Source of the DNA: Methyloversatilis sp.
Lineage (GTDB): Bacteria > Pseudomonadota > Gammaproteobacteria > Burkholderiales > Rhodocyclaceae
Length of the DNA: 58,319 bases
Assembly (NCBI GenBank): GCA_017984755.1
Contig: JAGNYW010000016.1
Location: 1 to 58,319, forward strand
Reading direction: 5' to 3'
Position 1 is the first letter of the stretch. Each line of letters begins with the position of its first letter. Of this stretch, positions 1 to 58,319 are shown one piece after another. A program made the translations under genes and the position numbers. Below the pieces are notes generated by a model. It was not told where the DNA came from, made no database searches, and saw only the letters and a program-made list of their open reading frames with translations.

Positions 1-749
1 AGCTGGTCGCCGATGGCGCGGTGGATCAGCGCCGCCGCGACCGATGAATCGACGCCACCGGACAGGCCGAGGATGACTTCCTCGTCGCCGACCTGTTCGC
101 GGATGCGCGCCACCGCCTCTTCGATGTAGTCACCCATGATCCAGTCGGCGGCGCAGCCGCAGACGTCGAGGACGAACTTGCGCAGGATGTCGGCGCCGCG
201 CGCGGTGTGCGTCACTTCGGGGTGGAACTGCACGCCATAGAAGCGGCGCGCCTCGTCGGCCATGCCGGCGATCGGGCAGCTGTCGGTCGACGCCATCAGC
301 TTGAAGCCGGGCGGCAGTTCGGTCACCTTGTCGCCGTGGCTCATCCACACCTTCAGGATGCCGTGGCCCTTTTCGGTGCGGAAATCCTCGATGCCGTCCA
401 GCAGCTTCGTATGGCCGTGCGCGCGGACTTCGGCGTAACCGAATTCACGCACGGTGCCGGCTTCTACCTTGCCGCCCAGTTGCTGCGTCATGGTCTGCAT
501 GCCATAGCAGATGCCCAGCACCGGCACGCCGAGGTCGAACACGGCCTGCGGCGCGCGGTCGGTCTCTTCTTCGTAGGCGGACATGTGGCTGCCGGACAGG
601 ATCACACCCTTCGCGCCGAAGCTGCGGACGAAGTCGTCGCTCACATCGGCCGGATGGATTTCGCAATAGACATGCGCCTCGCGCACGCGACGTGCGATGA
701 GCTGGGTGACCTGGGAGCCGAAATCGAGGATGAGGATCTTGTTGTGCAT
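1..749 (-). CDS. guaA: GMP synthase (glutamine-hydrolysing), 3'-truncated by the window edge
   Basis: Converts XMP to GMP using ATP and glutamine, the last step of guanine nucleotide synthesis. Only the first 249 residues are in the window; the C-terminal part lies beyond base 1. The start ATG is at 749-747. Residues 5-180 form the class I glutamine amidotransferase domain: nucleophile Cys81 in GICYGMQ and the His176/Glu178 pair in GVQFHPEV. The ATP-pyrophosphatase P-loop SGGVDSS begins at residue 230, which separates GuaA from other glutamine amidotransferases. It follows guaB on the same strand after a 126-bp gap, so the two are probably one guaBA transcription unit. Nothing odd is visible in the present part. 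Confidence 0.97.
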
Positions 750-875
750 TTCAGACCAGATGCAAGATTCAAGTGACAGGATTAAAGAAAAAACGGCAGG
801 TCACGCGACCCGCCGGGAAATGGCACGACTCAGCCTGCAAGGCGCACCTTGCGACTTGCATCTTGAAACTTGCGT

Positions 876-2336
876 CTATTCAACGTGGTAGTTCGGCGCT
901 TCCTTGGTGATCTGCACGTCGTGCACGTGCGATTCGCGGATGCCGGCGGACGTGATTTCGACGAACTGCGCAGTGCTGCGCATTTCGTCCACCGTCGAGC
1001 AGCCGCAGTAGCCCATCGACGCACGCAGACCGCCCATGAGCTGGGTGATCACGTTGACCACCGGCCCCTTGTACGGCACGCGGCCTTCGACGCCTTCGGG
1101 CACCAGCTTGTCGGCGTTGGACGCCGGATCCTGGAAATAGCGGTCGGCTGCGCCCTGCTGCATCGCACCGAGCGATCCCATGCCGCGGTAGGACTTGTAG
1201 GAACGGCCCTGGAACAGCTCGATCTCGCCCGGAGCCTCTTCCGTGCCGGCCAGCAGGCCGCCGAGCATGACGGCATTCGCACCGGCTGCAACGGCCTTGG
1301 CGATGTCGCCCGAAAAGCGGATGCCGCCGTCGGCGATCATCGGCACGTCGGTCGAAGCCAGCGCAGTCGCGACGTTGTCGATGGCGGTGATCTGCGGCAC
1401 GCCGACACCGGCGACGATGCGCGTGGTGCAGATCGAGCCCGGACCGATGCCGACCTTCACACCGTCGGCACCGGCATCAACCAGCGCCCGTGCCGCGTCG
1501 GCCGTGGCAATGTTGCCGCCGATCACGTCCAGATGCGGGAAGGTGCGCTTGACCCAGCGCACGCGGTCGAGCACGCCCTGCGAATGACCGTGCGCGGTAT
1601 CGACCACGATGACATCGACGCCCGCTTCGGCCAGTGCTTCGGCACGCTCTTCGGTACCTTCGCCGACACCGACCGCCGCACCAACACGCAAACGGCCATG
1701 CGGATCCTTGGCCGCCAGCGGATGCTCGGTCGACTTCAGCATGTCCTTGACGGTGATCAGACCGCGCAGCGTATCGTTTTCACCCAGCACCAGCACGCGT
1801 TCGAGACGGTTCCGGTGCATCAGCTGGCGTGCGATATCGAGGGAATCACCCTCATGCACGAAAATGAGGCGCTCGCGCGGGGTCATGATCCGCGCCACCG
1901 GCTGATCGAGGTTCGTCTCGAAACGCAGGTCGCGGTTGGTCACGATGCCGACGACACGTCCGCCATCAAGCACCGGAAAACCGGAAATGCGGTGACTGCG
2001 TGTCAACGCAAGCAGCTCGCGAACCGTCATTTCAGGGGAGATGGTGATCGGATCCTTCAGCACACCGGCTTCGAAGCGTTTCACCTTCGACACTTCGGCC
2101 GCCTGCAGCTTGGCCGTCATGTTCTTGTGGATGATGCCGATACCCCCTTCCTGAGCCAGCGCGATCGCGAGGCGTGCTTCGCTGACCGTATCCATCGCGG
2201 CAGAAAGCAGGGGAAGATTGACGTGGATGTTTCTGGAGATTCGGGTGCGGAGACTTACATCGCGTGGCAGAACAGTCGAATGTGCCGGCACAAGCAGCAC
2301 ATCATCGAAGGTCAGCGCCTTCTGGATAACACGCAT
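876..2336 (-). CDS. guaB: Inosine-5'-monophosphate dehydrogenase
   Basis: Oxidises IMP to XMP with NAD+, the committed step toward GMP; cytosolic. The protein has 486 residues, the usual bacterial length. A TIM barrel carries the catalytic loop [11 protein letters not shown] with the active-site Cys at about residue 303, and two CBS domains are inserted at about residues 90-210. I chose ATG 2336 over an in-frame upstream start at 2357 because family members begin [15 protein letters not shown] and a GGAAAG ribosome-binding sequence sits just upstream. guaA follows on the same strand. A TATAAT element lies 28-33 bp upstream of the start. Confidence 0.97.
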
Positions 2337-2363
2337 GACTACTTTCCAATCTGGCAAAAACGT

Positions 2364-2369
2364 ATTATA
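2364..2369 (-). promoter_or_regulatory. -10 element for guaB(A)
   Basis: The minus strand reads TATAAT here, about 30 bp before the guaB start codon. The -35 hexamer at the expected distance is poor (GCGGAA-like), so the promoter may need an activator, or this may be chance. The surrounding bases CGTATTATACG are palindromic, so the site could also be read on the plus strand toward the DUF4124 gene. Confidence 0.5.
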
Positions 2370-2383
2370 CGCCGGCCAATGCG

Positions 2384-2411
2384 GCCTTCCGCAGCCGCCG
2401 TTGCGGAAGGC
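2384..2411. repeat. Perfect 10-bp inverted repeat between guaB and the DUF4124 gene
   Basis: Arms GCCTTCCGCA (2384-2393) and TGCGGAAGGC (2402-2411) are separated by 8 bp. The repeat covers the -35 region of the guaB promoter, a place where an operator could act, and lies just before the ribosome-binding site of the divergent gene. No run of T follows on either strand, so it is not a good terminator. Function unknown. Confidence 0.5.
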
Positions 2412-2443
2412 AGTGCAGTACCCACAGAGCAGGAGTGTTCGAA

Positions 2444-2881
2444 GTGTCCCCTAGATTGACTGCGTTCATCCTCATGTGCCTGCCGCTGGCCGCCATGGCA
2501 CAGATCTATCAATACAAAGACGCGCAGGGACGGATGGTGTTCTCGGACACCCCTCCCCCGGACGCGAAGGCGACCCGGAAGAACATCAACGTCGCGCCAC
2601 CGTCCGGTGATTCGGCACGACCGCTCGAGGAAAAGATGCAGGACTTCCAGAAACGGCGGGATGCCGCAGCCGAACAGGAAACCAGGCAGGCCAAGGCAAG
2701 GGCCGAGCAGGAAAAGGCGGCCGAAAACTGCACCAGGGCGCGCAACAAGCTGGCAGCACTGCAGTCCGGGCAGCGCATCGTCCGCTACAACGCCCAGGGC
2801 GAACGCGAATTCCTCGACGACAGTGGCCGCGAACGGGAAACGGCCGAAGCCGGCAAGGCTGTTTCAGAGTGGTGCAAGTGA
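2444..2881 (+). CDS. DUF4124 domain-containing exported protein
   Basis: Function unknown. Residues 1-19 form a signal peptide (hydrophobic core [14 protein letters not shown], cleavage after AMA), so the product is probably periplasmic. The mature part starts [19 protein letters not shown], typical of the DUF4124 domain of proteobacterial envelope proteins. The rest is charged and probably coiled coil (about residues 55-105, rich in E, K, A and R). I chose GTG 2444 because AGGAG at 2431-2435 is 8 bases upstream; the in-frame GTG at 2435 overlaps that AGGAG. It is divergent from guaB and stands alone. Confidence 0.85.
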
Positions 2882-2949
2882 GACTGGATGGGTTTCAGTC
2901 GAGCCATTGATGAAGGCGGTGCATCCCGCCGGGCAACTCGGCAGAAAAC

Positions 2950-3273
2950 TCAGCCGGCACCTTCTGCTTCGCCGCCGCCCTTCTTCAGCACCTTGCCTTC
3001 GGCTGCCCGCTGCCTGCGCACCTCCTTCGGGTCCGCGATGAGGGCGCGATAGATTTCCACCCTGTCCAGATTGCGCAATGCCTGGTCGCCCTTGACCAGC
3101 TTCGCGAAGATGCCGAGCTTGTTTCTGGCTGGATCGATCTCCGGATGCTTCTGCAGCAACCCCGAAGCCTCGACTGCCTGAAGCACCGTGGCACCTTCCG
3201 GCAGTTCGATGGTCACGATGTCCTGTCTTTCCGGCAGCGCGTACGCCACCTGAACGCGAATGGTGTCGGCCAC
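2950..3273 (-). CDS. RnfH family ubiquitin-fold protein
   Basis: A 107-residue protein of the RnfH family (beta-grasp fold), related to the small protein often encoded with Rnf complexes and, in many proteobacteria, beside ratA and smpB. The core IRVQVAYALPERQ...LPEGATVLQAVEASGLL...NKLGIFAKLVKGDQALRN matches the family; the tail is charged and ends in a Gly/Ala-rich stretch. The start is GTG 3273, one base after the ratA stop, so the pair is translationally coupled. A GGGGGG tract upstream may act as ribosome-binding site. The molecular role is not established; no rnf genes are present here. Confidence 0.85.
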   Translation of the reverse strand: MADTIRVQVAYALPERQDIVTIELPEGATVLQAVEASGLLQKHPEIDPARNKLGIFAKLVKGDQALRNLDRVEIYRALIADPKEVRRQRAAEGKVLKKGGGEAEGAG

Positions 3274-3274
3274 G

Positions 3275-3715
3275 TCATGCCCCCCGGCCGTAAACCTGAT
3301 CGGCACGTTTCACGAACGCATCGACGAAGGTGTTTGCGATATGACTGAAGACCGGCCCCACCACCTTCTCGATCAGACGACTGGAAAACTCGTAGTGCAG
3401 ATTGAATTCGATCTTGCAGGCACCCGCACCGAGCGCGGCGAAGGCCCAGGTTCCGTCGAGCGCGTTGAAAGGCCCCTCGACCAGCCTTATCGTCATGCTG
3501 TGCGGGAAGACCTTGGCATTCGCCGTCGCGAAATGGGCCTTCACGCCGTGATAATTGATATCAACGCGCGCGCGCGTGAGCACGTCATTGCGCTCGATGA
3601 CATGACTGCCACCGCACCAGGGCAGGAACTCGGGGTAATGCTCGACGCCATCGACCAGCAGGAACATCTGTTCGGCGCTGCGCTCGATGAGCACGGTTTT
3701 ACGGACATCAGCCAT
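3275..3715 (-). CDS. ratA: RatA/Coq10-type START-domain protein
   Basis: 146 residues with the polyketide cyclase/START-like fold of the RatA (YfjG) / Coq10 family: EQMFLLVDGVEHYPEFLPWC near the N terminus and the C-terminal amphipathic helix after FSSRLIEKVVGPVFSHIANTFVDAFVKRA. E. coli RatA was reported to block 70S ribosome assembly, while Coq10 homologues bind ubiquinone; which role applies cannot be told from sequence. It is followed one base later by the RnfH-like gene and is divergent from smpB, the usual arrangement in proteobacteria. Confidence 0.88.
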   Translation of the reverse strand: MADVRKTVLIERSAEQMFLLVDGVEHYPEFLPWCGGSHVIERNDVLTRARVDINYHGVKAHFATANAKVFPHSMTIRLVEGPFNALDGTWAFAALGAGACKIEFNLHYEFSSRLIEKVVGPVFSHIANTFVDAFVKRADQVYGRGA

Positions 3716-3808
3716 GTCATCAAAAGGTAAAATGCCGATTCTAGCCGTGCCGGGCCACCGCGCGCAGCCTTCATCACTTGCAAGTCCATCAGGTACCGGT
3801 CACCAGAC

Positions 3809-4255
3809 ATGAGCATCGCCGAAAACAAGAAGGCCTTCCACGACTACTTCATCGAGGAGCGATTCGAAGCGGGACTCGTGCTCGAGGGCTGGGAGGTGAA
3901 GGCTATCCGTGCCGGACGTACCCAGCTCAAGGAAGCCTACGTCGTGCTCAAGGGCGAAGAGGTTTTCGTTATCGGCATGCACGTTTCGCCGCTGCTGTCC
4001 GCCTCGACGCACATTCATCCCGATGCCACGCGAAGCCGCAAGCTGCTGCTGCACGCCGGAGAAATCAGCAAGCTGATCGGACTGGTCGAGCGCGCGGGCT
4101 ACACGCTGGTGCCGCTGAATCTCCACTACACACGCGGGCGCATCAAGCTCGAGATCGGGCTGGCCAAGGGCAAGAAGCAGTTCGACAAGCGCGAGACCGA
4201 AAAGGAACGCGATTGGGAACGTGAAAAGGCGCGACTGATGCGCGCCCGCGTCTGA
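3809..4255 (+). CDS. smpB: SsrA-binding protein SmpB
   Basis: Binds tmRNA and brings it to stalled ribosomes for trans-translation. 148 residues, the normal length. Family signatures are present: [32 protein letters not shown] at the N terminus, the [22 protein letters not shown] block, and a basic C-terminal tail after the conserved KKQFDKRE, ending [11 protein letters not shown], which enters the mRNA channel. The start ATG 3809 agrees with the family. Divergent from ratA with a 93-bp intergenic region. No ssrA (tmRNA) gene is seen in the window. Confidence 0.97.
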
Positions 4256-4275
4256 CGCGCTGCTGGCTGCGTCAG
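4252..4275. terminator. Short hairpin between convergent smpB and hemerythrin genes
   Basis: CTGACGC (4252-4258) pairs with GCGTCAG (4269-4275) across a 10-base loop. It overlaps both stop codons and sits between convergent genes, so it may end both transcripts, but no T-run follows on either strand. Confidence 0.4.
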
Positions 4276-4694
4276 GAAATCGTTTCCGCAGCAATCGCCC
4301 GGGCGTCGTAACCCGTCTGCCGGATGTGCGAGGCGAGTGCGGCGTCCATGGTCGCCGCATGATGCGCAAACCACAGCGGCAGCTCTTTCAGCAATGACTG
4401 CGTGATCGACGTGTTGCCGGCCAGAGCAAGATGACGCACGTCGCGCAGCACCTCGAGCACGCGTTCGTGCTCGCTGCGATGACAGTGCAGCGGCGGAAAA
4501 CCGGATGCCCTCATCCACTCATCCTCCTGCGCGAAATGAGCCTCTGTATGACGGATCAGCGCATCGAGACGATCCGCCGCATCTTCAGGCCCGACCGCGT
4601 CAAGTTCATTTAGCAATGCGGCGAATTCACGATGGGTGTCATCCATCGAGACGATGCCCAGTTCGTAATCGGCAGACCAGGGGAGCGCAACCAT
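4272..4694 (-). CDS. Bacteriohemerythrin (non-haem di-iron O2-binding protein)
   Basis: 140-residue single-domain hemerythrin. All seven expected di-iron ligands can be placed: His21 (DDTHREF), His53 and Glu57 (HFAQEDEW), His72 and His76 (HRSEHERV), His112 and Asp117 (HAATMD). Such proteins bind O2 reversibly and are thought to store, deliver or sense oxygen; no sensor or output domain is fused here. ATG 4694 has GGAG nine bases upstream. Monocistronic, convergent with smpB and divergent from folK. An imperfect FNR-like half site (TTGAT at 4754-4758) lies upstream but is not convincing. Confidence 0.92.
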   Translation of the reverse strand: MVALPWSADYELGIVSMDDTHREFAALLNELDAVGPEDAADRLDALIRHTEAHFAQEDEWMRASGFPPLHCHRSEHERVLEVLRDVRHLALAGNTSITQSLLKELPLWFAHHAATMDAALASHIRQTGYDARAIAAETIS

Positions 4695-4865
4695 GTCGCG
4701 ATGCTCCGTGAAAAGACCAGCCTTGAATGTGCCTGCCCTCGATCGGGCACATGTTGATCCAGATTAGGGAGCGAGCACTTCACCGCCACCATGCGCTCGC
4801 GGGGCGCCATCGATCGCTCCGGGGAACGGTGCTACAGTCCGCGACTTCCACACGCAGAGCCATTC

Positions 4866-5411
4866 ATGAGTCGCGAAGCCATTGCCCACATCGGTCTCGG
4901 CAGCAATCTGGGCAACCCGGAAGCCCAGGTGCTTGCTGCATTCGACGAGATCGCCGCGACGCCCGGCATCGAACTGGAACGACGTTCCTCGCTGTATCGC
5001 ACGGCGCCGATCGGCTACGACAACCAGCCCGACTTCATCAACGCCGTCGCCCGCGTCCGCACCACGCTTGCACCGCAGGCCCTGCTCGATCAGCTCCTGA
5101 GTATCGAGCGAATGCACGGCCGGATCCGGGAATTCCTGAATGCACCGCGCACGCTGGATCTCGACGTACTGCTCTACGACGATGATCAGATCAGGACCGA
5201 CACGCTGAACGTTCCCCACCCACGCGCGCATCTGCGCGCCTTCGTGCTTTTGCCGCTGCTGGAGGTGTCACCCGAACTGGTCATTCCCGGTATCGGTGCG
5301 GCCAGCACGTGGCTGGCACATTGCCAGGATCAACCGATCTCGCGTATCGCCGATGCGATGACCATCCGCCTTGCCGCAGGCAGCGTAGTACCGCCCGCAA
5401 GCATTGACTGA
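4866..5411 (+). CDS. folK: 2-amino-4-hydroxy-6-hydroxymethyldihydropteridine pyrophosphokinase
   Basis: Transfers pyrophosphate from ATP to 6-hydroxymethyl-dihydropterin, the step before dihydropteroate synthase (folP, also in this window at 28707-29552). 181 residues from ATG 4866; an in-frame ORF extends upstream but the family begins at the IGLGSNLGNP motif, which is residues 9-18 here. Also seen: the catalytic RTLDLDVLLYDDD Mg2+/ATP block and the PHPRAHLRAFVLLPL motif. Stands alone, convergent with the Nudix gene. Confidence 0.96.
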   Translation: MSREAIAHIGLGSNLGNPEAQVLAAFDEIAATPGIELERRSSLYRTAPIGYDNQPDFINAVARVRTTLAPQALLDQLLSIERMHGRIREFLNAPRTLDLDVLLYDDDQIRTDTLNVPHPRAHLRAFVLLPLLEVSPELVIPGIGAASTWLAHCQDQPISRIADAMTIRLAAGSVVPPASID

Positions 5412-5465
5412 TGCACCGGGACGGGTCGCACTGAAACTGCGCTTCCCTTCCGGGAATACCACGTC

Positions 5466-6014
5466 CTAAAAACCCTGACGGAAGACCCGCTGAGCCCAGA
5501 TCAGCGCCGCGAGCGTCTTGGCATCGGTGAGTTCGCCCTGCCATACGGCGGACATGGCGGCCTCGAGCGACAGCGCGGTGAGCTCGAGGAACTCACCTTC
5601 ATCTAGCTTGGCACCGACATGGCGCAGGCCGCGGGCGAGAAATATTTCGATGTGTTCGTCGGAGTAGCCGATGCAGGGATGCATCGTGCCGAGATGGATC
5701 CACTCCTCGGCTTCGTGCCCGGTTTCCTCGCGCAGCTCGCGCACCGCCGTCTCTGAAGGCGCTTCGCCGGGATCGATTTTTCCTGCGGGGAATTCAATGA
5801 ACGTGCGGCCCGGGCCGTACCGGTACTGACGCTCGAAAAGCATCTCGCCATCGGGCAGCACGGCGATGATGACGACGGCACCGGGATGGCGCACATATTC
5901 GCGCACCGCCTGTTTGCCGTCAGGGAGAAGCACCTGGTCCTGAAACACCTTCAGCAGGACGCCGTCGTAGACCTGCCGGCTGTCGAGCGTGGTTTCGACC
6001 AGGGGGTCGGTCAT
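5466..6014 (-). CDS. Nudix hydrolase, ADP-ribose pyrophosphatase type
   Basis: 182 residues. The Nudix box is complete: G78, E84, R92-E93, E96-E97 and G99. The preceding YGPGRTFIEFPAGKID stretch and the overall length match ADP-ribose diphosphatases (NudF-like), which cut ADP-ribose to AMP and ribose 5-phosphate. Its ATG at 6014 is only 10 bp after the nuoN stop codon, so it is probably the last cistron of the nuo transcript. Other nucleoside-diphosphate-sugar substrates cannot be excluded. Confidence 0.9.
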   Translation of the reverse strand: MTDPLVETTLDSRQVYDGVLLKVFQDQVLLPDGKQAVREYVRHPGAVVIIAVLPDGEMLFERQYRYGPGRTFIEFPAGKIDPGEAPSETAVRELREETGHEAEEWIHLGTMHPCIGYSDEHIEIFLARGLRHVGAKLDEGEFLELTALSLEAAMSAVWQGELTDAKTLAALIWAQRVFRQGF

Positions 6015-6024
6015 CGCAGAACCA

Positions 6025-7506
6025 TCACTTCAGCGTCTGGCCAAGTGCTGATGCGCACAGCGCAAGAAGCGGCTGGGGCATCAGCCCGAGCAAGGCAATC
6101 GCCAGTGCGTTGATCGACAGCACCGTACGCATTTCGCCGGATGCCACGATGGGCGACTCGTCCTCGGGCGCATCGAAGTACATGAGCTTGACGATGCGCA
6201 GGTAGAAGAACGCACCGATCAGCGACATCAGCACTGCGAACACCGCGGTGTAGAGATAACCCGCCGCGACAACTGCCTGCAGCACTGCGAGCTTGGCGAA
6301 GAAGCCGATGAAGAACGGGATGCCCGCCATCGAGAACATGACCATCATCAGCACGGCAGCAAACCACGGGCTGCGCTTGTTCAGGCCTTTCAGGTCTGTC
6401 AGTTCCTCGGCTTCGAAGCCGGCCCGGGTCAGCAGCAACAACGTTCCGAAGGCCGCCGCGCTCATGAGCACATAGGCGATCGTATAGAACATGGCGCTGC
6501 CGAAGGCGTACGACAGATGAATGTCACCCGACGCACGCATTTCGATCACGCCGCTGACCAGACCCAGCAGCATGAAGCCCATGTGCGAAATGGTCGAGTA
6601 GGCGAGCATGCGCTTGAGATTCGTTTGTGCGATCGCGACGATGTTTCCGAGCGCGATGGACAGCACCGCGAGCAGCATGAGCATCTGCTGCCACTCTGAC
6701 GCGAGCGTCGGCAGACCGTCCACGAGCAGGCGGATCGCCATGGCGAAGCCGGCAAGCTTGGGCGCCGAACCGATGAGCAAAGTGATCGGCGTCGGTGCGC
6801 CGTGATAGACGTCCGGTATCCACATGTGGAAGGGCACGGCACCGATCTTGAAAGCCAGACCGGCAACCAGGAACACGAGTCCGAAACGCAGGACGTCCAT
6901 GTTCGTGGCCGGATCGGACAGCTTGCGGGCAATGGCCGAAATTTCGAGCGTGCCGGTCGCGCCGTAAACCATCGACATGCCGTACAGCAGCAGACCCGAT
7001 GCCAGCGCGCCGAGCACGAAGTACTTCATCGCCGCTTCGGTCGAGCGCGCCGATTCTCGGTCCAGTGCAACGAGTGCGTAGATGGCGAGCGAGAGCAATT
7101 CCAGGCCCAGATACAGCGTGAGGAGGTGATTGGCGGAAATCATCACCTGCATGCCGAGGGTGGCGAACAGCACCAGCAGGTAATACTCGCCCCGCTCCAT
7201 GCCGCGCACCTCAAGGTAGCCGCGACTGTAGATGACCACTGTGAAGATGGTCAGGTACAGGCAGCTCTTGAGCACATCGGACAGGCGGTCATCGACGAAC
7301 ATGCCGCTGAAGGTGAGCGTCGTCTCGGTGCCGGCCGTGCCGACCTGGATGGCAAAGGCACCGACCAGCGTCGCCAGAGTGAGCACGTAGGGCAGCCAGT
7401 TCTGGCGTTCGGACTTGAAGAGGTCTGCAATCAGTACAACGCAGGCCATGACCAGCATGAATATTTCTGCTGATGCGGGATAGAAGTCGGGCAGTGGGAA
7501 GTTCAT
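6025..7506 (-). CDS. nuoN: NADH:quinone oxidoreductase subunit N
   Basis: Membrane subunit of complex I, one of the three antiporter-like proton channels. 493 residues, nearly all transmembrane; family motifs include the [20 protein letters not shown] region with the functional Lys and [14 protein letters not shown]. Last nuo gene; starts 12 bp after the nuoM stop. Length and start ([16 protein letters not shown]) match the family. Confidence 0.97.
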
Positions 7507-7518
7507 TCTATGTGTCCG

Positions 7519-8997
7519 TCAGAGCTTGCCAACGGCAACCTGTTGCAGCAGTTGGTTCACGGTCGCGTGCATGATTTCGGTCACCGGTTGGGGCCAGATA
7601 CCCATGGCCAGTGTGCACACGGCAAGTACGCCGAGTATCAGCATTTCGCGGGCGTTGATGTCCTTGAGCTCGGCTACGTGACTGTTGGCGATGTCGCCGA
7701 AGATCACCCTCTTGTACATCCACAGCGTGTAGGCAGCGCCCAGGATGAGTGTCGTTGCCGCCGCGAAGCCGGTCCAGAAGTTGAACTGCAGCGCACCCAG
7801 CACGACCATGAACTCGCCGACGAAGCCGGAGGTTGCCGGCAACCCTGCGTTCGCCATCGCGAACAGCAGGAACAGCGCCGCGAACTTGGGCATGGTATTC
7901 ACCACGCCGCCGTAATCACCGATATTGCGGGTGTGCATGCGGTCGTACAGGACGCCGATGCACAGGAACATCGCCGCCGACACGAAGCCGTGGGAAATCA
8001 TCTGCACCAACGCACCTTCGACACCGAGCGGATTGAAGATGAAGAAGCCAAGCGTGACGAAACCCATGTGCGAAATCGACGAATAGGCCACCAGCTTCTT
8101 CATGTCCGTCTGTGCGAGAGCCACCAGACCGATGTAGATGACGGCGATCAGCGACAGGCCGATCACCACAGGCGCAAAGTGCGTCGCCGCGTCGGGAACG
8201 ATGGGCAGTGAAAACCGCAGGAAACCATAGGCGCCGAGCTTCAGGCCGATGGCGGCCAGCACGGCCGAACCACCGGTCGGCGCCTCGACGTGAGCGTCCG
8301 GGAGCCAGGTATGTACCGGCCACATCGGCACCTTCACCGCGAAACTTGCGAAGAATGCCCAGAAGATAAGCGACTGCGCCCCCATGGCCAGCGGTTCGCG
8401 ATGCCAGTCGAGGATGCCGAAGCTGCCGCTCTTGTGGAAGAGATAGAGCAGCGCGACCAGCATCAGCAGCGAGCCGAGCAGCGTGTAGAGGAAGAACTTC
8501 AGCGCGGCATAGACACGGTTCTTGCCGCCCCAGATACCGATCACGAGGTAGAGCGGTATCAGCGACGATTCGAAGAATACGTAGAACAGGATGCCGTCGA
8601 GCGAGGAGAATATGCCGTTCAGCAGCCCCGACATGATCAGGAAGGCCGCGTTGTACTGCGACACCTTCGTTTCGATCACCTGCCAGCCCGCCATGATGAC
8701 CAGCAGTGTGATGAAGCTGTTGAGGATGACGAAGGGCATCGAAATGCCATCGACGCCAAGGTGGTAGTTGATGTTGTAGTCCCGTACCCACGGCATCAAC
8801 TCGACGAATTGCATCGACGCGCTGCTCGAATCGAAGCCGAAATAGAGCGGCAGGGTGACCAGAAAACCGAACGCAGCGGTAACGAGCGCGATCAGCTTCG
8901 AAAACGCCACGTTGCGGCCGTCACCGCTGGCCAGCACGAGCAGTCCACCCGCAATCGGCAACCAGATGGCAAGACTGAGAAGGGGAATATCGGTCAT
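7519..8997 (-). CDS. nuoM: NADH:quinone oxidoreductase subunit M
   Basis: Antiporter-like proton-pumping membrane subunit of complex I, 492 residues. Visible motifs: the FFESSLIPLYLVIGIWGG segment with the conserved glutamate, PVHTWLPDAHVEAPTGGSAVLAA, and AYSSISHMGFVTLG. I placed the start at ATG 8997 (MTDIPLLSLAIWLP), which fits the family; the open frame extends 33 codons upstream without homology, through the nuoL-nuoM gap. That gap is 103 bp, the longest within the nuoL-N part. Confidence 0.97.
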   Translation of the reverse strand: MTDIPLLSLAIWLPIAGGLLVLASGDGRNVAFSKLIALVTAAFGFLVTLPLYFGFDSSSASMQFVELMPWVRDYNINYHLGVDGISMPFVILNSFITLLVIMAGWQVIETKVSQYNAAFLIMSGLLNGIFSSLDGILFYVFFESSLIPLYLVIGIWGGKNRVYAALKFFLYTLLGSLLMLVALLYLFHKSGSFGILDWHREPLAMGAQSLIFWAFFASFAVKVPMWPVHTWLPDAHVEAPTGGSAVLAAIGLKLGAYGFLRFSLPIVPDAATHFAPVVIGLSLIAVIYIGLVALAQTDMKKLVAYSSISHMGFVTLGFFIFNPLGVEGALVQMISHGFVSAAMFLCIGVLYDRMHTRNIGDYGGVVNTMPKFAALFLLFAMANAGLPATSGFVGEFMVVLGALQFNFWTGFAAATTLILGAAYTLWMYKRVIFGDIANSHVAELKDINAREMLILGVLAVCTLAMGIWPQPVTEIMHATVNQLLQQVAVGKL

Positions 8998-9100
8998 TTC
9001 TTTATTTGTCTGGCTCGCTCGACGCGCGGTAAGGCACGCCGTGCAGAAGCACTCCCTTGAATCACAAGCAGCGGACGCACGACAGGCCGCCCGCACCCCA

Positions 9101-11158
<2,058 letters not shown>

Positions 11159-11163
11159 GTCGC

Positions 11164-11475
11164 TCAACCTTTCAGGCTGTCGAGATCATCGACGTGGATG
11201 GTGTTCAGGTTGCGGAACAACGCCACGAGGATGGCCAGCCCGATCGCGGATTCCGCGGCGGCTACTGTAAGAATGAAGAAGACGAATATCTGTCCCGACG
11301 GGTCGCCGAGATAATGCGAAAAGGCGACGAAGTTCATGTTCACCGCAAGCAGCATCAGTTCGATGGCCATCAGCAGAACGATGAGGTTCTTCCGGTTGAG
11401 GAAGATGCCGACGACGCTGATCGCAAACAGCAGCGCGCCAAGCACGAGGAAATGTGACAGGGACAATGTGTGCAT
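11164..11475 (-). CDS. nuoK: NADH:quinone oxidoreductase subunit K
   Basis: Small complex I membrane subunit (103 residues, three transmembrane helices). The conserved membrane glutamates are seen in [14 protein letters not shown] and in [19 protein letters not shown]. Start ATG 11475 ([13 protein letters not shown]) matches homologues; a GTG one codon upstream is less likely. Its stop is 5 bp before the chosen nuoL start. Confidence 0.97.
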
Positions 11476-11508
11476 CACGGGCGGTTATCTCGCTTCTCAG
11501 TCTCGCGT

Positions 11509-12111
11509 TCAGTCTTTTTCGGCGGGCATGGACACCAGTCTCACGCGGTCTTCGCGGCGCACCGCGATCTGCTTCGACGGTTCCTGGAACTTGGTGTCCT
11601 TGCGCTTGCGCATGGTCAGCGCAATCGCCGCAATCATCGCGACCAGCAGGATCACCGCAGCCAGTTCGAACGGATAGACATATTCTGTGTAGATGAGCCG
11701 GCCAAGTTCCTTGGTGTTGCTGTAACCGGCTCCCGGCGCCTCGGGCGCGGGCGCTCCGGCAGCCGAGAAATAACGCGCGCCCAGCACTGCAATCATTTCC
11801 GCAAGCATCAATCCGGCAACGATCAGACCCGGTATCAGATTGGCCCAGAACCCCTCGCGCATCCGCTCGATGTTGATGTCCAGCATCATCACGACGAACA
11901 GGAACAGCACCATCACCGCGCCGACATAGACGAGTACCAGCGCGATGGCCAGAAACTCGGCACGCAGCAGCATCCAGACCCCGCCGGCGGAGAAGAAGGC
12001 CAGTACGAGATAAAGCGCCGCATGCACGGGGTTGCGCGCAGTGATCACGCGCAGCGACGCCAGCACCAGTATGGTGGAGAGAAAGTAGAAAACTGCGGTA
12101 TGGAAATCCAT
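11509..12111 (-). CDS. nuoJ: NADH:quinone oxidoreductase subunit J
   Basis: Complex I membrane subunit with five helices; 200 residues from ATG 12111 (MDFHTAVFYFLST). The conserved third helix with its pi-bulge region reads LVLVYVGAVMVLFLFVVMML. ATG ATG at 12114/12111 makes the exact start uncertain by one codon; the upstream frame opening at 12183 overlaps the nuoI stop and has no homology. The C-terminal ~30 residues are charged and cytoplasmic. Confidence 0.96.
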   Translation of the reverse strand: MDFHTAVFYFLSTILVLASLRVITARNPVHAALYLVLAFFSAGGVWMLLRAEFLAIALVLVYVGAVMVLFLFVVMMLDINIERMREGFWANLIPGLIVAGLMLAEMIAVLGARYFSAAGAPAPEAPGAGYSNTKELGRLIYTEYVYPFELAAVILLVAMIAAIALTMRKRKDTKFQEPSKQIAVRREDRVRLVSMPAEKD

Positions 12112-12182
12112 CATCTGTTTATGTCGTTCTTGTCCGTTCCCTGAGGTCGAACCCACGGCGAAACGCCCGCGGGAGCGAACCA

Positions 12183-12671
12183 CTAGCGGTACTTCGAATC
12201 CGCTTCCCTGTCGCTGGCTATCTGCGCTTCGTAGCGGTCACCTACCGCGAGCAGCATCTGCTTGGTGTAGTAAAGATCACCGCGCTTTTCTCCGTGGTAC
12301 TCGAGCACGCGCGTCTCGACGATGGCATCGACCGGACAAGCTTCCTCGCAGAAACCGCAGAAGATGCATTTCGTCAGATCGATGTCGTAGCGCGTCGTGC
12401 GGCGTGTGCCGTCATCGCGCTGATCCGATTCGATCGTGATCGCCATCGCCGGGCAAACCGCCTCGCACAGCTTGCACGCGATGCAGCGTTCCTCGCCATT
12501 CGGATAGCGACGCAGTGCGTGCAACCCACGGAAACGCGGAGACTGCGGCGTCTTCTCTTCCGGAAACTGGATCGTGATCTTGCGCGCGAACATGTGGCGG
12601 CCGGTCAGCGCCATGCCCTTCAGCAGTTCGGTCAGCATCAGACCGCCGAACAGATCTCTCATCGAACCCAT
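12183..12671 (-). CDS. nuoI: NADH:quinone oxidoreductase subunit I (two 4Fe-4S clusters)
   Basis: Carries iron-sulfur clusters N6a and N6b, passing electrons from the peripheral arm toward NuoB. 162 residues; the two ferredoxin motifs [12 protein letters not shown] and [12 protein letters not shown] are intact. ATG 12671 is preceded by GGGACGAG. 10 bp after the nuoH stop; 71-bp gap to nuoJ. Confidence 0.97.
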
Positions 12672-12681
12672 AACTCGTCCC

Positions 12682-13749
12682 TTACTTCCAGATCGACAAC
12701 GGAGACATCATCCAGCCGCCGATGAACACGAGCCACACAATGGTGACGGGGATGAACACCTTCCAGCCCAGACGCATGATCTGATCGTAGCGGTAGCGCG
12801 GAAAAGTTGCGCGCAGCCACAGGAAGAAGAACAGGCAGAAGGCGGTCTTCAGCCCCAGCCAGATGAATCCATCGGGCAGGAATCCCACCGGCGACAGCCA
12901 GCCGCCGAGGAACATGACGGACGTCAGCGTCGCGATGAGGATCATGTTCGCGTATTCGGCGAGGAAGAACAGCGCGAAAGCCATGCCCGAATACTCGATC
13001 ATGTGACCGGCAACGATTTCGGATTCGCCTTCCACCACGTCGAACGGTGAGCGGTTCGTCTCCGCAACGCCGGAAATGAAATACACGATGAACATCGGCA
13101 GCAGCGGAAGCCAGTTCCACGACAGGAAACCGAGTCCGTTGTCGGCGAACATCCCCTCGCCCTGCCCGCGCACGATGTCGGACAGATTCAGGCTCTGCGA
13201 CACCATCAACACGGTAACCAGTGCGAAGCCCATCGCGATTTCATAGGCAACGATCTGTGCCGCCGAACGCAGGCTGCCGAGGAAGGCATACTTCGAGTTC
13301 GACGCCCAGCCGGCTATGATCACGCCATACACGCCCATGGACGTAATGGCCATGATGTACAGCAGACCGGCGTCGATGTTGGCAAGGACCACACCATCGC
13401 TGAACGGCACGACGGCCCAGGCCGCAAGGGATGGCGCCAGTGCAAGCACCGGGGCAAGGACGAACAGCATCTTGCTCGACGCAGACGGAAGCACTATTTC
13501 CTTGAACAGCAGCTTCAGACCGTCGGCGATCGGCTGCGCAAGACCGCCCAGCCACTTGATGCCGAAGAAGGTCACGCGATTCGGGCCGACGCGAACCTGC
13601 ATCCAGCCGATCACCTTGCGCTCCGCCAGCGTCAGGTAGGCGACACATCCCAGCAGCGGAAGGATGATCGCGAAGATCTTGACCACGGTCCAGATCGGCA
13701 GCCAGGCAGCGCCCAGCAGATCCTGCACCGGTTGGAGGAAGGCATCCAT
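12682..13749 (-). CDS. nuoH: NADH:quinone oxidoreductase subunit H
   Basis: Membrane subunit that forms the quinone chamber with NuoB and NuoD. 355 residues; signatures are [27 protein letters not shown] and the acidic [28 protein letters not shown] loop. Start ATG 13749 shares one base with the nuoG stop (TAATG), so translation is coupled; the longer open frame upstream is not homologous. Confidence 0.97.
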
Positions 13750-16066
13750 TACACGGCCTCCAAGGTGAGTGCGCCGTTGAGGCTGCCAAGCTGAGCAGTC
13801 TGCGGCCAGCCCGCAGCAACACGGACACACTGGGCCGGAACGGTATCGTCGATCTTCAGATCAAGCTCGCAGGATGATGCCGCACCGCGTACGCGTGCGC
13901 GCTGAGCGCCGGACAGACCAAGTTTTGCTGCGGTCGCCGGGTGTATGCGTGCGACCGGTTGCGCCGAATCGCGTGCAGCCGCGAGTGCCGGCGCCCGTCT
14001 GACGATGGAGTCATTGCGATATATCGGAAAATCGGCAATGCGCTGCAATCCGCTGCCGGATTCAGCCATCACGGGCTGAACATCGCGGGCGACATTGCCG
14101 AGCCGTTCGTCGGGCAGCCATTCGTTCGCGCCGGCGAGTGCAACGTCACGCACGGCTTCGGACGAATCGAAATCGAATCCTGCAAGGCCGAGCATGCTGC
14201 CGAGGACCCGAAGCACCTTCCAGGCAGGACGGGCATCACCACGCGGACGCACTACTGCATTGAAATTCTGGATGCGGCCTTCGCAACTCACGTAGCTGCC
14301 GGAAGTTTCGGTGAAGGGCGAGATCGGCAGCAGGCAGTCCGCGTACTCCAAGCCGGACTTGAACGATGACATTACGATGACGGTATCCGCTGCGTTCAGC
14401 GCGCCGAGCGCGGCTGGCGGATTCGCCGAATCGATTTCAGGTTCCGTATTCAGCAAGACGAAGGCACGCAGACCGGCGCTCAACATATCGCGCGCATTGA
14501 GGCCCGCCTGCGCACCTGCCACCTCGGCACCGATGCTGTTGGCCGCCTCGACGAGGTAGCCGAGCCTGGCACCCGTGATGTCGGACAGCACCTGAGCTGC
14601 GATGTGCAGACCTGCCGCATCGGCATGCTGCTGCACCACAGACCCGAGAAGAATGCCGTTGGAACCTTCGTCGCACAGACTGCGTGCAATGCGCAGCGCA
14701 TCTTCGGAAACGGCGCCGGCGGCAATGCCGGACGGGACGGCAACATTGTGAATCTGCGCGGCAGCCCTGACCAGTTCGGCCAGCCCTGCCGACAGTTCCG
14801 ACGGGGCCACAGTCACGCGTGCATGCAGCGTCATCAGCCAGTCATCGCCATCGACGCCGAGTGCGCTGATGCGCTTGCCGCGGCGTGCGGCCTGACGCAG
14901 ACGTTGCGCAAGCAAGGGTTGATCCTTGCGCAGGAAGCTGCCCACGACCAGAACGGCGTCGAGTTGCGAAACTTCCGCGATCTTCATGCCCAGCCAGGGC
15001 GCGCCCGACAACTTGCCGTCAAGCGAGAAATCCGTGCGGCGCAGCCGGTGATCGATGTTGCCGCCACCCAGCCCGCTCATCAACCGTGCGGCGAGGTAGA
15101 GCTCTTCCGTGGTCGATGCCGGCGAGGCCAGGCAGCCGATCTGCGAGGCACCGTGCTTGTCTGTGACGCAGCGCAGGCTGTTTGCCACGTATTCGAGCGC
15201 CGTCTGCCAATCCACTTCCAGCCACTTGCCGTCCTGCTTGATCATCGGGCGCGTCAGGCGCTCGTCGGTGTTCAATGCCTCGTACGAGAAGCGATCACGA
15301 TCCGAAATCCAGCATTCGTTGATTTCTTCGTTCTCGAGCGGCAGTACGCGCATCACGCTGTCATGCTTGACCTGAACAACCAGATTCGTGCCCAGACTGT
15401 CGTGCGGACTGACGGTCTTGCGACGCGACAGCTCCCACGTACGTGCTGAGTAGCGGAACGGTTTGGAGGTCAGCGCACCGACCGGACACAGATCGATCAT
15501 GTTCCCGGACAGTTCGGAGTCGACCGTATGACCGACGAAAGCCATGATTTCCGAGTGTTCGCCCCGGTTGACCATGCCGAGTTCCATGACACCGGCGATC
15601 TCCTGGCCGAAACGTACGCAGCGCGTGCAGTGGATGCAGCGCGTCATGTCGGTCGAAATCAGCGGACCGAGATTCTTGTTGAACACCACACGCTTCTCTT
15701 CCTGGTAGCGGGAAGCAGATGCGCCATAGCCAACCGCGAGATCCTGCAGCTGGCATTCACCACCCTGATCACAGATCGGGCAGTCGAGCGGATGATTGAT
15801 GAGGAGAAACTCCATCACGCCCTTCTGGGCCGTGATGGCCTGTTCCGAATGCGTCTGCACCTTCATGCCGTTGGTGACCGGTGTGGCACACGCTGGCAGG
15901 GGCTTGGGCGCACGCTCGACCTGCACGAGACACATTCGGCAGTTTGCCGCGATGGACAGCTTCTTGTGATAACAGAAGTGAGGAATGTGCAGGCCGATGC
16001 GGTTGGCGGCATCCATGACGGTGCTGCCGTCCGGCACTTCCAGCTTCTGGCCGTCGATTTCGATCT

Positions 16067-16073
<7 letters not shown>
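13749..16073 (-). CDS. nuoG: NADH:quinone oxidoreductase subunit G (Fe-S and molybdopterin-oxidoreductase-like)
   Basis: Peripheral-arm subunit that carries several iron-sulfur clusters. 774 residues from ATG 16073 ([16 protein letters not shown]). N terminus: 2Fe-2S motif with [15 protein letters not shown] and a later Cys, then the His/Cys motif [18 protein letters not shown], then [13 protein letters not shown] for a 4Fe-4S cluster; the remainder is the molybdopterin-oxidoreductase fold without evidence of a cofactor. Overlaps the nuoF end by 7 bp. The frame is open for another 96 codons upstream, inside nuoF, without homology. Confidence 0.96.
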
Positions 16074-17397
<1,324 letters not shown>

Positions 17398-17401
<4 letters not shown>

Positions 17402-17889
17402 TTGAGCTCGTCCAGCAGTGCGTCGATGCGTTCGCGGGTCATCCAGCTGCACAGACGCGTGTTGTTCACGATGATGGCTGGCGCGTCACCGCAGACTCCC
17501 ATGCATTCGCCTTCCTTCAATGTGAAGCGGCCATCGGGCGTAGTTTCGTTGAAACCTATGCCCAGCTTTTCCTTGACATATTCCGCAGCCTGCTCGCCAC
17601 CCGAAAGAGCACACGGCAGATTGGTGCAGACAGTCACCTTCCAGCGGCCAACCGGCTTCACGTCGTACATGTTGTAGAAGGTCGCCACTTCCATCGCCGC
17701 CATCGGCGGAATACGAAGGTGCTGAGCAACGGCGTCAATTGCCTCCGGCGACAGCCAGCCGTTCTGTTCCTGTGCAATGCGCAACCCGGCCATCACAGCC
17801 GAGATGGCCTGACCGTCAGGGTATTTGGCGACCTCTCGGTCAATTGCCGCGCGCGAAGTTTCACTCAGCGCAAAAATCTTTGTTTCCAT
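17398..17889 (-). CDS. nuoE: NADH:quinone oxidoreductase subunit E (2Fe-2S)
   Basis: Holds the off-path 2Fe-2S cluster N1a beside the FMN of NuoF. 163 residues; cluster ligands are the two Cys in [10 protein letters not shown] and the two in [11 protein letters not shown]. Two starts are possible: GTG 17895 or ATG 17889; ATG is chosen, with GGTGA just upstream, though spacing is short. Ends inside the nuoF start. Confidence 0.96.
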
Positions 17890-17902
17890 GTTCACCGGTC
17901 AC

Positions 17903-19156
17903 TCATCGGTCAATTTCGCCGAACACGATATCCATCGTGCCAATGATGGCTACGACGTCTGAAATCATGTGGCCGCGTGACATTTCATCCATCGCCGCGA
18001 GATGCGCAAAACCTGGGGCACGTATTTTCAGCCGGTAAGGTTTATTCGCACCGTCGGACACAGCATAGATGCCGAATTCGCCCTTGGGATGCTCCACCGC
18101 TGCATAGCACTCGCCTTCCGGCACGTGAATGCCTTCGGTGAAAAGCTTGAAATGGTGGATCAATTCCTCCATGTTGCCCTTCATCGCTTCGCGCGACGGC
18201 GGTGCAACCTTGTGGTTCTCGGTGATGACCGCACCGGGATTGACGCGCAGCCAGTCGATGCACTGACGGATGATGCGGTTCGATTGTCGCATCTCTTCGA
18301 TGCGCACCAGATAACGGTCATAGCTGTCGCCGTTGGTGCCGACCGGAATGTCGAAATCCATGCGGTCATAGACTTCATACGGCTGCTTCTTGCGCAGGTC
18401 CCACGCAATGCCCGAACCGCGCAGCATCGGCCCGGTGAACCCGAGTGCCTTTGCACGCTCCGGCGTCACAATGCCGATATCGACGAGACGCTGCTTCCAG
18501 ATCCGGTTGTCGGTCAGAAGCGTCTCGTATTCATCGACATAGCGCGGGAAACGTTCGGTGAAGTCCTGCAGGAAGTCGAGCATCGACCCGCTGCGGTTCT
18601 CGTTCAGACGCTTGATCGCCTCGGCATTCTTGAACTTGTTCAGTTCGTACTGCGGCATGGAATCCGGCAGGTCGCGATAGACACCACCCGGCCGATAGTA
18701 CGCCGCGTGCAGGCGCGCTCCGGACACCGCTTCATAGGCATCCATCAGATCTTCGCGCTCGCGGAAAGCGTAGAGGAAGACCGTCATAGCGCCGACGTCG
18801 AGCGCATGGGCGCCCAGCCACAGGAGATGATTCAGGATGCGCGTGATTTCGTCGAACATCACGCGGATGTACTGCGCACGCTCGGGAACCTCGATCTGCA
18901 AAAGCTTTTCGATCGCCATGCAGTAAGCGTGCTCGTTGCACATCATCGATACGTAATCCAGACGGTCCATGTAGGGAACGCTCTGGATCCAGGTGCGCGT
19001 TTCAGCCAGCTTCTCGGTACCACGATGCAGCAGGCCGACATGCGGGTCTGCGCGCTGGACGACTTCGCCGTCGAGTTCAAGCACGAGGCGCAGTACGCCG
19101 TGGGCCGCCGGATGCTGCGGCCCGAAATTCATCGTGTAGTTGCGGATTTCAGCCAT
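17903..19156 (-). CDS. nuoD: NADH:quinone oxidoreductase subunit D (49 kDa)
   Basis: Forms the quinone site with NuoB. 417 residues; typical [19 protein letters not shown] near the N terminus (the conserved His contacts quinone) and [10 protein letters not shown]. Descended from NiFe-hydrogenase large subunits, but the metal-binding cysteines are absent as expected. ATG 19156 overlaps nuoC by 8 bp. nuoC and nuoD are separate genes here, unlike the fused nuoCD of E. coli. Confidence 0.97.
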
Positions 19157-19754
19157 GACCGACGTCCCCGTAATTCTCCTCGCGTACGACACGCGGCGTG
19201 ACTTCACGCGGAGCAATGCTCACAGGCTGATAAATGACGCGTTTCTGCTCCGGGTCATACCGCATTTCGACGTGCCCGGAAATCGGGAAGTCCTTGCGGA
19301 ACGGATGACCGACGAAGCCGTAGTCCGTCAGCAAGCGACGCAGATCCCCATGACCGGCAAACATGATGCCGAACAGATCGAACGCCTCCCGTTCGAACCA
19401 GTTCGCCGCTGGCCAGATGTCATTGACCGATGCCACGACGGGAAAATCATCATCCTTGATGAATGCGCGGAGTCGAATCCGCAGGTTGGCCTGCACCGAC
19501 ATGAGGTGGCAGACCACCGCGTAGCGCAGACCGGACGATCGCGTTGCGTGCGTCGAATAATCGATGCCGCAGAGGTCGATCAACTGCTCGAATGGAACAT
19601 CGTCGGCGTCGCGCAGGGCAAGCGCAACAGCGTGGTAGTCATCCGAGGAAACTTCGAGCGTCAGTTCGCCCAGGTCGGAGGAAACAGTCCGGATGCGTTC
19701 ACCGAACTGTGCGAGCAGCGCTTCGCGCAGGGATTCAAGCCTTGGACTCATCAT
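19149..19754 (-). CDS. nuoC: NADH:quinone oxidoreductase subunit C (30 kDa)
   Basis: Structural subunit of the peripheral arm, 201 residues. The family signature [41 protein letters not shown] is present. ATG ATG at 19754/19751 leaves a one-codon ambiguity in the start; no clear ribosome-binding site is visible, in keeping with coupling to nuoB, whose stop is 2 bp upstream. Confidence 0.96.
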
Positions 19755-19756
19755 GA

Positions 19757-20233
19757 TCAGCGCGCAATCGTACTGGTTCGACGGATCTTGTTCTGCAACT
19801 GAACCAGACCGTAAATGAGCGCCTCCGCCGTCGGCGGGCAACCCGGTACATAGACGTCAACTGGAACGATTCGATCGCAGCCGCGCACCACCGAATACGA
19901 GTAGTGATAGTAGCCGCCACCGTTGGCACAGGACCCCATTGAAAGCACCCAGCGTGGCTCGGGCATCTGGTCGTAAACGCGACGCAATGCCGGCGCCATC
20001 TTGTTGCACAGGGTGCCTGCCACGATCATCAGATCCGACTGTCGCGGGCTCGGACGAAAAACGATGCCAAAGCGATCGAGGTCATAGCGGGACGCCCCTG
20101 CCTGCATCATTTCAACTGCACAACAGGCGAGACCGAAGGTCATCGGCCATAGAGAACCGGTACGCGTCCAGTTGATCAGTTTGTCGAGCTGCGTCGTGAC
20201 GAAGCCTTCTTGAAGTACACCTTCAATGCTCAT
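19757..20233 (-). CDS. nuoB: NADH:quinone oxidoreductase subunit B (cluster N2)
   Basis: Holds cluster N2, which reduces ubiquinone. 158 residues. The tandem cysteines are seen in [12 protein letters not shown], with further ligands in [12 protein letters not shown] and [11 protein letters not shown], so the full N2 ligand set is present. 54-bp gap to nuoA. Confidence 0.98.
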
Positions 20234-20287
20234 CGCAAAATCCGTTGAAAAAACTTCGGGGAAAACCCGCGCGGCATCAACCGCGCA

Positions 20288-20644
20288 TCATTCCCAGTCC
20301 AGGGCGCCTTTTTTCCACTCGTAGATGAAGCCGACCACCAATATGCCGAGGAAAATCATCATCGCCCAAAAGCCGAACATGCCAATTTCCTCAAGTACGA
20401 TGGCCCATGGAAAAAGGAAGGCGATTTCAAGGTCGAACAGGATGAACAGGATCGCAACGAGGTAATAGCGCACATCGAACTTCATGCGCGCATCTTCGAA
20501 AGCTTCGAAGCCACACTCGTAGGGGGACAGTTTTTCTGGATCCGGTCGGCTTGGACCAACCAGCTTGCCGGCGAGCAATGGCACAAAGCCGAAAGCGACA
20601 CCGATCAGGATGAACAGAAGGACCGGAAAATATTCGATCAACAT
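20288..20644 (-). CDS. nuoA: NADH:quinone oxidoreductase subunit A
   Basis: First gene of the nuo operon; three-helix membrane subunit of 118 residues. Family motif [41 protein letters not shown] is clear. I use ATG 20644 ([12 protein letters not shown]); the frame is open 28 codons further but without homology. The 146 bp before it hold the promoter and an untranslated leader; no tRNA gene is present there, although some relatives have one between secG and nuoA. Confidence 0.97.
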
Positions 20645-20761
20645 GACGGGTTGTTCATGCATGAATTCATTTGCCGCGTCACGGGAAATAACCCGCGACC
20701 GGCATAAATGCGCGGCCTCATAGACCACGCATCACGTTGCACCACCGATTGAAGCGCGCGA

Positions 20762-20767
20762 ATTATA
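20762..20767 (-). promoter_or_regulatory. -10 element of the nuo operon promoter
   Basis: Perfect TATAAT on the minus strand, 118-123 bp before the nuoA start and just after the secG stop. The -35 position holds only a weak match (TTCCGT, spacer 16). It implies a leader of about 110 nucleotides and lets nuo be transcribed independently of tpiA-secG. Confidence 0.6.
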
Positions 20768-20790
20768 GCGCGTTTCGAGCCCAACGGAAC

Positions 20791-21162
20791 TTACTTGGGA
20801 ATATCACCGGCCTTCGAATCCGGATTGACAGGCGCGGCTGCCGGTACGGCGGGGACGGCCGGCGCAGCCGGAACCGTCACCGATTTGGCGGCATCGATGA
20901 CCGAACTCGCACCTGAACGAGGCTGGTTCGTTGCGATGTAACTCAACGCAAGACTGGTGCAGAAAAAGACGGCTGCCAGCGCGCCTGTGGCACGACTCAG
21001 AAAATTGGCTGAACCGGACGAACCGAAAAGGCTTCCGGACGCGCCGCCACCGAATGCAGCACCCATGTCTGCGCCCTTGCCGTGCTGGAGCAGAACGAGA
21101 ACGATCACGGCAATACCGACAAGAACGTGAACAGACAGAACAACGGAAAAGACGATACCCAT
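20791..21162 (-). CDS. secG: Preprotein translocase subunit SecG
   Basis: Non-essential third subunit of the SecYEG channel. 123 residues: two transmembrane helices (about 3-23 and 57-78) around the conserved LVLLQHGKGADMGAAFGGG loop, then an Ala/Pro/Val-rich tail of roughly 40 residues, common in betaproteobacteria. ATG 21162 lies 9 bp after tpiA; the two are cotranscribed. No terminator separates it from nuoA. Confidence 0.95.
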   Translation of the reverse strand: MGIVFSVVLSVHVLVGIAVIVLVLLQHGKGADMGAAFGGGASGSLFGSSGSANFLSRATGALAAVFFCTSLALSYIATNQPRSGASSVIDAAKSVTVPAAPAVPAVPAAAPVNPDSKAGDIPK

Positions 21163-21171
21163 TACATCACC

Positions 21172-21927
21172 TCAAGATGCGGCTGCAGCCATGATGGCCA
21201 GGAAATCCCCGGCAACCAGCGACGCACCGCCGATAAGACCGCCGTCTATATCAGACTGGCTGAAAAGTTCCGCTGCGTTTTGCGGCTTGACACTCCCACC
21301 ATAGAGAATCGTCGTTTGCGCAGCGGCAGATTCGCCGCACCACGCAACGAGGCGCGAGCGGACGAAAGCGTGCACCGACTGCGCCTGCCCGGGCGACGCC
21401 GTGACCCCCGTACCGATGGCCCACACCGGTTCGTACGCGAGCACACAGGATGCAAGCGCGACATCGCCGACACGCTTGAACACCGCATCGAGCTGGCGAT
21501 CGATGACGGATTCGGTGACACCCCGCTCGCGTTCATCCAGCGTTTCGCCAACGCACAAGATGGGCACCAGACCCGACGCCAGCGCAGCTTCGACCTTGAC
21601 GGCCACCAGTTCATCGCTTTCACGGTAGAGCGCACGCCGTTCCGAGTGACCCACGATCACGAAGCGGCAGCCGAAATCGACGAGCATCGCACCTGAAACC
21701 TCGCCGGTGTAGGCGCCTTCGCATACCTGCTCACTCAGATCTTGCGCACCCCATGCGATACCCGAACCTTCGAGCAAGCTCTGCGCCTGATGAAGATAGG
21801 GAAAAGGGACACATACCGCCGCCGCACAGGTCGACTTGCCGGCACTGCACAGCGCATCGAGCAAACGTGCGTTGAACGCCAGGCCGCCGTGCATCTTCCA
21901 GTTGCCTACAACCAGTTTCTTTCGCAT
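21172..21927 (-). CDS. tpiA: Triosephosphate isomerase
   Basis: Interconverts dihydroxyacetone phosphate and glyceraldehyde 3-phosphate. 251 residues, TIM barrel. Active-site residues are visible: N-terminal GNWKMHG (Asn, Lys), His in IVGHSERR, catalytic Glu in [11 protein letters not shown], and the phosphate-binding GGSVKP and GGLIGGASL loops. ATG 21927 is chosen over GTG 21936 because the family starts at [14 protein letters not shown]. First gene of a tpiA-secG unit; preceded by the terminator of the pst operon. Confidence 0.97.
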
Positions 21928-21952
21928 TTCTGCCACGTTAGCGCCAAAAGCA

Positions 21953-21996
21953 AAGCCCCGGATTCTAGCGCATAAAGCGCTCGAATCGCGGGGCTT
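21953..21996 (-). terminator. Long stem-loop terminator after pstB
   Basis: AAGCCCCG at 21953-21960 pairs with CGGGGCTT at 21989-21996; inside, GATTC/GAATC and AGCGC/GCGCT extend the stem around an ATAAA loop, with a few mismatches. On the minus strand it is followed by CTTTGCTTTT, so it should end pst transcription before tpiA. Confidence 0.8.
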
Positions 21997-22015
21997 GAGC
22001 GAAGGTCCTGCCCGG

Positions 22016-22801
22016 TCAGCCGAAGCGGCCGGTAATGTAGTCCTCTGTTTCCTTGCGCTGGGGCTTGATGAATATCTGGTCGGTCAACCCGAACTCCATC
22101 AGTTCGCCCATGAACATGTAGGCCGTGTAGTCGCTGACACGCGCCGCCTGCTGCATGTTGTGCGTGACGATGAGGATGGTGACCTTGTCCTTCAGTTCGG
22201 TCACCAATTCCTCGATGCTGGCTGTTGCGATCGGATCGAGCGCGGATGTCGGCTCGTCGAACAGGATGATTTCCGGATCGGTCGCCAGCGCGCGGGCGAT
22301 GCACAGGCGTTGCTGCTGACCGCCAGAAAGATTGGCCCCCAGTTCGTTGAGGCGATGCTTCACCTCTTCCCACAGCGCTGCGCCACGCAACGCCTGCTCG
22401 ACGCGCTCGTCGATCACCGAGCGCCGCTTTTCTCCGCGCACACGCAAGCCGTAGGCGACGTTTTCATAGATCGACTTGGGAAACGGATTCGGCTTCTGGA
22501 ACACCATGCTGATGCGCATGCGCACCTCGATCGGATCTACCTCCGGATCAAGCAGATTGGTATTGTCCGGGTGCAGCAGGATCTTGCCGTCGTAGCGGTT
22601 GCCGGGGTACAGGTCATGCATGCGGTTGAAGCAGCGCAGCAGCGTCGACTTGCCGCAACCGGACGGACCGATCAGTGCCGTCACCTTCTTCTCGTGCACC
22701 GGCATGTTGATGCCCTTCAGGGCATGAAAGGCGCCGTAGTGGAAATCGAGGTTCTTCACCTCGGCCTTGGTGGCAATGTTCGCGTCGGTCACGGTGTTCA
22801 T
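22016..22801 (-). CDS. pstB: Phosphate ABC transporter ATP-binding protein
   Basis: ATPase of the high-affinity Pst phosphate importer. 261 residues from ATG 22801. Walker [11 protein letters not shown]-loop VFQKPNPFP, signature LSGGQQQRL, Walker [14 protein letters not shown] and switch His in VTHNMQQ are all present; [14 protein letters not shown] and the length are typical of PstB. Last gene of pstSCAB; phoU, which often follows, is not here. Confidence 0.97.
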
Positions 22802-22840
22802 GTCGGATCTCTCAGGATGCAGGGGGCGGAGCCACTTCAC

Positions 22841-23764
22841 TTACCACTTGATATTGCGACGCAGGCGGTAGCGCAGCCAGATTGCAGTGCCGTTCATCGC
22901 CAGCGTCATCAACACGAGCACGAAACCGGCGGCGGCCGCGTTGATCTGGAACGCTGCTTCGGGGCGGGACGTCCAGTTGAACATCTGGATGGGCATCACG
23001 GTGAAAGGGGCGAACAGCCAGTCGAAGTTGATGAAGGGCGCAACCTCGCTGATCGGGGTCGGTGGCAGGAAGGCGATGAAGGTAAGCGCACCGATTGTGA
23101 TGATCGGCGCCGTTTCGCCGATGGCGCGCGCCATGCCGATGATGATTCCGGTCAGGATGCCTGCGCTGGAATAAGGAAGGATATGGTCCTTGACCGTCTG
23201 CCAGGTGGTCGCACCGCAGGCATATGAACCTTCGCGCACCATCTGCGGAATCGCGCGGATCGACTCGCGCGTTGCGACGATGACCACAGGCAGGATGAGC
23301 AGGCCAAGAGTCAGGCCGGCCGACAGCACGCTTTGACCGAAACCGAACTTGTAGACGAAGAGGCCGAGCGCCAGCAAGCCATAGACAATGGACGGCACAC
23401 CAGCCAGATTGGTCACGTTGATCTCGATGATGTCCGTCACCCAGTTCTTGGGCGCGTATTCCTCGAGGTAGATACCGGCTGCAACGCCGAGAGGCACCGC
23501 CGACATCGCAGTCACAAGCATCACCAGTATCGTGCCGACCCAGGCGGAAAGGATGCCGGCACTGCCGGCACGCCGAGACGGAAAGTTGGTCATGAAGTCA
23601 TAGTCGATGCGCTCGGCGCCCTTGATAGCCATGTCTGCGAACAGCGCCGTGAAGGTCAGCACGCCGATCATCAACGCCAGCAGACCGAGCAGGCCGAACA
23701 GCATGTCCCAGCGCTTGTGCCGCGTGATGATTGCCCTGATGGCCTGGATATCCTGTTTGTTCAT
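22841..23764 (-). CDS. pstA: Phosphate ABC transporter permease PstA
   Basis: One of the two channel subunits of the Pst importer. 307 residues with six predicted helices; the cytoplasmic EAA-like loop reads RAIPQMVREGSYACGATTWQTVKDHILP and is followed by AGILTGIIIGMARAIGETAP. Three bp separate it from pstC, so they are coupled; 39 bp to pstB. Confidence 0.96.
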   Translation of the reverse strand: MNKQDIQAIRAIITRHKRWDMLFGLLGLLALMIGVLTFTALFADMAIKGAERIDYDFMTNFPSRRAGSAGILSAWVGTILVMLVTAMSAVPLGVAAGIYLEEYAPKNWVTDIIEINVTNLAGVPSIVYGLLALGLFVYKFGFGQSVLSAGLTLGLLILPVVIVATRESIRAIPQMVREGSYACGATTWQTVKDHILPYSSAGILTGIIIGMARAIGETAPIITIGALTFIAFLPPTPISEVAPFINFDWLFAPFTVMPIQMFNWTSRPEAAFQINAAAAGFVLVLMTLAMNGTAIWLRYRLRRNIKW

Positions 23765-23767
23765 CGC

Positions 23768-24724
23768 TCAGTAGACCTCACGGAAACGCTTGCGCAGGTA
23801 GTAGCCAAGCAGGTTGAAGCACAGGGTGAGCAGCATCAGCATGAGGCCGGCGGCGAAGATCGTCTGGTAACCGATTGATCCATGTGGCAGATCTCCGAGA
23901 GCCACCTGCACGATGTAGGAGGTGATGGTCGCGCCCGGTTCTGTCGGATTAAGCGTGAGGTTGGGCTGCATGCCGGCCGCCACCGCGAGAATCATCGTTT
24001 CGCCGACGGCGCGCGAAATACCGAGAATGTAGGCTGACGCAATACCCGACGTCGCTGCCGGCACGACTGTGCGCAACGCAGTCTGCAGGCGGGTTGCCCC
24101 CATCGCGTAGGAACCCTCGCGCAAACTCATGGGCACGGCGCGCATCGCATCTTCGGACAGCGAACTCACATAGGGAATGATCATGATGCCCATCACCAGA
24201 CCTGCAGACAGCAGGCTGAAACCCGGCAATTCGGGATAGATCATCTGCAGGATCGGCGTCACGACGGTCAACGCGAAGTAGCCATACACGATGGTCGGCA
24301 CGCCACCGAGCAGTTCGAGGAAGGGCTTGGCAATCTCGCGCGTCTTGAACGACGCAAATTCCGAAAGATAGATAGCGATGATGGTGCCGAGCGGCAGCGC
24401 AACCACAAGCGCCACGAAAGAGCTGGTCAGCGTGCCGGAAAGCAGCACCATGATGCCGTAGTGTGCATCGTCGAAAAGCGGCGTCCATTGCGTATCGGTG
24501 AGGAAGTCCCATAGCGAGACGTGCTCGAACAGACTCAGCGACTCGCTGACCAGCACATAGACGATGGCGATCGTCGTAAGCACCGAAATAGATGCCGCTC
24601 CGAACAGAACGGACTCGATCAGCCTTTCCTTGACATGGCGGGATGCCCGCCTGCGCAGGCGATCACTGACCGCATCGGGCGCACTCGCTAGAGGTGCTGA
24701 CATGGGCGGGGCGTTGGCAGACAT
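23768..24724 (-). CDS. pstC: Phosphate ABC transporter permease PstC
   Basis: Partner permease of PstA. 318 residues: about 45 hydrophilic N-terminal residues, then six helices; EAA-like loop DAMRAVPMSLREGSYAMGATRLQTALRTVVP and ISRAVGETMILAVAAG are characteristic. ATG 24724 is used; ATG 24703 is also possible. A strong terminator lies between it and pstS, so it receives only read-through transcripts unless an unseen promoter exists. Confidence 0.96.
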   Translation of the reverse strand: MSANAPPMSAPLASAPDAVSDRLRRRASRHVKERLIESVLFGAASISVLTTIAIVYVLVSESLSLFEHVSLWDFLTDTQWTPLFDDAHYGIMVLLSGTLTSSFVALVVALPLGTIIAIYLSEFASFKTREIAKPFLELLGGVPTIVYGYFALTVVTPILQMIYPELPGFSLLSAGLVMGIMIIPYVSSLSEDAMRAVPMSLREGSYAMGATRLQTALRTVVPAATSGIASAYILGISRAVGETMILAVAAGMQPNLTLNPTEPGATITSYIVQVALGDLPHGSIGYQTIFAAGLMLMLLTLCFNLLGYYLRKRFREVY

Positions 24725-24774
24725 GATGGGGTGCTCATTCTATCGGCCGCAGACGGCTGCGGCGACCGGACAGC

Positions 24775-24800
24775 AAAAAGCCCCGGGGGTGGCCCGGGGC
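24775..24800 (-). terminator. Intercistronic rho-independent terminator between pstS and pstC
   Basis: On the minus strand GCCCCGGG, a 5-base loop, CCCGGGGC and then TTTTT: a textbook terminator. Placed after the first gene of the operon, it should allow much more PstS (binding protein) than membrane components to be made. Confidence 0.9.
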
Positions 24801-24815
24801 ATTCCTGCGCTTGCC

Positions 24816-25814
24816 TTATTCCTTCGGATCGCGCTTGAGCAGTTCCGACACAGTCACACCGACTTCGGCGACGCCGCCGAAAGCCGTACCGGTACGCTTC
24901 TTGTTGAAGTTGTCGAGTGCGTGCTTGTAATCAGCCTTGGTCAGCGGCACGTACTTGACTTCCTTCACCAGATCCTCGCTTTCGCTGAGGTAAAACTCGA
25001 CGAATTCCTTGATCTCCGGGCGGTTCATTTCAGCCGCATTCACGTAGATGAAGATCGGGCGCGACAGCGGCTGGTAGTCACCTGCAATCACGGCTTCGAG
25101 CGACGGCAGCACTGCCTTGCCGGTCTTCGGATTGACGATGGGCACCGCGTTCAGCTTGTCCTTGTTTTCCGCGTAGTAGGCGTAACCGAAGTAGCCGATC
25201 GCATTCACGTCTCGTGACACACCCTGCACCAGCACGTTGTCGTCTTCCGACGCGGTGAAATCGCCACGACTGGACTTGGACTTGCCGACGATGGCCTCGG
25301 TGAAGTAGTCAAAGGTACCCGAGTCGGCACCCGCACCGAACAGTTTGATCGGCGCATCCGGCCAGGCCGGATTCACCTGGTTCCACTTCGTGATCTTGCC
25401 CTGCGCAGCCGGTTCCCACATCTTCTTGAGTTCTTCGACGGTGGCCTGCTTCAGGAACGTGTTCTTCGGGTTCATCACGACGGTCAGTGCGTCAAAGGCA
25501 ACCGGCAGTTCGATGTACTTGATGCCTGCGGCCTTGCAGTCCGCCATTTCCTTCTCGAGGATGGGGCGCGAAGCGTCCTGGATTGCCGTTTCGCCACGGC
25601 AGAACTTCTTGAAACCGCCGCCGGTGCCGGAAATGCCGACCGTGACCTGAACCTTGCCCTTCTTGGCCTTCATGAATTCTTCTGCAACAGCCTCGGTCAC
25701 CGGAAATACGGTGCTGGAACCGTCAATCTTGATCAACGCCTGAGCGAGTGCGGAGCCGGATACAAACAGGGCGCCTACAGCGGCGGTCAGTGTGGCAATC
25801 TTGCGTACGTTCAT
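24816..25814 (-). CDS. pstS: Phosphate ABC transporter periplasmic binding protein
   Basis: Captures inorganic phosphate in the periplasm for PstCAB. 332 residues; signal peptide 1-24 (ending GSALAQA). The mature protein begins LIKIDGSSTVFPVTEAVAEEF with the phosphate-binding DGSSTVFP loop; GISGTGGGFKKFC and AGADSGTFDYF supply other ligands. It belongs to the longer PstS/SphX-like branch. ATG 25814 has GGAG seven bases upstream. A candidate Pho box lies about 50-70 bp upstream. Confidence 0.96.
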   Translation of the reverse strand: MNVRKIATLTAAVGALFVSGSALAQALIKIDGSSTVFPVTEAVAEEFMKAKKGKVQVTVGISGTGGGFKKFCRGETAIQDASRPILEKEMADCKAAGIKYIELPVAFDALTVVMNPKNTFLKQATVEELKKMWEPAAQGKITKWNQVNPAWPDAPIKLFGAGADSGTFDYFTEAIVGKSKSSRGDFTASEDDNVLVQGVSRDVNAIGYFGYAYYAENKDKLNAVPIVNPKTGKAVLPSLEAVIAGDYQPLSRPIFIYVNAAEMNRPEIKEFVEFYLSESEDLVKEVKYVPLTKADYKHALDNFNKKRTGTAFGGVAEVGVTVSELLKRDPKE

Positions 25815-25863
25815 CAGTAATCTCCGTAAGGTAGCGTCGTATTCGATGCAACGACCGCAGTCT

Positions 25864-25881
25864 ATGAAGACTTTGTTACAT
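25864..25881 (-). promoter_or_regulatory. Candidate Pho box upstream of pstS
   Basis: The minus strand reads ATGTAAC-AAAG-TCTTCAT, two 7-mers spaced like PhoB direct repeats (CTGTCAT, 4-bp AT-rich spacer). Matches are about 5 of 7 and 4 of 7, so this is suggestive only; the position before a pst operon is what supports it. Confidence 0.45.
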
Positions 25882-25919
25882 TCGTGTGAAGCTGAAACAT
25901 TTGAACAGCGGAAACAGAA

Positions 25920-27191
25920 TCACGTCGATTCCAACGCCTGGGCGAGGTCGGCCTCGATGTCGTCGATGTGCTCGATGCCGACCGACAGTCGCACCATGTC
26001 CTCAGAGACACCGGCACGCTTGAGTTCTCCAGGGGACAGCTGACGATGGGTGGTGGAGGCCGGGTGACAGGCAAGCGACTTCGCATCGCCGATATTCACC
26101 AGTCTGGTGACCAGCTTAAGCGCATCCTGGAAGCGCGCACCTGCTTCCCGCCCGCCCTTGACGCCGAAGGTCAGCAAACCAGATGCCTTGCCGCCGAAAT
26201 AGCGCTGCACCAGCGAGTGACCCGGGTGATTGGGCAGGCCGGCATAGTTAACCCATTCGACCTTGGGATGTGCATGCAGAAACTTCGCAACCGCCATTGC
26301 GTTTTCGCAATGGCGGTCCATGCGCAACGCCAGTGTTTCCAGTCCCTGCAGGATCAGAAAGCTGTTGAACGGCGAGATCGCCGCGCCCATGTTGCGCAGG
26401 GGTACGGTCCTGGCGCGCCCGATGAAAGCGGCCGCGCCCAGCGCCTCGGTGTACACGACACCGTGATAACTCACTTCGGGTTCGTTCAGGCGCCGGAACC
26501 GCGCCTTGTGTTCCGCCCAAGGAAAACGGCCGCCATCTACGATGATGCCGCCGATACTCGTACCGTGGCCCCCCATGTATTTGGTCAGCGAATGCACGAC
26601 GATGTCGGCGCCGTGCTCTATCGGGCGCGTCAGATATGGTGACGGAACGGTGTTGTCCACGATGAGCGGGACGCCGTGACGATGAGCCACCTCGGAAAAT
26701 GCAACGAAATCGACCACGTTTCCGAGCGGGTTGCCAATCGATTCGCAGAAGACAGCCTTTGTCCGGTCATCGACGAGCGCAGCGACAGCCTCCGGATCAC
26801 TCGCGTCGACGAACCGGACCTCGATGCCGAATTGCGGCAGCGTGTGCGCAAACAGGTTGTAGGTGCCGCCGTACAGGGCCGAGGTGGCGACGATGTTGTC
26901 ACCTGTCTCGGCGATGGTCATGATCGCGTAGGTGATGGCTGCCTGACCGGATGCCAGCGCCAGCGCGCCGACACCTCCCTCGAGTGCAGCGACACGCTGC
27001 TCCAGCACGTCGCTGGTCGGATTCATGATGCGCGTGTAGATGTTGCCCTGCACCTTGAGGTCGAACAGGTCTGCACCGTGCTGGGTGTCGTCGAAAGCGT
27101 AGCTGGTGGTCTGATAGATGGGCACCGCAACCGCCCTCGTCGTCCGTTCCGGCGCGTAACCCGCGTGAATGGCCAATGTATCGAAGCGCAT
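25920..27191 (-). CDS. metY: O-acetylhomoserine sulfhydrylase (aminocarboxypropyltransferase)
   Basis: PLP enzyme that makes homocysteine from O-acetylhomoserine and sulfide (direct sulfhydrylation route to methionine). 423 residues, the length of MetY; shorter MetB/MetC enzymes have about 380-400. PLP lysine is Lys204 in [11 protein letters not shown]; other family motifs are [29 protein letters not shown] and the C-terminal [15 protein letters not shown]. The start [12 protein letters not shown] at ATG 27191 has GGAT/CTCC-type sequence upstream and fits. It lies between glmM and pstS, its own transcription unit bounded by a strong terminator upstream. O-succinylhomoserine as substrate cannot be ruled out. 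Confidence 0.93.
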
Positions 27192-27266
27192 GATGGAGAT
27201 CCTTCAGGTGTCTTGGCCCGCCAATCTACACGCAACCTCAGTTGCAGAGAATCACGCGAAGCAAAT

Positions 27267-27307
27267 GGAAAACGCCGCTCGCTGCGATGCAGCGAGCGGC
27301 GTTTTCC
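27267..27307 (-). terminator. Strong bidirectional-looking terminator after glmM
   Basis: A perfect 19-bp stem (27267-27285 with 27289-27307; arms start GGAAAACGCCGC) around a 3-base loop GAT. On the minus strand the 3' arm ends in GTTTTCC, giving a T-rich end. It closes the ftsH-folP-glmM unit and insulates metY. Confidence 0.88.
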
Positions 27308-27337
27308 TTGTCCGCCAGCAGCCGAAGGAAGGATCGG

Positions 27338-28693
27338 TCAGGCGGCCATTGCGGATTCCACGACCTGCGCAAGACGCTTGGCCAGACGCCCGACCTCCAC
27401 TGCGTCCTGTCCTTCGACCATGACCCGCAGGAGCGGCTCGGTACCGGATGGGCGCAGCAGAACACGTCCGCGCTGAGCCAGTTCGCTTTCCACTTCGATG
27501 CGGGTCTGGTCGATGATGGATGCGGATTTCCAGTCGAAACCGGGGCGCAGCTTCACATTGACCAGCTTCTGGGGATACAGCTTGAGGCCCGAACACGCCT
27601 GCTGCAGGTTCGCGCCCTGCCAGCGCAGTGCGGCGAGTACCTGAAGCGCAGCCACGATGCCATCGCCGGTCGTGTGACGATCAAGGTCGATGATGTGGCC
27701 CGAATTTTCACCGCCCAGACGCCAACCCTGCTGATGCAGGCTTTCCAGCACATAACGGTCACCCACCTTCGCTCGTGCCAGACCGACGCCCATTTCATTG
27801 AGTGCATGTTCAAGCGCGAGGTTGGTCATCAGGGTGCCGACGACACCGCTGAGCTTGCCCTCGCGCAAACGCTGGCCTGCAATGACATACAGCAACTCGT
27901 CACCGTCGTAGATGCGGCCCGACGAATCGCACATCATCAGGCGGTCGGCATCACCATCGAGCGCGATGCCGATGTCTGCCGCATGCTCAAGCACTGCTTC
28001 GGACAGCGACCTGGGCGCTGTGGCGCCAACGCCATCGTTGATGTTCATGCCGTTCGGACTGCAACCGACGCAAACGACTTCCGCACCGAGCTCGTGGAAC
28101 ACCTTGGGTGCGATCGAGTAAGCAGCCCCGTGCGCACAGTCGAGCGCGATCTTCAGACCACGCAGATCGAGTTCCTGCGGGAAGGTGCTCTTGCAGAATT
28201 CGATGTAGCGCCCGGGTGCATCCTCTATACGGCGCGCCTTGCCGAGGCGGGCGGATTCCATGCACCCCATCGGTTCATCGAGCAAGGCTTCGATCTGCAG
28301 TTCGACCTCGTCCGGCAGTTTGGTGCCACCAGCAGAGAAGAATTTGATCCCGTTGTCGTGGAATGGATTGTGCGAAGCACTGATCACGACCCCCGCCTGC
28401 AATCTCAGCGCGCGGGTCAGGTAGGCCACGGCCGGCGTCGGTACCACCTTTGCCAATACGGTATCGACGCCTGCCGCAGCAAAACCGGCTTCAAGTGCCG
28501 CCTCGAGCATATAGCCAGATACCCGCGTGTCCTTTCCGATCAGTACCGCCGGATGCTCACCCGCCGGAAGATGTTCGGTAGCCACCAGCACGCGGCCGGC
28601 TGCATAGCCCAGCCGCATGACAAACTCTGGAGTGATCGGCGCCTGACCGACCCGACCGCGCACCCCGTCCGTACCGAAATAACGCCTCGACAT
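27338..28693 (-). CDS. glmM: Phosphoglucosamine mutase
   Basis: Converts glucosamine 6-phosphate to glucosamine 1-phosphate for UDP-GlcNAc (peptidoglycan, LPS). 451 residues from ATG 28693 ([13 protein letters not shown]), which has GGAGAAGG upstream; the frame extends 75 codons further into folP without homology. Active-site phosphoserine Ser107 in SASHNP, metal loop DGDADR, sugar loop GGENSGH, phosphate loop RPSGTEP are all seen. Follows folP by 13 bp. Confidence 0.97.
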
Positions 28694-28706
28694 TCGTTCC
28701 TTCTCC

Positions 28707-29552
28707 TCAAATCCTATTCGGAAAAACACCCGCAACCTGCCATACCGCAAGCGCATCGCGCGTCGCCGCAACGTCGTGTACGCGCACCATGCGCGCGCCC
28801 CGCGCCACCGACGCCAGCGCAGCCGCGACACTGGCCGCCACACGATCGGTGACCGGACGTCCGGTGAGCCGCCCGAGTACGGACTTGCGTGACAGACCCA
28901 CCAGCAGTGGGTAACCATGAACCGCCAGCCCTGGCAAGCCCTTTATCAGCATCAGGTTGTGTTCCGAAGTCTTGCCAAAGCCAAATCCCGGATCGAGCAT
29001 GATGCGTTTGCGATCGATTCCCGAATCCTGCGCGATGCACGCTCTCTGCAGAAGGAAATCAGTCACTTCCTCGCATACATCGGCATAGAAAGGCGAAACC
29101 TGCATGGTTTGCGGCGTGCCCTGCATGTGCATGATGCAGACTGCGGCATCCGAGGCGGCAACGGAATCGACGGCGCCCGGCGCGCGCAGGCCGTTGATGT
29201 CATTCACCATCGCAGCGCCCGCCGCCAGTGCTTCACGCATGACTTCCGGCTTCCAGGTATCGATCGACAACGGTACGTCCAGACCTGAAAGCGCCCTGAT
29301 TATCGGGATCACCCGGCTCAATTCTTCATCGGACGAGACGGGGTCCGAGCCCGGACGGGTCGATTCGCCGCCGATATCGAGGACATCAGCGCCATCGGCG
29401 ATGAACTGCCGTGCCTGCTCCAGGGCACGCCCGATATCGAGAGCAACACCGTCCCCGGAAAAGGAATCGGGCGTTGCATTGATGATGCCCATGATCAGCG
29501 GGCGGTCGAGCGGCAGGCGGTAGGGCCCGCAATGCAGGGTGTTTTCGTTCAT
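28707..29552 (-). CDS. folP: Dihydropteroate synthase
   Basis: Joins p-aminobenzoate to the pterin pyrophosphate made by FolK; target of sulfonamides. 281 residues, TIM barrel. Motifs: [15 protein letters not shown] at residues ~21-35, [22 protein letters not shown] and GLSRKSVLG. Nothing suggests a resistance variant. Between ftsH and glmM as in many proteobacteria, but with a terminator-like hairpin upstream. Confidence 0.97.
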
Positions 29553-29566
29553 GGCACTCGCAAATG

Positions 29567-29591
29567 AAAACCGGAGGCATCAGCCTCCGGT
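29567..29591 (-). terminator. Rho-independent terminator between ftsH and folP
   Basis: On the minus strand ACCGGAGGC, loop TGAT, GCCTCCGGT followed by TTTCATTT. The 9-bp stem is perfect. It should end most ftsH transcripts, leaving folP-glmM to read-through or a local promoter that I could not identify. Confidence 0.85.
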
Positions 29592-29616
29592 CAGGGTCGT
29601 ACGGCTCAGCTACCGT

Positions 29617-31503
<1,887 letters not shown>

Positions 31504-31602
31504 GGCGGTTCCTCTGTATCTCTAAGGCCGGTAGGCCGGATCAATGCAACAACAGACAGACCAGGCAGCAACTCGTACGTTCCGGAGAGCGGGCAAGATA
31601 AT

Positions 31603-32235
31603 TCACGCCGTCGGTTCGCCGATCCTGCCACGGCCTAGAAGATACACCTCTGCACTGCGGTCGCGCGAACTGTCAGGTTTTCGCACCGCAACAGTTGTAA
31701 AGAGTTGCTCCATGTCGCGCCGCAAGCTTTCGAAACCGGTGCCCTGAAAAACCTTCACCACCATGTCCCCGCCCGGCTTCAGATATTCGCGGGAGAAATC
31801 GAACGCCAATTCAAGCAGATGGGTGGAGCGTGCCTGATCTGTCACACCTATGCCTGTCATGTTGGGGGCCATGTCTGACAATACAAGATCGACAGGACGA
31901 CCTGCCAGAATGGATGCAAGCTCCAGCAACACTGCTTGTTCCCGGAAATCGCCCTGAATGAACTGCACGCCCGGGATCGGTTCCATCGGAAGCAGGTCGA
32001 GTGCGATGACCCGCCCGCCCGGAGACGTCTTCTTCGATGCCACCTGCGACCAGCCACCGGGTGTGCTGCCAAGGTCCACCACTACCTTGCCGGGTGCAAG
32101 CAGACGGTCGCGCTCATCGATCTGCAGCAGCTTGAAGGCCGCCCGTGACCGGTACCCCTGCGCCTGTGCCTGCTTTACATAGGGGTCGTTGATGTGATCG
32201 TGTACCCATTGGCGGCTGGTTTTGTTCTTTGCCAT
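31603..32235 (-). CDS. rlmE: 23S rRNA (uridine-2552-2'-O)-methyltransferase
   Basis: Methylates U2552 in the ribosomal A-loop during late 50S assembly; heat-shock gene (ftsJ/rrmJ) in E. coli. 210 residues. The catalytic tetrad is intact: Lys35, Asp121, Lys161, Glu196; the SAM-binding loop reads [11 protein letters not shown] (AAPGG is more common). Precedes ftsH and is divergent from yhbY with 34 bp between starts. Confidence 0.97.
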
Positions 32236-32269
32236 GACTTAGACTTGCGCGCCTTTCAGGAATAACGAC

Positions 32270-32716
32270 ATGCTGACTCTTTCGCCCGACGAACGCCGTG
32301 CCCTGCGGGCACAAGCCCACCCGCTCAAACCGGTGGTGATGATTGCGCAGAACGGGCTGACCGACGCAGTCCTGAAGGAGATCGAACTCGCACTGAAATC
32401 ACACGAGCTGATAAAGGTGCGGGTATTCGACGCCGAACGCGAACAACGCGACGAGTGGCTCAATGCCGCCTGCGAGGCGCTCGACGCAGCGCCGATACAG
32501 CGCATCGGCAACATACTGGTGCTGTACCGCCCGAATCCAGAGCTGCATCTGCCTGCGCCCGCGGTCAAACCGGTGCGCAAGGCCGCAGCGAGCGTCGATC
32601 GGGCCGGCTTCGAAAAACCGGTGCCCACGCGCAGCAGGCCGACCAAGCCTGTCGCCGGCCGACGCGGCATCGCACGCAATGCAAAGCCCAGCGCCTTCAA
32701 GTCTCGCGGGCGATAA
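32270..32716 (+). CDS. yhbY: YhbY/CRM-domain RNA-binding protein
   Basis: Associates with pre-50S ribosomes in E. coli. 148 residues: CRM domain at ~1-97 with the GxxG-type loop in VVMIAQNGLTDAVLKEIELALKSHELIKV, then a basic Arg/Lys/Pro-rich tail of ~50 residues, longer than in E. coli YhbY (97 aa) but usual in betaproteobacteria. Divergent from rlmE and convergent with greA. Confidence 0.93.
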   Translation: MLTLSPDERRALRAQAHPLKPVVMIAQNGLTDAVLKEIELALKSHELIKVRVFDAEREQRDEWLNAACEALDAAPIQRIGNILVLYRPNPELHLPAPAVKPVRKAAASVDRAGFEKPVPTRSRPTKPVAGRRGIARNAKPSAFKSRGR

Positions 32717-32740
32717 GCTTCTTCAGGTTCGCGCTGCGCG

Positions 32741-33214
32741 TCAGATATAGCGCACGTCCACGATCTCGTATTCGCGAATGCCGCCCGGTGCCTGCACTTC
32801 CGCCATGTCGCCCGCATACTTGCCGATCAAGGCACGCGCGATCGGTGAATTGACCGAAATCATGCCTGCCTTCAGATCGGCCTCGTCGTCGCCGACGATC
32901 TGGTAGCTGACCTGCTTGCCTGCCTCGACATCTTCGAGATCGACGGTTGCACCGAACACCACGCGTCCTTCCGCATCGAGCTGCTTCGGATCGATGACCA
33001 GCGCGTTGGCCAGCTTGCCTTCGATTTCCTGGATGCGCCCTTCGACGAAACCCTGACGTTCCTTCGCCGCGTCATATTCGGCATTTTCCGAAAGGTCACC
33101 GTGTGAACGCGCCTCGGCAATGGCGGCGATCACGCTCGGGCGGTCAACGGTCTTCAGGCGATGCAGCTCCTGCTTGAGCTTTTCGGCGCCGGCAACGGTA
33201 AGAGGTACGCTCAT
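32741..33214 (-). CDS. greA: Transcription elongation factor GreA
   Basis: Enters the RNA polymerase secondary channel and stimulates cleavage of backtracked RNA. 157 residues: N-terminal coiled coil with the acidic tip [20 protein letters not shown] (catalytic Asp and Glu) and FKBP-like C-terminal domain. Start ATG 33214 ([13 protein letters not shown]) is 1 bp after the carB stop; the open frame upstream lies in carB. Last gene of carA-carB-greA. Confidence 0.97.
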
Positions 33215-33215
33215 G

Positions 33216-36200
33216 TCAGTCCATCTGCGCATGCAGATCCTGCAGCGCGTAAGTTTCAAGTTCTGAAATGCGCATGCCCGCACACGCGGCACGCGCCCCT
33301 TCAACGGTGGTGAACAGGGTCACCCTGCTCGCAAGCGCACTGGTCCGTATGGAGCGCGAGTCATTGATTGCGCTGCGTTTTTCATCAACCGTATTGACGA
33401 TGAACGCAATCTCGTCGTTCTTGATCATGTCTACAATATGCGGCCGGCCCTCATTGACTTTGTTGACCGCGGCCACCGGAAGCCCGGCCGCTGCGATGGA
33501 GGCGGCCGTTCCGCGCGTCGCGACAAGCGTGAAGCCCAGTTCATGCAGTTCGCGCGCCACTTCGATCGCCTTCGGTTTGTCGGAAGGACGGACCGAAATG
33601 AACGCCCGACCGCTTTTGGGCAGTTTTACACCGGCGGCGAGCTGACTTTTTACGAACGCTTCGCCGAAAGTCTTCCCCACCCCCATCACTTCGCCGGTCG
33701 ACTTCATTTCAGGCCCGAGGATGGTATCGACGCCCGGAAACTTCACGAACGGAAATACCGCTTCCTTGACCGAGAAGTATGGCGGCACGACTTCACGTGT
33801 CACGCCCTGATCAACCAGCGAGCGGCCGGCCATGCAACGGGCGGCGATCTTGGCCAGCGGCATGCCGCAGGCCTTGGATACGAAGGGTACCGTACGCGAC
33901 GCACGCGGATTCACTTCGAGCACATAGACGGTATCGCCTGCCGCACCACGCTGTATCGCGAACTGTACGTTCATCAATCCGACCACATTCAAGGCACGTG
34001 CCATGGCTTCGGTCTGACGGCGCAGCTCATCGCACAGTTCGGTGGTCAGCGAGAACGGCGGCAGCGAACAGGCCGAGTCGCCGGAATGCACGCCCGCCTG
34101 TTCGATATGCTCCATGATGCCGCCGATGATGACCTGCCTGCCGTCCGAGAAGGCATCGACATCCACTTCGGTCGCGTCGTTGAGGAAACGGTCGAGCAGC
34201 ACCGGTGAATCGTTGCTGACCTTCACGGCCTCCCGCATGTAGCGTTCCAGATCGCTTTGCTGATGCACGATTTCCATTGCGCGACCGCCCAGCACATAGC
34301 TCGGGCGTACCACCAGCGGGTAGCCGATTTCGGCTGCGAGACGCACGGCTTGATCCTCCGCACGCGCCGTGCGGTTGGGCGGCTGCTTGAGACCGAGCTC
34401 ATGCAGCAGCTTCTGGAAGCGCTCGCGGTCTTCGGCCGCATCGATCATGTCGGGGCTGGTGCCGATGATGGGCACACCGTTGGCTTCGAGGTCACGCGCC
34501 AGCTTCAGCGGCGTCTGCCCGCCGAACTGCACGATGACGCCGACCGGCTTTTCGATGGCGACGATTTCCAGCACGTCTTCCAGCGTCAGCGGTTCGAAGT
34601 ACAGGCGGTCCGAGGTGTCGTAGTCGGTCGATACCGTTTCCGGATTGCAATTGACCATGATGGTTTCGAAACCGTCCTCGCGCAGGGCGAGCGCTGCATG
34701 TACGCAGCAGTAATCGAATTCGATACCCTGGCCGATGCGGTTCGGACCGCCGCCGAGCACCATGATCTTCCGCGCCGACGTGGGATTCGCTTCGCACTCT
34801 TCCTCATAGGTCGAGTACATATAGGCCGTGTCTGTCGAAAACTCGGCTGCGCAGGTATCCACTCGCTTGAAGACCGGACGCACGCCAAGTGCCTGCCGAT
34901 GCAGGCGCAGCGCGGTCTCGTCGCACTGAAAAAGCTTGCACAACCGACGATCTGCAAACCCCTTGCGCTTCAGATCACGCATCGTGGCGGCATCCACGCT
35001 CTTCAGGCTGCGCCCGAAGTATGCGCGCTCGGTGAGGATGATGTCTTCGATCTGCGCCAGAAACCATGGATCGATCTTGGTCAGCTGGAACACGTCGTCC
35101 AGGCTCATGCCATTGCGGAAAGCCTGTCCGACGTACCAGATGCGGTTTGGTCCGGGCAGCGCGAGTTCGCGCTCCATCTCGTCCTGGTCCGCTTCGATTT
35201 CGTCGAAGCCGTAAACGCCCACTTCAAGTCCGCGCAGCGCCTTCTGCATCGACTCCTGGAAACTGCGGCCGATTGCCATCACTTCGCCGACCGACTTCAT
35301 CTGCGTGGTCAGACGATCGTTGGCCTGGGGAAATTTTTCGAACGCGAAGCGCGGAATCTTGGTGACAACGTAGTCGATCGAAGGCTCGAACGACGCAGGC
35401 GTAGCACCGCCGGTGATGTCGTTCTGCAGTTCGTCGAGCGTGTAGCCGACCGCCAGCTTCGCTGCGATCTTGGCGATCGGAAAACCGGTCGCCTTCGACG
35501 CCAGCGCCGACGAGCGCGACACACGTGGGTTCATTTCGATGACGATCATTCGACCGTCATCCGGATTGATCGAAAACTGCACGTTCGATCCGCCGGTATC
35601 GACACCGATCTCCCGCAGCACGGCGATCGAAGCGTTACGCATGATCTGGTATTCGCGATCTGTCAGCGTCTGCGCAGGCGCAACGGTGATCGAATCACCG
35701 GTGTGGACGCCCATCGGATCCAGGTTTTCGATCGAACACACGATGATGCAGTTGTCGGCGCTGTCGCGCACGACCTCCATCTCGAATTCCTTCCATCCGA
35801 GCAGCGATTCTTCGATCAGCAACTCGTTGGTCGGTGATGCTTCCAGACCGCGCTTGCAGATCTCGACGAATTCTTCGTGGTTGTATGCAATGCCGCCGCC
35901 GCTGCCGCCCATCGTGAAGGAGGGGCGGATGATGGCCGGGAAACCGATGCTGGCCTGAACCTGCAGTGCCTCCTCGATCGAGTGGGCGATGCCGGACCGT
36001 GCCGAACCCAGCCCGATCCTGGTCATGGCACGCTTGAACTTTTCGCGGTCTTCGGCCTTGTCGATCGCTTCCTGCTTCGCGCCGATCAGTTCGACACCGA
36101 ACTTGTCGAGCACGCCATGGCGCGCCAGATCAAGCGCGCAATTCAGCGCAGTCTGACCGCCCATCGTGGGCAGCAGCGCATCGGGCCGCTCCTTCTCGAT

Positions 36201-36431
36201 GATCTTCTCGACCATCTGCCAGGTGATTGGCTCGATGTAGGTCACGTCGGCCATGCCCGGGTCGGTCATGATCGTGGCCGGGTTCGAATTCACCAGCACG
36301 ACGCGGTACCCCTCTTCGCGCAGTGCCTTGCAGGCCTGCGCACCCGAGTAGTCGAACTCGCAGGCCTGACCGATCACGATCGGACCGGCGCCTATGATGA
36401 GAATGCTGTGTATGTCTGAGCGTTTTGGCAT
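33216..36431 (-). CDS. carB: Carbamoyl-phosphate synthase large subunit
   Basis: Makes carbamoyl phosphate from bicarbonate, two ATP and ammonia delivered by CarA, for arginine and pyrimidine synthesis. 1071 residues, full length: two homologous ATP-grasp halves (N-terminal [30 protein letters not shown]; second half [22 protein letters not shown]), the oligomerisation region between, and the C-terminal regulatory domain from about residue 935 ([26 protein letters not shown]). Start ATG 36431. Between carA (78 bp upstream) and greA. Confidence 0.98.
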
Positions 36432-36472
36432 AGTCGGGGGCGAGAAGAAAGGAATACACGCAGGAACGTGAG

Positions 36473-36502
36473 GGCAGGCCGATCATCGATCGGCGGATGC
36501 CC
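36473..36502. other. Hairpin in the carA-carB intergenic gap
   Basis: GCCGATC-ATC-GATCGGC (36478-36494) is perfect, with an outer GGGCA/TGCCC pairing (36473-36477, 36498-36502). No T-run follows, so it more likely affects mRNA stability or processing than termination. Confidence 0.45.
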
Positions 36503-36509
36503 GGCGCTT

Positions 36510-37649
36510 TCAGGCAGTCCTTGTCCGCTCCTCCATCATCTTCACGAACTTGTCGAACAGGTAAGCCACATCATGCGGGCCCGGGCTTGCTTCAGGATGC
36601 CCCTGGAAACAGAAGGCCGGGCGATCCATCCAGGCCATGCCCTGAAGACTTCCGTCGAACAGCGAAGTGTGCGTAACGCGAACGTTGGCCGGAAGGGTAT
36701 TTCCATCCACTGCAAAGCCATGATTCTGGCTCGTGATCAGCACGCGACCGGAATCCAGATCCTTGACCGGATGGTTGGCGCCATGGTGGCCGAATTTCAT
36801 CTTCAGTGTTCTGGCACCTGCGGCCAAGCCCATCAGCTGGTGACCGAGGCAGATGCCGAACGTCGGCAACTTGCGGTCGAGAAAGGTACGTATGGAGGAG
36901 ACAGCGTAATCGCAGGGTTCGGGGTCGCCCGGTCCATTGGACAGGAAAACCCCGTCCGGATTCATGGCGAGCACGTCGGCGGCCGGCGTCTGCGCCGGCA
37001 CGACCGTGATGCGACAACCGCGACTGACCAGCATGCGCAGGATGTTGTGCTTCACGCCGAAGTCGTAGGCAACGACGTGGCGGGTGGCGGGAACGTCCTT
37101 CGCGAAGCCGCTGCCGAGCTGCCACTCGCCTTCGGTCCACTCATAGGGCGCGGTGGCGCTGACGACCTTGGCGAGATCCATCCCCGCGAGACCTTCGAAG
37201 CCGCGGGCAAGTGACAGGGCTTCGGCCACATCGACCCGCCCAGCCATCAGGCACGCGCCCTGGGCACCTTTATGCCGGAGCAGACGAGTGAGTCGGCGGG
37301 TATCGATGTTGGCGATGCCGGCCACGCCCTGATCCCGCAAGTATGCGTCAAGCGTCTGGTGGCTGCGGAAGTTGGAAGCCCGCAGGGGAAGATCGCGAAT
37401 GACCAGACCGGCAGCAAAAATCCGGCCCGCCTCGACGTCTTCCATGTTGATACCGGTATTGCCGATGTGCGGATAGGTCAGCGTGACGATCTGCCGGGTA
37501 TAGCTCGGGTCGGTCAGGATTTCCTGATAGCCGGTCATCGCGGTGTTGAACACCACCTCTCCGGTGGTGACCGTTTCCGCCCCGATGCTTTTGCCGTGAA
37601 AGACCGATCCATCGGCGAGTGCGAGCAGCGCGGGCGCGTAGGCGGACAC
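36510..37649 (-). CDS. carA: Carbamoyl-phosphate synthase small subunit (glutaminase)
   Basis: Hydrolyses glutamine and channels ammonia to CarB. 379 residues. Class I amidotransferase triad: Cys in [11 protein letters not shown], His and Glu in [13 protein letters not shown]; the N-terminal domain shows the typical [18 protein letters not shown] and [17 protein letters not shown]. The start is GTG 37649, with AGGAG seven bases upstream; earlier in-frame codons lie in the leader and lack homology. First gene of carA-carB-greA. Confidence 0.97.
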
Positions 37650-37709
37650 GTAGTAACTCCTGAATTCAGATCGGGGAACAGCAGCGCGCACAAGCGCCAC
37701 ATATGCGAA

Positions 37710-37738
37710 GCGGGAGACGTCGCTTCGGACGCTCCCGC
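37710..37738 (-). promoter_or_regulatory. Stem-loop in the carA leader
   Basis: On the minus strand GCGGGAG-CGTC-loop-GACG-T-CTCCCGC, a nearly perfect 11-bp stem, lies just downstream of the expected transcription start and about 60 bp before the carA ribosome-binding site. No T-run follows. It could stabilise the mRNA or take part in pyrimidine/arginine control; this is inference. Confidence 0.5.
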
Positions 37739-37749
37739 TAATGGTTCGA

Positions 37750-37779
37750 ATTATACCTTGCCACTGGTGCGCTGCGCAA
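37750..37779 (-). promoter_or_regulatory. Sigma-70 promoter of carA-carB-greA
   Basis: TTGCGC at 37779-37774, an 18-bp spacer, and a perfect TATAAT at 37755-37750. The expected start of transcription is about 95 bp before the carA GTG. Confidence 0.75.
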
Positions 37780-37808
37780 TTTTGCTCGGTACAACCCAAG
37801 CCTACAGG

Positions 37809-40391
37809 TCAGATGGAGCTCGTCAAGCCCGTGCGTGCGGCCGCCATCGCATCGACGAGCAACGCAAGCTGCGCGTCGATCTGCCTCTGCTGATCGGCGA
37901 AGCCGGATACCGCGCCCGCCCGTGCGCTGTCCTCGAGTCTGGCAACCAGCTGTTCGGACGACGCAGCGCCGAACACCGACAGGGAACCACGCAGCCGATG
38001 ACAGATCCGCGCGACGCCGGCGCTGTCCTGCGACTGGGCACATGCACCCAAGTCACGACGCAGGACCGGCAGTTCGTTGCTGAATACGTCGATCACGCGC
38101 AGCACCATTTCGCGATCACCCTCAAGCGTCTCCAGCGTGTGCTCGACATCGAACACTTTGAGTTGCGCGCTGTCCTGCCGCGCCATCATGGCCTCGACAT
38201 CGGTGCTCACCGCGAAGGCATCGGTATCGGATCGGGACAGGACGCGTTCGATGGTCGCGAGAAGCTCGTCCGCCTTGACCGGCTTGCTTACATAGTCATC
38301 CATGCCCTCTTCCAGGCACAGTTCGCGATCACCCTTCATCGCATTCGCCGTCATCGCAACGATGGGCAGATGCTGGACGTTATCCGAATCCACCACCCAC
38401 GACCGACGTTGCTCGCGCGCACGGATGGCGCGCGTTGCCTCGATGCCGCCCATGACCGGCATCTGAACGTCCATCAGCACCAGATCGAAGTCCTGACGCT
38501 CGATCAGATCGAGCGCCTCCTGCCCATTGGACGCCACGGTCACACGATAGCCGGCACGTTCGAGCGTGCGCACGGCAACCAGTTGATTCACCGGGTTGTC
38601 CTCTGCAAGCAGTATGTATCTGCTCCGGTCCTCACCCACTCCTTCTTGTGCAAGCGACCGCTCTATGTCGAGGTCACCGATGGCGAGCGAAAAATCGTCG
38701 AGCTCCGGCACCGCCCCTTCCGGATGATTCCTGAGCGCATCGCCCAGAGCGGCCGCCAGTTCGTTTGCGGAAAACGGCTTGAGCAGGCGACCACGCACAC
38801 CGAGTGCGCGCGCATGCGCATTGTCTGCAGCCTGATTCGGGCCGCTGAACATCATCACGACCCGGTTCAGGCGATTCGGACCCTCACAGAAGGCGGATAT
38901 GAAATCGAAGGCATCCGTGTCCGGCAGCGTTCGATCGACGAGCAGGATATCGAAAGGCCGACCTGCTTCGTGCGCCTGCTTCAGTGCCTGCCGCGCGGCA
39001 TGAACCGAGCCGACTGCGAGGGATGAGGCTCCCATGTCGCCCAGCATCGCCGCCACGACACCCCGCGACGGCAGGTGATCCTCAATCAGCAATACGCGTC
39101 GTTGAGTGAAACGCCCGAAGTTGGGTGACAGCGTCGCCTGTTCGATCACCTCGCTGCGCAAGGTGAAATGAAAAGTGGAGCCCTGTCCGGGCGCACTTTC
39201 GAGCCAGAGCCGCCCTCCCATGAGGGCAACGAGGCGATTGCATATCGCGAGCCCGAGCCCCGTACCGCCGAAGCGCCGGGTGGTAGAGGTATCTGCCTGC
39301 GCGAAGGCCTCGAACACCAGCGCCTGCTTGGCCGAATCGATGCCAAGGCCGGTATCACGCACCCAAAGATGCAACTCGACCTGCTCGCCGCTCGCCGCGG
39401 GCATCCCGACCGTCTCGCAGCCGATCTCAATTTCGCCGCGTGCAGTGAACTTGACCGCATTCCCGACGAGATTTACGAGGATCTGGCGCAGACGTCCCGG
39501 ATCACCGCGCAGCCTGCCGGGCAGATCCGGCGACATTCGGCAGTAGAGTTCCAGGCCCTTCTGCTGCGCACTGATCGCAAGACCGCGTGCAGCCTCGCCG
39601 ACAACGTCCCCGATCGAGTACTCGACCTGTTCGATGGCCAGCTTGCCGGCCTCGATCTTGGAAAAGTCGAGAATGTCGTTGATGATGACCAGCAGCGCAT
39701 CGGCCGATGTCTTGATGGCCTGGACATACTCACGCTGCTCGGTATCCAGTTCGGTGCTCAGCATCAACTCGGACATGCCCATGATGCCGTTCATCGGCGT
39801 ACGTATTTCATGGCTCATGTTGGCGAGGAAGTCGCTCTTCGCGCGACTTGCTGCCTCGGCCTTTTCCTTCGCCAGCAAAAGCTCCACCTCGGCCTGACGG
39901 CGCGCATCGAGCTGCCCAAGGTGACCTGATACCCGAACCACGCGTCCGCGCTCGTCCCGCTCGATCGATCCGGACTCGAGGCGCACCCAGACCATCTGCC
40001 CGTCCGCGCGGCGGACGCGGCAATCCATGGACGCGCTGTTTGCCATGCTCACGAGCCGGTCCTCGAACCACTGATCAAAGACCGGAACATCGTCAACATG
40101 CACGACATCGCGCCATACGGGCAGGAAATCCGGCAATTCCGAAAGCCCGAACCCCAGTACCTGCTTGAATTCCGGCGGGACTGTGAAGCGGGAACTGGAA
40201 GGAATCCACTCCCACTCGTAGCGCGACGCGTCGGTCGCGTCGTCCGATTCGAGAAGACGATCGATCAGTTGGAGCGCCTGCGCCATATCTGCCGGAGACG
40301 GTGCCCCGGCGAGCCACGTGGCGACGTCCTTCTCTTCTAAGGAAGCAAGGCCCACGTGTTGCAGCAACAGGGAAGAAAGCGCTGGATGCAT
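37809..40391 (-). CDS. Hybrid sensor histidine kinase (PAS-HisKA-HATPase-REC-REC-Hpt)
   Basis: 860 residues, no transmembrane helix, so cytosolic sensing is likely. Order: N-terminal region; PAS-like domain ~60-165; short coiled coil; HisKA with phospho-His194 ([10 protein letters not shown]); HATPase_c with N-box Asn311 and G-boxes DTGLG (346-350) and GGTGLGLAI (375-383); REC1 with Asp486 and Lys538; REC2 with Asp641 ([11 protein letters not shown]) and Lys703; Hpt with His798 (CHRLRGS). This is a BarA-like phosphorelay architecture. REC1 has a shorter acidic pocket (IEDH) and RTLP after the Asp, so it is somewhat divergent. No response-regulator gene is adjacent; the partner must be elsewhere. 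ATG 40391 is only 2 bases from AGGAG, which is unusually close. Confidence 0.94.
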
Positions 40392-40487
40392 GGCTCCTGA
40401 ATCAGAATACGTAAGCGTGTGGTGATCACCTTAACGGCCGCATCAGGTGCCGCTTAAGCAAGCGCGCTCCGGATCGAGGCCGAACGA

Positions 40488-41294
40488 TCAGCGCAGGCCG
40501 AGCACGTCCTGCATGTCATACAGTCCCTGCCCTCGATCGACCAGCCAGCGTGCCGCGCGCAGACTGCCCAGCGCGTAAGGCATGCGGCTCGCCGACTTGT
40601 GCGTGATTTCGATGCGCTCGCCTATGCCGGCAAACAGCACCGTGTGGTCGCCGACGATGTCGCCGCCACGAATCGTCGAAAACCCGATCGTGCTTTCGGC
40701 TCGCTCGCCGGTATGGCCCTCGCGGCCGTAAATTGCGCATTCGGCCAGCGATCGGCCCAGCGCATCCGCGACGACCTCGCCCATGCGCAGCGCAGTGCCG
40801 GAAGGCGCATCGACCTTCATCCTGTGGTGAGCTTCGATCACCTCGACGTCGTAACCGCTGTCGAGAATGCGTGCAGCCACATCAAGCAGACGGAATACGG
40901 CATTCACGCCCACGGCCATGTTCGGTGCCAGCACGATGGCCAGATCACGGGACGCTTCCGCGATGCGTGCGCGCTGAGTTTCGCTGAAGCCCGTGGTGCC
41001 GATGATCATCTTGACGCCGTGCCGGGCACAGATGTCCAGATGGGCGAGCGTCGCTTCCGGGCGCGTGAAATCGATCAGGAAGTCCGCGTCGGCAAGGGCC
41101 GCATCGGCATCAGCGCTGATCTGCACTCCGGTCCTGACACCGAGAAAAGAGCCTGCGTCTTCTCCGATGGCGGCTGCATCAGCGCGATCCAGCGCTGCGA
41201 CCAGCACTGCAGCGCTGTCCCGTGTGGTTGCCTCGATCAGCATGCGGCCCATGCGGCCGGATGCCCCGGCGATCGCGATGCGCATCGGTGCCAT
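40488..41294 (-). CDS. dapB: 4-hydroxy-tetrahydrodipicolinate reductase
   Basis: Reduces the DapA product with NAD(P)H on the way to lysine and diaminopimelate. 268 residues; nucleotide-binding [14 protein letters not shown] at the N terminus, active-site [15 protein letters not shown] near residue 155-170. ATG 41294 is used; ATG 41285 is possible. 43 bp downstream of bamE on the same strand; the kinase gene follows after 96 bp that contain a 10-bp palindrome (40421-40430). Confidence 0.96.
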
Positions 41295-41337
41295 GAAATC
41301 CCCTCAGAAATTGGGTGCGCCTGGGCGCGGGAAAAGA

Positions 41338-41790
41338 TCAGCGCTCGGCGGGAGCGGCAACTTCGCGCAGATCGATGGTTCGGGTGCGCGGCGCTTCGGG
41401 CTGCTCAAGCTCACCCGCCTCGGCGGCGACCACGTCGCCGCCGAGGCTGACCAGCCGGTCATTTTCGAAATAGACTATCAACCGGCGCTGCTGGGTATCT
41501 TCCGGGCTGTTGCCCGGACGATGGTAGTAGAGATAATCCCAGCGGTCGGGGTGAAAGACATCCGACAGCATCGGAGTTCCGAGCACGAAGCGAACCTGAT
41601 CGCGCGTCATGCCGGCCTTGAGCTGGGCGGCCATTTCCTGCGTAACCAGATTGCCCTGACGGATGTCGATGCGGAAAGGGTTGAGCCGGCTTGTCACGTC
41701 AAGTGCAGACGGAACGCTGCTGCAACCCGCAAGCAGTGGAATCAACGCGATACAGGAGCGGCGGACAGTTGCAAGGGAAGCGAAGGACAT
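41338..41790 (-). CDS. bamE: Outer membrane protein assembly factor BamE (lipoprotein)
   Basis: Component of the BAM complex that inserts beta-barrel proteins. 150 residues; lipoprotein signal with lipobox LLAG-Cys23, then RIDIRQGNLVTQEMAAQLKAGMTRDQVRFVLGTPMLSDVFHPDRWDYLYY, the SmpA/OmlA fold. I prefer ATG 41790 (MSFASLATVRRSC) because it gives a normal n-region; the frame is open to 41832. Divergent from fur, as in many proteobacteria; a TATAAT promoter is 70 bp upstream. Confidence 0.94.
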   Translation of the reverse strand: MSFASLATVRRSCIALIPLLAGCSSVPSALDVTSRLNPFRIDIRQGNLVTQEMAAQLKAGMTRDQVRFVLGTPMLSDVFHPDRWDYLYYHRPGNSPEDTQQRRLIVYFENDRLVSLGGDVVAAEAGELEQPEAPRTRTIDLREVAAPAER

Positions 41791-41859
41791 CGCGGGGCTG
41801 GGCTCGGGTGAAGGTCGGTTGGCGCGCGGCACAGCGCCGGTCCAGACACGAAAGTCTAT

Positions 41860-41887
41860 ATTATAGCGAGCTTGCTACTGCCGTCAG
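41860..41887 (-). promoter_or_regulatory. bamE promoter in the bamE-fur divergent region
   Basis: Minus strand CTGACG (41887-41882), 16-bp spacer, TATAAT (41865-41860). The same AT-rich patch, TATATTATAG on the plus strand, gives a possible fur -10 (TATATT/TATTAT at ~41857-41864). No clear Fur box is visible here. Confidence 0.6.
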
Positions 41888-41896
41888 CCTTACCCC

Positions 41897-42340
41897 ATGA
41901 ACGCAAACTCGCACAATCTGAAAAACATCGGACTCAAGGCCACCCTGCCCCGGCTCAAGATACTCGAGCTGTTCCAGCGTGCCGATGTGCGTCACATGAG
42001 TGCGGAAGACGTCTACAAGGCGCTGCTGCAGGAAGACATGGACATCGGTCTGGCGACCGTTTATCGCGTACTGACGCAGTTCGAGCACGCCGGTCTGCTG
42101 GAAAGGCACTTTTTCGAATCTGGCAAGGCGATGTTCGAACTCAACGAGGGGCATCATCACGATCACCTCGTCTGCATTCAGTGCGGCAAGGTGGAAGAGT
42201 TCTACGATGCCGAAATCGAGCGCCGTCAGGTCAAGGTCGCGAAGGAGCACGGATTCACCGTTCATGACCATGCCTTGACGATTTTCGCTGACTGCATCAA
42301 CGATGCATGCCCGAACAAGCGGAAATCGCAGCGCGGCTGA
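41897..42340 (+). CDS. fur: Ferric uptake regulator Fur
   Basis: Iron-responsive repressor. 147 residues: winged helix ([15 protein letters not shown]; recognition helix [20 protein letters not shown]), the [17 protein letters not shown] metal/dimerisation block with a structural-zinc CxxC, and a second Cys pair in CINDAC. Start ATG 41897; no clear ribosome-binding site. Located between divergent bamE and convergent recN. Confidence 0.97.
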
Positions 42341-42412
42341 GAACACGCTCACCCGGGTCGCAGCATCACATACCCGGGAAGTTGCGCGAGGACGTCGGTG
42401 GTCCTGGCTGCG

Positions 42413-44077
42413 CTAGGTTGAGATCGCGCCGAGCATTTCCCTTGCATGGGCGCGGGTAGTGTCCGTGATGACCTCGCCACCCAGCATGCGGGCAATCTCC
42501 TCGATGCGCGCAGGCTCATCGAGCGAAGTGACGGCACTCACCGTCTGCCCCGCCTCACTGCGTTTCGCAATCGACCACTGCCAGTCTGCCTGGGCTGCCA
42601 CCTGCGGCAGATGAGTCACGCACAGCACCTGACGCGCTGCGCCCAGACGCGCCAGCTGACGTCCGACGACTTCGGCGACACGGCCGCCGATCCCCACGTC
42701 GACTTCATCGAACACGAGTGTCGGGGTGCCGCTGCGCGCGCTGGCGATGACCTGAATTGCCAGTCCGATGCGCGAAAGCTCACCGCCTGACGCCACCTTC
42801 GACAATGGGGCAAGTGGTTGTCCGGGGTTGGCCGCCACATTGAATTCAATGTCTTCCAGCCCGGTCGAGCAGGGTGCGTCCAGCGGGCGCAGCGCGACCT
42901 CGAAGCGTCCACCCTGCATCGCCAGTTCGGACATCGCAAGCGTCACGGCCTCCGACAGTTGCGCTGCGACAGGCTTGCGTGCGGCGGACAACGCACGCGC
43001 AGCATCGAGATATGCCGCAAGCGCATCGTCGCGGGATTGCTGGAGCTGCGCCGGATCCGATTCAGCTGCCAGCCTGTCGAGCTGTGAGTGGCTGTCGGCC
43101 AGCAGGCGAGGCAGTTCGTCGGGATCACAGCGGTATTTGCGTGCGGCAGCCAGAACGGCGGCAATGCGATCGTCGGCGCGCGCCAGAGCAGCCGGATCGG
43201 CATCGATACGGTGCGCATACGCGCGGAGGGAACGGGCTGCTTCCCGAACCTGCGCCGCAGCCGATTCGACAAGACCGGAACATTCGGCGAGGAATGCGTC
43301 ATAGCCCTGCAGACGACCGAGAAGCACGGCGATCTGCGACAGCTGGATGTCGAGCGAAACCTCGCCCTCCTCCATCAGAGCCAGGGCCTGCGCACTGCCC
43401 TCGAGCAGCTGCGTCACGTGGGCCAGTCTGCCGTGTTCCTGCTGCAGCTCGGCCCAGGCCGTCGGCTCGAAGCCCAGCGCCAGGAGCTCTTCGACCTGCC
43501 ACTGCAGGCGTTCGCGTTCCCGCGCGGCGCTGTCGCTGTCGCGCAATGCACGCTGCAGCGCCGCTTCGCAGGCCTGCCAATCTCGGTAGCAACGAGCCAC
43601 GCCGGCCACCTGCGGGCCCAGACCGGCGTGCTGATCGAACAGTTCGCGCTGTGCCGATTCACGCATCAGCGCCTGATGCGCGTGCTGCCCATGGATGTCG
43701 ACCAGCAGCGTCCCGAGTTCGCGCAATTGCGACATGTTGGCCGGAACGCCACCGATGTAGCCGCGCGACCGGCCATTCGAATCGATCATGCGGCGAATCA
43801 GGATCAGGTTGCCATCGGTTTCGAAATCGTGACTCGCGAGCCAGTCCAGCGCAGGACTTCCGGACGGCGGCGAAAACTCTGCCGACAGTTCCGCGCGCTC
43901 GCGACCCGAACGTACGACCGATGCGTCGGCACGTGCCCCCAGCAGCAACCCGAGTGCGTCGACCAGAATCGACTTGCCGGCGCCCGTTTCGCCGGTCAAT
44001 GCACCGAAACCCGACGCGAAATCGAGTTCCAGCCGGTCAACGAGAATGAAATCACGGATGAAAAGACGTTCGAGCAT
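42413..44077 (-). CDS. recN: DNA repair protein RecN
   Basis: SMC-like ATPase acting in double-strand break repair. 554 residues: Walker A GETGAGKS at ~29-36, central coiled coil (~150-370) with the usual Arg/Glu/Ala composition, ABC signature LSRIGLAIQV and Walker B TLVFDEVDVGIGG, D-loop after VGRQLARLG. No LexA box is evident in the 10-bp gap to nadK, so it is cotranscribed with nadK. Confidence 0.96.
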   Translation of the reverse strand: MLERLFIRDFILVDRLELDFASGFGALTGETGAGKSILVDALGLLLGARADASVVRSGRERAELSAEFSPPSGSPALDWLASHDFETDGNLILIRRMIDSNGRSRGYIGGVPANMSQLRELGTLLVDIHGQHAHQALMRESAQRELFDQHAGLGPQVAGVARCYRDWQACEAALQRALRDSDSAARERERLQWQVEELLALGFEPTAWAELQQEHGRLAHVTQLLEGSAQALALMEEGEVSLDIQLSQIAVLLGRLQGYDAFLAECSGLVESAAAQVREAARSLRAYAHRIDADPAALARADDRIAAVLAAARKYRCDPDELPRLLADSHSQLDRLAAESDPAQLQQSRDDALAAYLDAARALSAARKPVAAQLSEAVTLAMSELAMQGGRFEVALRPLDAPCSTGLEDIEFNVAANPGQPLAPLSKVASGGELSRIGLAIQVIASARSGTPTLVFDEVDVGIGGRVAEVVGRQLARLGAARQVLCVTHLPQVAAQADWQWSIAKRSEAGQTVSAVTSLDEPARIEEIARMLGGEVITDTTRAHAREMLGAIST

Positions 44078-44087
44078 GAAGCGGGAA

Positions 44088-44978
44088 TCAGGCTTCCTTG
44101 GGCGCTTCGCTCCAGCGCAGCTTCTCGCGCAGCATCGCGAAGTAGCTGTATCCGGGCGGATGCATCAGTGTCACATGGTAGGGCGATCGTTCGATGCGCA
44201 GACCGTCGTCACCCTGCAGGTTGAAGTGCTCCTGACCATCGAAATGCGCCCGTGCATCGTGACGCGCAAAAAGACGGATGTTCAGAACCGATGTATCGCC
44301 CAGCGCAATGGGGCGGGACGACAGCGCATGCGGACACAAGGGCACTATCAGCATGCCGCCGAGAGAAGGATGGACGATGGGTCCGTTGGCTGACAGCGAA
44401 TAGGCGGTCGAACCGGTGGGGGTCGCGATGATCAGGCCGTCCGAGCGTTGACTGTATACAAACTCGTCGTCCACCCTGACTTCGAACTCGATCATGCGTC
44501 CGAGATCGCCTTTCGACAGCACCACGTCATTCAGCGCCAGCGCCGAAAAAACCATTTCTCCGTCACGCAGCACGCTGGCCTGCAACAATGCACGGCGTTC
44601 CGGTCGGAACTGCCCCTGCATCAGCGATTCCATTGCAGACAGCATGGTCGAGCGCGCGACGTCGGTCAGAAAGCCGAGGCGTCCCTGATTGACGCCGACC
44701 AGCGGCACATCGTGCGGCGCGAGCTTGCGCGCCGCGCTGATCAGCGAGCCATCACCGCCGATGATGACGGCCAGATCGCCAGACCGGCCGATTTCATCGA
44801 AATCCGCCACCTCGAAACCGCCGTCGGACAGTACACCCGAGGACTCCTGCTCGATCAGCACCCGACGACCCGACGACTGCATCCAGTGCGCAAGAGTTCT
44901 AAGGGACTCACCCACTTCCGCGCTCTGGTACTTGCCGATCAGGGCGACGCAGCCGAAAGCCGGAGGATTGTTTTTCAT
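44088..44978 (-). CDS. nadK: NAD kinase
   Basis: Phosphorylates NAD to NADP. 296 residues from ATG 44978 ([19 protein letters not shown]). The GGDGS catalytic motif ([14 protein letters not shown]), the NDVVL region and the C-terminal-half [20 protein letters not shown] Gly-rich block are all present. First gene of nadK-recN, divergent from hrcA. Confidence 0.97.
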
Positions 44979-45116
44979 CGCACAATTAAACCACAAAGCC
45001 CGCACACGACCGCGCACCTCACGGCGCTGCCGCTGGCTGTGTCAATATCCGGGGCCACGCAGGCACGGCCGTGCTCTAGAATCAGGCTGCGAAAGCGCAT
45101 TCAACCCCGCGAAGTC

Positions 45117-46136
45117 ATGCTCGAAGACCGCTCCAGACTGCTGCTGAAGACCCTTGTGGAACGCTATATCGCCGACGGCCAGCCGATCGGTTCCCGCACC
45201 CTGTCCAAGTACTCGGGGCTGGATCTGTCGCCGGCGACGATACGCAATGTCATGTCCGACCTGGAAGAACTGGGCTTCATCACGAGCCCGCACACTTCCG
45301 CCGGACGCGTTCCCACGCCTCGCGGATACCGCTTCTTCGTGGACAGCCTGCTGTCGGTGCAACCGCTGGAGCCCGGTCAGATCAGCGAACTGAAGGGTGA
45401 GCTGCGTCCGGCCGATCCGCGCCTGCTGGTCGGTCAGGCATCCCAGCTGCTGTCGCAGCTGACGCGCTTTGCCGGCATTGTTGTCGCTCCCCGCCGGCAA
45501 CTTGCGCGTATCCGGCAGATCGAGTTTCTGGGCCTGTCCGACAAGCGCATCCTGCTGATCATCGTGACCGAGCAAGGTGAAGTTCAGAATCGCATCCTGC
45601 TGACGGAGCGCAACTTCTCGCCATCCGAATTGGTCAGCGCAGCGAATTTCCTGAACCAGCACTACGTCGGCTTCGATTTCGAGGAAATTCGCGGCCGCCT
45701 GCATGAGGAACTGAAGCAGCTGCACGGCGATCTAACGTCGCTGATGGCGGCCGCCCTGCAGGCCGGGAACGAAGCTTTTTCCGGCGACAAGGGGCAATAC
45801 GTCATTTCGGGCGAACGCAACCTGCTCGCCGTCGATGATCTGGCGTCGAACATGTCGCGCCTGCGCGAGCTGTTTTCGCTGTTCGACCAGCGCACCCAGC
45901 TGGCCAGTCTTCTCGACCTGTCGCAGCGGGCGGACGGTGTGCAGCTCTTCATTGGCGGGGAGTCGGGGCTGGCACCGCTGGACGAATGCAGTGTCGTGAC
46001 CGCACCCTACGAGGTTCAGGGTCAGGTGGTGGGCAGCGTGGGCGTCATCGGACCAACCCGCATGGCCTACGAACGTGTCATTCCGATCGTGGACGTGACC
46101 GCAAAGCTGCTATCGAGCGCGCTCAGCCAGACCTGA
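45117..46136 (+). CDS. hrcA: Heat-inducible transcription repressor HrcA
   Basis: Represses genes with CIRCE operators (usually groE), with GroEL as corepressor. 339 residues from ATG 45117: winged-helix N terminus ([50 protein letters not shown]) and the GAF-like dimerisation part. The frame opens far upstream in antisense to nadK but has no homology there. A TAGAAT -10-like element is at 45077-45082 without a good -35. No CIRCE inverted repeat is present in this window, so its targets lie elsewhere. Confidence 0.96.
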
Positions 46137-46202
46137 TCCGGGCCGCTTCATCCGACCGAATTTTTCCGCGCGCTGCCAACGTCTAACGAACCGAGCTCGT
46201 CA

Positions 46203-47297
46203 ATGTCCCGATTCATCGCCGAACCGCCATACACCCATGGTCAGCCCGCACACACCGGCGTGCTGCTGGTCAATCTCGGTACCCCAGACAAGCCGGACGC
46301 CGCTTCGCTGCGGGTCTACCTGAAGCAGTTCCTGTCCGACGACCGCGTGGTGGAAATCCCGAAAAGGGTGTGGTGGTTCATCCTGAACGTGATCATTCTG
46401 AACGTGCGGCCCAAGCAATCCGCGGAGAAATACGCCCTGGTCTGGACAGATGAGGGTTCGCCCCTGCGCGTCCACACCGAACGGCAGGCAAAGCTGTTGC
46501 GCGGCTGGATGATCGCGCAGGGCAAACCTGATATCGACGTACGCAGCGCCATGCGCTACGGCAGCCCGTCAATCGGCGACACCATGCAGCAGATGAAGGC
46601 GGACGGCTGCACGCGAATTCTTCTGGTGCCCATGTATCCGCAAGGTGCCTCAAGTACCACGGGTTCGGTCATCGACGAGATGGCGCTCACATTGCTGCGC
46701 TGGCGAAACATCCCGGAGGTGCGCTATGTGCGGGCGTTCGCAGCAGACGCCGGTTACATCAAGGCACTGACCGCCAGCGTGCGTGATCACTGGACGAAAA
46801 ACGGACGGGCGGACAAGCTTGTGATGTCGTTCCACGGTGTTCCGCACTTTCACCTGGAGCAGGGCGACCCCTATCACTGCGAATGCCACAAGACCGGACG
46901 TCTGGTTGCCGAAGCGCTTGGCCTGACCCGCGAACAATACCTGGTCACCTTCCAGTCACGCTTCGGCAGGGCGCGCTGGCTCGAGCCCTACACCCAGCCG
47001 ACCCTGGAGAAACTGGCCACCGAAGGTCTGCAGAGCGTCGACGTGATCTGCCCCGGCTTTGTGGCGGACTGTCTGGAAACGCTGGAGGAGATTGCCGTCG
47101 AAAACCGCGACGCATTCATCGGCAAGGGCGGCAAGACCTTCAACTACATTCCCTGCCTCAACGAACGGCCGGACTGGATCGATGCACTCGGCCACATCGC
47201 CCAGCGCGAACTGGGTTACTGGTGGGATGAAGCCGGCCTGCCGGGCGATGGTCAGCTGCAGGCTCGGCGCGCGAAGGAACTGGGCGCGCCGAAATGA
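46203..47297 (+). CDS. hemH: Ferrochelatase
   Basis: Inserts Fe2+ into protoporphyrin IX, the last step of haem synthesis; peripheral membrane enzyme. 364 residues: GVLLVNLGTPDKPDAASLRVYL at the N terminus, catalytic His in VMSFHGVP, and the PGFVADCLETLEEIAVENR block with the conserved Glu. Follows hrcA by 66 bp. A strong terminator begins at its stop codon. Confidence 0.97.
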   Translation: MSRFIAEPPYTHGQPAHTGVLLVNLGTPDKPDAASLRVYLKQFLSDDRVVEIPKRVWWFILNVIILNVRPKQSAEKYALVWTDEGSPLRVHTERQAKLLRGWMIAQGKPDIDVRSAMRYGSPSIGDTMQQMKADGCTRILLVPMYPQGASSTTGSVIDEMALTLLRWRNIPEVRYVRAFAADAGYIKALTASVRDHWTKNGRADKLVMSFHGVPHFHLEQGDPYHCECHKTGRLVAEALGLTREQYLVTFQSRFGRARWLEPYTQPTLEKLATEGLQSVDVICPGFVADCLETLEEIAVENRDAFIGKGGKTFNYIPCLNERPDWIDALGHIAQRELGYWWDEAGLPGDGQLQARRAKELGAPK

Positions 47298-47324
47298 AAA
47301 AAGCGACCATCTGGTCGCTTTTTT
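47297..47324. terminator. Bidirectional rho-independent terminator after hemH
   Basis: AGCGACCA (47302-47309), loop TC, TGGTCGCT (47312-47319), flanked by six A on the left and T-run on the right, so it can act on both strands. It separates hemH from the convergent AP2-domain gene. Confidence 0.93.
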
Positions 47325-47346
47325 CATTTTCAGGATACGGCTGCAG

Positions 47347-47877
47347 TCAGGCAGCACGCGCCTGAGGCGCTGTCTCATCGTTCTTGGCGCGGCGTGTGCG
47401 ACCGCGACGCGACGCGCCCGGATCGAACTGCCCGTCAAGTTTCTTGAGCGCATCCTTGCGAGCCTTGAGCGCCATCTTGAATGCGCCCTCTTCGCCGTAC
47501 TTGTTCACCGAGAACTTGACCCGCTTGCGTCGGCCGGACGGCAGGGGCCATGACGCAACCCAGAACCAGCGCTGCTTTTCGTCGGGCATGTCACGCGTTT
47601 CGGACGCACAGTAGCGGCACACACCAACCACGCCGGAACGGTTGTTCTTCTTGACGATGCTCGAGTATTCCCGCAGTGAAAACGGAGGAAACTTGGCAAT
47701 GATGTCATCGCGAAACTGCTTGGCGGCGGCGAACGCCTTCTGCTTTCCGCCGAATACTCCATCACTGAAGTGCTTGCGATGTATCACGCCGCGTCGCTGG
47801 ATCGTGACGAGCCAGCCGTGCGTGCGGCTCGCTTCGTTATCCACGCGGCTGATGCCATAAACTGAATTGCGGCTCAA
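47347..47877 (-). CDS. Double AP2-domain protein
   Basis: 176 residues. Two AP2/ERF-type DNA-binding repeats can be recognised: residues ~4-62 (SVYGISRVDNEASRTHGWLV...HFSDGVFGGKQKAFAAAKQFRDDI) and ~79-150 (SGVVGVCRY...WFWVASWPLPSGRRKRVKFSV...KYGEEGAFKMALKARKD), each with the beta-sheet then helix pattern. The tail is Arg/Lys-rich. No nuclease or integrase domain is attached, unlike many bacterial AP2 proteins. The start is TTG 47877: AAGGAG is 7 bases upstream, whereas the in-frame GTG 47901 has no such site. It sits between hemH and a kinase gene, where relatives often have hemH next to grpE. Role unknown; a DNA-binding regulator is likely. Confidence 0.8.
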   Translation of the reverse strand: MSRNSVYGISRVDNEASRTHGWLVTIQRRGVIHRKHFSDGVFGGKQKAFAAAKQFRDDIIAKFPPFSLREYSSIVKKNNRSGVVGVCRYCASETRDMPDEKQRWFWVASWPLPSGRRKRVKFSVNKYGEEGAFKMALKARKDALKKLDGQFDPGASRRGRTRRAKNDETAPQARAA

Positions 47878-48052
47878 GGTCGGTCTCCTTCCGATCAGCA
47901 CACGGGTTGCCGCGTGCTTGTAGGGAGACTTTCGGCCCTGCAGATCGAAACTTTAGCTGGCGAACCGGTAGCGCTTCACGGCCGACGGCGCGCTTTTTAC
48001 CGGGATCATGACTTTCGGCGTCGGAGCAGTACCAAGCCAGACGCTGCACGCG

Positions 48053-49432
48053 TCAGCGACGCGGCGGATCAGCCTGCAGTTCGAGATCAAGGCCCACGCC
48101 GGCAACGCTGAAGCCCGACTCGGTCGGCAGCATGACCTCCTCTCCCTGAGCAGCGAGCGCTGCATTGGCGCGCACCAGCCGCTGCACCAGGCTGCTGATC
48201 AACTGGCCGCGGAAGTGCTCGAGGCACTCTTCCGATGCCAGCGCCAGTGCGGAGGGATTCACTTCAAGAAAGGCAATCGGCGACGTGGCAATCACGGTCG
48301 CCGAACGGCGCGCGTGCTTCGAATCGAGGTAACCCATCTCGCCGACCACGTCTCCGGCACCGAGTTCGGCGAGCAGACGCCCACCTATGCTCACCTGCGC
48401 ATGGCCCGAGATGATGATGCCGAACCGGTTGTCGGTGTCGCCCTCGCGCATCATGACGGCGTTCTCCTGGAACTGCCGCCAGCCCGAAAAACGCAGGACT
48501 TCCCACACCTCGATGTCGTCGAATTCGGTGAAGAAGGGCATCTTGCGCAGTATGGAGAAGCGCGTCGTGTCAGGCGGCCGGTAACTGTCGTCGAGAATCT
48601 TGAAGCGCACCGAGGACAGGTCCTTCGCGAACTCGGCCCCATTCTTGTAACGCGAGTACAGATCCTTCTCCAGCGCCTTGCGGATCACCCGATCCATTGC
48701 CTCGGGTACTTCGGGATTCAGCTGCGAAGCAGACGGCGGGTCGGCATTGATGATCTTGTAGATCAATTGCGCAGGATGCTTGGCGCGGAAAGGCAGACGA
48801 CCGGTCAGCAGATGGAACAGCACCACCCCGAGGGAATACAGATCGGTCTTCTGATTCAGCGGGTAGCCCTTAACCTGCTCCGGACTCATGTAGGCCGGCG
48901 AACCCACGCCCATGATGAAGGTCGAGTCCTTGTCGTTTTCCTTGGCGATGTTGAGCGCAAGGCCGAAATCGGTGACCTTGACCAGATCGTTGGCCCCGAT
49001 GAGGATATTTGCCGGCTTGATGTCCCGATGCACCACACCCTGGCGGTAGGCGTAGTCGAGGGCCATGCAGCACTTGAATACGATGCTCACGGCACGTGAC
49101 AGCGGAAGCATCTTGTTGAATTCGCAATAGTGATCGAGCGCCTCACCCTCGATGTATTCCATCACGAGATATGCGCGCCCTTCTTCCACCTGCGCGTCGA
49201 AGATGCGGATGATGTTCGGGTGGTCCAGCTTCGCCGCAATCGCCGCCTCGGTGAGGAACAGCTTGCGCATGCGGCGTGACCATTTACCCTGGTCGCGGTT
49301 CTTGTCGCCGAAATCGACCAGCTTGACTGCCACCAGTTCGTCCAGGTCATCGGACTTGCAGAGGTAGACCGTGGCGGTCGCCCCCTTGCCGATTTCCCGG
49401 ATAACCCTGTATTTGCCGATGCGATCGAGCAT
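48053..49432 (-). CDS. Serine/threonine protein kinase with C-terminal cyclic-nucleotide-binding domain
   Basis: 459 residues from ATG 49432 (MLDRIGKYRVIREIGKG). Hanks-type kinase domain ~8-270: Gly loop GKGATATV, Lys37 (VAVKL), catalytic HRDIKPANIL with Asp137, DFG at 155-157, SPAYMSPEQ activation segment; all catalytic residues present. A cNMP-binding/CRP-like beta-roll follows at ~296-420 with phosphate-cassette-like GEMGYLDSKHARRSATV. No transmembrane segment, so it is cytosolic. The frame extends 110 codons upstream without homology. No ribosome-binding site is evident, leaving the start open. Not in an operon; divergent from grpE. Confidence 0.9.
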   Translation of the reverse strand: MLDRIGKYRVIREIGKGATATVYLCKSDDLDELVAVKLVDFGDKNRDQGKWSRRMRKLFLTEAAIAAKLDHPNIIRIFDAQVEEGRAYLVMEYIEGEALDHYCEFNKMLPLSRAVSIVFKCCMALDYAYRQGVVHRDIKPANILIGANDLVKVTDFGLALNIAKENDKDSTFIMGVGSPAYMSPEQVKGYPLNQKTDLYSLGVVLFHLLTGRLPFRAKHPAQLIYKIINADPPSASQLNPEVPEAMDRVIRKALEKDLYSRYKNGAEFAKDLSSVRFKILDDSYRPPDTTRFSILRKMPFFTEFDDIEVWEVLRFSGWRQFQENAVMMREGDTDNRFGIIISGHAQVSIGGRLLAELGAGDVVGEMGYLDSKHARRSATVIATSPIAFLEVNPSALALASEECLEHFRGQLISSLVQRLVRANAALAAQGEEVMLPTESGFSVAGVGLDLELQADPPRR

Positions 49433-49536
49433 TGATTCTATGGTGGCGCGGACGTCATGAACACCCGCAATGATAGGGCATTGCCCCCGCCCGGACAAAA
49501 GCATCTTCCGGACAAGCCCGGATATATGCCCGTAAT

Positions 49537-49601
49537 CCGTGTCACAAAGTCGACAAGCGTCGGGGCTTGAAATCCGTTGCCAGTGGCCCAAAGTGACACG
49601 G
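49537..49601. repeat. Inverted repeat flanking the grpE heat-shock promoter
   Basis: CCGTGTCAC (49537-49545) and GTGACACGG (49593-49601) are perfect 9-bp arms 47 bp apart, one on each side of the sigma-32-type promoter. The downstream arm would overlap the transcription start. It may be an operator or a looping pair; no known regulator is suggested. Confidence 0.45.
49566..49591 (+). promoter_or_regulatory. Sigma-32-type promoter of grpE
   Basis: CTTGAA (49566-49571), 14-bp spacer, GCCCAA (49586-49591), against the consensus CTTGAA-N13/14-CCCCAT. About 40 bp before the grpE start. Confidence 0.7.
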
Positions 49602-49629
49602 GTCATAAAAAGCAAGAGGAAACAGTTGC

Positions 49630-50160
49630 ATGACCGAGCACACCCAACCCGCCGATGCGGGAGACAGCCCGACTGCCGGATCCGCGGATGAAAACCTGCC
49701 CGCAGACCCGGCGGGCGCGCTTGCAGCCGCTGAACAGAAAGCGGCAGAGCACTACGAATCACTGCTGCGCTCGCGCGCGGAAACCGAAAACATGCGTCGC
49801 CGAGCTGCCGAAGATGTACTCAAGGCAGGCAAGTTCGGGGCGGAGAAGTTCGCCAACGCCATGCTGCCGGTGAAGGACAGCCTCGAAGCCGCCCTGGCCG
49901 CGGAAGCGACGGATATCGCAGCGCTGCGCTCGGGCGTGGAACTGACGCTGCGGCAGCTGCAGCAGGCTTTCAGCAGTGCCAGCATCGAAGAGCTCAATCC
50001 GCTGGGCGAGAAATTCGATCCGCACAGGCATCAGGCCATCAGCCAGATCGAAGCCCCGGGCGAGCCTAATCACGTGGTTCAGGTGCTGCAGAAAGGTTAC
50101 CTGCTGCATGAGCGCGTGCTGCGCCCGGCACTTGTCATCGTTTCGAAGGCGGCTGGCTGA
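49630..50160 (+). CDS. grpE: Nucleotide exchange factor GrpE
   Basis: Releases ADP from DnaK. 176 residues: acidic, disordered N terminus (1-35), long coiled-coil helix (~38-90, [29 protein letters not shown]), then the beta domain with the family end [18 protein letters not shown]. Start ATG 49630 with AGAGGA upstream. First of grpE-dnaK-dnaJ; has its own heat-shock promoter. Confidence 0.97.
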
Positions 50161-50167
50161 AAGACCA

Positions 50168-50193
50168 CTTGAAAAATGGGCGAATACGCCCAA
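50168..50193 (+). promoter_or_regulatory. Sigma-32-type promoter of dnaK
   Basis: CTTGAA (50168-50173), 14-bp spacer, GCCCAA (50188-50193): the same hexamers and spacing as before grpE. The palindrome TGGGCG-AATA-CGCCCA (50177-50192) covers the -10 part. It gives dnaK independent heat induction; the leader is about 50 bp and ends in AGAGGA before the ATG. Confidence 0.72.
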
Positions 50194-50248
50194 CTTCAAC
50201 GCCAGGCGGGCATTTCGCTCACATACATATATATAGAGGACCCCGAAC

Positions 50249-52174
<1,926 letters not shown>

Positions 52175-52213
52175 GCAGCGACTTCCGGTTGCCGATGGCG
52201 ACCTGACCGCCGG

Positions 52214-52253
52214 GGCACAGAGAGGCAGGGTCGTCACCCTGCCCCTCTGTGCC
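52214..52253 (+). other. Large hairpin between dnaK and dnaJ
   Basis: A 17-bp stem with one mismatch (52214-52230 with 52237-52253; arms start GGCACAGAG) and a 6-base loop TCGTCA. No T-run follows, so it is not a typical terminator. Similar intercistronic stems can lower dnaJ expression or protect the dnaK 3' end; which applies here is inference. Confidence 0.6.
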
Positions 52254-52277
52254 TTGGCGCATCTGTGGTGATAACAC

Positions 52278-53411
52278 ATGGCAAAACGCGACTTTTACGA
52301 AATCCTCGGCATCAACCGGGATGCCTCGGACGACGAGATCAAGAAGTCTTACCGCAAGCTGGCGATGAAGTACCACCCGGACCGCAATCCGGACAGCAAG
52401 GAGGCGGAAGACAAATTCAAGGAAGCAAAGGAAGCTTACGAAATCCTGTCCGACGGACAGAAACGTGCTGCCTATGACCAGTACGGCCACGCCGGCGTCG
52501 ACCCGAACATGGGTGGCGGCGGAGGTGGTGGTCAGGGCTTCGGCGATGCCTTCGGCGACATATTCGGCGAAATCTTCGGCAACGCCGGTGGGCGCGGACG
52601 CGGCGGCAACGGCCGGGGCGGCGTCTATCGCGGCGCGGATCTGCGCTACAACCTCGAGATCACTCTCGAAGAAGCTGCGCGCGGCACCGATACGCGCATC
52701 CGCATTCCGACCATGGACGAGTGCGGTACCTGCGAAGGTACCGGCGCCAAGCCGGGGACCAAGCCGGTCACCTGCACGACCTGCAACGGCGCTGGCCAGG
52801 TCAGGATGCAGCAGGGTTTCTTCTCCATCCAGCAGACCTGCCCGAAGTGCCACGGCACCGGCAAGATGGTGAAGGACCCCTGCGGCACCTGCCACGGCGC
52901 CGGTCGCGTCAAGTCGAGCAAGACGCTGCAGGTGAAGATTCCGTCAGGCATCGACGAAGGTGACCGCATCCGGCTGGCCGGCGAAGGCGAGCATGGTCAG
53001 GGCGGCGGCCCGGCCGGCGACCTGTACGTGCAGATCCACATCAAGCCGCACAGCGTGTTCCAGCGCGAGGGCGACGATCTGCACTGCGAAATGCCGATCG
53101 GCTTCACCACGGCTGCACTGGGTGGCGAGATCGAGATTCCGACGCTGGATGGCGCCGCAAAGATCAGGATTCCGGCCGAGACGCAGTCAGGCAAGACCTT
53201 CCGCCTGCGCGGCAAGGGCATCAAGGGCGTGCGCAGCAGCTATCCGGGCGACCTGATGTGCCATGTGGTGGTGGAAACACCGGTCAACCTGACCAGCCGG
53301 CAGAAGGAACTGCTGAAGGAATTCGAGGACATCAACCTGAGCGACGAGGCCAGCCACAATCCGCGCGCCAAGTCTTGGATGGACAAGATGAAGAATTTCT
53401 TCGCCGGCTGA
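52278..53411 (+). CDS. dnaJ: Chaperone protein DnaJ (Hsp40)
   Basis: Delivers clients to DnaK and stimulates its ATPase. 377 residues: J domain 1-70 with the HPD triad (KYHPDRNPD), Gly-rich region ~75-125 ([14 protein letters not shown]), zinc domain with four CxxCxGxG repeats ([32 protein letters not shown]), C-terminal client-binding beta domains. Start ATG 52278. A stem-loop follows at 53428. Confidence 0.98.
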
Positions 53412-53427
53412 AACAGCCGCGCACGGC

Positions 53428-53459
53428 GCCGGCCGCGATCGCTTCCGATAGCGGCCGGC
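53428..53459 (+). terminator. GC-rich stem-loop after dnaJ
   Basis: GCCGGCCGC (53428-53436) pairs perfectly with GCGGCCGGC (53451-53459). No T-run follows, so it may need Rho or act only as an mRNA end-protecting stem. Confidence 0.55.
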
Positions 53460-53765
53460 AGCAGCCGGTGCGCGCTTCGCATCACGAAATCTGCGCGGCG
53501 CCGGTCAGTACGTTCCAGAGCAGTCCGGCCCATCAAGCAGCACTGACCGGCGGCGGCGCAGCTGATCTTTTCAGCGCGCGCCAGTGCCGCGACACCCTTT
53601 TCCCGACGCCGGGCGTCGGCAGGAGGTCGCCCCCGCGCTCGACAGCCGCGCCGTCGAGCAATGAACCGGGTCGGCACGGCGTCGCCGGCAGTTTGCTCCG
53701 ATTCGTCCGTCTCCCCTGCGGCCGCAGGCGCCCTCAAAACCATCCGCAGAGCGTTCATCGCAGAG
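53460..53765. other. Gene-free stretch between dnaJ and the FNR-type site
   Basis: No convincing gene here. Open frames on either strand are Arg/Ala-rich and run through from dnaJ antisense, so I take them as shadows. A perfect 11-bp inverted repeat, CGCCGGTCAGT (53499-53509) and ACTGACCGGCG (53542-53552), with a 32-base gap, is the only clear structure; it could form a long-looped stem in RNA. Its function is unknown. Confidence 0.5.
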
Positions 53766-53779
53766 TTGATCGACATCAA
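53766..53779. promoter_or_regulatory. FNR/Anr/Dnr-type binding site (perfect consensus)
   Basis: TTGAT-CGAC-ATCAA, an exact match to the TTGAT-N4-ATCAA box of the FNR family. In DNA of this composition such a match is expected by chance roughly 0.01 times per window (rough estimate from base frequencies). It lies 170 bp upstream of pqqA. CRP-family activators usually bind about 41.5 bp before the transcription start, which would put the start near 53814, but I see no strong -10 there. It suggests low-oxygen or nitric-oxide-linked control of the pqq-like operon. Confidence 0.65.
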
Positions 53780-53949
53780 ATCTCTGCGTCACACGCGTGG
53801 AAATCCCGAAAAGATCGACCCATCCAGACGAAAAACATGAGCCGGCATTGGTGAAACCGTGGGTGCAGCGCAAGGCGCTTCCGTACGACGATGTGCTCCG
53901 ACTGACCATCCGGCCAGTCGTGCAACCGATACCAAAGAGGAGATTCGTC

Positions 53950-54024
53950 ATGCAGTGGATCGATCCGGCTTACAGCGACATCCGTCTCGGATTTGAAGTG
54001 ACGGCGTACGTCTACGTGCGCTGA
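53950..54024 (+). CDS. pqqA: PQQ precursor peptide PqqA (24 residues)
   Basis: Ribosomal peptide whose Glu and Tyr are cross-linked to become the pyrroloquinoline quinone skeleton. 24 residues, the usual size; contains GFEVTAYVYVR with Glu16 and Tyr20 in the conserved E-x-x-x-Y spacing, and the common DIRLGFEVT lead-in. Start ATG 53950 has GAGGAG seven bases upstream. Pro6-Ala7-Tyr8 matches PAYTD in well-known PqqA. The frame stays open upstream to GTG 53797, but that extension lacks homology and an SD, so I do not use it. First gene of the cluster; pqqD follows after 49 bp. Confidence 0.9.
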   Translation: MQWIDPAYSDIRLGFEVTAYVYVR

Positions 54025-54073
54025 TGAACAGGAGGCGGCGCAAGCCGCCTCTTCCGCTGGCAAGGAGCGTCGG

Positions 54074-54367
54074 ATGGACGATATCGAAGTGACCGCAGGG
54101 ACGGCGCGCTATGCGCTGAACCCGATCTATCTGTTCCGCTGGGAAGCAACACAGGATGCCCACGTGCTGCTCTACCCGGAAGGCATCGTGAAGCTGAACC
54201 GTACCGCCGGTGAAATCATCGAGTTGTGCGATGGCCGGCGCACTGCCTCCGATATGGTGGAAATGATGCAGCAGCGTTATCCGGGCGACGACGGACGCGT
54301 CGCAACTGGGGTTTACAACTCGCTGGAGGTGTTCAGTGCCAAAGGATGGATCCGTCGTCAGGCTTGA
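54074..54367 (+). CDS. pqqD: PqqD, PqqA-binding chaperone (RiPP recognition element)
   Basis: Binds PqqA and presents it to PqqE. 97 residues, typical length and sequence: LNPIYLFRWEATQDAHVLLYPEGIVKLNRTAGEIIELCDGRRTASDMVEMM...GWIRRQA, a winged-helix RRE fold. ATG 54074 is preceded by AAGGAG at good distance. Overlaps pqqE by 32 bp, so the two products are translationally coupled. Confidence 0.94.
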   Translation: MDDIEVTAGTARYALNPIYLFRWEATQDAHVLLYPEGIVKLNRTAGEIIELCDGRRTASDMVEMMQQRYPGDDGRVATGVYNSLEVFSAKGWIRRQA

Positions 54368-55493
54368 TGGGGAATGCAAGCCGCTGTGGCTGGTGCTCGA
54401 GCTGACGTATCGCTGCCCGCTCAAGTGCCCCTGGTGCAGCAACCCGGTGGATTATGCCTGCGGCAACAACGGCGAACTCGGGACAGATGAGTGGAAGCGC
54501 GTTCTGCTCGAGGGTCGCGAACTGGGCGCGCTGCAGTTGGGTTTCACCGGCGGCGAGCCGATGCTGCGCGATGACCTCGAAGAGCTCGTCGCCGAAGCGC
54601 ACCGGCTCGGCTACTACACCAATCTGATCACTTCGGGCATCGGGCTGACCGAAGAGCGCCTGACCGCGCTCAAGGCTGCCGGACTCAACCAGATACAGCT
54701 GTCGCTGCAATCAAGCGATCGCACTCTCACCGACGCGCTGGTCGGCGCGCGCGCCTTCGACCTGAAGATCAAGGTGGCGCACATGATCAAGGCCTTCGGC
54801 TTCCCGATGGTGCTCAATGTGCCGGTGTTCAGGCAGAACATCGACCAGGTCGAGGAAATTCTCGCACTGGCCGAGGAAATCGGCGTCGATTACCTCGAAT
54901 TCGCCAACATCCAGTATTACAACTGGGCCCTGCTCAATCGCGACGAACTGCTGCCCACCCGCACGCAGATCGAAACGGCCGAACGCGCTGTGCGGGCGGC
55001 GCGCGAGCGCATCGGCGATCGCATGACGATCTACTTCGTCATCCCCGATTATTACGAAACGCGCCCGAAAGCCTGCATGAATGGCTGGGGATCGATCCAC
55101 CTGACGATCGCACCGGACGGAGCAGCCATGCCCTGTCAGGAAGCGCGGGCAATCGAAGGCCTGACGTTTCCGACCGTGCGCGAACAGAGTCTCGCCTGGC
55201 TGTGGAACGAATCGCCGACCTTCCGCAAATTCCGCGGCGACGAATGGATGCAGGAACCCTGCCGCTCGTGCAGCGAAAAGGAACAGGATTTCGGCGGATG
55301 CCGCTGTCAGGCCTTCCTGCTCACCGGCGACGCCGGCAACACCGATCCCGCCTGCGCGCGCTCGCCGCATCACCACCTCATCGACGAGGCCGTCAGACGG
55401 GCACATGAACCGGGGCGCATCGTCCATCCCCTGATCATGCGCAATGACCGGAATTCGCACCTGGAGACGGAGACCGATCATGTCCGAACCTGA
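54336..55493 (+). CDS. pqqE: PqqE, radical SAM peptide cross-linking enzyme
   Basis: Forms the C-C bond between Glu and Tyr of PqqA, using SAM and low-potential electrons. 385 residues. Radical SAM cluster ligands Cys27, Cys31, Cys34 (CPLKCPWC); SAM-binding GGEP at ~72-75. SPASM-domain ligands: Cys247, Cys267, Cys309, Cys312, Asp318, Cys322, Cys324, Cys340, matching the known set including the unusual Asp ligand of auxiliary cluster II. So it looks fully functional. Start GTG 54336 has GGAGG six bases upstream. Its 3' end overlaps the next small gene by 14 bp. Confidence 0.95.
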   Translation: MPKDGSVVRLDGECKPLWLVLELTYRCPLKCPWCSNPVDYACGNNGELGTDEWKRVLLEGRELGALQLGFTGGEPMLRDDLEELVAEAHRLGYYTNLITSGIGLTEERLTALKAAGLNQIQLSLQSSDRTLTDALVGARAFDLKIKVAHMIKAFGFPMVLNVPVFRQNIDQVEEILALAEEIGVDYLEFANIQYYNWALLNRDELLPTRTQIETAERAVRAARERIGDRMTIYFVIPDYYETRPKACMNGWGSIHLTIAPDGAAMPCQEARAIEGLTFPTVREQSLAWLWNESPTFRKFRGDEWMQEPCRSCSEKEQDFGGCRCQAFLLTGDAGNTDPACARSPHHHLIDEAVRRAHEPGRIVHPLIMRNDRNSHLETETDHVRT

Positions 55494-55629
55494 CCCGGGA
55501 ACGCGCCCGCTGCAGGCAGCACCCGAACTCGGCACGATCGGCCGCCTGCTCGATTCGTCGCGATCGGCAGTACTGTTCGGCGTCGCCCTGACCGGTCTGC
55601 TCGCGTGGCTGCTGCACCTGCGCGCCTGA
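55480..55629 (+). CDS. 49-residue single-pass membrane peptide
   Basis: Not recognised. Hydrophilic N terminus rich in Pro, then LLDSSRSA and one transmembrane helix (~28-47, SAVLFGVALTGLLAWLLHL). Real-gene support: ATG 55480 has GGAG seven bases upstream, it overlaps the pqqE end by 14 bp, and the following gene starts 13 bp after its stop with its own GGAGG. Small subunits of this kind accompany cytochrome or quinone-reactive membrane proteins; a partnership with the next gene is inference. Confidence 0.7.
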   Translation: MSEPDPGTRPLQAAPELGTIGRLLDSSRSAVLFGVALTGLLAWLLHLRA

Positions 55630-55642
55630 ACGGAGGTCACCG

Positions 55643-56149
55643 ATGGACACCCTGCTCGTCGAGACTTTCGCCCGCTGGCTGCATTTCGCCGGTGCGCTGA
55701 TCTGGATCGGCCACAACTACGCAACTGCCATCACCCGCGCGCGATACGTGCCGCTGGTTGCCGATGACCTGAGTGACCCGGACAGCCCACGCCAGCGTGC
55801 CATCATGCAGCGCGAGCACGGCACGTTCCGCCATGCCTCGCTGCTGACGCTGGCGAGCGGTCTGGTCATACTGTGGGAACGCGGCTGGCTTGCCGATGCA
55901 CTGACGCTTCAGGGTCAACTGGCACCGCTGGGCGTGGGCATCTGGATCGCCTGCATCATGGTGTGCAACCTGTGGTTCGTACTCTGGCCACACCAGAAGC
56001 GCGTGCTCGGCTTCATACCGGCACCGCTGGATGAGCGGCTACGTGCCTCGCGCGTGACCTTCCTGTCGGCACGCGTGAATACCCTGCTGTCGGTGCCGGT
56101 GCTGTTCTTCATGGGCGTCGGTGCGCACGGCAGCGCCTTGTTCGGATGA
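55643..56149 (+). CDS. Four-helix membrane protein resembling the PuuD/urate-oxidase N-terminal membrane domain
   Basis: 168 residues, four predicted helices (~8-30, 66-80, 95-115, 145-163). The stretches RWLHFAGALIWIGHNY and MVCNLWFVLWPHQKRVLG are like the membrane domain of PuuD-type urate hydroxylases (Urate_ox_N family). Only about one domain is present and there is no cytochrome c domain. His14, His24, His59, His64, His117 and His162 are candidate haem or metal ligands. ATG 55643 has GGAGG six bases upstream. It could tie the soluble enzymes of this operon to the respiratory chain; that is inference. Assignment to the family is moderate. Confidence 0.7.
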   Translation: MDTLLVETFARWLHFAGALIWIGHNYATAITRARYVPLVADDLSDPDSPRQRAIMQREHGTFRHASLLTLASGLVILWERGWLADALTLQGQLAPLGVGIWIACIMVCNLWFVLWPHQKRVLGFIPAPLDERLRASRVTFLSARVNTLLSVPVLFFMGVGAHGSALFG

Positions 56150-56165
56150 CGGACCCGGCTGCGCG

Positions 56166-57272
56166 ATGTCCACGCCCATGACGGCCGGTGCAGGGCATGC
56201 CACCCAGCCTGCGCCGGTCGACCCGCCGTTCGGATTCTCGGCTTCGGCCGGCCCTCAGCCTGCCGAAGTGAGCGCACGCATCGCCGACGCATGCCGCCGG
56301 CGGGATCGCGGAATTCTGGCCCTGCCCTTCACATCGCCCGAATACCACGATATCCAGCGCAGGGTCGATGAACTGCTGCGACAGATGCTCGCCGTGCCGC
56401 CGCACTTCGACATCCTGTACATGGCAGGTGGTGCGAGTGCGCAATTCGCGCTGGTCCCCCTCAACCTGCTCGGGCAGCACGGACGGGCGCTGTATGTCGA
56501 CAGCGGTCACTGGGCACAGCGGGCCATCGGCGAAGCACGGCGTTACGGCGACATCGCCGTCACCAGCGCCGACGCGTCGGTCATCGACAACCCGGCGCCA
56601 CAAGCAGCTCTCTACTGTCACTACACCAGCAATGAAACCGCGAACGGCCTGCAGTTCCGGCGGCTGCCGGCGACGCCGCTGCCGCTGGTCGCCGACATGA
56701 CATCGGACCTGCTCACTGCATCGCCCGACTGGTCGCGCCATGGCCTCGTATACGCGGGTACACAGAAGACGCTGGGCGTACCCGGCTTGTGTATCGTCAT
56801 CGTACGGCGCGATCTGATCGCCGCGCCGCATCCGCTGACGCCGCGCGTGATGAACTATGCCGCACTTTCATCGGCCGCATCACGGCTGTGCACGCCACCC
56901 GTATTTGCCATGTACGCAGCGCTCTGCATGCTCGAATGGATCATGGGCGAGGGCGGCGTCGCAACCATGCAGACCCGCCTGACCGAGCGTGCGCAGGCGG
57001 TGTATCGATGCATCGACGACACGCCCGCGCTCTACCGCTGCGCAACGGACAGTGCATGGCGCTCTCTCGTGAACCCGTGTTTCGATCTGCCGGATGAAGC
57101 CACCCGCCAGTGCTTCCTCGAAGCCGCACAGACGAGCGGCCTGCGCGACCTGGCAGGCCATCCGGACGTGGGCGGCGTACGCGTGAGCCTGTACAACGGA
57201 CTGTCTGATCAGGCTGTCTGCGCATTGACCGGGTTCATGCGCGCTTTCGCGCAAGGCCGGCGGGCGCACTGA
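56166..57272 (+). CDS. SerC-like PLP aminotransferase, divergent substrate pocket
   Basis: 368 residues, alignable along its whole length with phosphoserine aminotransferase: GFSASAGPQPAEV, GGASAQFALVPLNLL, LYVDSGHWAQRAIGEARRYG, HYTSNETANGLQF, LVADMTSDLL, VYAGTQKTLGVPGL with PLP Lys201, and VRVSLYNGL with Arg339 for the alpha-carboxylate. The phosphate-binding positions of E. coli SerC are changed: the SHR loop becomes PFTSP (residues 54-58), Arg77 is Ser91, and HR (328-329) becomes His332-Pro333. So the substrate is probably not a phospho-amino acid. Start ATG 56166 is a choice (GTG 56121 overlaps the previous gene; ATG 56178 also possible). The gap to the next gene is 2 bp. Confidence 0.85.
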   Translation: MSTPMTAGAGHATQPAPVDPPFGFSASAGPQPAEVSARIADACRRRDRGILALPFTSPEYHDIQRRVDELLRQMLAVPPHFDILYMAGGASAQFALVPLNLLGQHGRALYVDSGHWAQRAIGEARRYGDIAVTSADASVIDNPAPQAALYCHYTSNETANGLQFRRLPATPLPLVADMTSDLLTASPDWSRHGLVYAGTQKTLGVPGLCIVIVRRDLIAAPHPLTPRVMNYAALSSAASRLCTPPVFAMYAALCMLEWIMGEGGVATMQTRLTERAQAVYRCIDDTPALYRCATDSAWRSLVNPCFDLPDEATRQCFLEAAQTSGLRDLAGHPDVGGVRVSLYNGLSDQAVCALTGFMRAFAQGRRAH

Positions 57273-57274
57273 AC

Positions 57275-58078
57275 ATGCCGCTGTCTGCACTGGCACTGCG
57301 CACGCGCTGGTCGGTCGCCCGCATGCATCAGGGGCGGCAGCAACCGTTCATGCCGGCCGGTCTCACTACCCCGGTTCAGGTCATGGGACTGGACTTTCCT
57401 TCACCACTGGTGCTGGCGGCAGGGTTCGACCGCCACGGAAGACTGTTCGATGCGGCCGCCCGGCTCGGTCTGGGCGCCATCGAAGCGGGCAGCATGAACT
57501 GCGCGCCCGACCGGCCGGTGCCTCCGCTGCTGTGGCCCAGGCACAGCGCAGTACGACGCGGCCTGAGTCTGGGCAAGCCACCCGGCATGACCTGGGCGCA
57601 GGCGCCTGCGGCCTTTTTGCATGCGCTGGTGAATTGGCACCGCTGCGCGGACTATGTCACGCTGAATCCGGGCCCCGACTGTCCGTCACCCGACGATCTG
57701 GCGCGGGTGATGACGGTGCTGATGGACGCACGCATGAACCTGCCACGTCGATCGCCATTGCCTTTGGTCGCCAAACTGCCGGCGCGCTGGATCGGCCGCA
57801 CGACACGCCGATCGACCCTGCATCGCTTCGCCGACACCGGCTGCGACGGGCTGCTGCTGTCGATGGAAGGTCTGACCGAACCGCCCGGCGAAGCGCTCGC
57901 GGATATCGCCGGCATCGCCGGACCCGGCATCACGCTGATCAGCGTGGGTGGCATCTCGACGCTCCATGACGTGCGCCGACGACTGCTGGCCGGCATGCAT
58001 CTGGTTCAGGTGCATCGAGCCTTCGCACGCACCCTGCCGCAACGGGACGCCATGCGCGTGCGCAGTCAGCGCGCGTGA
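57275..58078 (+). CDS. Short PyrD-like flavoprotein (dihydroorotate dehydrogenase family, atypical)
   Basis: 267 residues; related to class 2 dihydroorotate dehydrogenases: VQVMGLDFPSPLVLAAGFDRHG, AARLGLGAIEAGS, VAKLPA (Lys167) and the FMN-phosphate elements ISVGGIS and AGMHLVQVHRAF. It is ~70 residues shorter than E. coli PyrD. The NRMGFNN segment is missing, the catalytic-Ser loop (NISSPNT in E. coli) reads NPGPDCP, and AGLDK is AGFDR. It therefore probably does not make orotate. ATG 57275 is 2 bp after the SerC-like stop. Last gene of the pqq-like string. Confidence 0.82.
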   Translation: MPLSALALRTRWSVARMHQGRQQPFMPAGLTTPVQVMGLDFPSPLVLAAGFDRHGRLFDAAARLGLGAIEAGSMNCAPDRPVPPLLWPRHSAVRRGLSLGKPPGMTWAQAPAAFLHALVNWHRCADYVTLNPGPDCPSPDDLARVMTVLMDARMNLPRRSPLPLVAKLPARWIGRTTRRSTLHRFADTGCDGLLLSMEGLTEPPGEALADIAGIAGPGITLISVGGISTLHDVRRRLLAGMHLVQVHRAFARTLPQRDAMRVRSQRA

Positions 58079-58124
58079 TTCCGGCAGTTTGCAGGCCGCC
58101 GGATGCTGGATTCACATTTGCATT

Positions 58125-58319
58125 TCATTCCGTCAGGCCGTCTTGAACCAGCCCATCCGTTGCCGTCATTGCGGCTGCCAGTTCGAGCGCAAGCGCTTCG
58201 GCCTGCCGATACACCCGCTGCGCCTGCCCGGCATCGAAATCGTCGTGCTGACGTTTCTTCACACCGTGTTCATGCAGCAACAGATGACGGTCCGGTTCAA
58301 GGCCACGCTGAGCGAGGCA
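58125..58319 (-). CDS. Possible 3' end of an unknown gene running in from the right edge
   Basis: Open frame on the minus strand, 64 codons ending at TGA 58127-58125, with a helix-like end (QAQRVYRQAEALALELAAAM). No family recognised. It is convergent with the pqq-like operon. Against it: the plus strand is also open from TTG 58143 and has the higher third-position GC (about 85% versus 62%), so strand choice is uncertain. Confidence 0.35.
   Translation of the reverse strand, partial: CLAQRGLEPDRHLLLHEHGVKKRQHDDFDAGQAQRVYRQAEALALELAAAMTATDGLVQDGLTE

Follow-up and report, generated by a model that had tools for sequence, protein, structure and literature searches.

How could PQQ be finished by an operon that contains pqqA, pqqD and pqqE and neither pqqB nor pqqC? 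The question is raised by the window, the whole stretch of 58,319 nucleotides that was analysed here. Synthesis of PQQ is taken to require molecular oxygen, and the answer that we favour, at a probability of about 0.72, is that this would be a second PQQ operon for low or no oxygen, in which a module of other genes replaces PqqB and PqqC; the figure refers to this replacement and not to the division of labour among the proteins of the module. The operon occupies positions 53950-58078, all of its genes are open, and together with a box in front of it the features are the following.

53766..53779, plus strand: perfect FNR/DNR box, TTGATcgacATCAA, 184 bp 5' of the pqqA start
53950..54024, plus strand: pqqA, 24-aa precursor peptide with the C-terminus GFEVTAYVYVR (E-x3-Y); TIGR02107, 37.5 bits (cut-off 20)
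54074..54367, plus strand: pqqD, peptide chaperone, 97 aa; TIGR03859, 82.5 bits (cut-off 46)
54336..55493, plus strand: pqqE, radical SAM/SPASM cross-linking enzyme, 385 aa, GTG start; TIGR02109, 505.2 bits (cut-off 381.35)
55480..55629, plus strand: single-span small membrane peptide, 49 aa, core motif D(S/T)...G..LT
55643..56149, plus strand: PuuD-like four-helix membrane protein, 168 aa; PF06181, 36.3 bits (cut-off 26.9)
56121..57272, plus strand: SerC-like PLP enzyme with in-frame starts GTG 56121, ATG 56166 and ATG 56178; NF003764, 304.9 bits (cut-off 253)
57275..58078, plus strand: PyrD-like flavoprotein, 267 aa; PF01180, 39.5 bits (cut-off 27)

The initial annotation described intact pqqA, pqqD and pqqE tightly packed with three other genes and a peptide, and both the profiles and the spacings agree with it: the three Pqq proteins all exceed the curated profile cut-offs, pqqA and pqqD are 49 bp apart, pqqD overlaps pqqE by 32 bp and pqqE the peptide gene by 14 bp, and gaps of 13 bp and 2 bp separate the peptide gene from puuD and serC from pyrD. 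The absence of pqqB and pqqC that it reported holds for the operon, neither being detected among the genes of 53766-58319 by open reading frames and profile searches, but not for the genome, in which a canonical pqqABCDE operon is located on contig C31.

C31 149691-149753, minus strand: canonical pqqA
C31 148619-149527, minus strand: canonical pqqB
C31 147897-148595, minus strand: canonical pqqC
C31 147608-147790, minus strand: canonical pqqD
C31 146518-147558, minus strand: canonical pqqE

Hence pqqB and pqqC are missing from the window operon only. The two operons are alike in possessing PqqA with the E-x3-Y core, PqqD and PqqE, and differ in that the window operon has three other enzymes and a membrane peptide instead of pqqB and pqqC, and in that the PqqE proteins of the modules, including that of the window, form a group of their own separated from canonical PqqE (split 100/99).

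The gene string recurs in the window's family, in a Methylobacillus, two Hyphomicrobium, Acidibrevibacterium and Methylovirgula, a spread that covers Alpha- and Betaproteobacteria. In each of 25 additional loci of the family that were examined, pqqE, puuD and serC form one cluster, and in the loci compared by profile the PuuD-like and SerC-like proteins were present in 28 of 28 and the PyrD-like protein in 27, the remaining locus being that of genome G527, where a contig end cuts the module. On account of this clustering the operon is confirmed as a genuine unit and not a chance grouping. Across six aligned modules PqqA is conserved with its classical E-x3-Y core. In a phylum sample of 398 genomes, which gave 86 PuuD-like matches, a module-level score (at least 241 bits) was reached in G000 and G083 only, the other 84 scoring at most 134 bits, and the surroundings of three low-scoring PuuD-like genes of the family sample (L086-L088) revealed neither pqqE nor serC. 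The initial annotation had named two findings that together would speak against its proposal, pqqB and pqqC elsewhere in the genome and lack of conservation of the string in relatives; the former was found, while the string proved to be conserved.

Public annotation places the three enzymes in unrelated pathways (urate, serine and pyrimidine), which might suggest a decaying pqqADE duplicate lying beside unrelated metabolic genes. We consider this highly improbable, the conservation already contradicting it: the genes are open, their order is kept across classes, and the SerC-like proteins have one specific change in common in 28 of 28 sequences, with another SerC homologue present elsewhere in G000.

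In contrast to the initial annotation, which knew of no described system with such a gene set, the passages of Li et al. 2025 (PMC12423496) on pqqAED-puuD-serC-pyrD clusters describe the same string, including Hden_0548-0553 of Hyphomicrobium denitrificans, and speculate that these genes finish PQQ without oxygen. With its pqqA, pqqD and pqqE and its PuuD-like, SerC-like and PyrD-like genes the window operon belongs to this published type, and, like those clusters, it shares its genome with a canonical pqq operon; it differs in coming from a Methyloversatilis relative outside the list in those passages. Our analysis adds the membrane peptide, the FNR boxes, the genomes with a shared precursor, the genomes devoid of pqqB and pqqC, and the change in the SerC active site. 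For Hyphomicrobium our comparison included H. zavarzinii (L021), the H. denitrificans cluster being known from its published description; the transcription effect published for the latter was seen for Hden_0551-0553 in regulator mutants grown with air and does not reflect a shift in oxygen. No laboratory test of, or biochemical evidence for, oxygen-free finishing of PQQ by puuD-serC-pyrD was found in the literature.

The product of the operon may be approached through genomes in which the two finishing sets meet. A single pqqE is present in 12 of 28 module genomes, and eight of these also carry pqqB and pqqC and one pqqA over the cut-off; two of the eight hybrids, G478 and G560, are single contigs, and the PyrD-like gene was seen in seven, G617 being left out of that count. 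Since one pqqA and one pqqE are accompanied in these eight genomes by both pqqBC and puuD-serC, the finishing sets would share one precursor. The layouts may also be mixed, as in the order pqqB-C-A-D-E-puuD-serC-pyrD of G470 or the single cluster that holds all these genes in G514. In the family sample pqqC was found in 23 of 27 module genomes, where pqqC was scored as present in 71 of the 73 genomes with a match, namely 69 that exceed the cut-off and two with partial matches (G513 and G635), the weak matches of G500 and G546 (35-39 bits) being excluded.

Of the two readings offered by the initial annotation, a low-oxygen finish of PQQ is supported by this comparative genomics, and the hybrids speak against a different cofactor or RiPP, one pqqA and one pqqE serving both finishing sets in all eight. 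Such a different redox product, to which PLP and flavin chemistry would convert the same Glu-Tyr cross-link, appears unlikely. None of the PuuD-like, SerC-like and PyrD-like proteins is a PQQ enzyme by family, many modules have a pqqA of their own, and the frequent presence of pqqC in module genomes would fit as well, but the module PqqA keeps the classical core, and ordinary PQQ dehydrogenases are carried by module genomes without pqqBC.

Neither pqqB nor pqqC was found in three such genomes from three genera, G527 (99% complete), G530 (100%) and G544 (99%), all of them drafts (10, 30 and 320 contigs). They have pqqA, pqqD, pqqE, puuD and serC; the PyrD-like gene follows in G530 and G544, while the contig of G527, which has pqqA-pqqD at a contig end, stops after serC. 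All three possess PQQ dehydrogenases at E below 1e-227, so that the module occurs where pqqB and pqqC are missing and the PQQ enzymes are kept; for comparison, of the 174 family genomes that lack both pqqC and the module, 28 have such dehydrogenases. An assembly gap in G530 was dismissed once pqqA-pqqD had been located on contig C15, with no pqqB or pqqC in the 14 kb around them; a TonB receptor adjoins pqqAD there, and G530 may therefore take up PQQ. Both pqqB and pqqC are likewise missing from a further candidate, G501, which was dropped as a clean case: its completeness is 85%, and no match to pqqA in it exceeded the cut-off. In G544 a PQQ dehydrogenase lies 7.7 kb from the module, and six other genomes of its genus picked from lists showed no pqqC, module or PQQ dehydrogenase. 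A PQQ dehydrogenase within 10 kb of puuD was observed in six module genomes (G083, G478, G530, G544, G565 and G566), which is no rate, several of the fetched stretches having been placed to include the dehydrogenase.

These genomes also bear on the view that the three genes are accessory, repairing, salvaging or detoxifying PQQ intermediates or aiding synthesis under scarce oxygen, with PqqB and PqqC still at work. The coexistence with pqqC in 23 of 27 genomes and the joint layouts of G470 and G514 would be natural for such helpers; the retention of pqqA, pqqD, pqqE and PQQ dehydrogenases in G527, G530 and G544 would not, and we hold an accessory role to be unlikely. Under the replacement of PqqB and PqqC that we prefer, the module may be the sole PQQ route in some genomes.

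The proteins themselves suggest how the replacement might work. The 49-aa peptide had no family match in profile searches; its motif, defined after viewing the sequences, turns up within the 420 bp preceding puuD at 24 of 28 loci, compared with 24 of 1680 random windows. The PuuD membrane urate oxidase consists of an eight-helix domain and a cytochrome c domain, and it oxidises a ring, presumably with cytochrome c as the electron acceptor, according to the sections of PMC4562309 that deal with it. Part of its membrane domain is distantly similar to the window protein, whose PF06181 match spans only profile positions 150-243 of 295; the latter does not share the PuuD architecture, having 168 aa, four long helices (structure model, pLDDT 84.8) and no cytochrome c or other Pfam domain. 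Four histidines (14, 24, 59 and 162) are invariant in 28 of 28 sequences. Foldseek gave no match at E 0.001, the PDB sequences gave none either, and the best rows of a second aligner were generic, uninformative four-helix bundles including designed diheme proteins, cytochrome b561 and b6f. The protein may be of a heme type.

The SerC-like enzyme scores 281 bits against TIGR01364, under the cut-off of 443.6, but has the SerC fold (best PDB match SerC 4xk1, E 1e-67) and keeps the PLP lysine, as Gln-Lys, in all 26 ungapped of the 28 module sequences. The Ser-His-Arg motif, which we take to bind phosphoserine, is present in nine of nine housekeeping-type SerC rows taken from relatives (L011 having been reassigned to the module set) and is replaced by Pro-Phe, with no Arg, in 28 of 28 module sequences. 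PyrD enzymes have a conserved catalytic residue after a conserved Asn, Ser in class 2 and Cys in class 1; the PyrD-like protein adopts the fold of dihydroorotate dehydrogenases (7t5k_A by Foldseek, E 1.6e-12, probability 1.00) with N131 and K167 in 27 of 27 sequences, and no conserved Ser or Cys was seen after the Asn in these 27. Against the NCBIfam quinone-type PyrD equivalogs it reaches at most 62.9 bits, the cut-offs being 200 or more.

We infer PQQ as the product, and the chemistry of its formation, from these sequences. Judging by family membership, PqqD and PqqE would join Glu to Tyr within the PqqA that the operon itself encodes, by the classical route. The PuuD-like protein with the peptide may then oxidise the tyrosine-derived ring, to which water would add, in place of PqqB; the SerC-like enzyme may handle the amino group during ring closure; and the PyrD-like flavin could dehydrogenate the carboxylated N-heterocycle, in the way that dihydroorotate is dehydrogenated, in place of PqqC. 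That membrane protein and peptide, PLP enzyme and FMN enzyme together replace both steps without oxygen seems to us rather probable, whereas water as the source of the quinone oxygen and delivery of the electrons to the respiratory chain, not to O2, are guesses.

Possible links to oxygen regulation are present in part of the modules. With what we take to be the FNR/DNR consensus, by which the box at 53766-53779 was called, perfect boxes lie 5' of pqqA in six of 17 modules with their own pqqA, the window included, and a box with one mismatch in one more; ten of the 17 have none, nor was any found 5' of three canonical operons or in any hybrid promoter examined. Among 27 loci, ubiU lies near the module in three (L020, L021 and L023, within about 4 kb; each of them also has ubiV or another U32 protein, and L021 and L023 have ubiT as well), nosZ in two (L018, where it follows pyrD, and L020, at 4.5 kb from pqqA) and Crp/Fnr genes in five. 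The ubiT/ubiU/ubiV genes of oxygen-independent ubiquinone synthesis are a parallel in concept, being a second, anaerobic set that replaces oxygen-using steps towards a quinone cofactor, but with no sequence relation seen and with another cofactor and other chemistry. With a best match of at least E 1e-50 required (of the 180 genomes with a match, 31 fell short and were scored as lacking it), nosZ was present in 24 of 27 module genomes and 125 of 222 others (p 7.5e-4, kinship ignored); among PQQ makers it was not commoner with the module (24 of 27) than without it (38 of 48, p = 0.35), and the denitrification correlation was rejected as support because the association vanishes there. In the window's genome (93.8% complete) no nosZ was found, and the best cytochrome d1 match (345 bits) is below nirS-level matches (466 bits or more); the congener G009 gave no d1 match. 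A c-di-GMP riboswitch is listed before pqqA of Methylophaga nitratireducenticrescens in the relevant part of PMC12530212; Rfam gave nothing over threshold in six module loci and, near the window's pqqA, only two sub-threshold sRNA matches.

According to the pertinent passages of a 2024 study of methanotrophs on methanol and N2O (PMC11102522), strictly anoxic conditions limit the usefulness of PQQ methanol dehydrogenases, PQQ synthesis needing O2. The module genomes without pqqB and pqqC make an oxygen-free finish directly testable. If it is true, new chemistry for hydroxylating and aromatising a peptide-derived ring would come to light, bacteria could use PQQ enzymes without air, the view of their limited use in strict anoxia would change, and methanol-driven denitrification with quinoproteins would be easier to explain.

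The operon lies on the + strand behind grpE, dnaK and dnaJ (these three read by eye), and all the genes previously described for it, namely pqqA, pqqD, pqqE, the membrane peptide gene and the PuuD-like, SerC-like and PyrD-like genes (together at 53950-58078; the puuD-serC-pyrD string is called the module below), are present in the window:

53766-53779, perfect FNR/DNR box upstream of pqqA
53950-54024, + strand, pqqA
54074-54367, + strand, pqqD
54336-55493, + strand, pqqE
55480-55629, + strand, membrane peptide of 49 aa
55643-56149, + strand, PuuD-like protein
end at 57272, + strand, SerC-like protein
57275-58078, + strand, PyrD-like protein

The absence of pqqB and pqqC stressed in the initial annotation holds for this operon but not for the genome (G000; a draft of 3.27 Mb in 96 contigs, with the window as contig C19 of 58,319 bases). 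A search of the genome for pqqB, pqqC and a second pqqA and pqqE located them on contig C31 as a canonical pqqA-B-C-D-E operon, the window operon thus being an additional set. The two PqqE proteins share 57% identity, and a midpoint-rooted tree built from 28 module-locus PqqE proteins and 16 canonical counterparts of the same genomes (44 in all, both sequences of genome G083 being long branches) separates the two kinds by one branch with support of 100/99. Two more pqqA copies are located at C50:48883-48945 and C85:54308-54370, on contigs that carry neither pqq operon. On the minus strand of the window, a long open frame beside grpE (48053-49762) reads by eye as a Ser/Thr protein kinase with a cyclic-nucleotide-binding domain, and 58125-58319, running off the contig, weakly matches the C-terminal part of a DGC-domain protein (21.5 bits, cut-off 27), relatives of which adjoin nosZ in Methylobacillus sp. 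MM3 and also occur on the module stretch of a Methyloversatilis record (L018).

The gene set had been thought undescribed, but the same string is already reported by Li, Schmitte, Torkel and Dahl (2025, Mol Microbiol, PMC12423496), who place pqqAED-puuD-serC-pyrD clusters next to canonical operons in Hyphomicrobium denitrificans (Hden_0548-0553), H. nitrativorans, Halomonas sulfidovorans, Stutzerimonas stutzeri, Methylophaga nitratireducenticrescens and Azoarcus sp. DN11. The authors speculate that the clusters encode the final PQQ synthesis steps without oxygen; transcription of Hden_0551-0553 was lower in two regulator mutants, the cells being grown with air. A 2014 study of Methylophilaceae (PMC4109929) mentions one genome with a divergent extra pqqDE and pqqA in a genomic island. 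In the searchable portions of open-licence PubMed Central papers, we found neither an experimental test of oxygen-free PQQ finishing by the module nor a mention of its small membrane peptide.

A gene-neighbourhood survey showed that the string is conserved among related genomes. A module-level PuuD-like gene is carried by 27 of 249 genomes of the family, G000 included, and pqqE and serC adjoin it in 25/25 family loci checked, as they do in G000 and in G009 of the same genus. By tblastn the string was detected in L018, a Thauera MAG (L019), Methylobacillus sp. MM3 (L020), Hyphomicrobium zavarzinii (L021) and a Hyphomicrobium MAG (L023), and also in genome G027 (L011), incomplete at the edge of the stretch compared; in Acidibrevibacterium fodinaquatile, where the annotation calls the PyrD-like gene hypothetical but the profile detects it, and in Methylovirgula sp. 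HY1 it is plasmid-borne. Among 398 genomes sampled evenly across the phylum, a module-level PuuD-like score was reached only by G000 and G083, and the module is therefore rare overall. Profiles detected the PuuD-like and SerC-like proteins in 28/28 loci and the PyrD-like protein in 27, the exception (G527) stopping at a contig edge. The Acidibrevibacterium plasmid has an M48 metalloprotease gene 3' of the PyrD-like gene (L028:9423-10601), a candidate for the peptide-cutting step, and the Methylovirgula plasmid an annotated CbpA/CbpB radical-SAM peptide system upstream of the module (L029:6980-8559).

Two kinds of genomes bear on the function of the module. A single pqqE (E 1e-80 or better) was found in 12 of the 28 module genomes searched, and eight of these genomes (G027, G478, G487, G514, G560, G565, G617 and G622), here called hybrids, possess pqqB, pqqC and a single pqqA scoring above the family cut-off. 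G478 and G560 consist of one contig each, and completeness is rated at 100% for G487 and G622 and at 79-90% for the remaining four, in which a second pqqA or pqqE copy might therefore have escaped detection. The sole pqqE falls in the module group of the tree in seven hybrids and adjoins puuD in G617, which is outside the tree; the PyrD-like gene was seen in all seven examined (7/8, G617 being left out). In G514 pqqB/pqqC, pqqA/pqqD/pqqE and the module genes form one cluster, and the order in G470 is pqqB-C-A-D-E-puuD-serC-pyrD, with a second pqqA/D/E elsewhere. Were PqqA turned by the module into a different product, as the initial annotation had alternatively suggested, the eight hybrids would need to route one precursor to two products.

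Conversely, neither pqqB nor pqqC was found in four of the 27 family module genomes (G501, G527, G530 and G544), all of which carry TIGR03075-family PQQ dehydrogenases, as against 28 of 174 family genomes with neither pqqC nor the module (hypergeometric chance ~9e-4 for 4/4 and ~5e-3 for 3/3, by hand and ignoring kinship). G501 (85% complete, no pqqA over the cut-off) was set aside as such a case. In G544 (99% complete, 10 contigs) the module is complete and lies 7.7 kb from a PQQ dehydrogenase gene, and in six further genomes identified in its genus (G021, G497, G577, G628, G647 and G662) no module, pqqC or PQQ dehydrogenase was found. In G530 and G527 pqqA-pqqD is separate from pqqE-puuD-serC, and no pqqB or pqqC was seen in the flanking sequence examined around pqqA-pqqD, the G527 contig stopping soon after pqqD; G478, of the same genus as G530, unlike it has pqqB-C-A-D together. 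Directly 3' of pqqA-pqqD in G530, which lacks detectable pqqB/pqqC, is a TonB-dependent receptor gene (L149:5791-7971, contig C15) that could encode a PQQ importer.

These hybrids and pqqBC-less genomes support the reading of the operon as an alternative, low-oxygen route to PQQ, which is not new, having been published as speculation. We consider it probable (roughly 0.7) that the module set replaces PqqB and PqqC.

Several features may point to anaerobic use. A perfect TTGATNNNNATCAA site was detected within 350 bp upstream of pqqA in six of 17 modules with their own pqqA (two of the six from one genus), a one-mismatch site in one and none in ten, the background being 0.0057 perfect sites per 350 bp with module sites counted in; no site at up to one mismatch was found at nine hybrid pqqE, 12 hybrid pqqA/pqqB or three canonical promoters. 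Crp/Fnr-type genes occur in 5/27 loci and immediately precede pqqA in L021 and L029. The ubiU gene is present in three of 27 loci (L020, L021 and L023). It is accompanied in L020 by ubiV, in L021 by ubiV and ubiT, and in L023 by ubiT and a second U32 protein, both ubiV genes having been assigned by family. Cytochrome d1 matches of at least 466 bits, taken as nirS, were obtained in 25/27 family module genomes (G000 and G009 being without) and, among 11 further members of the window's genus, in one. The nosZ gene is found in 2/27 loci, its frame opening (putative start) ~30 bases 3' of pyrD in L018 and lying 4.5 kb from pqqA in L020. Counting against anaerobic use, nosZ is no commoner in module genomes than among other PQQ makers and was not found in G000.

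The Ser-His-Arg of housekeeping-type SerC (9/9), whose His-Arg binds the phosphoserine phosphate, is replaced by Pro-Phe without Arg in all 28 module proteins (P50-F51-T52 in the window, numbering from ATG 56178), and the substrate is therefore probably not phosphoserine; every ungapped sequence retains the PLP lysine (K197) with its Gln, as well as H328 and R335, and G000 has another SerC homologue on contig C90. The PyrD-like model matches dihydroorotate dehydrogenase (DHODH; pLDDT 78.8, the N-terminal 27 residues being poor), with D52, N131 and K167 in 27/27 sequences and the Gly-rich end in 25-26; the 27-sequence alignment has no conserved Ser or Cys at the position of the DHODH base, which is Ser or Cys in that enzyme. 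The PuuD-like model (pLDDT 84.8) has four long helices, and its four invariant histidines (14, 24, 59 and 162; 28/28) would fit heme b. The small-peptide motif, written after the sequences were seen, occurs in 24/28 loci versus 24/1680 random windows, and is missing in H. zavarzinii, the Hyphomicrobium MAG, Methylovirgula and G485.

For PuuD, oxidation of urate with transfer of the electrons to cytochrome c has been proposed (PMC4562309). By analogy, we would guess that the PuuD-like protein and the peptide might oxidise the ring derived from tyrosine and so allow the addition of water, in place of PqqB. The PyrD-like protein could conceivably perform the dehydrogenation for which PqqC uses O2, a tentative role for which a PyrD relative would be suited because dihydroorotate is a carboxylated, partly reduced N-heterocycle; the SerC-like PLP enzyme may, just as speculatively, act on an amino group. 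With the genome evidence added here, the question of PQQ finishing is ready for a simple genetic test.
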